Origin: a virus
Reading direction: 5' to 3' (one strand)
DNA length: 36,799 bases
Virus record (IMG/VR): IMGVR_UViG_3300004154_000022
Coordinates: 1 to 36,799 of that record
Both the position numbers and the translations under genes were made by a program. The notes under the pieces are model-generated. The model made no database searches, was not told the DNA's origin, and worked only from the letters and a program-made list of their open reading frames with translations. Shown here piece after piece: positions 1-36,799 of this stretch; position 1 is the first letter of the stretch, and each line of letters opens with the position of its first letter.

Positions 1-108
1 TATTTACTGGTAAGAACTAATAAAAAGATTGTAACTTGCGAAAGATGTATAAGGGAAATACTTAATTGCAAAAACGTAAAAATAAAAAACCATTGACGAG
101 GTTATAAA

Positions 109-294
109 ATGAAAGAAACGGACGAAGCGCAAAAAGCCTTGAAGCAATGGCTCGGGGATCCGGTCGTCGACGAGATAGCCGCCGAGGTGAGCCGAAATAA
201 GACCATAAAACCGGCGGACTTTATCAAGGCGTATGCTTTTTTATCTGGGTATGCCTCACGGCGGGAAACGGCAGCAGAACAAAAACAAGCATAA
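109..294 (+). CDS. small hypothetical protein (61 aa)
   Basis: Not recognised. A 61-residue acidic/polar protein with no membrane segment and no cysteine. The start ATG follows GAGG eight bases upstream. Residues 25-50 look helical. It opens a run of small same-strand genes leading to the diphosphohydrolase-like gene. The roughly 100 bases before it are AT-rich and hold no gene I can support. Confidence 0.6.
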   Translation: MKETDEAQKALKQWLGDPVVDEIAAEVSRNKTIKPADFIKAYAFLSGYASRRETAAEQKQA

Positions 295-311
295 AAGGAG
301 AGTGAAGGGAA

Positions 312-482
312 ATGCACACAGAACGAAGTAAAGGAATAGAGGATTGTTTCTACTACGTCAAGAGAGAAATAGTCAAGCGGCAGGGGGTCGAATTGCATAA
401 CCACGACGTCGAGCTCGGGTACTCGCTCGCGCTTGACGAGATGGCGAGGGTTATAGAAAATATGAGAGAGGTTTTAAAGTGA
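312..482 (+). CDS. small hypothetical protein (56 aa)
   Basis: The frame is open for 56 codons, beginning MHTERSKGIEDC, after an AGGAGAG ribosome site near 296-302. The TGA stop shares bases with the GTG start of the next gene (GTGA overlap at 479-482), which is the gene-packing habit of this genome and the best argument that it is real. Mostly helical and charged, with no membrane segment. Function unknown. Confidence 0.6.
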   Translation: MHTERSKGIEDCFYYVKREIVKRQGVELHNHDVELGYSLALDEMARVIENMREVLK

Positions 483-685
483 ACAATAGAGAGAAAGACC
501 GGCTATTCAACTACATTGTAGTATTTAAGTTTCCGGGCAAGCCCGAGCAATGTGTGCCCGTGCCTTGTAAAACGCAAAGCGACATTATACAACACTTTGT
601 TAACGTACGCCGTCAACCCCTATCGGGAGCGGAGTATTTCTCGTTTTTCAAATACGAAAAAACCGTATTAAAGGAGAGGTTATGA
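479..685 (+). CDS. small hypothetical protein (68 aa)
   Basis: Uses GTG as start, overlapping the previous stop, and ends inside the ATGA that starts the next gene. The 68-residue protein begins MNNREKDRLFNYIVVFKF and looks like a small alpha/beta fold with short strands near residues 11-18 and 24-29. Not recognised. Its place directly before the diphosphohydrolase-like gene suggests co-translation. Confidence 0.6.
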   Translation: MNNREKDRLFNYIVVFKFPGKPEQCVPVPCKTQSDIIQHFVNVRRQPLSGAEYFSFFKYEKTVLKERL

Positions 686-1281
686 CTAAAAAACAAGCGG
701 CAAACGCTATTATCGCCGAGGGCGGCGGGTGTGAGACAGTCGAGTGCGAAGACTGCTTTCTTGGGTTCGATAACCCGGAGTTATGCAAGTCCGGCGGGTA
801 TCACGCCGACTCAGCAGTACTCAAGGCGGCGAAAGAATTTTTAAAAAGCGGGAACGTGTACGCAAGCGGCTATCAGCCGACAAGGCCTCCGGCGGGGTAT
901 GTGTCGACGCCCCCACAAAACCCGAGCGGCGACCTTAATAAATGGGCGGGGCTTGCAAACGAAGGCCGGAAAGACGACGACAATAAGACCAGAATGGAGC
1001 TACTACCTTTTAACGCCCTTGTGAAAGTCGCGGACGTGTTGACGTATGGCGCTGAAAAGTACGGGGCTCACAACTGGCAAGGCGTCTCTAGTGAGCGTTA
1101 TGTCGGGGCGCTGCTGCGTCATCTTGCGGCGTATATGGACGGCGAGGACGTGGATCCTGAGAGCGGGCGGTCACACTTGGCGCACCTCGCGACGAACGCT
1201 TTGTTTTTATTGTCGAAATACAAGACGGCGAAAAAGGCCGAGGCGTACAAGCAAGAAATACGGGAGAAAATGAGTAAATAA
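682..1281 (+). CDS. dATP/dGTP diphosphohydrolase-like protein (DUF5664 family)
   Basis: About residues 88-180 match the phage DUF5664 / dATP-dGTP diphosphohydrolase N-terminal pattern: RMELLPFNALVKVADVLTYG, KYGAHNW, RHLAAY and then ESGRSHLAHLATNA. Relatives belong to the all-alpha NTP pyrophosphatases that hydrolyse dNTPs to dNMP and pyrophosphate with metal ions bound by acidic residues. An N-terminal segment carries four cysteines (C17, C22, C25, C35) that could bind zinc, as seen in some phage relatives. The stop is followed at once by a strong terminator, so this closes the first operon. Substrate is inferred from the family: MazZ of 2-aminoadenine phages is a related enzyme, but no purZ is present in this window. 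Confidence 0.75.
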   Translation: MTKKQAANAIIAEGGGCETVECEDCFLGFDNPELCKSGGYHADSAVLKAAKEFLKSGNVYASGYQPTRPPAGYVSTPPQNPSGDLNKWAGLANEGRKDDDNKTRMELLPFNALVKVADVLTYGAEKYGAHNWQGVSSERYVGALLRHLAAYMDGEDVDPESGRSHLAHLATNALFLLSKYKTAKKAEAYKQEIREKMSK

Positions 1282-1285
1282 AAAA

Positions 1286-1320
1286 AGCCCCCTCAAGGTA
1301 TACACTAGAGGGGGCTTTCT
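1286..1320 (+). terminator. rho-independent terminator after the diphosphohydrolase-like gene
   Basis: A perfect 9-bp stem (AGCCCCCTC at 1286-1294, GAGGGGGCT at 1308-1316) with a 13-base loop is followed by TTTCT. It begins five bases after the stop codon of the gene ending at 1281. Confidence 0.85.
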
Positions 1321-1425
1321 CTTACGGACAGACTATCTAAAATCAAAAGAGAGTATATGAATCAGGCGAGAAAATGGGGGCTTTGTCAAGTTCTTTTCTT
1401 GCTTGATTTTTCTGTTAAGGGGTGT

Positions 1426-2439
1426 ATGGTGGCTTTAATTGTAATCAAGGGAAAAACTGAGACCTTTTCCCGTGGTTATAAACTACACAAAAGCCTTGTC
1501 ACTCCGTGCGGTCTCACCCTGATTATTTTCGGGGGCGCGGGAGTGGCAGGGCTTTTTTGCGTTTATGGCGCAAAAGGAACGGGAAAAATGGCGAGCAACA
1601 ATTTGCACGACTTAGAAATCAGAACCGACTGCATGGAAAACGAAAAACAAGCTGACAACGGGGTACGGCTGAAAAACGAGACCGTTGAGGACTTACAAGT
1701 TGTATTCAAAAACCACAAAGAGCACCTAATAAAAGTAATACGATACGCCGACGCCGTGGTCGGGTGTGTCGCGTGGCTTACTGACTTCGACATAATACAT
1801 GAGCTGTCGAAAAAAGACGAAGTGTATATCCTCGTACAAAAAGAGGATTTTCTCCGCCCTGAGAGCGGCGGCAACTGGAAAGCACGCTTGCGCGCGGCAT
1901 ACGAAAAACTGCCAAAAGACTTCTGGCGCCACGGGTGGCCGGGTTTAACCCATTACAACCAATGCACGGGGAGCAATGACCCTATAATGTGCGTCGGTAA
2001 TTATAACCGTGACAAAGACCCCGCGTTCCCGCGTATGCACAACAAGTTTATAATAGGGGTAAAAAACTATAAAAAACGCCCCAGCGAGACCGCTTGGGCG
2101 TACGGAGACCCGTGTTTGTGCGCTGAAAAATGCGTATGCGACAAAGAACGGGGCGAGTGTATATGCGGAAACAACAAAACGCCGCAAAACGTGGACGATG
2201 AATCCTCGTGTAATTGCGGTTCGCGACAATATATGGCTAACTGGGGCAAGTCAATATTATGGACGGGGTCGTATAACTTTACGCAAAACGCGACGCGGAG
2301 CTTCGAAAACGCCCTCATGATACGGGATAAAAAAGTAATAAAAGCGTATTACGACGAGTTTGTACAAATCGCGGGCTTCGCCGAGGCGCTGGACTGGTCG
2401 AGTGACTGGGCTGCGCCCGATTTTAGGATAGGAACTTGA
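1426..2439 (+). CDS. membrane-anchored phospholipase D-like protein with cysteine-rich insert
   Basis: The C-terminal half has PLD-superfamily features: a single HxK element (RMHNKFIIG, near residue 204) and, about 80 residues later, GSYNFTQNATRSFENALMI, the typical segment after the catalytic region of PLD-like nucleases. The aspartate of a full HKD motif is not at its usual place, so catalysis is uncertain. Between the two lies an unusual insert with eight cysteines in CxC pairs (about 226-266). The ATG at 1426 follows AAGGGG and gives 337 residues with one hydrophobic segment near residues 31-50. An alternative ATG at 1588 (AAGGA upstream) would remove it and give a soluble protein. The frame is also open back to 1357, without a good ribosome site. 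Role unknown: host DNA degradation, exclusion or nucleic-acid processing are possible. Confidence 0.6.
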   Translation: MVALIVIKGKTETFSRGYKLHKSLVTPCGLTLIIFGGAGVAGLFCVYGAKGTGKMASNNLHDLEIRTDCMENEKQADNGVRLKNETVEDLQVVFKNHKEHLIKVIRYADAVVGCVAWLTDFDIIHELSKKDEVYILVQKEDFLRPESGGNWKARLRAAYEKLPKDFWRHGWPGLTHYNQCTGSNDPIMCVGNYNRDKDPAFPRMHNKFIIGVKNYKKRPSETAWAYGDPCLCAEKCVCDKERGECICGNNKTPQNVDDESSCNCGSRQYMANWGKSILWTGSYNFTQNATRSFENALMIRDKKVIKAYYDEFVQIAGFAEALDWSSDWAAPDFRIGT

Positions 2440-2450
2440 GGGGCTAATAT

Positions 2451-4553
2451 ATGAGCAACGCACCAGATAGAAAAAGACTTTATGAACTACAAGAGATGGG
2501 TATTTGCGGTATACACCGAAAGCTCGACAAGAACGCCGGATCGTATTGGGAGCGCCAAGTATCGACGACTTTTAAAGTAGAGAAAGCGTTCATCAATGCA
2601 AAATTGTTCGGAAAAGATAAGTTCGGGCTCGTATTCTCACGGGATTATACCGTTATAGATATCGACCTTGACAAGATAAAGGACAAAGAACAGGCGAAAA
2701 GCGCGACGGACTTCCTCGACTCGCACCCCCTGTTCTCGAATACGTGGCAAGTTCGCACCCCCTCGGGGGGTCGCCACTACGTATTCAAGTACCCGATCGA
2801 AAAGGTGATAAAAAACCGGGCGGGCGTAACCCTGCTCTTTTCGCTGGGGGATGTGGAATTCCCTTTCATCGACGTTCCTTGGAACCTCGGTTTCTCGGAC
2901 GAATACGCTATCGAAAACCCCGTTGACCCGCTGGTTATAGACGACGACGGATTCGAGACGCTGGGGCTCATACCGAAAAAAGAGGTAACAGAACAAAAAG
3001 AATCGAAACCGATAACGGACTTAGTAGGCGTTGACAAAGGTTTAAGAGATAGGATTCTCGAGTGGTTCCCCGAGTGCGCCGAGTTCCACGAATACCCGAG
3101 CTTTAGGATGCCGCCCCCGTGGCGGGAGAGTAAGTCGGGAACGGCGCTACTGGTCGACCTCGAAAAAGGTATATACTGCGACTTTGGCGCCGGCCACGAC
3201 GAACCGGGGCGAGCCTGCGACGGGGGGCGGCTGGAAAAGCTCTATTTGAAAATGCACCCCGACGCTACTATAGAGGACGTTAAACGGGAGTATCTGGGCG
3301 TCAACGAACGTATGGCCGAGACGCTGCGCTCTTTCGTGTGTATATACAGGGGCGAGCTGAGCGTACACGCCCGGCGGCACCCTGAATTCTCGATGAATAG
3401 GGCGGCTTTTAACTCGAAATTTGCCGGCATACGGGTCAAAAAAACCGCGCCTTTCGAGGTCGCGACTGAGAGCGGGCTTCTACAAAGCGCGGATGATCTA
3501 CAGTATTACCCCGGCGCGGATGAATTCTTTATGTCGAACGGGCTCACCATGTTCAACACGTACCGGGCGCCCACGTTTGACAGTACTGCCGGCGGGGTCG
3601 ATTGGTTCCTTGAGCACCTCGACTATTTGTTCGACGGCGTCGACAAAGAGATAATTGTCAATCACTTGTTAAACTATATCGCGCACATGGTACAACGCCC
3701 GGGGGTGCGTATACGACACGGGGTTCTCATTTGTGGCCGTGAGCAAGGAACCGGAAAAAGCCTTATACTGGAAACGGTCGCCAAGCTAATAGGCGAACAT
3801 AATCAAGTAGTACTCAACAACGAAGTACTGGCCGAGAAGTTCAACGGATGGTCAGCAAATAGCGTTATGGCGTCCCTTGACGAGGCTCGTATCGGCGGGT
3901 ACAATATTTACACGAAGTTCAAGGAACTTATCGCACAAGACCGCATAGCCGTGCGCGAGATGCACAAGCAAACGGCGACCCGCCAAACGTTCTTTCATTT
4001 TTGGGCGACGTCAAATTATGCTGACCCGTTTATAATGGACAAAGACGACCGCCGGTTCTTCGTGGCACGTGTCGAAAGCCCGAAAAAGCCCATAGGCTAT
4101 TACATAGAATTTAGGAAAAACCGCGACAGATACGCGGGGGCGCTCCATAAATTCTTTAGTGCGTACGAGATCCGGGATCTTGACGGGGCGGATATTTCGG
4201 ACGAATTCGCGGGGATGCACCCGCCCACCACGAGAGCAAAAGAGCAGATTATCGAGGACACCAAGCCCGATATACAAGCGGAGCTCGAGCAGCTCATACA
4301 AGACAAAATCGTCGTAATTACGAAAGAGCTCGCGAGAAAGATCCGTTTTGAAGATAATCATTATAAGTGTACGGGGCAATTTATCGGGCGCCTGCTCACT
4401 GAGCAGGGGCACGACACCGGCGGCAAGCGGAAATTTGACGGGGAAGAGTTCCGCTATCGTATAATCGACCGCATAAAGTGGGGGGCAATGACCTACGACG
4501 AACAAACGAAAGAGCTTTTAAAAGAGCTTAACAAGACCGACGGCGTATTTTAG
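2451..4553 (+). CDS. DNA primase-polymerase / SF3 helicase fusion (VapE/DUF5906-like)
   Basis: A 700-residue replication initiator-type protein. Residues about 10-115 form a bifunctional primase-polymerase domain: VIDIDLD with metal-binding D70 and D72, then TPSGGRH with H109. The C-terminal half is an SF3-type (DUF5906/VapE-like) ATPase: Walker A GREQGTGKS at 429-437, an acidic Walker B-like segment (VMASLDEAR), and ATSNYADPF with a following DDRRFF arginine element. Such fusions synthesise primers and unwind the phage origin, forming a hexamer on DNA. The gene is followed by a non-coding region full of inverted 9-mers, a reasonable partner origin. The DNA polymerase that would extend the primers is at 30150-32048 on the other strand. 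The start has a modest GAGG upstream. Confidence 0.85.
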   Translation: MSNAPDRKRLYELQEMGICGIHRKLDKNAGSYWERQVSTTFKVEKAFINAKLFGKDKFGLVFSRDYTVIDIDLDKIKDKEQAKSATDFLDSHPLFSNTWQVRTPSGGRHYVFKYPIEKVIKNRAGVTLLFSLGDVEFPFIDVPWNLGFSDEYAIENPVDPLVIDDDGFETLGLIPKKEVTEQKESKPITDLVGVDKGLRDRILEWFPECAEFHEYPSFRMPPPWRESKSGTALLVDLEKGIYCDFGAGHDEPGRACDGGRLEKLYLKMHPDATIEDVKREYLGVNERMAETLRSFVCIYRGELSVHARRHPEFSMNRAAFNSKFAGIRVKKTAPFEVATESGLLQSADDLQYYPGADEFFMSNGLTMFNTYRAPTFDSTAGGVDWFLEHLDYLFDGVDKEIIVNHLLNYIAHMVQRPGVRIRHGVLICGREQGTGKSLILETVAKLIGEHNQVVLNNEVLAEKFNGWSANSVMASLDEARIGGYNIYTKFKELIAQDRIAVREMHKQTATRQTFFHFWATSNYADPFIMDKDDRRFFVARVESPKKPIGYYIEFRKNRDRYAGALHKFFSAYEIRDLDGADISDEFAGMHPPTTRAKEQIIEDTKPDIQAELEQLIQDKIVVITKELARKIRFEDNHYKCTGQFIGRLLTEQGHDTGGKRKFDGEEFRYRIIDRIKWGAMTYDEQTKELLKELNKTDGVF

Positions 4554-4592
4554 TTGACGAACGGGGGGAAGCCCCCTATAAAAAATAACATG

Positions 4593-4921
4593 GAGGGCTG
4601 GGGGGCTGGAAAAACGAACTTTGTACCGTAGCACTGTTTTGAGGCTCTTTATTGGTGGAATAACTCATTTTGCGCAAAGTTAATTTGACCAGCCCTCCAG
4701 CCCCCTAAGTACTATTTTGAATAACTGAAAAGCTCGAAACCCTGTGTTTTATGGGCTTTTACCGTTCTTCATTAGGCGAGCCGAGGGGGCTGGATACTAT
4801 TTGACCAGCCCCCGTCATGAGCCCCCTTATTTTAGTTTGTAGATATACCGGGGCGTAAAAGTACATAAAAAATAAATTAAGGGGGCTCATGAGGGGGCTG
4901 GACGCCAACTCACCAGCCCCC
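4593..4921. repeat. array of GGGGGCTGG / CCAGCCCCC boxes: candidate replication origin
   Basis: The 389-base gap after the primase-helicase (4554-4942) has no convincing gene. It contains eight 9-mer boxes, four per strand: plus at 4593 (GAGGGCTGG), 4601, 4785 and 4893; minus at 4689 (CCAGCCCTC), 4697, 4805 and 4913. Two 29-nt hairpins (4785-4813, 4893-4921) have perfect 9-bp arms and 11-base loops and sit exactly 108 bases apart. The 4593-4609 and 4689-4705 pairs each overlap by one base. A further long inverted pair, 4805-4834 against 4873-4901, includes CATGAGCCCCC. The setting suggests initiator binding, but transcriptional control is also possible. Confidence 0.55.
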
Positions 4922-4942
4922 GAAAGAACAAAGTGAGGTACT

Positions 4943-5122
4943 ATGTCAAGATTAACACAAATCGAGCGCCGAGCGGCTCTCGTACGCAAGGGTGCCGAGA
5001 AAGAGCGCACGCGGATCATTGAAGGGTTTATGGCGTATGTGGTGTCAAGGGGATGGCGTCAACGGCTCAGATACGCCCTCAGGATCCTATTTCGGGCACG
5101 CGCCAAAGAGGTGAGAAAATGA
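4943..5122 (+). CDS. small strongly basic hypothetical protein (59 aa)
   Basis: Starts at ATG after GAGG four bases upstream, and ends in an ATGA overlap with the endolysin gene. The protein begins MSRLTQIERRAALVRKG and is very rich in arginine, with a helical C-terminal half. A moderately hydrophobic stretch (FMAYVV) is too short for a membrane span. Not recognised. Translational coupling to the amidase is likely; it might bind nucleic acid, but that is inference from charge only. Confidence 0.6.
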   Translation: MSRLTQIERRAALVRKGAEKERTRIIEGFMAYVVSRGWRQRLRYALRILFRARAKEVRK

Positions 5123-5691
5123 CAGTAAATGACTTTACGTACGGGTACAAGGTAGACCGGACAATCCGCGAGAAGTATGAGTGCGACGGATTCCCCCGTG
5201 AGGGCAAACAAGTGTACTCTCATATAGTACACGCGACCGACGGCGGCGTCGGCCTCTTGGCGTGGATGAGGGGCGGCGAGAGATCCGAGGAGTATCGGCG
5301 CGGGATCGCCCTCTTTCACCGTTGTATAGATCCGGACGGTACTATCACGGAAGTGATTAACCCCCATAACTGGGTGTATCACACGGGCACGGGTAAGGCA
5401 GGCGATCTTACGACTATCGGGACGGAGTTTATAAAGCGTTCGGCGTCGTTTCCGACCGTTGAACAATACGCCGCATACGTCGAACTCTTGCGCTTTGATC
5501 TTGAACGTTTTCCCGTTCGTGAGATCATCGGGCATAATATGTACCAAAAGAGAGCGACGGGCGTGTATACGAGGCCGGGGCGCTCAGTATGCCCGGGGGC
5601 GTTCGACTGGGAATACTTAGAGATGGCTATTCGTGCGGGTATCAAGTGCGGTACGGTTCGAACTAAAGAACAAATTGTCATAACAAAATAG
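5119..5691 (+). CDS. endolysin: N-acetylmuramoyl-L-alanine amidase (Amidase_2)
   Basis: A 190-residue single-domain zinc amidase that cleaves the bond between MurNAc and L-alanine in peptidoglycan. Visible elements: SHIVHATDG (zinc ligand H38), WVYHTG, TTIGTEF (E103), IIGHNMY (zinc ligand H139) and GRSVCPGAFDW (C158 as third ligand). The order H-H-C matches T7 lysozyme-type Amidase_2 enzymes. The ATG at 5119 is chosen for its GAGGTGAG ribosome site and ATGA overlap; the frame extends to 5053 but lacks a good site there. No signal peptide, so it needs a holin to reach the wall. The holin/spanin genes are about 9 kb away at 14177-15004. Confidence 0.88.
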   Translation: MTVNDFTYGYKVDRTIREKYECDGFPREGKQVYSHIVHATDGGVGLLAWMRGGERSEEYRRGIALFHRCIDPDGTITEVINPHNWVYHTGTGKAGDLTTIGTEFIKRSASFPTVEQYAAYVELLRFDLERFPVREIIGHNMYQKRATGVYTRPGRSVCPGAFDWEYLEMAIRAGIKCGTVRTKEQIVITK

Positions 5692-5699
5692 GGGGTATT

Positions 5700-5912
5700 A
5701 TGGAACACAAAGATTATGCTTATCCAGTATCAATGGGTCACGGATTTACCCAGAAGGGTATTACGAAACGAGAGTACTTTGCAGCGATGGCAATGCAAGG
5801 ATTATGCGCAAATACTGATTTTACAAACGCTAACTCAGTAAGAATCTCAGAATTATCATATGAGCTATCAGACGCAATGATCGCCGAAAGCGAAAAAGAA
5901 ACAACAAAATAA
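5700..5912 (+). CDS. small conserved phage protein of unknown function (70 aa)
   Basis: Contains ITKREYFAAMAMQGLCAN, a motif I recognise from short uncharacterised proteins in many phages and prophages, followed by a helix that ends LSDAMIAES. No assigned biochemical role. Its base composition is clearly more AT-rich than its neighbours, with codons such as GCA, TCA and ATT, which fits recent transfer. It ends by sharing a base with the ATG at 5912. Confidence 0.7.
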   Translation: MEHKDYAYPVSMGHGFTQKGITKREYFAAMAMQGLCANTDFTNANSVRISELSYELSDAMIAESEKETTK

Positions 5913-5929
5913 TGAGAGGCAGGAAAACA

Positions 5930-6346
5930 ATGGAAATTAAAAAGGTATCAATCAAAAAACAAATCGGGGTGTTTGCGCTTTGCTTAGCGTGTGCGGTCGT
6001 CCTGGGTGTGTTCGTTTCGTCGGGGCAGGATACGCCCCCGCCTTTAGAGGGGCAGAACTTTACCGAGATACTCGAGGAGCTTGAGACGTCCCCCCGTGGT
6101 CGTATATCGGTTATCGACGGCGAGGTCGTATTTCAGAAAGAGGGGTTTTTCAGGTACGACGGCATAGACAAACACGGAGTCGAGGTTTATCAGGAGACCC
6201 GCCGAGAAGGCTCGTACGCTCTTAGAATACGCCCGGGTCAATATGCTACGATAATATACGAAAGTCTCCCCACAAGGGCTGAGGAACAGTCTCACGCGGG
6301 ACAGAGACTACATGAGCAATATATTACCGCCGACGAAAGTGAGTAA
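5930..6346 (+). CDS. single-pass membrane or exported protein, unknown function
   Basis: 138 residues with a basic N-terminus (MEIKKVSIKKQ) and one hydrophobic helix (about residues 12-31, FALCLACAVVLGVFVSS), then about 105 polar residues predicted outside the cytoplasm. There is no clear lipobox at the end of the hydrophobic segment. ATG 5930 follows a purine-rich AGGAAAA stretch; ATG 5912 (six residues longer, overlapping the previous stop) is the alternative. It lies two genes after the endolysin. Possible jobs include superinfection exclusion or lysis control, but no family match was recognised. Confidence 0.6.
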   Translation: MEIKKVSIKKQIGVFALCLACAVVLGVFVSSGQDTPPPLEGQNFTEILEELETSPRGRISVIDGEVVFQKEGFFRYDGIDKHGVEVYQETRREGSYALRIRPGQYATIIYESLPTRAEEQSHAGQRLHEQYITADESE

Positions 6347-6378
6347 CCTTTTTTGTGCTCTTTTCGGGTAAAAAGTAC

Positions 6379-6407
6379 TTGACTATATACGAGTATTATA
6401 ATATTAA
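6379..6407 (+). promoter_or_regulatory. possible promoter before the HNH/RHH operon
   Basis: TTGACT at 6379-6384 and TATTAA at 6402-6407 are 17 bases apart. A better-looking TATAAT at 6397 is only 12 bases from TTGACT. The region is AT-rich and directly precedes the GGAGG of the HNH gene. The inverted repeat at 6387-6418 overlaps it. Confidence 0.4.
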
Positions 6408-6418
6408 AGTACTCGTAT
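6387..6418. promoter_or_regulatory. 9-14-9 inverted repeat, candidate operator
   Basis: ATACGAGTA (6387-6395) and TACTCGTAT (6410-6418) are a perfect inverted pair separated by 14 bases. The right arm ends two bases before the GGAGG ribosome site. It could be an operator, or an RNA hairpin limiting translation of the HNH gene. Confidence 0.5.
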
Positions 6419-6430
6419 GTGGAGGTATGT

Positions 6431-7186
6431 ATGGTACTTGACGAATGGTACGAGGGCTTAGATTTTCAGACTTGTTTAACGTGTGGCGCGTCCTTTGAGG
6501 TAACGAACCCGACCCAAGACAAACTACACTGTCCCGAGTGTAAGTCCCGAGCGAAAGTGTACAAAAAAAGAGACCCCCGGATGGCCGTTTGCCCCATATG
6601 CGCAAGAGCCTTTAAAACTCGCGCTAAGGTGCATTTATATTGTTCTCCTGAGTGTGTTACGGAAGCTAAGCGGAGGCATAATCGAGCGCATAGTAGAGTA
6701 CTAGAAGTGGACCCGGCGGGCGTGTGCGCAGTGTGCGGGGCGGGTTTTGTCCGAAAAACGTCTAACCAAAGATACTGCTCGCCCGAGTGCACGAGGGAGC
6801 GCGCCCGGCGGCAATACTACTCTTTACACGGGAGTAAGCCCGCGATCGGCGAAGGGGTGTGCATAGAATGCGGAAGTCCTTTCTCTAAAAAAACGCACGG
6901 GCATAGGTTTTGCTCTCTCGAGTGTAATAAGGCTAACCGGTTGAAGCGTATTCAAATAAGCTCAAAGCAGTGGACGGTTCTTACGGAGTACATGAAAGAA
7001 AAAAGCGGGTATCAGTGTGTATACTGCGGGCGACACGATACGAAGCTAGTCATACACCACAAGACCCCGCTTGCACTTGGGGGAGACAATTCCTACGAGA
7101 ATTTAGAGTGTATATGCGAGAGCTGCCACGGTAAAAAGCATAAAGAAATAAACCGCCAGTTTTTACTGGAAAAAGGAGAGGTGTAA
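6431..7186 (+). CDS. HNH endonuclease with an array of zinc-ribbon motifs
   Basis: 251 residues. Four CxxC-based zinc-binding units fill the first two thirds: CLTCG with CPEC, CPICARAF with YCSPEC, CAVCG with YCSPEC, and CIECG with FCSLEC. A C-terminal HNH nuclease follows: YQCVYCG, then VIHHKTPLALGGDNSYENLE and CESCHGKKH. The HH and N/H residues form the usual metal-dependent nuclease centre. The repeated C-x2-C ... (Y/F)CS-x-EC units probably bind DNA, as in free-standing phage homing endonucleases, but packaging or defence nucleases also use HNH. ATG 6431 is chosen because GGAGG ends five bases before it. The gene shares a base with the RHH gene that follows. Confidence 0.8.
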   Translation: MVLDEWYEGLDFQTCLTCGASFEVTNPTQDKLHCPECKSRAKVYKKRDPRMAVCPICARAFKTRAKVHLYCSPECVTEAKRRHNRAHSRVLEVDPAGVCAVCGAGFVRKTSNQRYCSPECTRERARRQYYSLHGSKPAIGEGVCIECGSPFSKKTHGHRFCSLECNKANRLKRIQISSKQWTVLTEYMKEKSGYQCVYCGRHDTKLVIHHKTPLALGGDNSYENLECICESCHGKKHKEINRQFLLEKGEV

Positions 7187-7344
7187 TGGACAAACAATAC
7201 GAGGGGCTAGTCGTTACAACGGTACATTTACCCGCAAGCTTAGCGAAGCGGCTAGATGAGTATGTTCGGGCGGAGAGCGGCCGCACAAAGAAGGCAGTTT
7301 TTGCGCTTGCTCTGGGAGCGTTCTTAGACAAGCCGAGCGAATAG
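7186..7344 (+). CDS. ribbon-helix-helix (CopG/Arc-like) small DNA-binding protein
   Basis: 52 residues, begins MDKQYEGLVVTTVHLPASL. A short strand (VVTTVHL), helix A (PASLAKRLDEYVRAE) and helix B (TKKAVFALALGAFLDK) give the ribbon-helix-helix order. Such proteins are dimeric and insert the paired strands into the major groove. It is translationally linked to the upstream HNH gene (TAATG). It could repress its own operon through the inverted repeat at 6387-6418 or the one at 7427-7458. The two repeats share geometry but not sequence, so this is only an inference. Confidence 0.65.
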   Translation: MDKQYEGLVVTTVHLPASLAKRLDEYVRAESGRTKKAVFALALGAFLDKPSE

Positions 7345-7426
7345 TGTTTCTATGTGTAGTAACTTTTTAGAGTAAAAGCACTAAAAATAACTGCTAAAAA
7401 AATAGCAAAAAGTTAGCGGAAAAGAC

Positions 7427-7455
7427 TTGACAATAACTAATTTCGTAAGTATTGT
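7427..7455 (+). promoter_or_regulatory. strong promoter candidate
   Basis: TTGACA (7427-7432), a 17-base spacer and TATTGT (7450-7455), with A-tracts upstream (7383-7424) resembling an UP element. The 20-base block around the -35 (7421-7440) recurs exactly at the minus-strand promoter at 34437-34456. It would transcribe the leader and terminator at 7530-7572 and then the genes from 7587. Confidence 0.7.
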
Positions 7456-7458
7456 CAA
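7427..7458. promoter_or_regulatory. 9-14-9 inverted repeat covering the promoter, candidate operator
   Basis: TTGACAATA (7427-7435) and TATTGTCAA (7450-7458) form a perfect inverted pair with a 14-base spacer. They cover both the -35 and -10 boxes, so a bound dimer would block RNA polymerase. The arm and spacer lengths equal those of the repeat at 6387-6418. Confidence 0.55.
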
Positions 7459-7529
7459 AGAATCAAAAGCACTAATAAAAGGCTGGGCGCCCTGAAAAAA
7501 ACCGCCCCTTTATTTAATTCAAAATGTTA

Positions 7530-7572
7530 CCCGCCCGGGGTTTTGTAAGGATTTCTCCGGGCGGGGCTTTTT
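7530..7572 (+). terminator. terminator or attenuator in the leader of the 7587 operon
   Basis: CCCGCCCGG (7530-7538) pairs perfectly with CCGGGCGGG (7557-7565), followed by GCTTTTT. It lies only about 70 bases downstream of the predicted start of the 7427 promoter and just before the ribosome site of the 7587 gene. It therefore ends a short RNA or works as an attenuator. An upstream CCGCCCC (about 7502-7508) could compete for the right arm. Nothing else was seen in the 242-base gap 7345-7586 apart from this, the promoter and A-rich tracts. Confidence 0.75.
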
Positions 7573-7586
7573 AAAAGGGGGTCAAG

Positions 7587-7715
7587 ATGACTAGAGAATC
7601 ACGTTGGGCGGGTGAGGTTATTTCAGATATGAAAAAGTATTCTGCGTGCAAGGATTTTGTCGTACTCTGGGCGAATCGCCTTAAGCTATTTATTACCACG
7701 GGGATGATGATATGA
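7587..7715 (+). CDS. small hypothetical protein (42 aa)
   Basis: Starts at ATG after an AGGGGG ribosome site and ends in an ATGA overlap with the next gene. The protein begins MTRESRWAGEVISDMKKYS and is not recognised; the C-terminal third (LWANRLKLFITTGMMI) is hydrophobic and helical. Support comes from the ribosome site, the overlap and its place directly after a regulated leader. Confidence 0.5.
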   Translation: MTRESRWAGEVISDMKKYSACKDFVVLWANRLKLFITTGMMI

Positions 7716-7945
7716 AACGTGGCTTCGAGGGTGAGCTCCAAGGCTCACATCGTAACCCTTACAACTGGGTATGTAAGACAGAGAGCGGCGTTTTCGTGGG
7801 GGATATGCCTTCTATTTGCGCCCGCCGCGACGCGGCTATGGACTCAGGCGAGAGAGTCCTCTTTTTTGGCACGGCGGACGGGTTCGACTTGTACCTGATA
7901 CGTCGGGCACTCGCAGCGGATATGCTTGAAAAACTAAAGGGGTGA
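7712..7945 (+). CDS. hypothetical protein (77 aa)
   Basis: Not recognised. A compact mixed alpha/beta protein with aromatic strands (NWVCKTESGVFVG, RVLFFGTADGFDLYLI) and a C-terminal helix. The ATG overlaps the stop of the previous gene. It is part of the three-gene early group run from the 7427 promoter, a position where phages often keep host take-over or anti-defence proteins, though nothing in the sequence shows this. Confidence 0.6.
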   Translation: MKRGFEGELQGSHRNPYNWVCKTESGVFVGDMPSICARRDAAMDSGERVLFFGTADGFDLYLIRRALAADMLEKLKG

Positions 7946-7949
7946 GAGG

Positions 7950-8147
7950 ATGGAAACGATAAGCATTGAATTTACACGAGAAGAGCCACGGATCGGCGAT
8001 AGATGCGTTTTTTGGGATGACCACGAATCAGGTTATAGCGTGGGGGTACTTACCGACGTAGATTTTGAGCTAACATATCCATATGAAAAAGACGACAACG
8101 ACTTGTGGATATACTGCGCAAAGATTAAAAGAGAAGCGGACTCCTAA
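7950..8147 (+). CDS. small acidic hypothetical protein (65 aa)
   Basis: Not recognised. Acidic, with strand-like segments (RCVFWDDHESGYSVGVLTDV) typical of a small beta-barrel. The start has AGAGG upstream. Its stop overlaps by a few bases the end of the convergent terminase small-subunit gene, and a hairpin terminator spans the junction. Confidence 0.6.
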   Translation: METISIEFTREEPRIGDRCVFWDDHESGYSVGVLTDVDFELTYPYEKDDNDLWIYCAKIKREADS

Positions 8148-8162
8148 GCCCGCTTTCTTTTT
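8134..8162. terminator. bidirectional terminator between convergent genes
   Basis: AAGCGG (8134-8139) pairs with CCGCTT (8150-8155) around a 10-base loop. On the plus strand it is followed by TCTTTTT; on the minus strand the same stem is followed by CTCTTTTAAT. It covers the stop codons of both the 7950 gene and the terminase small-subunit gene, so it probably stops transcription from both sides. Confidence 0.6.
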
Positions 8163-8758
8163 GCCTCGACCTCGTTTTCTACCTCGCTCTCATTATCTAC
8201 CTCGCTTACGTTCTCTAGTTGCCTCAAATTGTCCGGGAGCTGATAGCGGACAACCTCAATTCCAACGTTACCCTCAAGATTGACATACGTTTTCTGCTGC
8301 CATTTTTCTGACTTTTGAGTCGAAAGGATATACTGACACGCGGCCACGTCCGGCGCGAGCTCTTTCTTAAGTTCCATTACCTGACCCGTTTTTGTCATGA
8401 CCTCAGCGTACACCGTCATACCAAGCGCCCGCATAAACAGCGCGTCCTCAACGGCCGCGACTCTGAGCTTGTCACCCGTGAGCCGGGCGTCCTCAAAAGC
8501 CTTATGAAAGCCTGAGTCCTCTCTGAGCCACGCGTTTATCGTCGCCGACGTAACCCCGAGCGTGTCGGCGATCTCTAGTATAGGGGCGCCGAGCTCACAA
8601 AGCTTAAGAATTAACTTTCGTTTGTTTGGTGTCGAGTTAAGGTCTTTTGCCGCGACGAGATCCGGGTCGTATTTGTTCGAGAACTTTGTCCGCTTTTTAC
8701 GAGCTAAGGGCGTCGCGTTCTCGGGGGCGTCGGTTTTCTTTGGTATGTGCTTACTCAC
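8144..8758 (-). CDS. terS: terminase small subunit
   Basis: 204 residues. A helix-turn-helix near residues 50-80 (LCELGAPILEIADTLGVTSATINAWL) is followed by GFHKAFEDARLTGDKLRVAAVEDALFMRALG and then a segment ending PDVAACQYILSTQKSEKW. That order and the kW ending are typical of small terminases, which recognise the packaging site and feed DNA to the large subunit. The tail is strongly charged. It is on the minus strand, about 19 kb from the large subunit at 27702-29132, which is unusual since the two are normally adjacent. The GTG start overlaps the upstream gene's stop. Confidence 0.75.
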   Translation of the reverse strand: MSKHIPKKTDAPENATPLARKKRTKFSNKYDPDLVAAKDLNSTPNKRKLILKLCELGAPILEIADTLGVTSATINAWLREDSGFHKAFEDARLTGDKLRVAAVEDALFMRALGMTVYAEVMTKTGQVMELKKELAPDVAACQYILSTQKSEKWQQKTYVNLEGNVGIEVVRYQLPDNLRQLENVSEVDNESEVENEVEAKRKRA

Positions 8759-9036
8759 TTCTCAACCTCGCCGTACAAATATTTGTTCACTATCTTGACG
8801 ACTTCGACCTCGCGTATGTTCTTTGACTGGAATAAGCTCTCGACGTTGCTCTTGACGTTACCCGAGGCGATACACTTCGCCAAGGCCGTGACGAGATCGG
8901 AGCACGCCTTGAGGTAATCGCTTATGGTGTTGACCTCCTCCGGCAGGATCCGCCCGTCGTTCTCTTTCGATTGCGCCTCAAGATATTCTTGCACGCGCTT
9001 TATTTCTTCCCTGCTCGGGGCTTTGTCCTCTTTCAT
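8755..9036 (-). CDS. hypothetical protein co-transcribed with terminase small subunit
   Basis: 93 residues, mostly helical and charged, with no cysteine-based or membrane signature apart from one helix (DLVTALAKCIASG). First gene of a two-gene minus-strand unit; its TGA overlaps the GTG of the terminase small subunit. Not recognised. Partnership in packaging is a guess from position only. Confidence 0.65.
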   Translation of the reverse strand: MKEDKAPSREEIKRVQEYLEAQSKENDGRILPEEVNTISDYLKACSDLVTALAKCIASGNVKSNVESLFQSKNIREVEVVKIVNKYLYGEVEK

Positions 9037-9063
9037 ATTGACCGCCTTTTTAATTTTTTTCTA

Positions 9064-9092
9064 TTTATGACACCGTTTTGTCAAGTTGTCAA
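9064..9092 (-). promoter_or_regulatory. minus-strand promoter for the terminase small-subunit operon
   Basis: On the minus strand, TTGACA (9092-9087), a 17-base spacer and CATAAA (9069-9064); ATAAAT at 18 bases is the alternative -10. TGTCAA is repeated at 9079 and 9087 on the plus strand and faces TTGACA at 9103, so the region may also bind a regulator. Confidence 0.5.
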
Positions 9093-9102
9093 TAAAAATA
9101 CC

Positions 9103-9131
9103 TTGACATTTTTACCTTTTTGAGCGTGTGT
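9103..9131 (+). promoter_or_regulatory. weak promoter candidate for the head operon
   Basis: TTGACA at 9103-9108 with GTGTGT 17 bases on. The -10 is poor, so this may need a phage activator, as late operons often do. It forms an inverted pair with TGTCAA at 9087-9092 (10-base spacer) and faces the minus-strand promoter. Confidence 0.3.
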
Positions 9132-9156
9132 AAAAAACAAACACCTCGCGAGGGCT

Positions 9157-10293
9157 ATGATTAAAAAAGTCGCTCAGTTTGACAAAGCTATTTTGAAAGG
9201 TTCGACCGTGGAAACGGATGAAGGCTTTCTTGTATGCGACGCCGTAGTCACCCGCCCGGGTGTGTTTACGTACCTTGTAAACGGGCAGGCTCATAAAAGA
9301 TACTGTCCGCCCGAGGTCGTCCACGACGCAAGATCATACGCTACTTTAATCGGCAAACCCCTCGTAAGCGGGCACCCGTACACCGAGGACGGCAAGCTCA
9401 TAACCCCCAAAAACGCCGCTCGTCTCTCTAAAGGATCCGTCCTTGAAAACGTACGTCAACACGATAGCGACATTATGGCCAAGTTCGTCGTTATGGACGC
9501 GGGCGCGATTGCCCAGATAAAAGACAAAACCCTTCCGGAGCTCTCTTGCGGGTATATCGCAGATATCGACTTCACCCCCGGCGTAACGCCTGAGGGCGTA
9601 CACTACGACAGTAAACAAACAAGCCGCATATATAACCACCTCTCACTTGAAAAAAGCGGGCGCGTGGGTAACGCGAAAATCGTCCTTGACGCTATCGAAT
9701 ACGACGGTGTTGAGCTTGACTTTATAGACGAAGAAATACAAACAACCGAGGCAAAAATGGGTAAAAAAATTATTGTGCTCGATTCTGTGAGTTATGAGAT
9801 GGACGAGGACGCTGTCCCCGTTGTTAAAGGCTTACAGGCCGAGAAAGACAAAAGCGCGAAAGAGGTCATTACGTTGACCGCTCAGCTTGACGCGAAAGAG
9901 TCCGAAATTTCGACTTTGAAAAAGGATCTTGAGAGCGCCAAGGCAATGCAGCTTGACGAGGCCGAGATTAACAAACGCGCGGATGAGCGGGCGAAAGTTC
10001 TTGTGAGTGCAACGTTGCACCTCGACGCCAAAGAGATCGAGGGCAAGAGCTCGAGTGAGCTTAAAGGCGCGCTTTGCAAAAAGGCGTTCCCGGACGTTCA
10101 GCTCGACGGTAAGAGCGCGGATTATGTGCAAGCTCTTTATGATCAATCCGTCGTTATGCTCGAGAAGAAAGCCGCTCCCGTTAAGCAAACCGTGCGCGCA
10201 CTTCCGGAGCTTGACGCAAACGAAATTAACCCCGTAACCGACGCTCGTCAACGTATGATCGACCGGCTCGAGGGCAAAGAGGTGAAAAAATGA
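9157..10293 (+). CDS. prohead protease / scaffold fusion (DUF2213-like)
   Basis: 378 residues. The N-terminal half resembles DUF2213 phage proteins (RPGVFTYLVNGQ, then IGKPLVSGHPYTEDGKLI, and ELSCGYIADIDF), regarded as capsid maturation protease-like. The C-terminal part from about residue 200 is helical, acidic and coiled-coil, like a scaffold that shapes the prohead and is then removed. It lies directly upstream of the cement and capsid genes. The ATG is very close to its GAGGG, which sits inside the palindrome CCTCGCGAGG. An internal start for the scaffold part is listed separately. A 19-nt sequence within it (10005-10023) recurs near the ParB-like gene. Confidence 0.7.
   Translation: MIKKVAQFDKAILKGSTVETDEGFLVCDAVVTRPGVFTYLVNGQAHKRYCPPEVVHDARSYATLIGKPLVSGHPYTEDGKLITPKNAARLSKGSVLENVRQHDSDIMAKFVVMDAGAIAQIKDKTLPELSCGYIADIDFTPGVTPEGVHYDSKQTSRIYNHLSLEKSGRVGNAKIVLDAIEYDGVELDFIDEEIQTTEAKMGKKIIVLDSVSYEMDEDAVPVVKGLQAEKDKSAKEVITLTAQLDAKESEISTLKKDLESAKAMQLDEAEINKRADERAKVLVSATLHLDAKEIEGKSSSELKGALCKKAFPDVQLDGKSADYVQALYDQSVVMLEKKAAPVKQTVRALPELDANEINPVTDARQRMIDRLEGKEVKK
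9757..10293 (+). CDS. nested in-frame scaffold protein (internal start)
   Basis: An in-frame ATG at 9757 is preceded by GAGG with a five-base spacer, a better ribosome site than that of the full gene. It would give a 178-residue product containing only the coiled-coil scaffold part, beginning MGKKIIVLDSVSYEMDEDAV. Lambda C/Nu3 makes its scaffold the same way. Inferred from the ribosome site and domain boundary. Confidence 0.45.
   Translation: MGKKIIVLDSVSYEMDEDAVPVVKGLQAEKDKSAKEVITLTAQLDAKESEISTLKKDLESAKAMQLDEAEINKRADERAKVLVSATLHLDAKEIEGKSSSELKGALCKKAFPDVQLDGKSADYVQALYDQSVVMLEKKAAPVKQTVRALPELDANEINPVTDARQRMIDRLEGKEVKK
10005..10023. promoter_or_regulatory. second copy of the 19-nt palindromic site
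   Basis: Identical to 36009-36027 (GAGTGCAACGTTGCACCTC), here inside the scaffold gene and coding for SATLHL in its frame. Confidence 0.45.
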
Positions 10294-11042
10294 GTCAATT
10301 ATCTTATAGCAACGACCTCGCACGCGGCCGCGCGGGTCTTATCGCGGACACCGGCCCACGTCGTGTAGAGTCGTATCTTAACGGCGGCGTTACCGCGATT
10401 CAGTTCGGACGCGGCGTCGCTCGTGGTACCGACGCAGAAACACAAGTCGAAAACATCTACCAAGAGAACGGGACAATCACTTTTTCGGCTGACCTTGTCG
10501 CTGCCGACGTTGTCTCTATTTCTATTAACGGTGTAGCGATCACAAGTACGACCTACGGCGGCGACCATGCGACAACTATGGCGGCTATCGAGGCCAAGAT
10601 CGAAGCTCTTACCGGCGTTTCAAGCTCAGTAAGTGGCGCTCGTGTTATTTCCGTTTCTCGTCCAGCTACAGACGGCGCGGATCTTGTTATCGTTGCGACA
10701 ATCGTAAACGGCGGCGCGGGCACGGCGACAATTGCTCTCGCGTATACCACCGACCAACTTTTCGCGGGTATCTCTCTTGGCGAACAGGGCGAGGACGGCG
10801 AGTTCGTGCAATACACCGAGGTTCCCGTTATGACTCAAGGTGTCGTCTGGGGGGAGTGCGTGACCGGACAGACTCCGGCAGTCGACGGGACGGTCTATGT
10901 CGTTTCAACTGGGGCGAACCGGGGTAAATTCTCAACGGTCAATGACACCACTACCGAGGCAGTAAGCGCGGCCGTGTTCAAGTCGGCGGCTATTGTTACC
11001 GAGGGTCTTACTCTCGCAAAAATCGAAATTAACAAGCCTTGA
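10290..11042 (+). CDS. capsid cement / decoration-like protein
   Basis: 250 residues. The N-terminus (DTGPRRVESYLNGGVTAIQFGRGVARG) and the C-terminal part (VVWGECVTGQTPAVDGTVYV) match the pattern of phage structural cement proteins encoded between the protease/scaffold and the capsid gene. The middle (about residues 55-150) is a beta-rich threonine/alanine segment resembling an Ig-like insertion. It would stabilise the expanded shell. ATGA overlap with the scaffold gene. Confidence 0.65.
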   Translation: MSQLSYSNDLARGRAGLIADTGPRRVESYLNGGVTAIQFGRGVARGTDAETQVENIYQENGTITFSADLVAADVVSISINGVAITSTTYGGDHATTMAAIEAKIEALTGVSSSVSGARVISVSRPATDGADLVIVATIVNGGAGTATIALAYTTDQLFAGISLGEQGEDGEFVQYTEVPVMTQGVVWGECVTGQTPAVDGTVYVVSTGANRGKFSTVNDTTTEAVSAAVFKSAAIVTEGLTLAKIEINKP

Positions 11043-11056
11043 TAGGGGATAAAAAA

Positions 11057-12007
11057 ATGGACATAGTTAAAAAACTTGTCGAGGCAATCAGTCGCAACGT
11101 TGAACTCGACGCAAACGACACACTTTTCTTGACAAAGCAACTCGAGAAAATCGAGGCGCAAGCATACGACACGGTATTTCCTGAGCTTCAATACTCGACG
11201 CTCTTGCCGGTCGAAGTATCAAACGACCCTTGGGCCGAGACGGTCACATACCGTCAATACACCCCCGCCGGCCGTGCGAAATTGATCGCGAACTACGCAA
11301 CCGACATACCGAACATTACCAAGTTCGTGAAAGAGTTCACGCGCAAGGTTTACAAGGTGGCGGCGGCGTATATGTATGACCAGGATGAGATTGAAAAAGC
11401 GATCCACTCAGGGCTTAACCTTTCTGCCGAGTACGTGGCAGCGGCTCGTTATGCTATTGAGCAAGAGATCGACAATATCGCTCTTCTCGGCGATAGCGAC
11501 GCAAGGATCGAGGGCTTTTTCTCTATGACTGGCGCGCAAACGTATACTGTCCCTGCGGACGGTACCGGCGTGACAAAGACTTGGTCAACAAAAACGGCGG
11601 CTCTCATGATCCGCGACGTTGTCGGGTGTATTGACCTTGTACGCTCGGGCACCGGCAACGCTGAGATGGCGAACGCGGTCGCGCTCCCCCCCGCGTCGTA
11701 CGCTTTGCTTGCATCGGCTATCGTATCGGGTACAAGCACAAACGCGCTTATGTACCTTAAGTCAATGTACCCCGACGTGACGTTCTTTTCAGCGAATAAA
11801 CTCGCGGGTATTCTTGGCGGCGGTAACGGCGAGCGAATGATCGCATATTCTCGCAACCCTCGCAAGGTCAAATTTACCATTACGCAGCCGTTCACGTCGT
11901 CGCCTCCTCAGGCTAACGACTTTACTTACAAGGTGCCTTGTAAGTCAAAAATTACCGGTACCGTTTCTCCGTATCCTATGTCAATGGCATACGGCGACGG
12001 TATTTAA
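11057..12007 (+). CDS. major capsid protein (DUF2184-like)
   Basis: 316 residues. The sequence AYDTVFPELQYSTLLPVEVSNDPWAETVTYRQY and the long E-loop-like and helical parts fit the DUF2184 major capsid group with an HK97-type fold. It lies after scaffold and cement genes and before head-completion genes, and a strong terminator follows. ATG 11057 is preceded by GGGGAT; an earlier TTG (11039) would add six residues but has no clear ribosome site. Confidence 0.8.
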   Translation: MDIVKKLVEAISRNVELDANDTLFLTKQLEKIEAQAYDTVFPELQYSTLLPVEVSNDPWAETVTYRQYTPAGRAKLIANYATDIPNITKFVKEFTRKVYKVAAAYMYDQDEIEKAIHSGLNLSAEYVAAARYAIEQEIDNIALLGDSDARIEGFFSMTGAQTYTVPADGTGVTKTWSTKTAALMIRDVVGCIDLVRSGTGNAEMANAVALPPASYALLASAIVSGTSTNALMYLKSMYPDVTFFSANKLAGILGGGNGERMIAYSRNPRKVKFTITQPFTSSPPQANDFTYKVPCKSKITGTVSPYPMSMAYGDGI

Positions 12008-12019
12008 TCGCTTTTCACG

Positions 12020-12050
12020 CCCCGCGAGCCACTCCTCTCGCGGGGTTTTT
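12020..12050 (+). terminator. strong terminator after the major capsid gene
   Basis: CCCCGCGAG (12020-12028) and CTCGCGGGG (12037-12045) form a perfect 9-bp stem with an 8-base loop followed by TTTTT. A second GC-rich hairpin (about 12056-12095) follows without a good T-tract. Partial termination here would raise capsid mRNA over the tail genes. Confidence 0.85.
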
Positions 12051-12127
12051 AAAAAAGCCCGCCCGCTTCCCGTAGCTCAGCGCACCGAGCGGGCTCTTTC
12101 AAAAACCTCACTAAAGGAAAAATAAAA

Positions 12128-12526
12128 ATGGCACTCTTAATCAAATACAACGGACGTTTCGCCCCGAACATGAATGGACAAAAGATTTTTCCGGGCGTCA
12201 ATACCATCGAGGACGAAGCATTTTTTCGCGCTCACATAGCAACCCCCACCGGCAAAGCTGAAATAGAGCGCGGCGACTGGGTGTTCGTAACCTCAAAAGG
12301 CACCGAGAGCGAGAGCGCCCCAAGCGTTGAGGCTCTGTTCGAAAATATGCCCGCGACAAAACAAAAGGAACTTATAAACGACACGTACAACGTCGAGATC
12401 CTTGAGGGTTTTCTTAAGTCCCCCAAGATCTCGCTCGCAACTCGTAAACTTGCCGAGACAAAGATCGCTGACCTCAAGGCCGACATAATGAAGAAAAAAG
12501 ACAAAGACGAGGACGACGGCGAATGA
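12128..12526 (+). CDS. hypothetical head-region protein (132 aa)
   Basis: Begins MALLIKYNGRFAPNMNGQKIFPGVNTIEDEAFF, resembling small phage proteins that follow the capsid gene, and ends in a lysine/aspartate-rich charged tail. AAAGGAAAAATAAAA before the ATG is the ribosome site. Located between the capsid terminator and the DUF4054 head-completion gene, so a head or connector role is likely, but no function is assigned. Confidence 0.65.
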   Translation: MALLIKYNGRFAPNMNGQKIFPGVNTIEDEAFFRAHIATPTGKAEIERGDWVFVTSKGTESESAPSVEALFENMPATKQKELINDTYNVEILEGFLKSPKISLATRKLAETKIADLKADIMKKKDKDEDDGE

Positions 12527-12873
12527 CTTCTCTCGAGTGGTTAAACAGCTTTCCTGAATTCTCGACCGTTACTGAGGCGATAAAAAACGCGTACATAAGC
12601 GAGGCCTCCGGGATTATTGACACGTCTCGCTTTAAGGCGAGCCCTGAGTATGTGATCGCTCTTTACGCGGCTCATATTATGGCGCTTAATCACTCGAAAG
12701 TCAGCTCTCTTGGCGGGGGCGTCGTTACGGCTATCCGCGAGGGTGATCTCTCCGTCTCGTATGCGGCGGGCTCCGGCGTCTCGTACAATGACTATTTATA
12801 CCGCACCTCTTACGGCGCTATCCTTGCGGGTATGCTCAAGGCGGGCGCTATTTCTATGAACGTAGTAATATAA
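12523..12873 (+). CDS. head-tail connector / head completion protein (DUF4054-like)
   Basis: 116 residues beginning MTSLEWLNSFPEFSTVTEAI, with the helical pattern and LYAAHIMALNHSK segment of the DUF4054 adaptor proteins that dock under the portal. ATGA overlap with the previous gene and TAATG with the next place it in the neck module. Confidence 0.7.
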   Translation: MTSLEWLNSFPEFSTVTEAIKNAYISEASGIIDTSRFKASPEYVIALYAAHIMALNHSKVSSLGGGVVTAIREGDLSVSYAAGSGVSYNDYLYRTSYGAILAGMLKAGAISMNVVI

Positions 12874-13316
12874 TGAGCGTCAAGGTTATCGACAAGGGAT
12901 GGCAGCGGATTAAAAAACTATTTCCGGCTATCGCCGACGCCTCGGTCAAGGTCGGCGTTTTGTCCGGCGAGGGTGAGAACGACGGCGTCTCCGTGGCATT
13001 TTACGGCGCGGTCAATCATTACGGAAATGGCAAGATCCCGCCCCGCCCTTTTATGGACGCTCCCTCGACAAGCGGGCGAAACGAGCTTAACACCCTACGC
13101 CCTAAGCTACTCAAAGCAATGACCGAGGGCTCTATGAGCTTAGAGCAGGGGCTCAACGCTCTCGGCCTCAAGGGTCAATCGACAATACAACGGAAGATTC
13201 AACAAACGACAAGCCCCGGCAACGCACAAAGCACGAAAGACCGAAAAGGCTCCTCTCACCCGCTTATTGATACCGGGCGGCTATTAGATAGTATCTCCTA
13301 CGAGGTGAATCAATGA
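12873..13316 (+). CDS. neck / HK97 gp10-like tail component
   Basis: 147 residues. VKVGVLSGEGENDGVSVAFYGAVNHYGNGKIPPRPFMDAP carries the G-IPPRPF(M/L) signature of HK97 gp10-like / virion morphogenesis proteins, and HPLIDTGRLLDSISYEV is the matching C-terminal strand. These proteins seal the neck between head and tail. Confidence 0.75.
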   Translation: MSVKVIDKGWQRIKKLFPAIADASVKVGVLSGEGENDGVSVAFYGAVNHYGNGKIPPRPFMDAPSTSGRNELNTLRPKLLKAMTEGSMSLEQGLNALGLKGQSTIQRKIQQTTSPGNAQSTKDRKGSSHPLIDTGRLLDSISYEVNQ

Positions 13317-13639
13317 CTATTCAAAGTATGACATTATCAGAAAAAGGCAACGCGGGCGAAAACGGCGTCGTCTATAACAAGAATATTAGCTTGTCGGGCG
13401 CGGTCAACTCCGCCGCGATAACCCTCCCCGAGATCCCGCTCGCGGGAGTCGCCGTACAAAAGACCGGCCTTGTCGCTATCTATGCCACGGCGGGGACGCC
13501 CGCACAGATTACCGCTGACACGTGTATATGGGAGCTCTGGGACGGGTACTCACTTTTTAATCCCGCTATCACGGCGCTCTATGCGGCGAATCCAAGCGGC
13601 GACTCCGTTATCAATATTAGCGTTCGGGGTTCTTTATGA
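13313..13639 (+). CDS. hypothetical structural protein (108 aa)
   Basis: Not recognised. Beta-rich, low in charge, alanine/valine/threonine-rich, with no membrane helix, as for virion surface proteins. It is joined to both neighbours by short overlaps within the head-neck module, so a decoration or neck role is plausible. Confidence 0.6.
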   Translation: MTIQSMTLSEKGNAGENGVVYNKNISLSGAVNSAAITLPEIPLAGVAVQKTGLVAIYATAGTPAQITADTCIWELWDGYSLFNPAITALYAANPSGDSVINISVRGSL

Positions 13640-14166
13640 GTAACGTATTTATTGACGGCGTTCGATACGAGGACTTGAACTTCGACCCCGCCTCGAGCGG
13701 AGGTCCTGCTGTCTCCCTGCCCGATTATGTCACTATTGACAACGTCTATTACCGCGAATTCACAAGCGCAAATAACCAAACGTGCGGATCCGCTGCCGAG
13801 GTTCCCCACGCGGCGCAACTCGGCGGTAAGAAGTTTTACCCGCATTTACATTTATTTCTTAAGGCCTCTGAGAGCGCGGGCACCACGGGCGCAACGTTCC
13901 GTTTCTATTGGTCAATACGTGAGACGGGGCTCGCCACTCGAAGCGGGAGCGTTGACCTCGCCGTAACGAGCGCACAACTGGGCGCGGAGGCACGCAAGAT
14001 TAACTTGAGCGATGCGACGGGCTTCATAGGCTCGACAAACTTAGGCGCGCAGCTTGCCGTGCGGCTCGATAGGATCGGCGGCGACGCGGGCGACATAGCC
14101 GTTATGACATACGGGATCCATTACCTCGTTGACGATAAAGGGAGCCATGAGGTAACGGTCAAATAG
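13636..14166 (+). CDS. hypothetical structural protein, beta-rich (176 aa)
   Basis: Not recognised by family. The protein alternates strands (GGKKFYPHLHLFLKA, GATFRFYWSIRET, GDIAVMTYGIHYLV), which suggests a jelly-roll or similar beta-sandwich such as capsid decoration or head-fibre proteins. It is the last gene before the lysis cassette. Confidence 0.6.
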   Translation: MSNVFIDGVRYEDLNFDPASSGGPAVSLPDYVTIDNVYYREFTSANNQTCGSAAEVPHAAQLGGKKFYPHLHLFLKASESAGTTGATFRFYWSIRETGLATRSGSVDLAVTSAQLGAEARKINLSDATGFIGSTNLGAQLAVRLDRIGGDAGDIAVMTYGIHYLVDDKGSHEVTVK

Positions 14167-14176
14167 GGGGGCAAAG

Positions 14177-14293
14177 ATGGGCAAACAAACTACTGAGGGC
14201 GGGGACTTGTGGAAACTATCGCGACGAGTGAAATTATTAAATATCTCTTTAATACTATTATTGGTATTGGTGGGGCTTACGTTGTTCTTGTAG
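14177..14293 (+). CDS. small single-span membrane protein overlapping the next gene
   Basis: 38 codons from an ATG with GGGGGG five bases upstream. It begins MGKQTTEGGDLWKLSRRVK and ends in a 19-residue hydrophobic run (LNISLILLLVLVGLTLFL). It overlaps the start of the 14209 gene in a different frame for 85 bases, and both frames encode hydrophobic helices. It has the length and layout of very small holins or lysis regulators, but could be just a leader for the next gene. Confidence 0.4.
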   Translation: MGKQTTEGGDLWKLSRRVKLLNISLILLLVLVGLTLFL

Positions 14294-14523
14294 TTAAAGG
14301 GATTGGAAAAGATATCGCGGGTGTTTCCAAGGACATTACCACACTAAAAGAGTTTTTTCTCGTACAAATAAAGACTCTTGAGGCGTCAATCGGGCAGCAT
14401 AGACTTGATATACAGGAATTATACGACTTACAACGCCGGGACAAAGAGCGAATGATCCAAGTCGAGGCCGAGCTGAAAGCCTTGAAAGAGGAGCACAACC
14501 GGCGCCACGGGGGCAGTAATTGA
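14209..14523 (+). CDS. membrane protein with coiled coil, lysis-cassette member
   Basis: 104 residues from GTG, with GAGGGCGGGG just upstream. One membrane segment (about residues 9-28, YLFNTIIGIGGAYVVLVVKG) is followed by a long amphipathic, heptad-like helix to the end. It precedes the two-span holin candidate with TTGA overlap. It may be a holin partner or antiholin; no exact family is recognised. Confidence 0.6.
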   Translation: METIATSEIIKYLFNTIIGIGGAYVVLVVKGIGKDIAGVSKDITTLKEFFLVQIKTLEASIGQHRLDIQELYDLQRRDKERMIQVEAELKALKEEHNRRHGGSN

Positions 14524-14714
14524 GAGGGTATAGAAAGCTTTTTATCGGGTTTTGTATCGGGGCGGCGCTGATTGTTACCGGGTACACTATGACCAACGGC
14601 AATTACCCCCAATTAGCTGACTCGCTTATATGGCTCGGCGGGGTTCTTATTCTCGGGAACGTCGGCGTACACTGGGCGGGCGTTCTGGGCAAAAAGAAAG
14701 GGGGCGGCGAGTGA
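14520..14714 (+). CDS. holin candidate (two membrane spans)
   Basis: 64 residues from a TTG start overlapping the previous stop. Two hydrophobic helices (about 7-24 and 35-55) joined by a short polar turn, with a basic N-terminus and a KKKGGGE tail, fit a class II holin with both ends in the cytoplasm. Holins open the inner membrane to release the endolysin. The next gene is a spanin-like lipoprotein. Confidence 0.6.
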   Translation: MRGYRKLFIGFCIGAALIVTGYTMTNGNYPQLADSLIWLGGVLILGNVGVHWAGVLGKKKGGGE

Positions 14715-15004
14715 GAAAGTTTATATTTTTATGCTTGATTTTTGCGGCGTGTTCAAGTACACCGAAAGCGACCACGGTCGCACATACCGACGCCCGAACC
14801 GTAACCCGTATTACGAGGTACGAGCCGAGCTCCGGTAAGGTTATCGAGAAGGAAACGACGACGACCGAGGCCAAGACAAACACGACTGAGAAGGTGTCAG
14901 AAGTACCGACAAAGGTCGAGAGGTGGGGTGTATGGCTCTTGATATCTGCGTTTTTATTATCTGCTTTATTATTCTCGCTTGCTATGTGGTGGCGTAAAAA
15001 ATGA
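14711..15004 (+). CDS. u-spanin-like lipoprotein (outer-membrane lysis protein)
   Basis: 97 residues from GTG 14711 (GGGGCGGCGA upstream; overlap with the holin stop). Residues 2-14 form a lipoprotein signal with lipobox IFAAC (C14 as the acylated residue). A threonine-rich, strand-prone periplasmic part of about 57 residues follows, then a C-terminal membrane helix (about 72-93, GVWLLISAFLLSALLFSL) and a WWRKK end. A lipid anchor at one end and an inner-membrane span at the other is the layout of unimolecular spanins such as T1 gp11, which fuse the two membranes at the end of lysis. The frame extends upstream to 14630, but that would abolish the signal peptide. Confidence 0.7.
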   Translation: MRKFIFLCLIFAACSSTPKATTVAHTDARTVTRITRYEPSSGKVIEKETTTTEAKTNTTEKVSEVPTKVERWGVWLLISAFLLSALLFSLAMWWRKK

Positions 15005-15339
15005 GCTTTTTCGACTCGGCTTATATCGTGACAAGATACCCGGCGGGCTCTCGTAGCATAGCCAACGGCGAGTGGATCGAGGGTACGCCCTCAACTATTA
15101 CCGTACTTTGTAATATTCAACCTGTTACCGGGAAGGCTCTCGAGTCGTTACCCGAGGGGCGCCGGGATAAAAAGATAATTAAAGGGTATTCTAATATAGA
15201 ACTTTACACCGTAACCGATGGCACGAGCGGCAAAAACCCCGACCGGATCACGTATCAGGGCGAACCATACGAGATTTTTGAGTCGCGTAATTACGGGACG
15301 CTGCTCCCTCATTGGTTTTTTCAGGCGAGTCTATTATGA
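15001..15339 (+). CDS. head-closure / neck protein
   Basis: 112 residues. The pattern ATGA-overlapped, short, with VLCNIQPVTGKALESLPEGRRDKKIIKGYSN split over strands and a C-terminal GEPYEIFESRNYG is that of head-tail stopper proteins of long-tailed phages (SPP1 gp16-like). Position between neck and tail terminator supports this. Family assignment is by pattern only. Confidence 0.55.
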   Translation: MSFFDSAYIVTRYPAGSRSIANGEWIEGTPSTITVLCNIQPVTGKALESLPEGRRDKKIIKGYSNIELYTVTDGTSGKNPDRITYQGEPYEIFESRNYGTLLPHWFFQASLL

Positions 15340-15845
15340 GTTATTCAACCATACAAACGCTTATGTTCTCGCTGGTTAAAGAGGTAGCCGGGTCGACTAT
15401 TACCCTCATACCTCGCAACGATAACGGCTCGCGCCCTGCGTCGCTCTATTATGTATATCAATTCGAGACGCGCCTAATCGGCACGTCCTCGGTAAGCGAC
15501 CCGAACAAAACAACCGACGTCGTGAACTTGTCGCACTCATACGAAATTATGCTCGCCGTGGAAACATATAACAAGGGGGCGAAAGCGGCTATATTTGATT
15601 TTTGCAATAAGTTAAAACTTGAGAAAAATCAGCTATATTTTTTACGGCAGGGCATAAGCTACCTCGCAGGCGGGACGGTCACAGACTTAACCGCTTTGCA
15701 GGATGAAACGTATCAAGAGCGCGCGCGGCTCGATATTAAATTGCGCTATACCGAAAAGACAACGGAAACGATTAAAACTTTCGACGAAATACAAGGGGGC
15801 TTTACATTAAACCCCGGCGGGCTCGTCGTACCACTAGACATATAA
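15336..15845 (+). CDS. neck / tail terminator protein
   Basis: 169 residues from ATG 15336 (ATGA overlap; the frame also extends to 15312). It resembles phage neck terminator (gp12-like) proteins: ASLYYVYQFETRLIGTSS, then LSHSYEIMLAVETY and ARLDIKLRYTEK near the C-terminus. It should cap the tail end that docks to the head. It lies directly before the sheath gene. Confidence 0.6.
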   Translation: MSYSTIQTLMFSLVKEVAGSTITLIPRNDNGSRPASLYYVYQFETRLIGTSSVSDPNKTTDVVNLSHSYEIMLAVETYNKGAKAAIFDFCNKLKLEKNQLYFLRQGISYLAGGTVTDLTALQDETYQERARLDIKLRYTEKTTETIKTFDEIQGGFTLNPGGLVVPLDI

Positions 15846-15858
15846 ACGAGGCGAAAAA

Positions 15859-16890
15859 ATGGCAACTGAGAACACTATAAGCGTAACGGTCACACTGGGG
15901 AGCCCCGCCCTCACTCAAGCGGGCTTTGGTAAGATCCTTTTACTAGTCGAGGCGGCGAACACGGTATTCGCAACACGAACAAAAACGTACGCGAACTTGA
16001 CCGAGGTCGACGTTGACTGGGCGGTAACCGACGAGGAGTATCTCGCGGCGCAAGCGGCTTTTATACAGGACGCGCCCCCCGCCGGTTTTAAAATGGGCAG
16101 ATACGAGGCGGCCGACGTGGACTACACGACCGCGCTTAACGCGATTAAGCTCGCGGATAATGATTGGTATTTCCTCACGAGCACTACTCGCGACGGCGCA
16201 AAACAAGCACTCATCGCGGCGTGGGCTGAGGCAAACGGCAAAATCGCCCTTTTCGGCGACGACGACAAAACGTCCGTTTTCGGCCTTGCGCTCAAGGTTC
16301 TCGGCTACGACCGATCGGTCGTTGTGTATCACTCAGAGTGCGACGGCTCAACAAGTGATCAATGGCCTGAGATAGCGTGGGCGTCGCGTATGTCAATCAC
16401 GACACCGGGCTCGACTACCTGGGCGGAGAAAAATGTCAAGGGTATCACGGCTGACACGCTCACCACTACTGAAATAAACGCGCTCAAAACCGCGAACGTA
16501 TCTTTTTTCACAGAGAGCGCGCGCGGCGTGACGCTGCCGTACCAAGGGAAAGTAGCGAGCGGAGAGTGGATCGACGTCATCCATTTTGCTGACTGGCAAG
16601 CTGAGGAGATCGCGTTTCGAGTCGAGGCGCTAAAGATCAAAAAGTCGTTCGAAAATAAGAAAATCCCCGCAACGTCAAAGGGTATCACTATGTACGAGGG
16701 CGCGATCCGCGGGGCGCTTGACCTCGGCGTAACCAACGGCGGACTCGAGTCGTATACGTTGACCATGCCTAATATCGCGGACGTATCCGACGCGGACAAA
16801 CTCGCGCGGCTCTTAAAGAACACTGCGATTGTCGGAAAATTAGCGGGCGCGTTCATCTATGTGAATATCGCCATTAACTTGGAGGTGTGA
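15859..16890 (+). CDS. contractile tail sheath protein (DUF3383-like)
   Basis: 343 residues matching the DUF3383 group of short sheath proteins: an N-terminal VTVTLGSPALTQAGFGKILLLVEA, a central region with WYFLTSTTRDGAKQALIAAWAEANGKIALFGDDD, and a C-terminal end IYVNIAINLEV. It polymerises round the tube and contracts on infection; with it this is a myovirus. Followed by the tube gene. Confidence 0.8.
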   Translation: MATENTISVTVTLGSPALTQAGFGKILLLVEAANTVFATRTKTYANLTEVDVDWAVTDEEYLAAQAAFIQDAPPAGFKMGRYEAADVDYTTALNAIKLADNDWYFLTSTTRDGAKQALIAAWAEANGKIALFGDDDKTSVFGLALKVLGYDRSVVVYHSECDGSTSDQWPEIAWASRMSITTPGSTTWAEKNVKGITADTLTTTEINALKTANVSFFTESARGVTLPYQGKVASGEWIDVIHFADWQAEEIAFRVEALKIKKSFENKKIPATSKGITMYEGAIRGALDLGVTNGGLESYTLTMPNIADVSDADKLARLLKNTAIVGKLAGAFIYVNIAINLEV

Positions 16891-16892
16891 TC

Positions 16893-17330
16893 ATGGACGA
16901 AAGAACGTTCGACATAAATTTTTACAACGTGATTATCGACGGGAACTCACCCGTCGGACTCGACGAGGGGTCGGTCTTTAAGTTCGTTATGGACGGCGAC
17001 GACTGGACGTTCAAAAACGGCGCCGATGGCCGTACGTCTCGCTCCCGTTCGAACATAAAAAGCGGTGTGTTTACGGTTACCCTTTCGCGGACTTCGAGCT
17101 CGAATACAGTCTTTTCGAACTTGCGAAAAGCTGATCTCACCACCCCCGGCGGCGTAACGTTCCCGTTTGTGGTTAAGGACGCGATCGGCAAAACGATTAT
17201 TAGCACGGATCGCGCTTGTATCGTTAAAGTCCCCGACGCTGAGGACTCGAATACCGACGTGACAAACCGCGCTTGGGATTTTAAGCTTATGGAAATAACC
17301 GACCTTACAATCGGCGGAAACGAAGCGTAA
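16893..17330 (+). CDS. tail tube protein (DUF3277-like)
   Basis: 145 residues. FDINFYNVIIDG, then FVMDGDDWTFKNGADGRTSRSR and DLTIGGNEA resemble DUF3277 tube proteins that pair with DUF3383 sheaths. ATG 16893 is preferred: GGAGG ends seven bases before it, while GTG 16887 is too close to the same site. Confidence 0.75.
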   Translation: MDERTFDINFYNVIIDGNSPVGLDEGSVFKFVMDGDDWTFKNGADGRTSRSRSNIKSGVFTVTLSRTSSSNTVFSNLRKADLTTPGGVTFPFVVKDAIGKTIISTDRACIVKVPDAEDSNTDVTNRAWDFKLMEITDLTIGGNEA

Positions 17331-17342
17331 AAGGATTAAACA

Positions 17343-17948
17343 ATGGGACTCAAAACAATAGAAATAGACGGCCGACGCTACGACATAGCCCCCTTTTTGG
17401 GGGCGGAGTCGTTTCGTATCGCGTACTTGATACAAAAGAAAGTACTCCCCGCGCTTGCGGGCGTGCTTAAAGGCTTCGACACAACCGGCGGTATGTCGGG
17501 CGTCATGCAATCAAATATTGACCTCTCCGTCGTACAAGGCGGGCTCGATAATCTGTTCGCGAATCTTGGCGACGACGACGAAGCGCTCGCCCTTGTCAAG
17601 CGGATCTTGGCGAATACCTCCGCGTATGGCAAAAAGGACGGGGACAAAATTTTCCGGTTCTCGAGCGAGCGGGACTTCGACGAATTTTTCGCCGGTCAAA
17701 TAGATCTTATTTACAAACTTGTTTTCGAGGTTCTTAAAATTAACTACCCTTTTTTAGAGGGGGCGGCGGAGAGCTTGTCAAAATTAACCACGAAAACAAG
17801 TACCTCAGGCGCGCCCGCGACGAGGACAACAAACGACGAAGAGACGTCGGAGTCGTCGCCGATCTCGACGAAGAACTCCAAGCCGAAAGCGCGTTCTGGC
17901 GCCTCTGTTTTATCGCGGGTTTTGGGTATGACCTCGCCGAGCGAATGA
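17343..17948 (+). CDS. tail assembly chaperone, zero-frame product (frameshift donor)
   Basis: 201 residues if unshifted. Residues 1-138 (up to INYPFLEG) look like a tail assembly chaperone that binds the tape measure; it lies between tube and tape measure as in lambda G. From 17757 the zero frame becomes a low-complexity Thr/Ser/Lys tail that is largely the shadow of a better coding frame. T TTT TTA at 17750-17756 is a canonical -1 slippery site placed just after the -1 frame opens. The shifted product is listed next. Confidence 0.7.
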   Translation: MGLKTIEIDGRRYDIAPFLGAESFRIAYLIQKKVLPALAGVLKGFDTTGGMSGVMQSNIDLSVVQGGLDNLFANLGDDDEALALVKRILANTSAYGKKDGDKIFRFSSERDFDEFFAGQIDLIYKLVFEVLKINYPFLEGAAESLSKLTTKTSTSGAPATRTTNDEETSESSPISTKNSKPKARSGASVLSRVLGMTSPSE

Positions 17949-18049
17949 CCTTTGACGAGATAATGAGGGCGAACGCGTTCGCGGATTATCGAGATATAAA
18001 CGACATAGCGAACCAAGAATACTATCGACCGGCGGAGCCTAAAAAATAA
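17744..18049 (+). CDS. tail assembly chaperone, -1 frame extension (GT-like)
   Basis: The -1 frame opens after a TAA at 17741-17743 and runs to TAA 18047-18049, sharing its last base with the tape measure start. It has no usable start at its head, but reads as real protein: ELVKINHENKYLRRARDED, LQAESAFWRLCFIAGFGYD, then MTFDEIMRANAFADYRDI. Slippage at T TTT TTA (17750-17756) would give a fusion of about 235 residues: 138 from the zero frame plus 97 here. This is the lambda G/GT arrangement. Frequency cannot be judged. Confidence 0.65.
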   Translation, partial: LPFFRGGGGELVKINHENKYLRRARDEDNKRRRDVGVVADLDEELQAESAFWRLCFIAGFGYDLAERMTFDEIMRANAFADYRDINDIANQEYYRPAEPKK

Positions 18050-19527
18050 TGGTAGTTCAAGAGCTAATTACATTACTGGGTTTTAAGGCAGATAACGCCG
18101 GGCTTGCGTCGTTCGAATCAGGCTTGAAAAAAGCCGAGGGCGTGGCTCGGGGTCTTGCAATAGGTGTTATCGCTATCGGCGCCGTAGCTATGAAAAGCGC
18201 TGCCGAGCAGGAACTCGCCGAGGCGCGGCTCGAATCAATCGCTTTCAAAGTCGCCAAGGCAACGGACGCGCAAGTCGCATCCTTAAAAAAGCTCGCAAAC
18301 GAAACCGAAAAATACACCACCTATCAAGGCGACGTGATAATGGCGGGTCAGTCTCAGATCCTCTCGTATGGTGTCAACGCTGACCAAGCCGCCGAGCTCA
18401 CGGGGACTTTGACGGATCTCCTCGCCGCGAATAAGGGCGTCAACGCAAGCCAAGAGGACGCGATCGGCGCCGCTAATATGATAGGGAAAGCGCTTGCCGG
18501 ACAAGCGGGCGCGCTCTCGAAAGCGGGTATATTGCTTGACGACCGACAGAAAGCACTCATACAAGAGGGCGACCAGTCGACCCGCGTCGCTACCATTATT
18601 GAGGTTATGAACCAAAATTACGGCGGCTTGGCGAAGTCCCTCGCTGAGACGGACGCCGGGAAAATGGTGCAACTAAAGAACGCTCTTGAGGGTATGCTCG
18701 AATCTCTGGGGAAGGCGGTAACGCAAGGGCTCGCCCCTATGATCGACAAACTAAAAGAGGTAACCGACTGGATAAACGGGCTCTCACCCGAGGACACGAA
18801 AAAGATAACGGATGCCCTTATGCTACTCGGCGGGGCGATCTTGTTTATATACGGCGCTATCAAGCTCGTACAAGTCGGTATAATGGCGTATAAGGCCGCC
18901 GTTTTAATAACCACGGCGGCGCAATGGCTACTTAACGCCGCAATGGCCGCGAATCCTATCGTCCTTATAGTGCTCGCGATAATGGCACTAATAGCCGTGC
19001 TCGTTTTGGCATACCAAAACAGCGAGACGTTTCGAAATATAGTCAACGGCCTTTTCGCCGCTCTCGTTTCGGGCGTGCAAGCGGTCGGCGCGTGGTTCGG
19101 TCGAGTATTCGCTGCGATCCCCGCGTTTATTGATAACGTGGTAAAAGGAATCCGCTTTTTTGCAATGGCTATTTTCACATATATGATACTGCCCCTTATG
19201 GCCGTACTCAAGCTGCTCTCGTATCTGCCCGGCGTGGGCGGTATGGCAAAGGCGGCACTCGGCAAAATCGGAGAAATTCAAGGCGCAATAGCGGGGACGA
19301 ATACCCCCGCCGCCGGGTATAATCCCGCCGCGCAAGCCGCGCAAACGGCGGCTAAACAGGGTAACGGGACGAACATTAACGTTGACTCAAAGATCGCCGT
19401 ATCCGTGCCCCAGGGAACGCCCGAGGCGCAACGTCAATTTATACAAAACGACACCCGGCAAGTCGTACGCGAAGAAATGGAGCGGTCTATGAACCGCACA
19501 CGCCGCAACGGCGGGGGTGTTGAATGA
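18049..19527 (+). CDS. tail tape measure protein
   Basis: 492 residues, a short tape measure. N-terminal helical region (LLGFKADNAGLASFESGLKKAEGVARGLAIG), glycine/alanine-rich helices (residues 90-250), two hydrophobic stretches (about 262-285 and 288-325) and a C-terminal charged tail. Position after tube and chaperone settles the call. Length of the tape sets tail length, so the tail should be short; using the usual 1.5 angstrom per residue rule gives about 70-75 nm, an estimate only. Confidence 0.8.
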   Translation: MVVQELITLLGFKADNAGLASFESGLKKAEGVARGLAIGVIAIGAVAMKSAAEQELAEARLESIAFKVAKATDAQVASLKKLANETEKYTTYQGDVIMAGQSQILSYGVNADQAAELTGTLTDLLAANKGVNASQEDAIGAANMIGKALAGQAGALSKAGILLDDRQKALIQEGDQSTRVATIIEVMNQNYGGLAKSLAETDAGKMVQLKNALEGMLESLGKAVTQGLAPMIDKLKEVTDWINGLSPEDTKKITDALMLLGGAILFIYGAIKLVQVGIMAYKAAVLITTAAQWLLNAAMAANPIVLIVLAIMALIAVLVLAYQNSETFRNIVNGLFAALVSGVQAVGAWFGRVFAAIPAFIDNVVKGIRFFAMAIFTYMILPLMAVLKLLSYLPGVGGMAKAALGKIGEIQGAIAGTNTPAAGYNPAAQAAQTAAKQGNGTNINVDSKIAVSVPQGTPEAQRQFIQNDTRQVVREEMERSMNRTRRNGGGVE

Positions 19528-20015
19528 GCCTAACGACGCTTTTTTTCGGCAAGTATAAAGAGACAAAATACGGATATTTGACTGCCGACGTCCTGATTGA
19601 CGAGAGCATTGACATGCCCGCCGAGGTCGCAAACCACCCAATAGAACTCAGCGCGGATATATCCGACAACGTATATCTTAAGCCCATAATGATCAAGGCG
19701 TCGTTTTTCATATCTGACCACCATATACACGGCGGCGCAAGCGAGAATATATCCCGCGTTTCTGCCGCGTATGAAGTGTTAAAAATACAAAGAGCTCTTC
19801 GCCTCCCGTTCGCGTATGTCTCGGCTTTAGAAGTGTTCCCGTTTTGCGTGGCGACCAATATTTCGGCCCCGCGAAGCGCGAACGACGGCGACTCTATTAC
19901 GTTCGGGCTCTCGATCCAAGTCTTACAAATTGCGCCCCCGTTCGGGCTCGTGTTCCCGGCGAACCAAATAAGCCCCGAGGCGCTTTTCACCGTGGCGTCA
20001 ATGGTGACATTATGA
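19524..20015 (+). CDS. baseplate protein, Dit-like N-terminal domain
   Basis: 163 residues. Begins MSLTTLFFGKYKETKYGYLTAD and has a HPIELSADISDNVYLKP segment like the N-terminal barrel of Dit-like distal-tail proteins. It forms part of the hub ring at the end of the tube. Overlaps both neighbours by four bases (ATGA). Confidence 0.65.
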   Translation: MSLTTLFFGKYKETKYGYLTADVLIDESIDMPAEVANHPIELSADISDNVYLKPIMIKASFFISDHHIHGGASENISRVSAAYEVLKIQRALRLPFAYVSALEVFPFCVATNISAPRSANDGDSITFGLSIQVLQIAPPFGLVFPANQISPEALFTVASMVTL

Positions 20016-20347
20016 CAGAGATTACGCGCTCGCTTGACAACAAAGTACCGGCGTTTCAAAAGCTTTATAATCTGGGCGGTTCGTCGTATTATGTCGCTCT
20101 TACTTTCAACCCCCGCGACGAGTCGTGGTATATGACGCTCAAGGACTCAGGCGGCGTACAAACGGCGCCGACGGTTCGACTCGTGACGGGTATTTGTCTT
20201 TTTTGCAATAAGCGAGCAACCGAGGGGATCCCCGAGGGCGACTTCCGTGTCATTAAACAAAGCACGACCGCAAACGACGGGCTCACATACGACAACCTCG
20301 GCCAAGAGTACAAGCTTTTTTACTTTGATCCCACGGACGTGCTATAA
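20012..20347 (+). CDS. baseplate plug-like protein (Pam3 gp18-like)
   Basis: 111 residues from ATG 20012 (ATGA overlap; the open frame extends back to 19844 without support). The segment YYVALTFNPRDESWYMTLKD and the later GICLFCNKRATEGIPEGDF resemble the small plug domain protein known from cyanophage Pam3 baseplates. It sits between the Dit-like and hub genes, as there. Confidence 0.6.
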   Translation: MTEITRSLDNKVPAFQKLYNLGGSSYYVALTFNPRDESWYMTLKDSGGVQTAPTVRLVTGICLFCNKRATEGIPEGDFRVIKQSTTANDGLTYDNLGQEYKLFYFDPTDVL

Positions 20348-21195
20348 TGTTTGTACGCGTTCTAAACTGTGTAATTAACGGTATACCGATCGGCGGACTT
20401 CGTATCGACTTTGATGTAACGCAGACCAAGCAAACGACGAAAAAAGAGCCCGACGTTGGGGTCATTAAAATATATAACCTCACCCCCGCTACGCGGTCGC
20501 TCATAAATAAGATCGGCTCGTACGTGGTACTAAACGCGGGGCACCTTGACAGTTTACCCGCTCCTATATTTTCGGGCGTGCTCAAGGATTATCGCGAGGA
20601 GCCGGCGTCGCTCGAGACGGTATCCGTTTTCGAGGTCGAGGATCGCGGCGGGGTGTTCGGGGCGAATAGCCTTTATAGTATGAAAATGTCTCTTTCGTTT
20701 CCGATGGGTACACTCGCGAGTGCAATAATCGCGGCTATTTCGGGGTACTCAGCGACCCCTCTTTCGAACATTATCCCCGGCGATTATGTATATTTGTCGG
20801 GGTTCTCATACGTCGGGATCTTGAAAAATGCTCTCGACAAAGTAGTGCACGACGCGCTCGATCTTGAGTGGTACGTGAACGACGGGCGGCTCTATGTCCA
20901 TAATCCGAGCTTACCCCAGATAGGCCTGCCGGCGGTAATTACCCCGCTTTCGGGTATGATCGGCAGCCCCGAGAAAATCGTCGAAGAAGAAGACAATGGA
21001 AAGGCGAAAATCAAGGTTACCAAGTATAAGGTCAAAACGCTACTCAACCCCCGGCTTTTCGTCGGGCAAACGGTCAACGTGTCGTCGAAAAAAGAGGTCA
21101 TGAGCGGCGTTTTTAAAATAGAGACCGTGCACAAATACGGCAGTAATTACTCGAATGACTTTTATTCTGAGATAACGGCGAGGGCTTTGACATGA
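20347..21195 (+). CDS. baseplate hub protein (gp27/gpD-like)
   Basis: 282 residues. Strand-rich hub fold: RIDFDVTQTKQTTKKEPDVGVIKIYNLTPATRSLI, then ARALT at the end. These are typical of baseplate hub proteins carrying two tube-like barrels. It should form the trimeric base for the spike encoded next. Confidence 0.7.
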   Translation: MFVRVLNCVINGIPIGGLRIDFDVTQTKQTTKKEPDVGVIKIYNLTPATRSLINKIGSYVVLNAGHLDSLPAPIFSGVLKDYREEPASLETVSVFEVEDRGGVFGANSLYSMKMSLSFPMGTLASAIIAAISGYSATPLSNIIPGDYVYLSGFSYVGILKNALDKVVHDALDLEWYVNDGRLYVHNPSLPQIGLPAVITPLSGMIGSPEKIVEEEDNGKAKIKVTKYKVKTLLNPRLFVGQTVNVSSKKEVMSGVFKIETVHKYGSNYSNDFYSEITARALT

Positions 21196-21788
21196 GCGAA
21201 AGTTTAACCGGCGCCGTTGACGCGGTCGCCAACGGAATTTTGGAAAACTTGCATACGTGTATCCCCGCCGAAATTGTCCTTTACGACGGGATCTCGGCGG
21301 TCGTTCGTCCGAAAATTTCGAAGGCATACCGCGACGGGACAATTCTCTCGATGCCCGACATTTCAGGCGTGCCCGTTCGTATAAACCGCACACGACGCGC
21401 GGGGCTATCGTTCGACATGTTACCGGGGGATCCTGGGCTCTTATTTTTCAGCGAGCGGGATATAACGGCGCTTAAAAAGCTCGGGTCGACGCTGCCCCCC
21501 GCAAGCCGCCGCAAGTTTGATCTTAACGACGCGTTTTTCGTGCCCTACGAATTCTCGGAGCTTGTCGTCGAGGCGGATTATAAACCGCTTTACACGACGC
21601 TATACCGGACGGACGCCGGTTTTATAAACTTTAAAAACGCGTCTCAGTCGTGGGGGGCGATGCTCGGCGAGCTATTAACCGACCTCGCAGGGCTTACCAC
21701 CACGGGCGGGTACTCGGCAAGCCCGGCGTTTATTGCTCAGATGATTGCTTTACGAGTGCGGGCGACTGCCCTTTTCGGAGCTATATGA
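21192..21788 (+). CDS. baseplate spike protein (Gp138 N-terminal-like)
   Basis: 198 residues. IPAEIVLYDGISAVVRPKISKAYRDG and VPVRINRTRRAGLSFDMLPGDPGLLFF match the OB-like N-terminal domain of phage Gp138/gpV-type spikes, which puncture the outer membrane. The C-terminal third is helical rather than a long beta-helix, so the spike is short. ATGA overlaps on both sides. Confidence 0.7.
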   Translation: MSESLTGAVDAVANGILENLHTCIPAEIVLYDGISAVVRPKISKAYRDGTILSMPDISGVPVRINRTRRAGLSFDMLPGDPGLLFFSERDITALKKLGSTLPPASRRKFDLNDAFFVPYEFSELVVEADYKPLYTTLYRTDAGFINFKNASQSWGAMLGELLTDLAGLTTTGGYSASPAFIAQMIALRVRATALFGAI

Positions 21789-22147
21789 TAGATCTTAAGC
21801 GGGACGGGAACGACATTTATTTTAACGGGCACGACTTCGAGCCGGTCGCCGATATTGACAACCAAGTCAAACAACGGCTCACGCTCCGGCTTGGGCGGTT
21901 CCTCGGCGAATGGTTTTTAAATACAAATAAAGGTGTTGACTTTTTCGGTGTTGTCAAGGTAAAAAACCCTAACGTCGAAGTTATAAACGCCGCTTTAAAG
22001 GCCGAGTGTATGCGAGAGCAGGCAGTCACAGAAATTATCGAATGGAATACCGGCGCGGATATACCGAGCCGTACTTTTAAGGTCTTACCCTCGACGCGGC
22101 TCCGGCTCGATACGGGCGCGATAATCTCACTCGATACGGAGTTATAA
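21785..22147 (+). CDS. baseplate wedge protein (gp25/gpW-like)
   Basis: 120 residues from ATG 21785 (ATGA overlap; the open frame extends upstream without support). DIDNQVKQRLTLRLGRFLGEWFLNTNKGVDF is the gp25-like signature (leucine-rich helix then the LGEW-G-P/DF element). It organises wedge and sheath attachment and stands before the baseplate J gene as in most contractile phages. Confidence 0.75.
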   Translation: MIDLKRDGNDIYFNGHDFEPVADIDNQVKQRLTLRLGRFLGEWFLNTNKGVDFFGVVKVKNPNVEVINAALKAECMREQAVTEIIEWNTGADIPSRTFKVLPSTRLRLDTGAIISLDTEL

Positions 22148-22148
22148 T

Positions 22149-23612
22149 ATGGCCGCTTCGTCAATGACCGCGAACGGGTTCGAACTTGAACTCTATACCG
22201 ACAAACTAGAGCGTTTTAAAAAGCAGTATCGCTCATATTTCGGCGCTGAGTGCGACCTCTCCGACGAGTCGATTCTCGGGATGCTCGTTGCTATCAAGGC
22301 CGAGACGCTCCAAGAGTCCGAGTTACTTATACAATGCCTCGCCGCGTCTCTCGACCCAGACCAAGCAATCGGCGTATTTCTTGATTTTGTATGCTCTTTC
22401 TCAGGTACCGCGCGGCTTGAGGCGCTGCCGTCGACGGCGCGGGTGTCGTTTCGTGGCGAGCCGAACACACAAATATTAAACGCCCCCACGACAAAACAAG
22501 TAGCAATCTCGGCGGGCGGGTACGTATTCAACCTCGACGACGGTATAATCATTGACCCGGCCGCGTCGGTCGAGTGTTTCTATAAAGTCGAGTCAATCGC
22601 GGATACGACCGCGTATACTCTCACGGTCAACGCCGTTTCATTTTCGTACACCTCCGACGGCTCAGCGACCGAGCTCGAGATCCTTACCGGCCTTAGAAAC
22701 GCCGTGAACGCAGGATCCTTGGCGGCAACGGCCGAGCTCTCGGGCGCGTACTTGCGTATATTCTCGGACGATCTTATAACGACGCTCGCCTTTACCGTAA
22801 CGACCAATAATCTCTCTATATTTCAGCTTGGCACTTTGGGCGCGGTATCGTGCACCGTCGCCGCCCCTATTATCGTATTGACCGGGGCGATTGACTCGAT
22901 AATCACGCCCGTGAGCGGCTTAAAAAGTGTTACAAACTTGAGCGCCGGTATTACCGGACGTTACCGCGAGGACGACGACGCGCTGCGTGTGCGCCGCTCT
23001 GAGAACGTGCAAGTATCTACGAGCGGCACCGATAAAGGTATTAAAAAAGCATTACAACAAAACGTTGACGGCGTGACCTTTGCGAAGGTTATCTCGAATC
23101 GCGAAGATACGACCGACGGGTACGGGATCCCCGCCCACCGTTTTTCATGTATAGTACAAGGCGGGACGGACGCCGACGTCGTCTCTGAGATATTCAACCG
23201 GCAGCCCGCCGGGGTTAAGTCATACGGCAACACAAGCGGGACAACTATCGACGAGGAGGGGCAGACCCAGACAATTTATTTCTCTCGCCCCGTCCCTCGT
23301 TACGTATGGGTCAATATAACCGTCGAGGCGGACTCGACGTTCCCGACAACGGGAGCGGATCTTGTCGCTGAGGCGATAGCCGCCGAGGGCGCGGCTCTTT
23401 TCGGGATAGGCGACGAAGGCAAAGTACAACAACTATTTGACGCGGCGTTCTCGGTGACCGGCGTTGACCGTATTACCGTATTCGAGACGGCGACAAAGCT
23501 CACGACGACCCCAGACCCCGCACCTGGCGACTATTCAACGTCGAACATAACCGTCGCCGTTGACGAAATTCTCGACTTCGCGGTGGCTCGCGTTACGGTT
23601 ACCGTAGTATGA
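22149..23612 (+). CDS. baseplate J-like wedge protein
   Basis: 487 residues. LLIQCLAASLDPDQAIGVFLDFVCSFSGTARLEALPSTARVSFRG is the start of baseplate J proteins, and GRYREDDDALRVRRSENVQVS plus the AKVISNREDTTDGYG and RPVPRYVWVNITVEADSTFP segments follow in the usual order. It forms the wedge ring. A central insertion (about 165-235) looks Ig-like. Confidence 0.8.
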   Translation: MAASSMTANGFELELYTDKLERFKKQYRSYFGAECDLSDESILGMLVAIKAETLQESELLIQCLAASLDPDQAIGVFLDFVCSFSGTARLEALPSTARVSFRGEPNTQILNAPTTKQVAISAGGYVFNLDDGIIIDPAASVECFYKVESIADTTAYTLTVNAVSFSYTSDGSATELEILTGLRNAVNAGSLAATAELSGAYLRIFSDDLITTLAFTVTTNNLSIFQLGTLGAVSCTVAAPIIVLTGAIDSIITPVSGLKSVTNLSAGITGRYREDDDALRVRRSENVQVSTSGTDKGIKKALQQNVDGVTFAKVISNREDTTDGYGIPAHRFSCIVQGGTDADVVSEIFNRQPAGVKSYGNTSGTTIDEEGQTQTIYFSRPVPRYVWVNITVEADSTFPTTGADLVAEAIAAEGAALFGIGDEGKVQQLFDAAFSVTGVDRITVFETATKLTTTPDPAPGDYSTSNITVAVDEILDFAVARVTVTVV

Positions 23613-24322
23613 TAACCCCAAGCGCCCGCACAAATTACGCTGAGCTTATGAGAGCGTTTTTGCTCTTTCAATTCAAGGACGCCGAGAACATAAATAAACT
23701 CTTGGCGGTCGATGGCGAGGACGCGGACGAACTCGAGGCGCTCGCTTTTTCTGCCGTGCGCTCGTACTTTTGGGACGTAGCCGAGGGCGCACAGCTTGAC
23801 GTTTTGGGACGGATTGTCGGTTTTGAGCGCCAAGGGCGGACGGACATAAACTACAAAACCTTATTACAATTGAAAGTCGAGCTCAACGTCTCGGGCGGCG
23901 AAATACCCGTATTACTTCGCGCGATCCGTAAGATATTTAACGCGACGATTATACATTATTACCAAGATTACTCGCGGGATCTCGTCGCTGAGATCTTTAC
24001 CGACGGCGACGTCAACCTCTTCGAGGAGTTCGGCGCGTTATGTGAGGACGGCGACGACCTTGTACTCGACCGTTTCGCGTGGCAAACATTGACCGACGAG
24101 GCGGGCGAGGCGCTACTCAGTGAGGACTTAGAAGAAATCAAAATATACGATTATGATATCACGGGCTACGACGAATTGACTTTTACGGAAAGCGACGTAC
24201 TCGATGAAACAATACTTTACGACGTACTCCCGGCGGGGGTGGGGCTTGCATTTTTGGCGGAGCTTACCACCGAGACGGGAGAAAATCTCGTTTTTGAAAA
24301 CGGCGAAAACATTTATGTGTGA
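23609..24322 (+). CDS. baseplate/tail protein, DUF2612-like (gpI position)
   Basis: 237 residues. The N-terminal part includes YFWDVAEGAQLDVLGRIVGFERQG, the DUF2612 signature, followed by INYKTLLQLKVELN. The C-terminal third is highly acidic and repetitive in GENLVFENGE- and DELTFTESD-like units. It stands between baseplate J and the fibre gene, the gpI place, and likely attaches the fibre. Confidence 0.7.
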   Translation: MITPSARTNYAELMRAFLLFQFKDAENINKLLAVDGEDADELEALAFSAVRSYFWDVAEGAQLDVLGRIVGFERQGRTDINYKTLLQLKVELNVSGGEIPVLLRAIRKIFNATIIHYYQDYSRDLVAEIFTDGDVNLFEEFGALCEDGDDLVLDRFAWQTLTDEAGEALLSEDLEEIKIYDYDITGYDELTFTESDVLDETILYDVLPAGVGLAFLAELTTETGENLVFENGENIYV

Positions 24323-24331
24323 GGCATAACA

Positions 24332-25294
24332 ATGGCGAAAAAGATATCGGAATTAACAAGCGCGACGGCAATCGCTGACGCGGATCTCGTAGTAATAGTA
24401 CAAAGCGGGTCAAGTAAAAAAGCAACCGGCGCGGTATTGAAAGAAACGGTACTCGGCGCGGTCGATACGGCGGCGGCTCAAGCGGTTATCGAGGACGCGA
24501 ATCTTTTATCAGTTCGGGACGGCACCGACTCAAAAAGTATTACCGGACTCGCGCTCATTACGAGCGGCAAGGACTCGGACTTCCCGTCGTATAAAAACCT
24601 TGTCGTCAAGAGTACGGTCGCAAGCCCAAACAATCAAATTGACATTACGTTTGACAATTTGCAAATCGGGCGTATACATAAAACAAGCGGCTCATATTTG
24701 GCGTTTGACGTAGCAACGGCGGGCAATTGGGACACGGGATCAGCTGCCGAACCTGCTAACGGGTGGATGTATGTATGGATGATGGCAAAAATTGACGGCA
24801 CGTGCGATCCGTTTTATTCGCTTTCAGCGACAGCGCCGACAATGCCAAGTGGGTATGTTTTTACGCGTTTAATTAGCTCGGTTAAAAACGCAAGTAGCAA
24901 CTTCGCCAATTTCTTTCAATATAATGACTTTTGGTCATACGGCTCGGCGTTCACAGTATTTTCATCCACATCCACGTCCACAGTCGCGTCGGATTTTGAT
25001 ATGCTCACGCTACTAGGTGTGCCGGCTAACACACATAGATTCCGTTTATACGTACAGACAAATGGACAAGCTTCAGTAGGGGGTGACTCTACTTCCAGCC
25101 TTCGCAGTGCGGGGGCAACTACTCAGTACTTTGGGAGAAACATTGTAAATGCTCCAGTAGGGTTTTGGTTCAACGTCTACACTAGCGATATACCGTCAGC
25201 GTCCCCTATACTCAGATATAATCACACGTTTGGGGGAACCTTGTCCTCCGCCGGTCATGTTGTTATAGTTATTGGATTCTATCTTGATATGTAA
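24332..25294 (+). CDS. tail fibre / receptor-binding protein candidate
   Basis: 320 residues. The N-terminus KKISELTSATAIADADLVVIVQSG is the short conserved docking motif of many phage fibres. The rest is strand-rich, with serine/threonine-rich stretches (FSSTSTSTVASDF) and aromatic residues, as expected of a receptor-binding tip. From about 24650 the DNA becomes more AT-rich than the flanking genes, a common sign of fibre tip exchange. No chaperone gene follows. Receptor unknown. Confidence 0.65.
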   Translation: MAKKISELTSATAIADADLVVIVQSGSSKKATGAVLKETVLGAVDTAAAQAVIEDANLLSVRDGTDSKSITGLALITSGKDSDFPSYKNLVVKSTVASPNNQIDITFDNLQIGRIHKTSGSYLAFDVATAGNWDTGSAAEPANGWMYVWMMAKIDGTCDPFYSLSATAPTMPSGYVFTRLISSVKNASSNFANFFQYNDFWSYGSAFTVFSSTSTSTVASDFDMLTLLGVPANTHRFRLYVQTNGQASVGGDSTSSLRSAGATTQYFGRNIVNAPVGFWFNVYTSDIPSASPILRYNHTFGGTLSSAGHVVIVIGFYLDM

Positions 25295-25303
25295 GGGGCG
25301 ACA

Positions 25304-26596
25304 ATGACCGATAATAGACAAATAGAGCTAGACGGGTGGGGCAACCTACTCACGGGTATGGGCGAGACGAACTCCGAGAACGCGACGTCGTTCTCTCGCT
25401 CAACGACGCCCCTTCTCCCGACGACGACCCTCGCGAATATATTCGCATACGACGGGCTCGCAAATATCGTGTGTACTGAGATCCCCGGCGACGGCCTCAA
25501 AAACTGGGTACATATCGACGGCGACTCCGACCGGCTTATACAAGACAAACTTCGCGCGCTTAAGGCGAAGACTGAATTTTTCAACGCTTGGGCGTCGACC
25601 CGTGCAATGGGTGGGGCGCTGCTTGTCGTGGATCTTGACGACGACGAGACAAAGCTCGATACGCCCGTCGACGTAACCAAGATTAAGAGCGTGCGGTCGC
25701 TCGAGCTTTACGACCGCTCACGGCTCACTCTCACCCCCGCAAACTTTGAGACGGACGTGAACTCGCCCGGCTTTGGTAAGATCAAAACGTACACCGTGAC
25801 ACGGGCGGACGGATCACAAGTCCCAATACATGAGAGCCGCTGCCTATACTTCGCAGGTGAGTATCTGCCGCACGACGAGAAGGTCAATAATTCATACTTT
25901 GACGGGTCGGTAATTCAACGCGTTTATTCGAGCTTGTCAAAGATCGCGCCCGCGTTCGCGTATGCGAACCGATTACTTGAGCGTTTCAATGTGCTTAAGT
26001 TCGGTATAAAAGGGCTCTCTGAGAAGTTAGCAAACGGCCAAGAGTCGCAAATATTGACGCGCCTGCGTATCATGAAAAAGTCAATGAGCATAATGAACGC
26101 GGCTTTGTTCGACCCCGAGGGCGAAGAGATCGTCTCGGAAACGATTAACGTTACCGGTCTCCCCGACCTGCTCAAGCAGTTTATGGTGCTTTTCTCAGCC
26201 GAGAGCCGTATCCCCGTATCGCGATTGTTTACGAAAATCGTGGGCGGTATAGGTTCGGAGGGGGACTCGGACGAGGCGCGCTATTACGACTATGTTAAGC
26301 GTGAGAGCGAAAGAGTCTTGACAGAACCTTTCGACCGCTTAATCTCGTATATTGCTTCAAGCTCCGACGTTGCAATCGACCCCGACGAAATACACTGGGA
26401 ATTCGCGCCGATACAACAAACGTCGCAGAAAGAGAAATCTGACATATTCGCTAAAAATGTCGAATCTCTCGCGAAGCTTGTCGAGTGGAATTTGATCACG
26501 ACCGGCGAGGCGCGGGCGGCTCTCATGAACGAAGGCGGCGCGCTCGACTTGGATCTTGACGAATCGCCCGAACAAGACGACGAAGAGGGGGCATAA
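25304..26596 (+). CDS. portal protein (DUF1073-like)
   Basis: 430 residues. AYDGLANIVCTEIPGDGLKNWVHI, ARAMG-like SCGALLVVDLDD (here GGALLVVDLDDDE) and the C-terminal SRIPVSRLFTKIVGGIGSEGDSDEARYYDYV are typical of DUF1073/Acb1-N-annotated portal proteins. It would form the dodecameric ring for DNA passage. It is placed after the tail fibre gene, unlike the usual terminase-portal-capsid order. Start has AAGGGG upstream. Confidence 0.8.
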   Translation: MTDNRQIELDGWGNLLTGMGETNSENATSFSRSTTPLLPTTTLANIFAYDGLANIVCTEIPGDGLKNWVHIDGDSDRLIQDKLRALKAKTEFFNAWASTRAMGGALLVVDLDDDETKLDTPVDVTKIKSVRSLELYDRSRLTLTPANFETDVNSPGFGKIKTYTVTRADGSQVPIHESRCLYFAGEYLPHDEKVNNSYFDGSVIQRVYSSLSKIAPAFAYANRLLERFNVLKFGIKGLSEKLANGQESQILTRLRIMKKSMSIMNAALFDPEGEEIVSETINVTGLPDLLKQFMVLFSAESRIPVSRLFTKIVGGIGSEGDSDEARYYDYVKRESERVLTEPFDRLISYIASSSDVAIDPDEIHWEFAPIQQTSQKEKSDIFAKNVESLAKLVEWNLITTGEARAALMNEGGALDLDLDESPEQDDEEGA

Positions 26597-26833
26597 ATGC
26601 CACTACCACAAGTTAAAATAGACGAAAGCGAGCTGGAGTTTGTCAATCGGTGTACGTTCTCGCCCGATATGACAGAGGAGTTCCCGAACCCGCTCGCCCG
26701 CGTCGCCGTGTGCAAGTCGCTATACAAGCACAGAAACGACGCGCCCTCAGTCGAGGCCGACGCGGCTCCGGTAAAAAAAAACTTAAAAACGAGCTCAAAG
26801 CGCAAGGAATCGACTTCTCTCGCCGACGAGTAA
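26597..26833 (+). CDS. short head-region ORF, zero-frame donor of a -1 frameshift
   Basis: 78 residues. DESELEFVNRCTFSPDMTEEFPNPLARVAVCKSLYK is a short motif (E-FV-RC, EFP, R-AVC-S) I recognise from phage head proteins and proteases. GAGGGGG precedes the ATG. The last 17 codons after an A9 run are the shadow of the next frame. A AAA AAC at 26776-26782 is a canonical -1 slippery heptamer, and slipping there joins it to the head morphogenesis frame (about 364 residues fused). Confidence 0.65.
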   Translation: MPLPQVKIDESELEFVNRCTFSPDMTEEFPNPLARVAVCKSLYKHRNDAPSVEADAAPVKKNLKTSSKRKESTSLADE

Positions 26834-27690
26834 AACGCCCGGTACCGCCCCGCTTCCCGAACGCTATCGAGGAGCGGTACCGAAAAGCCCTCTTTTCAGA
26901 ACTACAAGTATTTAAAAAGTCCGTTACCCAAGCCCTCTTTTCAGTTATCCCCGCGATGAAAGCTGACTATATCGCTAATATGTCGACCGTCCAGCTTGAC
27001 GGGTACGTCGAAGACCTCGACACGGCTATGCTTATAATTAACGCCGATACGTCGAGACGCGCTGCCGGTCGTACGTTTGAGCAGGTCGCCCGCGATATCG
27101 GCGCGGATATATCTGGGTACTCACTCGCCGAGCATAATCGCGTTATTAAGAGCGCGATCGGCGTCTCCCCGGTATCGTCGGAGCCGTGGCTCGCTTCGAA
27201 AGAGGCTGAGTTTGTCCGCGAAAATGCGAACTTAATCACGAACCTAGAGAACGAAACGGCGCGGGATATTGAGAGAATTGTCCGCGATGGCATACGCTCG
27301 GGCGAGTCCACGCCGTCAATTCAAGCAAAAATCATACAAAAGGTCGGGATTGGTACACTTGAAAAAAGCCCCTTAAAAATGTCGGCCGCGAACCGTACGC
27401 GCCTTATCGCCCGCGACCAAACGGCGAAATTTTACGGCGAGCTTAATAAACTGAGGCAACAAAATATCGGGTTGACGTGGTACGTATGGCGAACTTCGCT
27501 AGATGAGCGCGTGCGGGCGGATCACTCAGCCCTCGAGGGTATGCTCTGCGACTGGGACGACGACTCTATTTATTCCGACGACGACGGCGAGACGTGGCAA
27601 TCGCGAACAAGTGAAATGTACGACGGGACGCCCGGCTCGGCGGTACAATGTCGTTGCTTTTCTGAGCCCTATTTTGACAATATACTTTAA
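26650..27690 (+). CDS. head morphogenesis protein (Mu gpF / SPP1 gp7-like), -1 frame
   Basis: From about 26782 the frame encodes a typical head morphogenesis protein: LIARDQTAKFYGELNKLRQQNIGLTWYVWRTSLDERVRADHSALEG and TPGSAVQCRC, as in SPP1 gp7 / Mu gpF. The open frame begins at GTG 26650, but its first 40 residues (MYVLARYDRGVPEPARPRRR) are arginine-rich shadow of the previous ORF. There is no plausible start between 26782 and the ATG near 26956. The likely mature product therefore begins in the 26597 ORF and shifts -1 at the A9 run (26773-26781), or one base of that run is a sequencing or real mutation. It helps assembly near the portal. Confidence 0.75.
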   Translation: MYVLARYDRGVPEPARPRRRVQVAIQAQKRRALSRGRRGSGKKKLKNELKAQGIDFSRRRVKRPVPPRFPNAIEERYRKALFSELQVFKKSVTQALFSVIPAMKADYIANMSTVQLDGYVEDLDTAMLIINADTSRRAAGRTFEQVARDIGADISGYSLAEHNRVIKSAIGVSPVSSEPWLASKEAEFVRENANLITNLENETARDIERIVRDGIRSGESTPSIQAKIIQKVGIGTLEKSPLKMSAANRTRLIARDQTAKFYGELNKLRQQNIGLTWYVWRTSLDERVRADHSALEGMLCDWDDDSIYSDDDGETWQSRTSEMYDGTPGSAVQCRCFSEPYFDNIL

Positions 27691-27701
27691 AGGCGGCACG
27701 T

Positions 27702-29132
27702 ATGCCCGAGAGAATAATTGCCCCACAAAAGGGCGCACAAGAAACGTTTTTATCAAGTTCGGCCGATATTGCAATATACGGCGGCTCGGCGGGGTCGGGT
27801 AAGTCGTTCTCGCTACTTATGGAGCCCTTGCACTACGTACACGTCCCCGGCTATAACGCTACGATATTTCGTCGGACGAACCCAGAAATTACGGCGCCGG
27901 GTGGACTCTGGGACACGGCGAACGATCTCTATCGCCCGCTCGGCGCGAACCTTGTCGCCTCTCCCACTATGCAAGCGAAATTCAAAGAGTCGCGGATTGA
28001 CTTCCGACATTTACAACACGAAAAGGACGTGTACTCGTGGCAAGGCTCACAGCTTTGCACTATTCTATTTGACGAGCTTACCCATTTTTCGAAAGAGGTG
28101 TTCTTTTACCTGCTATCACGTAACCGCTCGACGTGCGGCGTGGCGCCGTATGTGCGCGGGACGTGTAACCCCGACCCGGATCACTGGCTTTCTGAGTTTA
28201 TGTCGTGGTATATTGATCAAGACACCGGCTACCCTATCCCCGAGCGATCCGGGAAAGTACGATATTTCGTGCGCCTCGACGGCGAGGTACTATGGAGCGG
28301 GCAGAAAAACGTTCTCGCTCGATCCGTCGACCTATCCGTCGAGGACAAAGCGCAGGGGCTCTCGGCGGAGAGTATGGTCAAGTCTTTTACCTTTATTTCG
28401 GCGTCAATATACGACAATAAGATCTTACTTAAGCAAAACCCGGGCTACTTGGCTAACCTCAAAGCCCTGCCGAACGTCGAGAAAGAGCAACTATTATACG
28501 GCAACTGGAAAATTAAACGATCAAAGGGTGAGTACTTTCGCCGCCATTGGTTCCGTTTTATCGACTCACTCCCGCCCGCTCACGTCGTACGCTCTTGTAT
28601 TCGTGGCTGGGATAGGGCGGCGACTGAGAAAACAACGGATAACAACCCGGATTACACGGCGGGGGTTTTGCTGATAAAAACGACGGACAACGAATATATA
28701 ATCGCGGACGTGAGGCGCTTTCGTGAGCGGCCGGCAAAACGAAACGCTTTTATGCTCGAGACGGCAAGACAGGACGCCGCAATGTATAAAAATGCGCGGA
28801 CGGTACTCGAGCAGGATCCGGGGCAAGCGGGGATAACTGAGGTTGAGCAGCTTGTCAAGGAATACACGGCGGCGAATCTCTTAATCGACAAAGTGAGGGT
28901 GTCGGATAGGAAAGTGACAAGGGCGCTCCCGCTTTCGGCAGCGTGTGAGAACGGCCTTGTCACTATACTTCGCGGGGCGTGGAACGAAGCTTTCTTACAA
29001 GAACTTGAGGCTTTCTCGAACGACCCGAGAGATTATACGCACGACGACCAAATCGACGCGGCGTCGTGTGCGTATAACCGGATACAAACAACGGGCTCAG
29101 GATACAACCTCGACGCTCTGACTTCTATTTAA
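27702..29132 (+). CDS. terL: terminase large subunit
   Basis: 476 residues. ATPase: Walker A GGSAGSGKS (27-35), Walker B TILFDE (D124/E125). RNase H-like nuclease: GWDRAA (D304), E370/D372 in LEQDPGQAG, and HDDQIDAAS (D449). It cuts and pumps the phage DNA into the prohead. Frame overlaps the convergent HNH/AP2 gene by 36 bases. Its small subunit lies far away at 8144-8758 on the minus strand. Confidence 0.9.
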   Translation: MPERIIAPQKGAQETFLSSSADIAIYGGSAGSGKSFSLLMEPLHYVHVPGYNATIFRRTNPEITAPGGLWDTANDLYRPLGANLVASPTMQAKFKESRIDFRHLQHEKDVYSWQGSQLCTILFDELTHFSKEVFFYLLSRNRSTCGVAPYVRGTCNPDPDHWLSEFMSWYIDQDTGYPIPERSGKVRYFVRLDGEVLWSGQKNVLARSVDLSVEDKAQGLSAESMVKSFTFISASIYDNKILLKQNPGYLANLKALPNVEKEQLLYGNWKIKRSKGEYFRRHWFRFIDSLPPAHVVRSCIRGWDRAATEKTTDNNPDYTAGVLLIKTTDNEYIIADVRRFRERPAKRNAFMLETARQDAAMYKNARTVLEQDPGQAGITEVEQLVKEYTAANLLIDKVRVSDRKVTRALPLSAACENGLVTILRGAWNEAFLQELEAFSNDPRDYTHDDQIDAASCAYNRIQTTGSGYNLDALTSI

Positions 29133-29666
29133 CCGGCGTTCGATGGCGGCTATTTGCTCGCTATTCAGCGCCACGGGGGGCACGTCGTTTCGATACCCGT
29201 CAAGCCCCAGGTAATCAAGTGCCGCGTTATATACCCCGGCGGCTTTCTTGAGGACGACCGCTCGCGCGGCGGGGTGCGCAGGTAAGCGCTCGACAGCTAA
29301 TTGCAATGTTTTGCGGTCGCCCAGATACACGACTGCGCGAATCACTTGTGTCTTTTTATCAATATTGAGCCCCTTATACTGTGAGCCCCCACGAGGGGGG
29401 CGTGCCCGAAACATAACTGACCGAGGCACCCGCTCGACGTTCTCGGCGCGAAAGTCGCCCTCGTCCCCGTTCTTGTGTACGTGATAGACAGTCCGGTCGC
29501 CCCCGTATAGCAGGGCGTTTAGCGTATTCCTATAGCCCTTCGCGGTATCCACGGCGGTATAGGCCTTAAGGCACCCGTGAAAATAAAACGAATACCCATC
29601 AAGGCGCTCCGCCATATCGTCGTCAAAGAGCAGGCGCTTCCCGCACGGCGTAAACTTGGTTATCAT
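29097..29666 (-). CDS. HNH endonuclease with AP2-like DNA-binding domain
   Basis: 189 residues. VYHVHKNGDEGDFRAENVERVPRS is the HNH core (H..N..H/N with the DFRAENVE segment), and the second half (SQYKGLNIDKKTQVIRAVVYLG ... AARAVVLKKAAGVYNAALDYLGLDGYRNDV) is an AP2-like DNA-binding domain. These pairs are typical free-standing homing endonucleases. It sits immediately after terL on the opposite strand, a common site of homing elements. It overlaps the nuclease gene upstream by ATGA. Confidence 0.75.
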   Translation of the reverse strand: MITKFTPCGKRLLFDDDMAERLDGYSFYFHGCLKAYTAVDTAKGYRNTLNALLYGGDRTVYHVHKNGDEGDFRAENVERVPRSVMFRARPPRGGSQYKGLNIDKKTQVIRAVVYLGDRKTLQLAVERLPAHPAARAVVLKKAAGVYNAALDYLGLDGYRNDVPPVALNSEQIAAIERRLNRSQSVEVVS

Positions 29667-30046
29667 AAAACCCCCGTCAAGCGCCGAGCGAGGGACTCGA
29701 GCGCGTTCGGGTCATACGACCCCCGCGTAAAGGGCACGACAACAGCGGGGAGCGGCGCCTCTGATAGCACGTACGAATAGAAATACGCATAATAACCCGT
29801 GCGAAAGCGCAAGACATACGACACCCCGCCCGCGTCGGCTACCTCATAGAGCGCGGTCTTTTGGTGCTCCTCGAGCGCATAATCGTCCTTTTTCGCCTCG
29901 ACGGCTATGTGTACGCCGTCAAAGACAATGTAAAAGTCATAAGGCTTTTTCTGTCCGCCGTAGACGTCCCCCTCTTTATGCGCGAACCCCTCCGCGTGCT
30001 GCTTATACTGTTTTAAAAAGCGTGAAAGTATTTGTCTTTCTGTCAT
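29663..30046 (-). CDS. PD-(D/E)XK nuclease, RecU/Hjc-like resolvase
   Basis: 127 residues. DFYIVFDGVHIAVEAKKDDYALEEHQKTALYEVADAGGVSYVL gives D37, E50-x-K52 and Q62, the catalytic set of Holliday-junction resolvase / RecU-like and VRR-type nucleases. It probably trims recombination or replication branches before packaging. In the minus-strand replication operon. Confidence 0.7.
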   Translation of the reverse strand: MTERQILSRFLKQYKQHAEGFAHKEGDVYGGQKKPYDFYIVFDGVHIAVEAKKDDYALEEHQKTALYEVADAGGVSYVLRFRTGYYAYFYSYVLSEAPLPAVVVPFTRGSYDPNALESLARRLTGVL

Positions 30047-30048
30047 TT

Positions 30049-30153
30049 TCAGCGCCCCCTCTTTATGCGGATATATAACTCAATAAGCGAAATAAGCGTA
30101 CCGACGAGCAGGGCGAAGATGACCGCCGTGGCTATAAAAATAATCTCTATCAT
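30049..30153 (-). CDS. tiny single-span membrane protein
   Basis: 34 residues, MIEIIFIATAVIFALLVGTL then a basic tail IRIKRGR. The ATG shares bases with the polymerase TGA (ATGA), and the AGAGGGGG of its 3' end is the ribosome site for the next gene. Function unknown; it may be only a linker ORF, but the overlap and the clean membrane helix support translation. Confidence 0.45.
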   Translation of the reverse strand: MIEIIFIATAVIFALLVGTLISLIELYIRIKRGR

Positions 30154-32048
30154 TTATGGTACCTCTTACAAATTTCTATTTCTGTTTTCATAGGAAACCC
30201 GACAAACCACGACGGCGGGGCGTTTGTGATCCGCTCGAAAATCTTGGCGCCGAACTCGACCAAGTCGTCGGGCTCATAGCAGATAATTTCGTCGTGGACG
30301 TGAAAGAGGGGCGAGAGCCCGTGGTTTTTCATATCGATCATACACTCGACGAGAAGGTCACGACATACCGCTTGGGTCACGTTCTCGGCCAAGATCCCGC
30401 CGTACAAGTACACCCGCGCTTTTCGCGAGTGGTTAAAGTACGAGAGCCCCCGCTCATCTTGTTTTACGTCGTGATAATAAAGTTCCCGCCCGGAGGGTAA
30501 GCGAATGGCAACGTAATTGTTCGCCCCACGTACCGACACGTACGAGCCTACCTTACAAGTGAACTTTTGTTTTCTGCCTACATAACAATTAGAGAACGCC
30601 GTCTCGAGGTTACGCCAGAACGTCGGTATTTTCGGATACATACCGCGAAACATCTTGATAGCGTGCTCGGCAAGCTCCGGCGATACTGTGAGTCCGTCCT
30701 TTTGGCACGTTTGAAAGAACTTTGACGCGCCCATTCCGTATGAGCTTGCCAAAATTACCTTTTTACCGAGTTGACGCTCAAAGCCCTCTTTTGAGATCGC
30801 CGATGCGGGCTTGTTGAAAAGCGTGGCCGCCGTCGATATATACACGTCCTCGCCGTTCTTAAATTGCTTAATCAGGGTATTCTCACCCGCCAAAAATGCG
30901 AGCCCCCGCGCCTCGATAGCGGCAAAGTCACCCATAATAAAGGACTTACCCGCCTCAGCACAAATAAGGCCGGGAAGTATTCTTTTAGCCGTGTCAATCA
31001 GGGCTTTACGGTCGCCCTCTGAGCCGTCGAACGCCTCAATCATGCCCGCTATCTTTTCGGGCTTTGTCTTGGTACGGGGCAGATTATGGGGTTGAAAGCC
31101 CCGCCCCGACCAACGACCCGTTCCCGCGCCGAAGTACAAAAGAGAATGGCGCAAAAAGCCGTCCTCGGATACGCGGTCAATCATGCTCTGAAATTTCTTG
31201 ACGGACGCTTTCGCCAAGAATAAACGAAGCTCAAGAACCGCGTACACGTCGCCGGATAAGCACGGTATTTCGGACGTTTCTTTTATCGTCTCGACTTTGC
31301 AATCGTCAACGCGCACGCCCCGCTCCCGCAAATAATTTTGCAATTGCTTGGGGCTACGAATATTGATACCGTACTTTTTCGCCTCGAGTTCGGCGAGCTC
31401 GTACGCCTTCGTAAGCTCAGCTTGTACCTTATAGAGCGAGTCGACGTCAACGGGCAGCCCCTTGATATTTTGCTCAAAGTCCAGAGAAAAAGCACCCGTC
31501 TCTCTGTGATTCGTCTCGAGGTTTTTCAATTTGTTGTAACACTCAAAATCGGCTTGTACGTCGGCGCGACAATACTCGTACATAAGGTCGCGATCCTCGC
31601 CGACAAGGGGACGGAATTCGCCCCCGGCGCGTATAGGCTTAGAGTACTTGTTTATTAAGCCGATACCCGTGTTGAGCTTTTGCGATACGTTAAGAGCTTT
31701 CGCGCACTCCCCCAAAGATCCGGGCATACCGACCGCGACCGATAGCGCCCGCGTGCATACCCATACGTCGGCGCGTGTCATACGCTCGGGGAAGCCGTAG
31801 CGTGGGACGGCGACGTTTGCGCACATAGCGTGCTCAAAAAGGGCATTACGTGCGACATATACGGCGTCGGGAGCGTCGAATTCCGACGGCAGCTTGTCGC
31901 CCGGCGTCCATAACTGGACGGATCCGAGCCCCTCCCACGTGTACGCCATACAAAAAAGCCCGGTCGAGCAGTCCTCGGAGTATACCCACGCCCCCCGCTT
32001 TTTTAAGTCACAGCGGGAGTACGTCTCAAAGTCAATATGTATAATCAT
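30150..32048 (-). CDS. family A DNA polymerase with 3'-5' exonuclease (phage type)
   Basis: 632 residues from ATG 32048 (ATGA overlap with the upstream stop; the frame extends to 32063). Exonuclease: Exo I DFE (D6/E8), Exo II around NALFEHAMC, and Exo III YCRAD. Polymerase: motif A DFAAIEAR (D374; here A replaces the usual Q/Y), motif B RQLGKKVILASSYG (K429, Y437), motif C HVHDE (583-587). It replicates the phage genome and proofreads. It is of the group that also contains DpoZ. The gene is downstream of DUF2800, as in many phages, but on the strand opposite to the primase-helicase. Confidence 0.88.
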   Translation of the reverse strand: MIIHIDFETYSRCDLKKRGAWVYSEDCSTGLFCMAYTWEGLGSVQLWTPGDKLPSEFDAPDAVYVARNALFEHAMCANVAVPRYGFPERMTRADVWVCTRALSVAVGMPGSLGECAKALNVSQKLNTGIGLINKYSKPIRAGGEFRPLVGEDRDLMYEYCRADVQADFECYNKLKNLETNHRETGAFSLDFEQNIKGLPVDVDSLYKVQAELTKAYELAELEAKKYGINIRSPKQLQNYLRERGVRVDDCKVETIKETSEIPCLSGDVYAVLELRLFLAKASVKKFQSMIDRVSEDGFLRHSLLYFGAGTGRWSGRGFQPHNLPRTKTKPEKIAGMIEAFDGSEGDRKALIDTAKRILPGLICAEAGKSFIMGDFAAIEARGLAFLAGENTLIKQFKNGEDVYISTAATLFNKPASAISKEGFERQLGKKVILASSYGMGASKFFQTCQKDGLTVSPELAEHAIKMFRGMYPKIPTFWRNLETAFSNCYVGRKQKFTCKVGSYVSVRGANNYVAIRLPSGRELYYHDVKQDERGLSYFNHSRKARVYLYGGILAENVTQAVCRDLLVECMIDMKNHGLSPLFHVHDEIICYEPDDLVEFGAKIFERITNAPPSWFVGFPMKTEIEICKRYHK

Positions 32049-32278
32049 TTTATAACCTTCCATAATTCCGAGCGGTCGAGATATACCTCGAAAGCGTGGT
32101 GATTCGTCTCGACCCGTACCCGGTACTTTTTATCTTTTCCAAATTTGTGTATTTGTTGAACGCGACCGATAAAACCGTGCAATTTCCGACCGTCGGGGTG
32201 AGTGAGTCCCTGCTTGTCGGCTAATACCACTATGTCCCCCACCCGTAGACGGCGTAAAACAATAGGAAATTTAATCAT
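32045..32278 (-). CDS. hypothetical protein (77 aa)
   Basis: Not recognised by name. Looks like a small SH3-like or KOW-type barrel: RVGDIVVLADKQG, HGFIGRVQQIHKFG, KYRVRVETNHHAF, KVIK. Such a fold often binds nucleic acid or protein. It lies between DUF2800 and the polymerase with overlaps on both sides. Confidence 0.65.
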   Translation of the reverse strand: MIKFPIVLRRLRVGDIVVLADKQGLTHPDGRKLHGFIGRVQQIHKFGKDKKYRVRVETNHHAFEVYLDRSELWKVIK

Positions 32279-33375
32279 TATAGCACCTCGAATACGTCGC
32301 CGCTTTTGTCTTTCTCGGCTAATTTATAAAGCTCAGGTTTAGAATACAACTCGGAAATATTCACTTTTCCGGCTAACTTTTCAGCTTGCGCGGGGGTGAT
32401 TATCTCGCGGGGCTTGAACAGCTTTTCGCCCAAAAAGGACAGCTTTTCATTGACAAGGCCAAGATCGACCCAACGTCTATGACCGTACGAGGTCACTTTT
32501 TGCACGTTTTCAAAGGCGACGCCGGAGTCAATTAAGGCCGTGAGACGTTGCTCGACCGCCGCAAGAAAGGACTCAAGCGGCTTTTTCAAGAGCCATACTG
32601 CCTCTAACTTCTCACGGGTCAATCCTTCCATATCGCCCGCCGACGCCGCCAAAAGCCCGGCGACAAGCTCAGTATACTTATGAGCAAATTTACACGTAAC
32701 AATACCAGGACAAAAGGCGCAATGTCCGCCGGGGCGAAAGTCGTTTTCTGAGAGCAATAGGTTACGGGTCATTTTGTCGAGGTCTTTCGCGGGTGTCTCT
32801 ATAAGTTTAGAGAACGTGAACACGCGCTCCGCTTCGTTATAATAGTTCGGCTGGACGACGTGGCCGCGTAAAGTCTTGGGATTGTCGAGGTATATAAGCG
32901 CCGATAAAGTAAGCTGCTCCGTGGCGCTTTCGCCGTAGTGGAAGTTACCCGTTTTTAAGTCGATTATGTCGACCCCGCCCGACGTGACGATCATCGCGTC
33001 GGCTTTGAATACGCAATCGACCCCGTTCGACGTTACCCGACTTTTTTGTTCAATAAGTAGCTCGCCCCCGCGCTTTTTCCATAACTTTTTAACGTACTTC
33101 GTGTAATAGTCGACGGCGTTAAAAGCCTTGTCATAATCCGGGGACGTGTCGAGAATTCCTTGCGCCTTAAGTGAGGCCTTAACGGCAACCGGCTTTTTAT
33201 TCTCGGCGATGGCGAAAAGGATTGTCTCGGCGGCGGCGTGGATTGACGAGCCGAGCGACGCGGCGTTCGCGAACGCGTTGTACTTAAGCTCCGGCGTGAT
33301 AGTATTTTCGAGATGAAACGACGCGGGGCACTTGACGACGCGGCTCGCGCTTGACGCTGACAATTTGTATTTCAC
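32278..33375 (-). CDS. DUF2800 protein, PD-(D/E)XK/Cas4-like exonuclease
   Basis: 365 residues. LSASSASRVVKCPASFHLE at the start, VDIIDLKTGNF in the middle (D-x-K nuclease element) and CAFCPGIVTCKF (C-x2-C-x5-C) follow the DUF2800 pattern, related to RecB/Cas4 nucleases that carry an iron-sulphur or zinc cluster. Phages encode it next to DUF2815 and the polymerase; here DUF2815 is on the other strand. The GTG start has GGGGGG upstream. Confidence 0.75.
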   Translation of the reverse strand: MKYKLSASSASRVVKCPASFHLENTITPELKYNAFANAASLGSSIHAAAETILFAIAENKKPVAVKASLKAQGILDTSPDYDKAFNAVDYYTKYVKKLWKKRGGELLIEQKSRVTSNGVDCVFKADAMIVTSGGVDIIDLKTGNFHYGESATEQLTLSALIYLDNPKTLRGHVVQPNYYNEAERVFTFSKLIETPAKDLDKMTRNLLLSENDFRPGGHCAFCPGIVTCKFAHKYTELVAGLLAASAGDMEGLTREKLEAVWLLKKPLESFLAAVEQRLTALIDSGVAFENVQKVTSYGHRRWVDLGLVNEKLSFLGEKLFKPREIITPAQAEKLAGKVNISELYSKPELYKLAEKDKSGDVFEVL

Positions 33376-33590
33376 TTCGCCCCCCGTATACGCTCTAGTT
33401 TTTCTTTTGCGGCCTTAACTCTCGACTTGAGCTCCGCGTCCACGACTTCGAACGCCTCGCCCCAAGCGCCCGCGGGGAGCCCTTTTTCGTCGTCGGCCTT
33501 GAACGTCCCGCCGACCTTGACCCGGTAGCTTTCGAAGTTCCCTGTGTTTAGTGTGCGCCCTAGCGAAATCGTAATACTTTCTACTTTCAT
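33372..33590 (-). CDS. hypothetical protein (72 aa)
   Basis: Not recognised. A small alpha/beta protein with ESITISLGRTLNTGNFESYRVKVGG and a charged C-terminal helix. Similar small proteins commonly precede DUF2800 in phages. AGAGAGGTTAAAA before the ATG, a start region shared nearly exactly with the 33604 gene. Confidence 0.6.
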   Translation of the reverse strand: MKVESITISLGRTLNTGNFESYRVKVGGTFKADDEKGLPAGAWGEAFEVVDAELKSRVKAAKEKLERIRGAK

Positions 33591-33603
33591 TTTTTAACCT
33601 CTC

Positions 33604-34083
33604 TTAATATTCCTCGGCCTCTCGCCGAGTTATGAAAAAATGTATCCCGCTTGCGCACTCGTCGAATCGGTCGTCGCAAAACGGCTCTTTAGGCTCGACG
33701 GTCGCGCCGACTCTATACTCAAAATCGTTATCGCGCTGCGAGTAGGCCACCTCGGCGCCGCCTGTATCTAAGACGATAGCTTTTGACGCGCGGCACTTGC
33801 GCCCCGTGGCACTCGACCGCTTCGCGTCGGCGGGGATTAACAGCTTGACGATAATACCCCCGGCGCACTTTTTGAAAGCCGTGAACTCACCCTCCTTGGG
33901 GCAGCTTATGGGGACGTGCAAGTCTGCCCCCCGCAAGTCTGCCCCCTGCAAGTCTGCCCCCTGCAAGTCGGCCCCCTGCAAGTCTGCCCCCTGCAAGTCT
34001 GCCCTTGATCCGGCGGGGTCGTCTTGGCGCCATAATGAGTGTAACCGCAATATTTTGACTAATTGCTCCGTGTTCAATTTCAT
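33604..34083 (-). CDS. pentapeptide-repeat protein with DUF5758 domain
   Basis: 159 residues. Residues about 26-55 are six A(D)LxG-type pentapeptides (GADLQ repeated), encoded by a 15-nt tandem repeat at 33920-34009. The C-terminal half fits DUF5758: ADAKRSSATGRKCRASKAIVLD, DFEYRVGATV, and ECASGIHFFITRREAEEY. The family has no known activity. Only 1.5 turns of beta-helix are possible with six repeats, so it may not mimic DNA. Confidence 0.75.
   Translation of the reverse strand: MKLNTEQLVKILRLHSLWRQDDPAGSRADLQGADLQGADLQGADLQGADLRGADLHVPISCPKEGEFTAFKKCAGGIIVKLLIPADAKRSSATGRKCRASKAIVLDTGGAEVAYSQRDNDFEYRVGATVEPKEPFCDDRFDECASGIHFFITRREAEEY
33920..34009 (-). repeat. six tandem 15-nt repeats (pentapeptide units)
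   Basis: Units read AAGTCTGCCCCCTGC or near it on the plus strand, so each gives one pentapeptide (GADLQ-like) on the minus strand. The middle copies are almost identical, suggesting recent slippage. Confidence 0.85.
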
Positions 34084-34241
34084 TTTTTAACCTCTCTTTT
34101 CTTAACGTTCTTTTTAATAGAAACAATCTTACGCGGCTCGGGGGCGAGATCCGCCTCACCCCTAAGCTCTTTATTGACAATAAATATACGAACCGGACGG
34201 AAAACAAAATCCGGGTCGCTTGGGTCGTTTTCCCTATTCAT
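34080..34241 (-). CDS. small basic hypothetical protein (53 aa)
   Basis: Starts at ATG 34241 with GGGGGCAG upstream; the frame is open to 34298 but without a good ribosome site. MNRENDPSDPDFVFRPVRIF begins it and a lysine-rich tail (SIKKNVKKREVKK) ends it. Not recognised. Overlaps the pentapeptide gene by four bases. Confidence 0.55.
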   Translation of the reverse strand: MNRENDPSDPDFVFRPVRIFIVNKELRGEADLAPEPRKIVSIKKNVKKREVKK

Positions 34242-34252
34242 TTTCTGCCCCC

Positions 34253-34390
34253 TTAGTCCAAAAGTCCGGCGTGAGTCAACCGGACAAACGCTTCGCACTC
34301 CGCAAGCGAGCCGCGAAAAAGCGACTCGTACGGGGCACCTGTGTTATAAACTTCGAACGTCTCGTCTTCGTAATGTCTTACCCTCAGCAT
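34253..34390 (-). CDS. small hypothetical protein, first gene of minus-strand operon
   Basis: 45 residues from ATG 34390, preceded by GAGAGG. The frame extends to 34450, but that is inside the promoter. MLRVRHYEDETFEVYNTGAP begins the protein. Not recognised. Its place directly behind the strong promoter at 34422-34450 makes it the first transcribed gene of the replication operon. Confidence 0.55.
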   Translation of the reverse strand: MLRVRHYEDETFEVYNTGAPYESLFRGSLAECEAFVRLTHAGLLD

Positions 34391-34421
34391 AAAAATACCT
34401 CTCTTTCCTTTAATTTCGGAT

Positions 34422-34450
34422 ACATTAACCGCGTCGTTAGTTATTGTCAA
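34422..34450 (-). promoter_or_regulatory. promoter of the minus-strand replication operon
   Basis: TTGACA (34450-34445), 17-base spacer, TAATGT (34427-34422) on the minus strand, with A-tracts upstream. The 20-base block AAAGACTTGACAATAACTAA is identical to that at 7421-7440 and carries the same upstream A-rich TAAAAAAATAGCAA. Confidence 0.7.
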
Positions 34451-34494
34451 GTCTTTATTGCTATTTTTTTACGTAATTTTTTAGCAAAAAAGAA

Positions 34495-34523
34495 TTGACT
34501 TTATGACCCGACGTGAGTACTGT
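34495..34523 (+). promoter_or_regulatory. promoter of the DUF2815 gene
   Basis: TTGACT (34495-34500), 17-base spacer, TACTGT (34518-34523). Divergent from the 34450 promoter and sharing the TANTGT type of -10. The transcript would start about 30 bases before the AAAGGAG ribosome site. Confidence 0.6.
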
Positions 34524-34562
34524 CTTTTTTAGAGACGTTAAATTTATTTAAAGGAGTTCTTC

Positions 34563-35186
34563 ATGAAAAAAGAACGATTCTTAATCAAAAATGTTCGTTG
34601 TGTATATCCGTCCCTTGACACCCCTAGGGCGTTCGACGGACAAACAGAGGAGCAAGCGAAGTACGGTATTAAAATCTTGATACCGAAAGCTGCAAAAGGG
34701 CAGCTCGCTGAGATCAAAGCGAACGTCACAAGAGCAATCGACGAAAACGGGGATTGGTCGGCAACGGTTAAAAAGCAAGTCACAAAAACCGCTTTCGACG
34801 CTGACCCGTACAACGACAATTGTATTTTGAAGGACGGGGACGCCGTTAACGCTCGCCGTATCGACGAGGGCAAGACTGCAATCGCGGCTTATGCGGGTAT
34901 GATTGTTCTGGGCGCGAACCGTAACCGTAAGGGCGGGGCTCCGACCGTGAAAGACCGTCACAACGTGGCTATACCCTCGGGTATGGTAGCGGGCGAGATT
35001 CTCTCGGGCTACTGGATCAACTTGTACGTTGAGGTTTACCTTTACAGCAAGCCGAAACAAGGCGCGACGCTTTCGCTTTTAGGCGTACAGAAAGTGAAAG
35101 AGGACGAAGTTTTCGGACGTGAGGACGCTTTCGAGGCACTGGACGAAGACGAGGACGACGACAAAGAAGGCGCGTTCGACGAGTAA
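34563..35186 (+). CDS. DUF2815 protein, probable single-stranded DNA-binding/annealing protein
   Basis: 207 residues. MKKERFLIKNVRCVYPSLDTPRAF, then YGIKILIPKAAKGQLAEI, YWINLYVEVYLYSKPK and a C-terminal tail of about 20 mainly acidic residues (DEDEDDDKEGAFDE), as in DUF2815. Such acidic tails recruit replication partners in SSB-like proteins. It is usually next to DUF2800 and the polymerase; here it is divergent from them, on the plus strand. Confidence 0.75.
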   Translation: MKKERFLIKNVRCVYPSLDTPRAFDGQTEEQAKYGIKILIPKAAKGQLAEIKANVTRAIDENGDWSATVKKQVTKTAFDADPYNDNCILKDGDAVNARRIDEGKTAIAAYAGMIVLGANRNRKGGAPTVKDRHNVAIPSGMVAGEILSGYWINLYVEVYLYSKPKQGATLSLLGVQKVKEDEVFGREDAFEALDEDEDDDKEGAFDE

Positions 35187-35203
35187 GGCTTTTTGTAGTA
35201 CGC

Positions 35204-35237
35204 CCCCCGTTCGCTCACGCGGCGGGGGTATTTTTTT
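35204..35237 (+). terminator. terminator after the DUF2815 gene
   Basis: CCCCCG (35204-35209) pairs with CGGGGG (35223-35228) around 13 bases, followed by TATTTTTTT. Confidence 0.75.
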
Positions 35238-35256
35238 ATTATGAGAGGCGGTTTTT

Positions 35257-35475
35257 ATGGAAGTACTTTTATCGAGAGACGCGGTATACCACGTATTTGT
35301 AGAAAGACAGTATCAAAACGGATCCGAGCACTATATATGTGAATCGCGTATAGAGGCCGAGGCGCTCGTCAACAAGTATCTTGATAACTCGGAAGTAGAC
35401 GGGCTAACGGTGATCTTAGGCGTTGAACAGCAAATAAAGGCCGTCGAAAAGATCACGCAATATATGCTAGAATAA
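35257..35475 (+). CDS. hypothetical protein (72 aa)
   Basis: Not recognised. Acidic and helical/strand mixed (DAVYHVFVERQYQ; EAEALVNKYLDN). GAGAGG precedes the ATG. It lies between the terminator and the repeat-containing gene. Confidence 0.6.
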   Translation: MEVLLSRDAVYHVFVERQYQNGSEHYICESRIEAEALVNKYLDNSEVDGLTVILGVEQQIKAVEKITQYMLE

Positions 35476-35491
35476 AACAAGGGGTTAAAAA

Positions 35492-35770
35492 ATGATAACA
35501 AGAGACGACGCAAAAAAACTCACTAGCCGTACAAGTATAGCTGCAATCTGGGCGACGGCGCTTTTCGGCGGGGGTGTATCACTCGACGCGAAGAGAGAAG
35601 ACCCGCTCGACGCAAAAAGGGAAGATCCGCTCGACGCAAAAAGGGAAGATCCGCTCGACGGCGTGGACTTAGCGAAAGAGTACAGGCTCGTACAAGAGAA
35701 AAAGAGCCGCTTGTCGGCAAGAAAACGGGCGCTTGTTGTTAAGCGTTACGAGAGCGGAGAAAAAAAATGA
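35492..35770 (+). CDS. repeat-containing protein (92 aa) with LDAKREDP units
   Basis: 92 residues. MITRDDAKKLTSRTSIAAIW begins it; three copies of LDAKREDP follow at about residues 31-54, then a basic helix ending RKRALVVKRYESGEKK. The units come from a 24-nt tandem repeat (35582-35653) whose second and third copies are identical. The first 25 bases around its start codon are identical to those of the next gene. Function unknown. Confidence 0.65.
   Translation: MITRDDAKKLTSRTSIAAIWATALFGGGVSLDAKREDPLDAKREDPLDAKREDPLDGVDLAKEYRLVQEKKSRLSARKRALVVKRYESGEKK
35582..35653 (+). repeat. three tandem 24-nt repeats
   Basis: Units at 35582-35605, 35606-35629 and 35630-35653, each starting CTCGACGC and ending GA(C/T)CCG; the last two are identical. 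An eight-base partial unit follows. They encode LDAKREDP three times in frame, so copy-number change would alter protein length without breaking it. Confidence 0.85.
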
Positions 35771-36003
35771 TAACAAGAGACGACGCGCGAAAAGGGGTAA
35801 CGTTAAAAACGTACTCGATGAAAGTCGCGGTAACCGAGGACGAATGGGCGAGAATAACGGCGGCCGTCGAGGGCTTACGAAAGAGCGGTCGAGCCGTTTT
35901 TCGCGTGCCCGATACGCTCGGGATCATGCTTGTTAGTATGGTCGGGGACGACATTTTATTGGCTCGTACCCGTGAAAAACTACGAGCGGCGGCGACAGAA
36001 TAG
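35767..36003 (+). CDS. hypothetical protein (78 aa) with duplicated start
   Basis: 78 residues, MITRDDARKGVTLKTYSMKV. The start region (35762-35786) is identical over 25 bases to that of the 35492 gene, so the two share the N-terminal MITRDDA. The rest (TEDEWARITAAVEGLRKSGRAVFRVPDTLG) is helical with strand segments and not recognised. ATGA overlap with the previous gene. Confidence 0.6.
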   Translation: MITRDDARKGVTLKTYSMKVAVTEDEWARITAAVEGLRKSGRAVFRVPDTLGIMLVSMVGDDILLARTREKLRAAATE

Positions 36004-36008
36004 GGGTG

Positions 36009-36027
36009 GAGTGCAACGTTGCACCTC
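36009..36027. promoter_or_regulatory. 19-nt palindromic site upstream of the ParB-like gene
   Basis: GAGTGCAACGTTGCACCTC; its core GTGCAACGTTGCAC (36011-36024) is a perfect 14-nt palindrome. The same 19 nt occur at 10005-10023. Candidate binding site for a partition or regulatory protein. Confidence 0.5.
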
Positions 36028-36121
36028 AAGAGACAAAACGCTTAAAAAGCCCGAAAACAGGCTAAAAAGCGCCAAAATGAGCGGAAAGTCATACGCGAAC
36101 ACGCAAAAAAGAGAGGTTAAA

Positions 36122-36766
36122 GTGACACAACAAGAAGACCCGAAAACGCTTCCACTATACCCGCGATTTAAAAACGCGTACCCGATAGCACCCGAGAACC
36201 TCGAGCGGATCGCCGAGGACATGGAGAAAAACGGGTACGACATATCAGAACCCATAAAGATCGCCATTATTGACGAGCTCGGCGGGCTTGAATATGTCTA
36301 CGATGGCCATACGCGCCGAGAGGCGTCAATCCGCGTTGGGTTAATCCGCGTACCTTGTGTACGTAAGCGTTTTAAAACGGTTAAGGACGTCCTCGCAGCT
36401 ATCGGGCATATACAAAAAGACCGCCGCAACCTCGACGACAAGTCGAGAATCCAGGACATTATGAATCATTGGGATGAGTATATGGTCGCGCCCAATAAAA
36501 AGGCGTACGTGGCCGAGCTCCTGAGAATGTCGGAGCGTACCGCCGCGAAATATATCTCGATACTCAGCGACCCGAAACGCTTACAATTAGTTATGGACGA
36601 CCGCGAGACGGTCAACTCTGTGCAAGCGGTCAAGGGGGCGGAGCGGTCAAAGTTTGACGAGATAAAACGCAAGGTCGAGAAATTAGAGTTGTCGGAACTG
36701 GACGAACTGGAAAAGGCAATCAAGCGAATTAAAAAAGAACTTAAGAGAGGGGGACAAAATGGCTAA
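36122..36766 (+). CDS. ParB/Spo0J-like N-terminal domain protein
   Basis: 214 residues from GTG 36122 with GAGAGG upstream (the frame extends to 35930 but has no clear ribosome site). FKNAYPIAPENLERIAEDMEKNGYDISEPIKIAIID, then YVYDGHTRREASIRVGLIRVPC and LDDKSRIQDIMNHWDEYM fit the ParB nuclease-like (CTPase) fold: a site close to GHTRREAS matches the conserved box. The C-terminal part is a charged helix. Phages use such proteins for partition or as regulators and DNA methylase partners. The palindrome 36009-36027 is a possible target. Confidence 0.75.
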   Translation: MTQQEDPKTLPLYPRFKNAYPIAPENLERIAEDMEKNGYDISEPIKIAIIDELGGLEYVYDGHTRREASIRVGLIRVPCVRKRFKTVKDVLAAIGHIQKDRRNLDDKSRIQDIMNHWDEYMVAPNKKAYVAELLRMSERTAAKYISILSDPKRLQLVMDDRETVNSVQAVKGAERSKFDEIKRKVEKLELSELDELEKAIKRIKKELKRGGQNG

Positions 36767-36799
36767 AGGGCGAAAGCGGCACAAAACGAGATTTGACCA
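36759..36799 (+). CDS. partial gene at the right edge
   Basis: ATG with GAGAGGGGG upstream opens a frame beginning MAKGRKRHKTRFD, cut by the window end. Basic start. It overlaps the ParB-like gene by eight bases. Nothing about its product can be judged. Confidence 0.5.
   Translation, partial: MAKGRKRHKTRFD

Follow-up and report, generated by a model that had tools for sequence, protein, structure and literature searches.

The 36,799-base virus record analysed here over its whole length (the window) encodes a major capsid protein, portal, sheath, tape measure, baseplate and large terminase, and its replication genes include those for a family A polymerase (PolA), a DUF2800 nuclease, an Enc34-type ssDNA-binding protein and an initiator (2451-4553, + strand). 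On the basis of Pfam, PHROG and Foldseek comparisons, the initiator appears to combine a Prim-Pol N-terminus, an SF3 (DUF5906/VapE-like) helicase and a C-terminal winged-helix-like part. Its Pfam matches are to DUF5906 (1.9e-14) and, below the cutoff, to Prim-Pol (5.6e-4), and the PHROG match is to a DNA primase (7.7e-30). The best Foldseek match in the PDB is the C-terminal (helicase) region of the NrS-1 prim-pol (1.6e-17), followed by other prim-pol helicases and by initiators of phage-inducible chromosomal islands (PICIs), among them the SaPI5 primase-helicase (1.0e-9) and PriRep1 (3.6e-9), which are distant at 13-14% identity. The AlphaFold model has a pLDDT of ~80-97 for much of the helicase (residues 380-600) and is poor elsewhere; residues 607-690 (codons at 4269-4520, + strand) are predicted by AlphaFold2 at low pLDDT (~47-64) to form a winged-helix-like arrangement of helix-helix-helix-strand-strand. 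The replication gene set (2451-4553 and 30150-36766) is similar to that of Casjensviridae-like phages, e.g. Aeromonas AhMtk13b. A further gene (8144-8758, - strand) encodes an HTH-containing protein with homologues in three large-terminase loci (L121, L122 and L159); this is possibly a small terminase, and it lies on the other strand from, and far from, the large terminase gene at 27702.

The primase-helicase stop codon, which ends at 4553, is followed by a noncoding interval of 389 bases (4554-4942) that extends to the start codon of a 59-residue reading frame (4943-5122, + strand). This frame is preceded by a ribosome-site-like stretch (AAAGTGAGG) and followed by an amidase gene (5053-5691). 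A preliminary description of this DNA considered the interval to be the only gap of more than 300 bases, which is correct if short ORFs (e.g. ~7187-7345) are counted as genes and incorrect otherwise. A symmetric element (TTGACAATA...TATTGTCAA, 7427-7458) that is promoter-like on either strand is found after that short ORF. The same description reported eight near-identical 9-mers in the interval, four on each strand, and we recovered precisely this set, comprising six exact copies of GGGGGCTGG and two copies with one mismatch (GAGGGCTGG). These boxes start at 4593 (GAGGGCTGG), 4601, 4785 and 4893 on the + strand and at 4689 (GAGGGCTGG), 4697, 4805 and 4913 on the - strand. Three partial boxes with a GGGGGCT core (- strand, 4568-4576 and 4818-4826; + strand, 4881-4889) bring the total to 11, in the order - 4568; + 4593, + 4601; - 4689, - 4697; + 4785, - 4805, - 4818; + 4881, + 4893, - 4913. 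No exact copy of GGGGGCTGG occurs in the remainder of the 36.8 kb window. The repetition is confirmed to exceed chance: in 2000 shuffles of the region that kept its dinucleotide composition, no 9-mer had six exact copies (maximum five, seen once), and the one-mismatch box score of 9 was attained in none of 300. Next in rank among the 9-mer arrays of the window are tandem GCAAGTCTGCCCCCT repeats inside an ORF (33604-34083, - strand) that resembles a pentapeptide-repeat protein.

The boxes are GC-rich (84%) and the sequence between them is not (35%). Two tandem boxes at an offset of 8 (GAGGGCTGG and GGGGGCTGG, 4593-4609, + strand) face inverted tandem boxes at the same offset (4689-4705, - strand) across a 79-nt spacer of 35% GC (4610-4688), and together these form a quasi-palindrome, designated A (4592-4706), with a stem of ~17 bp, which begins ~38 nt past the primase stop codon, and a 79-nt loop. 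Further downstream, two three-box modules, at 4785-4826 (+ 4785, - 4805 and the partial - 4818; offsets 20 and 13) and at 4881-4921 (the partial + 4881, + 4893 and - 4913; offsets 12 and 20), are separated by a 54-nt spacer (4827-4880), whose GC content of 24% is the lowest among the long spacers and which is proposed below as a melting site. The two perfect hairpins described previously are present at 4785-4813 and 4893-4921, each with a 9-bp stem and an 11-nt loop, and their starts are exactly 108 bases apart as stated. They are the two halves of a single quasi-palindrome (4784-4922), and the mirror pair noted at the other end of the interval is the second one, A. Single-strand folding of the region gives z-scores of -7.6 (RNA) and -8.8 (DNA).

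The comparison took in more than 80 other viruses. At loci with an initiator homologue the 450 nt past its stop codon were scored for boxes against all other windows of the locus, within a redundant set of loci. This stretch was the best box window of its locus in Stenotrophomonas S1, Vibrio 1.017.O, the window phage and E. coli 611R5, where 0/39, 0/28, 0/237 and 0/67 other windows, respectively, scored as well. The box sequences themselves are unrelated (CCGCACATG, TTTGGATAC, GGGGGCTGG and AGGTGACGG in the same order), and the layout recurs, with tandem boxes 7-9 nt apart opposite inverted tandem boxes over ~78-89 nt. Yersinia YeP4, a full-size phage with a distantly related primase-helicase, likewise carries an array in the same place with a different box sequence. 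Two near-identical contigs (L232 and L233) also ranked first; they were left out because they scored lower, at 6, and their boxes point mostly the same way. Three-box modules of the type (s,s,-s), with offsets of 11-13 and 19-21, occur twice each in the window, in 611R5 and in the E. coli PICI EcCICFT073, and once in Vibrio 1.017.O; per 50,000 random layouts these counts were reached by 103, 128, 398 and 741, respectively, figures that are descriptive since the module was defined post hoc. The other loci, among which AXL_3-like ones are numerous, mostly lack an array in the 450 nt after the primase gene, and the post-primase gaps of ~500 nt in Pseudomonas Ppu-503 and Aeromonas AhMtk13b contain no clear array.

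Searches for close relatives of the window initiator or polymerase returned none, and the covariation described below accordingly concerns relatives of 611R5. Large-terminase relatives were found at 60 loci, and the primase was not detected in the 50 records searched, in a search that lacked a positive control. Matches to GGGGGCTGG-N9-13-CCAGCCCCC in viral_contigs (112 stretches) were rejected as relatives, as the loci examined have at most three boxes within 600 nt and were taken to be isolated hairpins, and an alignment of six phages (A1) proved too diverged to serve as a search query. In the AXL_3/PW916 group, which contains the nearest helicase relatives (~25% identical), no such array follows the gene; scanned over its full length, the AXL_3 genome gave only a coding repeat, with no array in noncoding sequence. 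A search of related phages for boxes beside the primase, as first suggested, gives arrays with unrelated boxes at an equivalent position in several of them, and none after the gene in the AXL_3 group. Absence of the boxes in relatives with the same initiator had been named as evidence against an origin, and the AXL_3 group goes some way towards this; however, its proteins are only ~25% identical to the window initiator, and in AXL_3 a DNA helicase is encoded by a gene of its own. Three records from the phages collection (OR844947.1, OR848870.1 and PV593182.1), whose names refer to Enterococcus, Listeria and Staphylococcus, have matches to prim-pol genes of enterobacteria, which may reflect mislabelling or carry-over.

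The strongest new evidence is that from the relatives of 611R5, for which scans gave 82 further related loci. Among E. coli prophages with initiators that share 97-100% identity with that of 611R5, all ~10 boxes switch jointly between AGGTGACGG, AGGTGGCAG and AGGTAACAG, and 20 of the 28 variable positions in these near-identical proteins fall within 34 alignment columns near the C-terminus. Examples of a C-terminal motif and the box that goes with it are FVYRIW with AGGTGACGG (a pairing that extends to proteins sharing only 81-82% identity with 611R5), TVRMW with AGGTGGCAG, GYRFW with AGGTAACAG, KKCKVW with GTGGTTCC, KMTRIF with GTTGGTACA, KLMKVW with GTGGTAACA and KQQRVF with AGGTTGTCT. In two families of 611R5 relatives the partial correlation between box distance and C-terminal distance (last ~50 residues), controlled for distance in the rest of the initiator, is 0.71 (20 distinct loci) and 0.69 (55 distinct loci), values matched in 0/2000 permutations; with the roles of the two protein parts exchanged, the partial correlations are -0.50 and -0.09, and the box sequence thus follows the end of the initiator and not the remainder. 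Across six E. coli arrays the boxes are no more invariant than the spacers (51/86 versus 108/204 columns, p 0.37), because the boxes differ between classes, and it is their concerted change that is informative. This covariation is consistent with recognition of the boxes by a C-terminal winged helix in the 611R5 relatives, and from the position of the covarying region we propose residues 607-690 of the window initiator as a putative box-reading domain. Recombinational exchange of the gene end linked with the adjacent array could be the source of part of the covariation. Such linked exchange would still preserve matched pairs, and alone it does not account for the agreement among all boxes of an array whose spacers stay alignable. 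One prophage family (L275-L332) matches the 611R5 initiator mainly over the N-terminal prim-pol part (~residues 1-323) and has its own arrays at conserved positions, an apparent domain exchange in the initiator with the downstream array kept. At another locus (L258) the frame of a 611R5-type initiator is broken near its C-terminal end, and the downstream array is still there.

These observations have to be weighed against readings in which the array does not act as an origin. Directly past the primase stop codon lies a sigma-70-like promoter (TTGACG-N17-TATAAA, 4554-4582, + strand). Together with one other site it makes up the two on the + strand in which either hexamer matches at 5/6 positions or better, and it might start a structured leader of ~350 nt that controls the downstream lysis and structural genes by processing, termination or antitermination. 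The strength of the predicted RNA fold agrees with this, as does the position of the downstream hairpin (B), which ends shortly before the ribosome-site-like stretch. We nevertheless consider such a leader an unlikely explanation of the array, given that a search of the region yielded no intrinsic terminator and no Rfam family at the gathering score (sub-threshold matches of microRNA and snoRNA type were dismissed), that the fold does not require direct tandem boxes or helical-turn offsets, and that dependence of the box sequence on the initiator C-terminus, as seen in relatives, is not predicted for an RNA leader. Because of the promoter and the strong RNA fold, a transcriptional or RNA role may be added to an origin role or, less likely, replace it; the earlier suggestion that the hairpins act in RNA may likewise hold as an additional function. 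The promoter spacer contains the partial box at 4568-4576 (- strand), as would suit an operator array bound by an activator or repressor, which may be the initiator itself and which controls transcription without any part in the start of replication. That the boxes continue for ~340 nt beyond the promoter, and that the same organisation is present in a PICI functionally tested as an origin, makes this highly unlikely.

It is also conceivable that structure rather than box sequence is recognised, with a stem-loop like that of pRN1, or a hairpin like the ssi of RSF1010, extruded as a priming site. The stem of A is comparable with the essential stem-loop of pRN1 (PMC4234260), yet the window and several relatives also have directly repeated boxes at fixed offsets, and recognition of structure leaves the covariation of box and protein domain in relatives unexplained; we regard it as improbable. 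A partition (centromere) site is extremely unlikely. The same genome does encode a ParB-like protein (35930-36766; weak match to phrog_4715, 3.1e-7), but no ParA was found among the ORFs scanned, and the relatives that share the array organisation were found via the initiator, not via ParB.

We conclude that the array is, with good probability, a PICI-type, initiator-linked replication origin in a full-size phage. This rests on the adjacency of array and initiator, on a spacing common to a tested PICI origin and on the covariation of boxes with the C-terminus in relatives, and the earlier proposal of an origin beside the initiator is supported by comparison with arrays of the same design. It receives no help from GC skew, the check then suggested: over the whole window the skew does not turn at 4.7 kb, where the array lies, and it reaches its cumulative minimum near 34.3 kb, where transcription diverges; the measure is uninformative on the origin. 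For the window phage itself we infer the origin from architecture, and binding, melting and initiation likewise. The initiator C-terminus would bind the GGGGGCTGG boxes as double-stranded DNA, oppositely oriented boxes would load helicase assemblies that face each other, an AT-rich spacer (4827-4880 and/or 4610-4688) would melt and be primed by the primase, and phage-encoded PolA, SSB and nuclease would carry on replication. It seems somewhat more probable than the contrary that PICI-type origins extend beyond PICIs, and that many tailed phages with prim-pol/SF3 initiators, the window phage included, share one design in which specificity comes from a short C-terminal winged-helix stretch that exchanges with the boxes. 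If true, phages would fall into natural groups by replicon specificity, and the code by which protein recognises DNA would be readable. The origin assignment, if right, would provide a probable replication start for a phage group without one and show satellite islands to share one origin design with full phages, and the E. coli prophages would offer natural matched sets of initiator ends and boxes for work on origin recognition and competition between co-resident phages. The literature covered was that of open-licence papers, and these phage arrays may have been described elsewhere.

Among known systems, the oriV of RSF1010 with ssiA/ssiB resembles the window in having iterons and stem-loops tied to a primase (PMC4234260), but it employs three separate proteins and its iterons are distinct from the primase hairpins. 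The alpha protein of phage P4 (origin repeats, crr), compared here by description rather than by sequence, is an initiator with primase, helicase and DNA-binding winged helix that acts on repeats (PMC4234260). It has a bacterial-type TOPRIM primase, whereas no TOPRIM family is among the Pfam matches of the window initiator, whose N-terminal match is the weak one to Prim-Pol. The prim-pol/SF3 initiator of pRN1 requires a 100-bp stem-loop downstream of its gene, with a 21-nt stem and a 58-nt loop located 54 bp downstream, and stem integrity is needed (PMC4234260). Both pRN1 and Bordetella phage BIP-1, for which a stem-loop has been proposed (PMC4234260), share with the window a prim-pol/SF3 protein with a winged helix (in the window a low-confidence prediction) and a long-loop inverted repeat just downstream, and palindrome A corresponds to the ~100-bp element of pRN1. 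In contrast, pRN1 has been described without iteron structure, and the stems in the window are made of repeated boxes, 11 in all. PICI origins lie immediately 3' of the primase/initiator gene, and that of EcCICFT073 has been functionally tested (PMC6092414). The window element is not itself a PICI, as its own capsid, tail and terminase genes mark it as a phage, its box sequence differs, and the EcCI Pri-Rep protein gives no BLASTP match to the window initiator at E 1. The likeness to the origins of SaPIs and EcCICFT073 is otherwise close: iterons in both orientations surround an AT-rich segment directly 3' of a primase-helicase gene of this (distantly related) fold, and in the window the array starts at 4554, one base past the stop codon, with three-box sets around the 54-nt segment and tandem pairs around the 79-nt one. 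In the 288-nt 3' region of EcCICFT073, boxes related to GGTAGACAG number 12 and point in both directions, and its three-box offsets (11-13 and 19-21) are identical in kind to those of the window.
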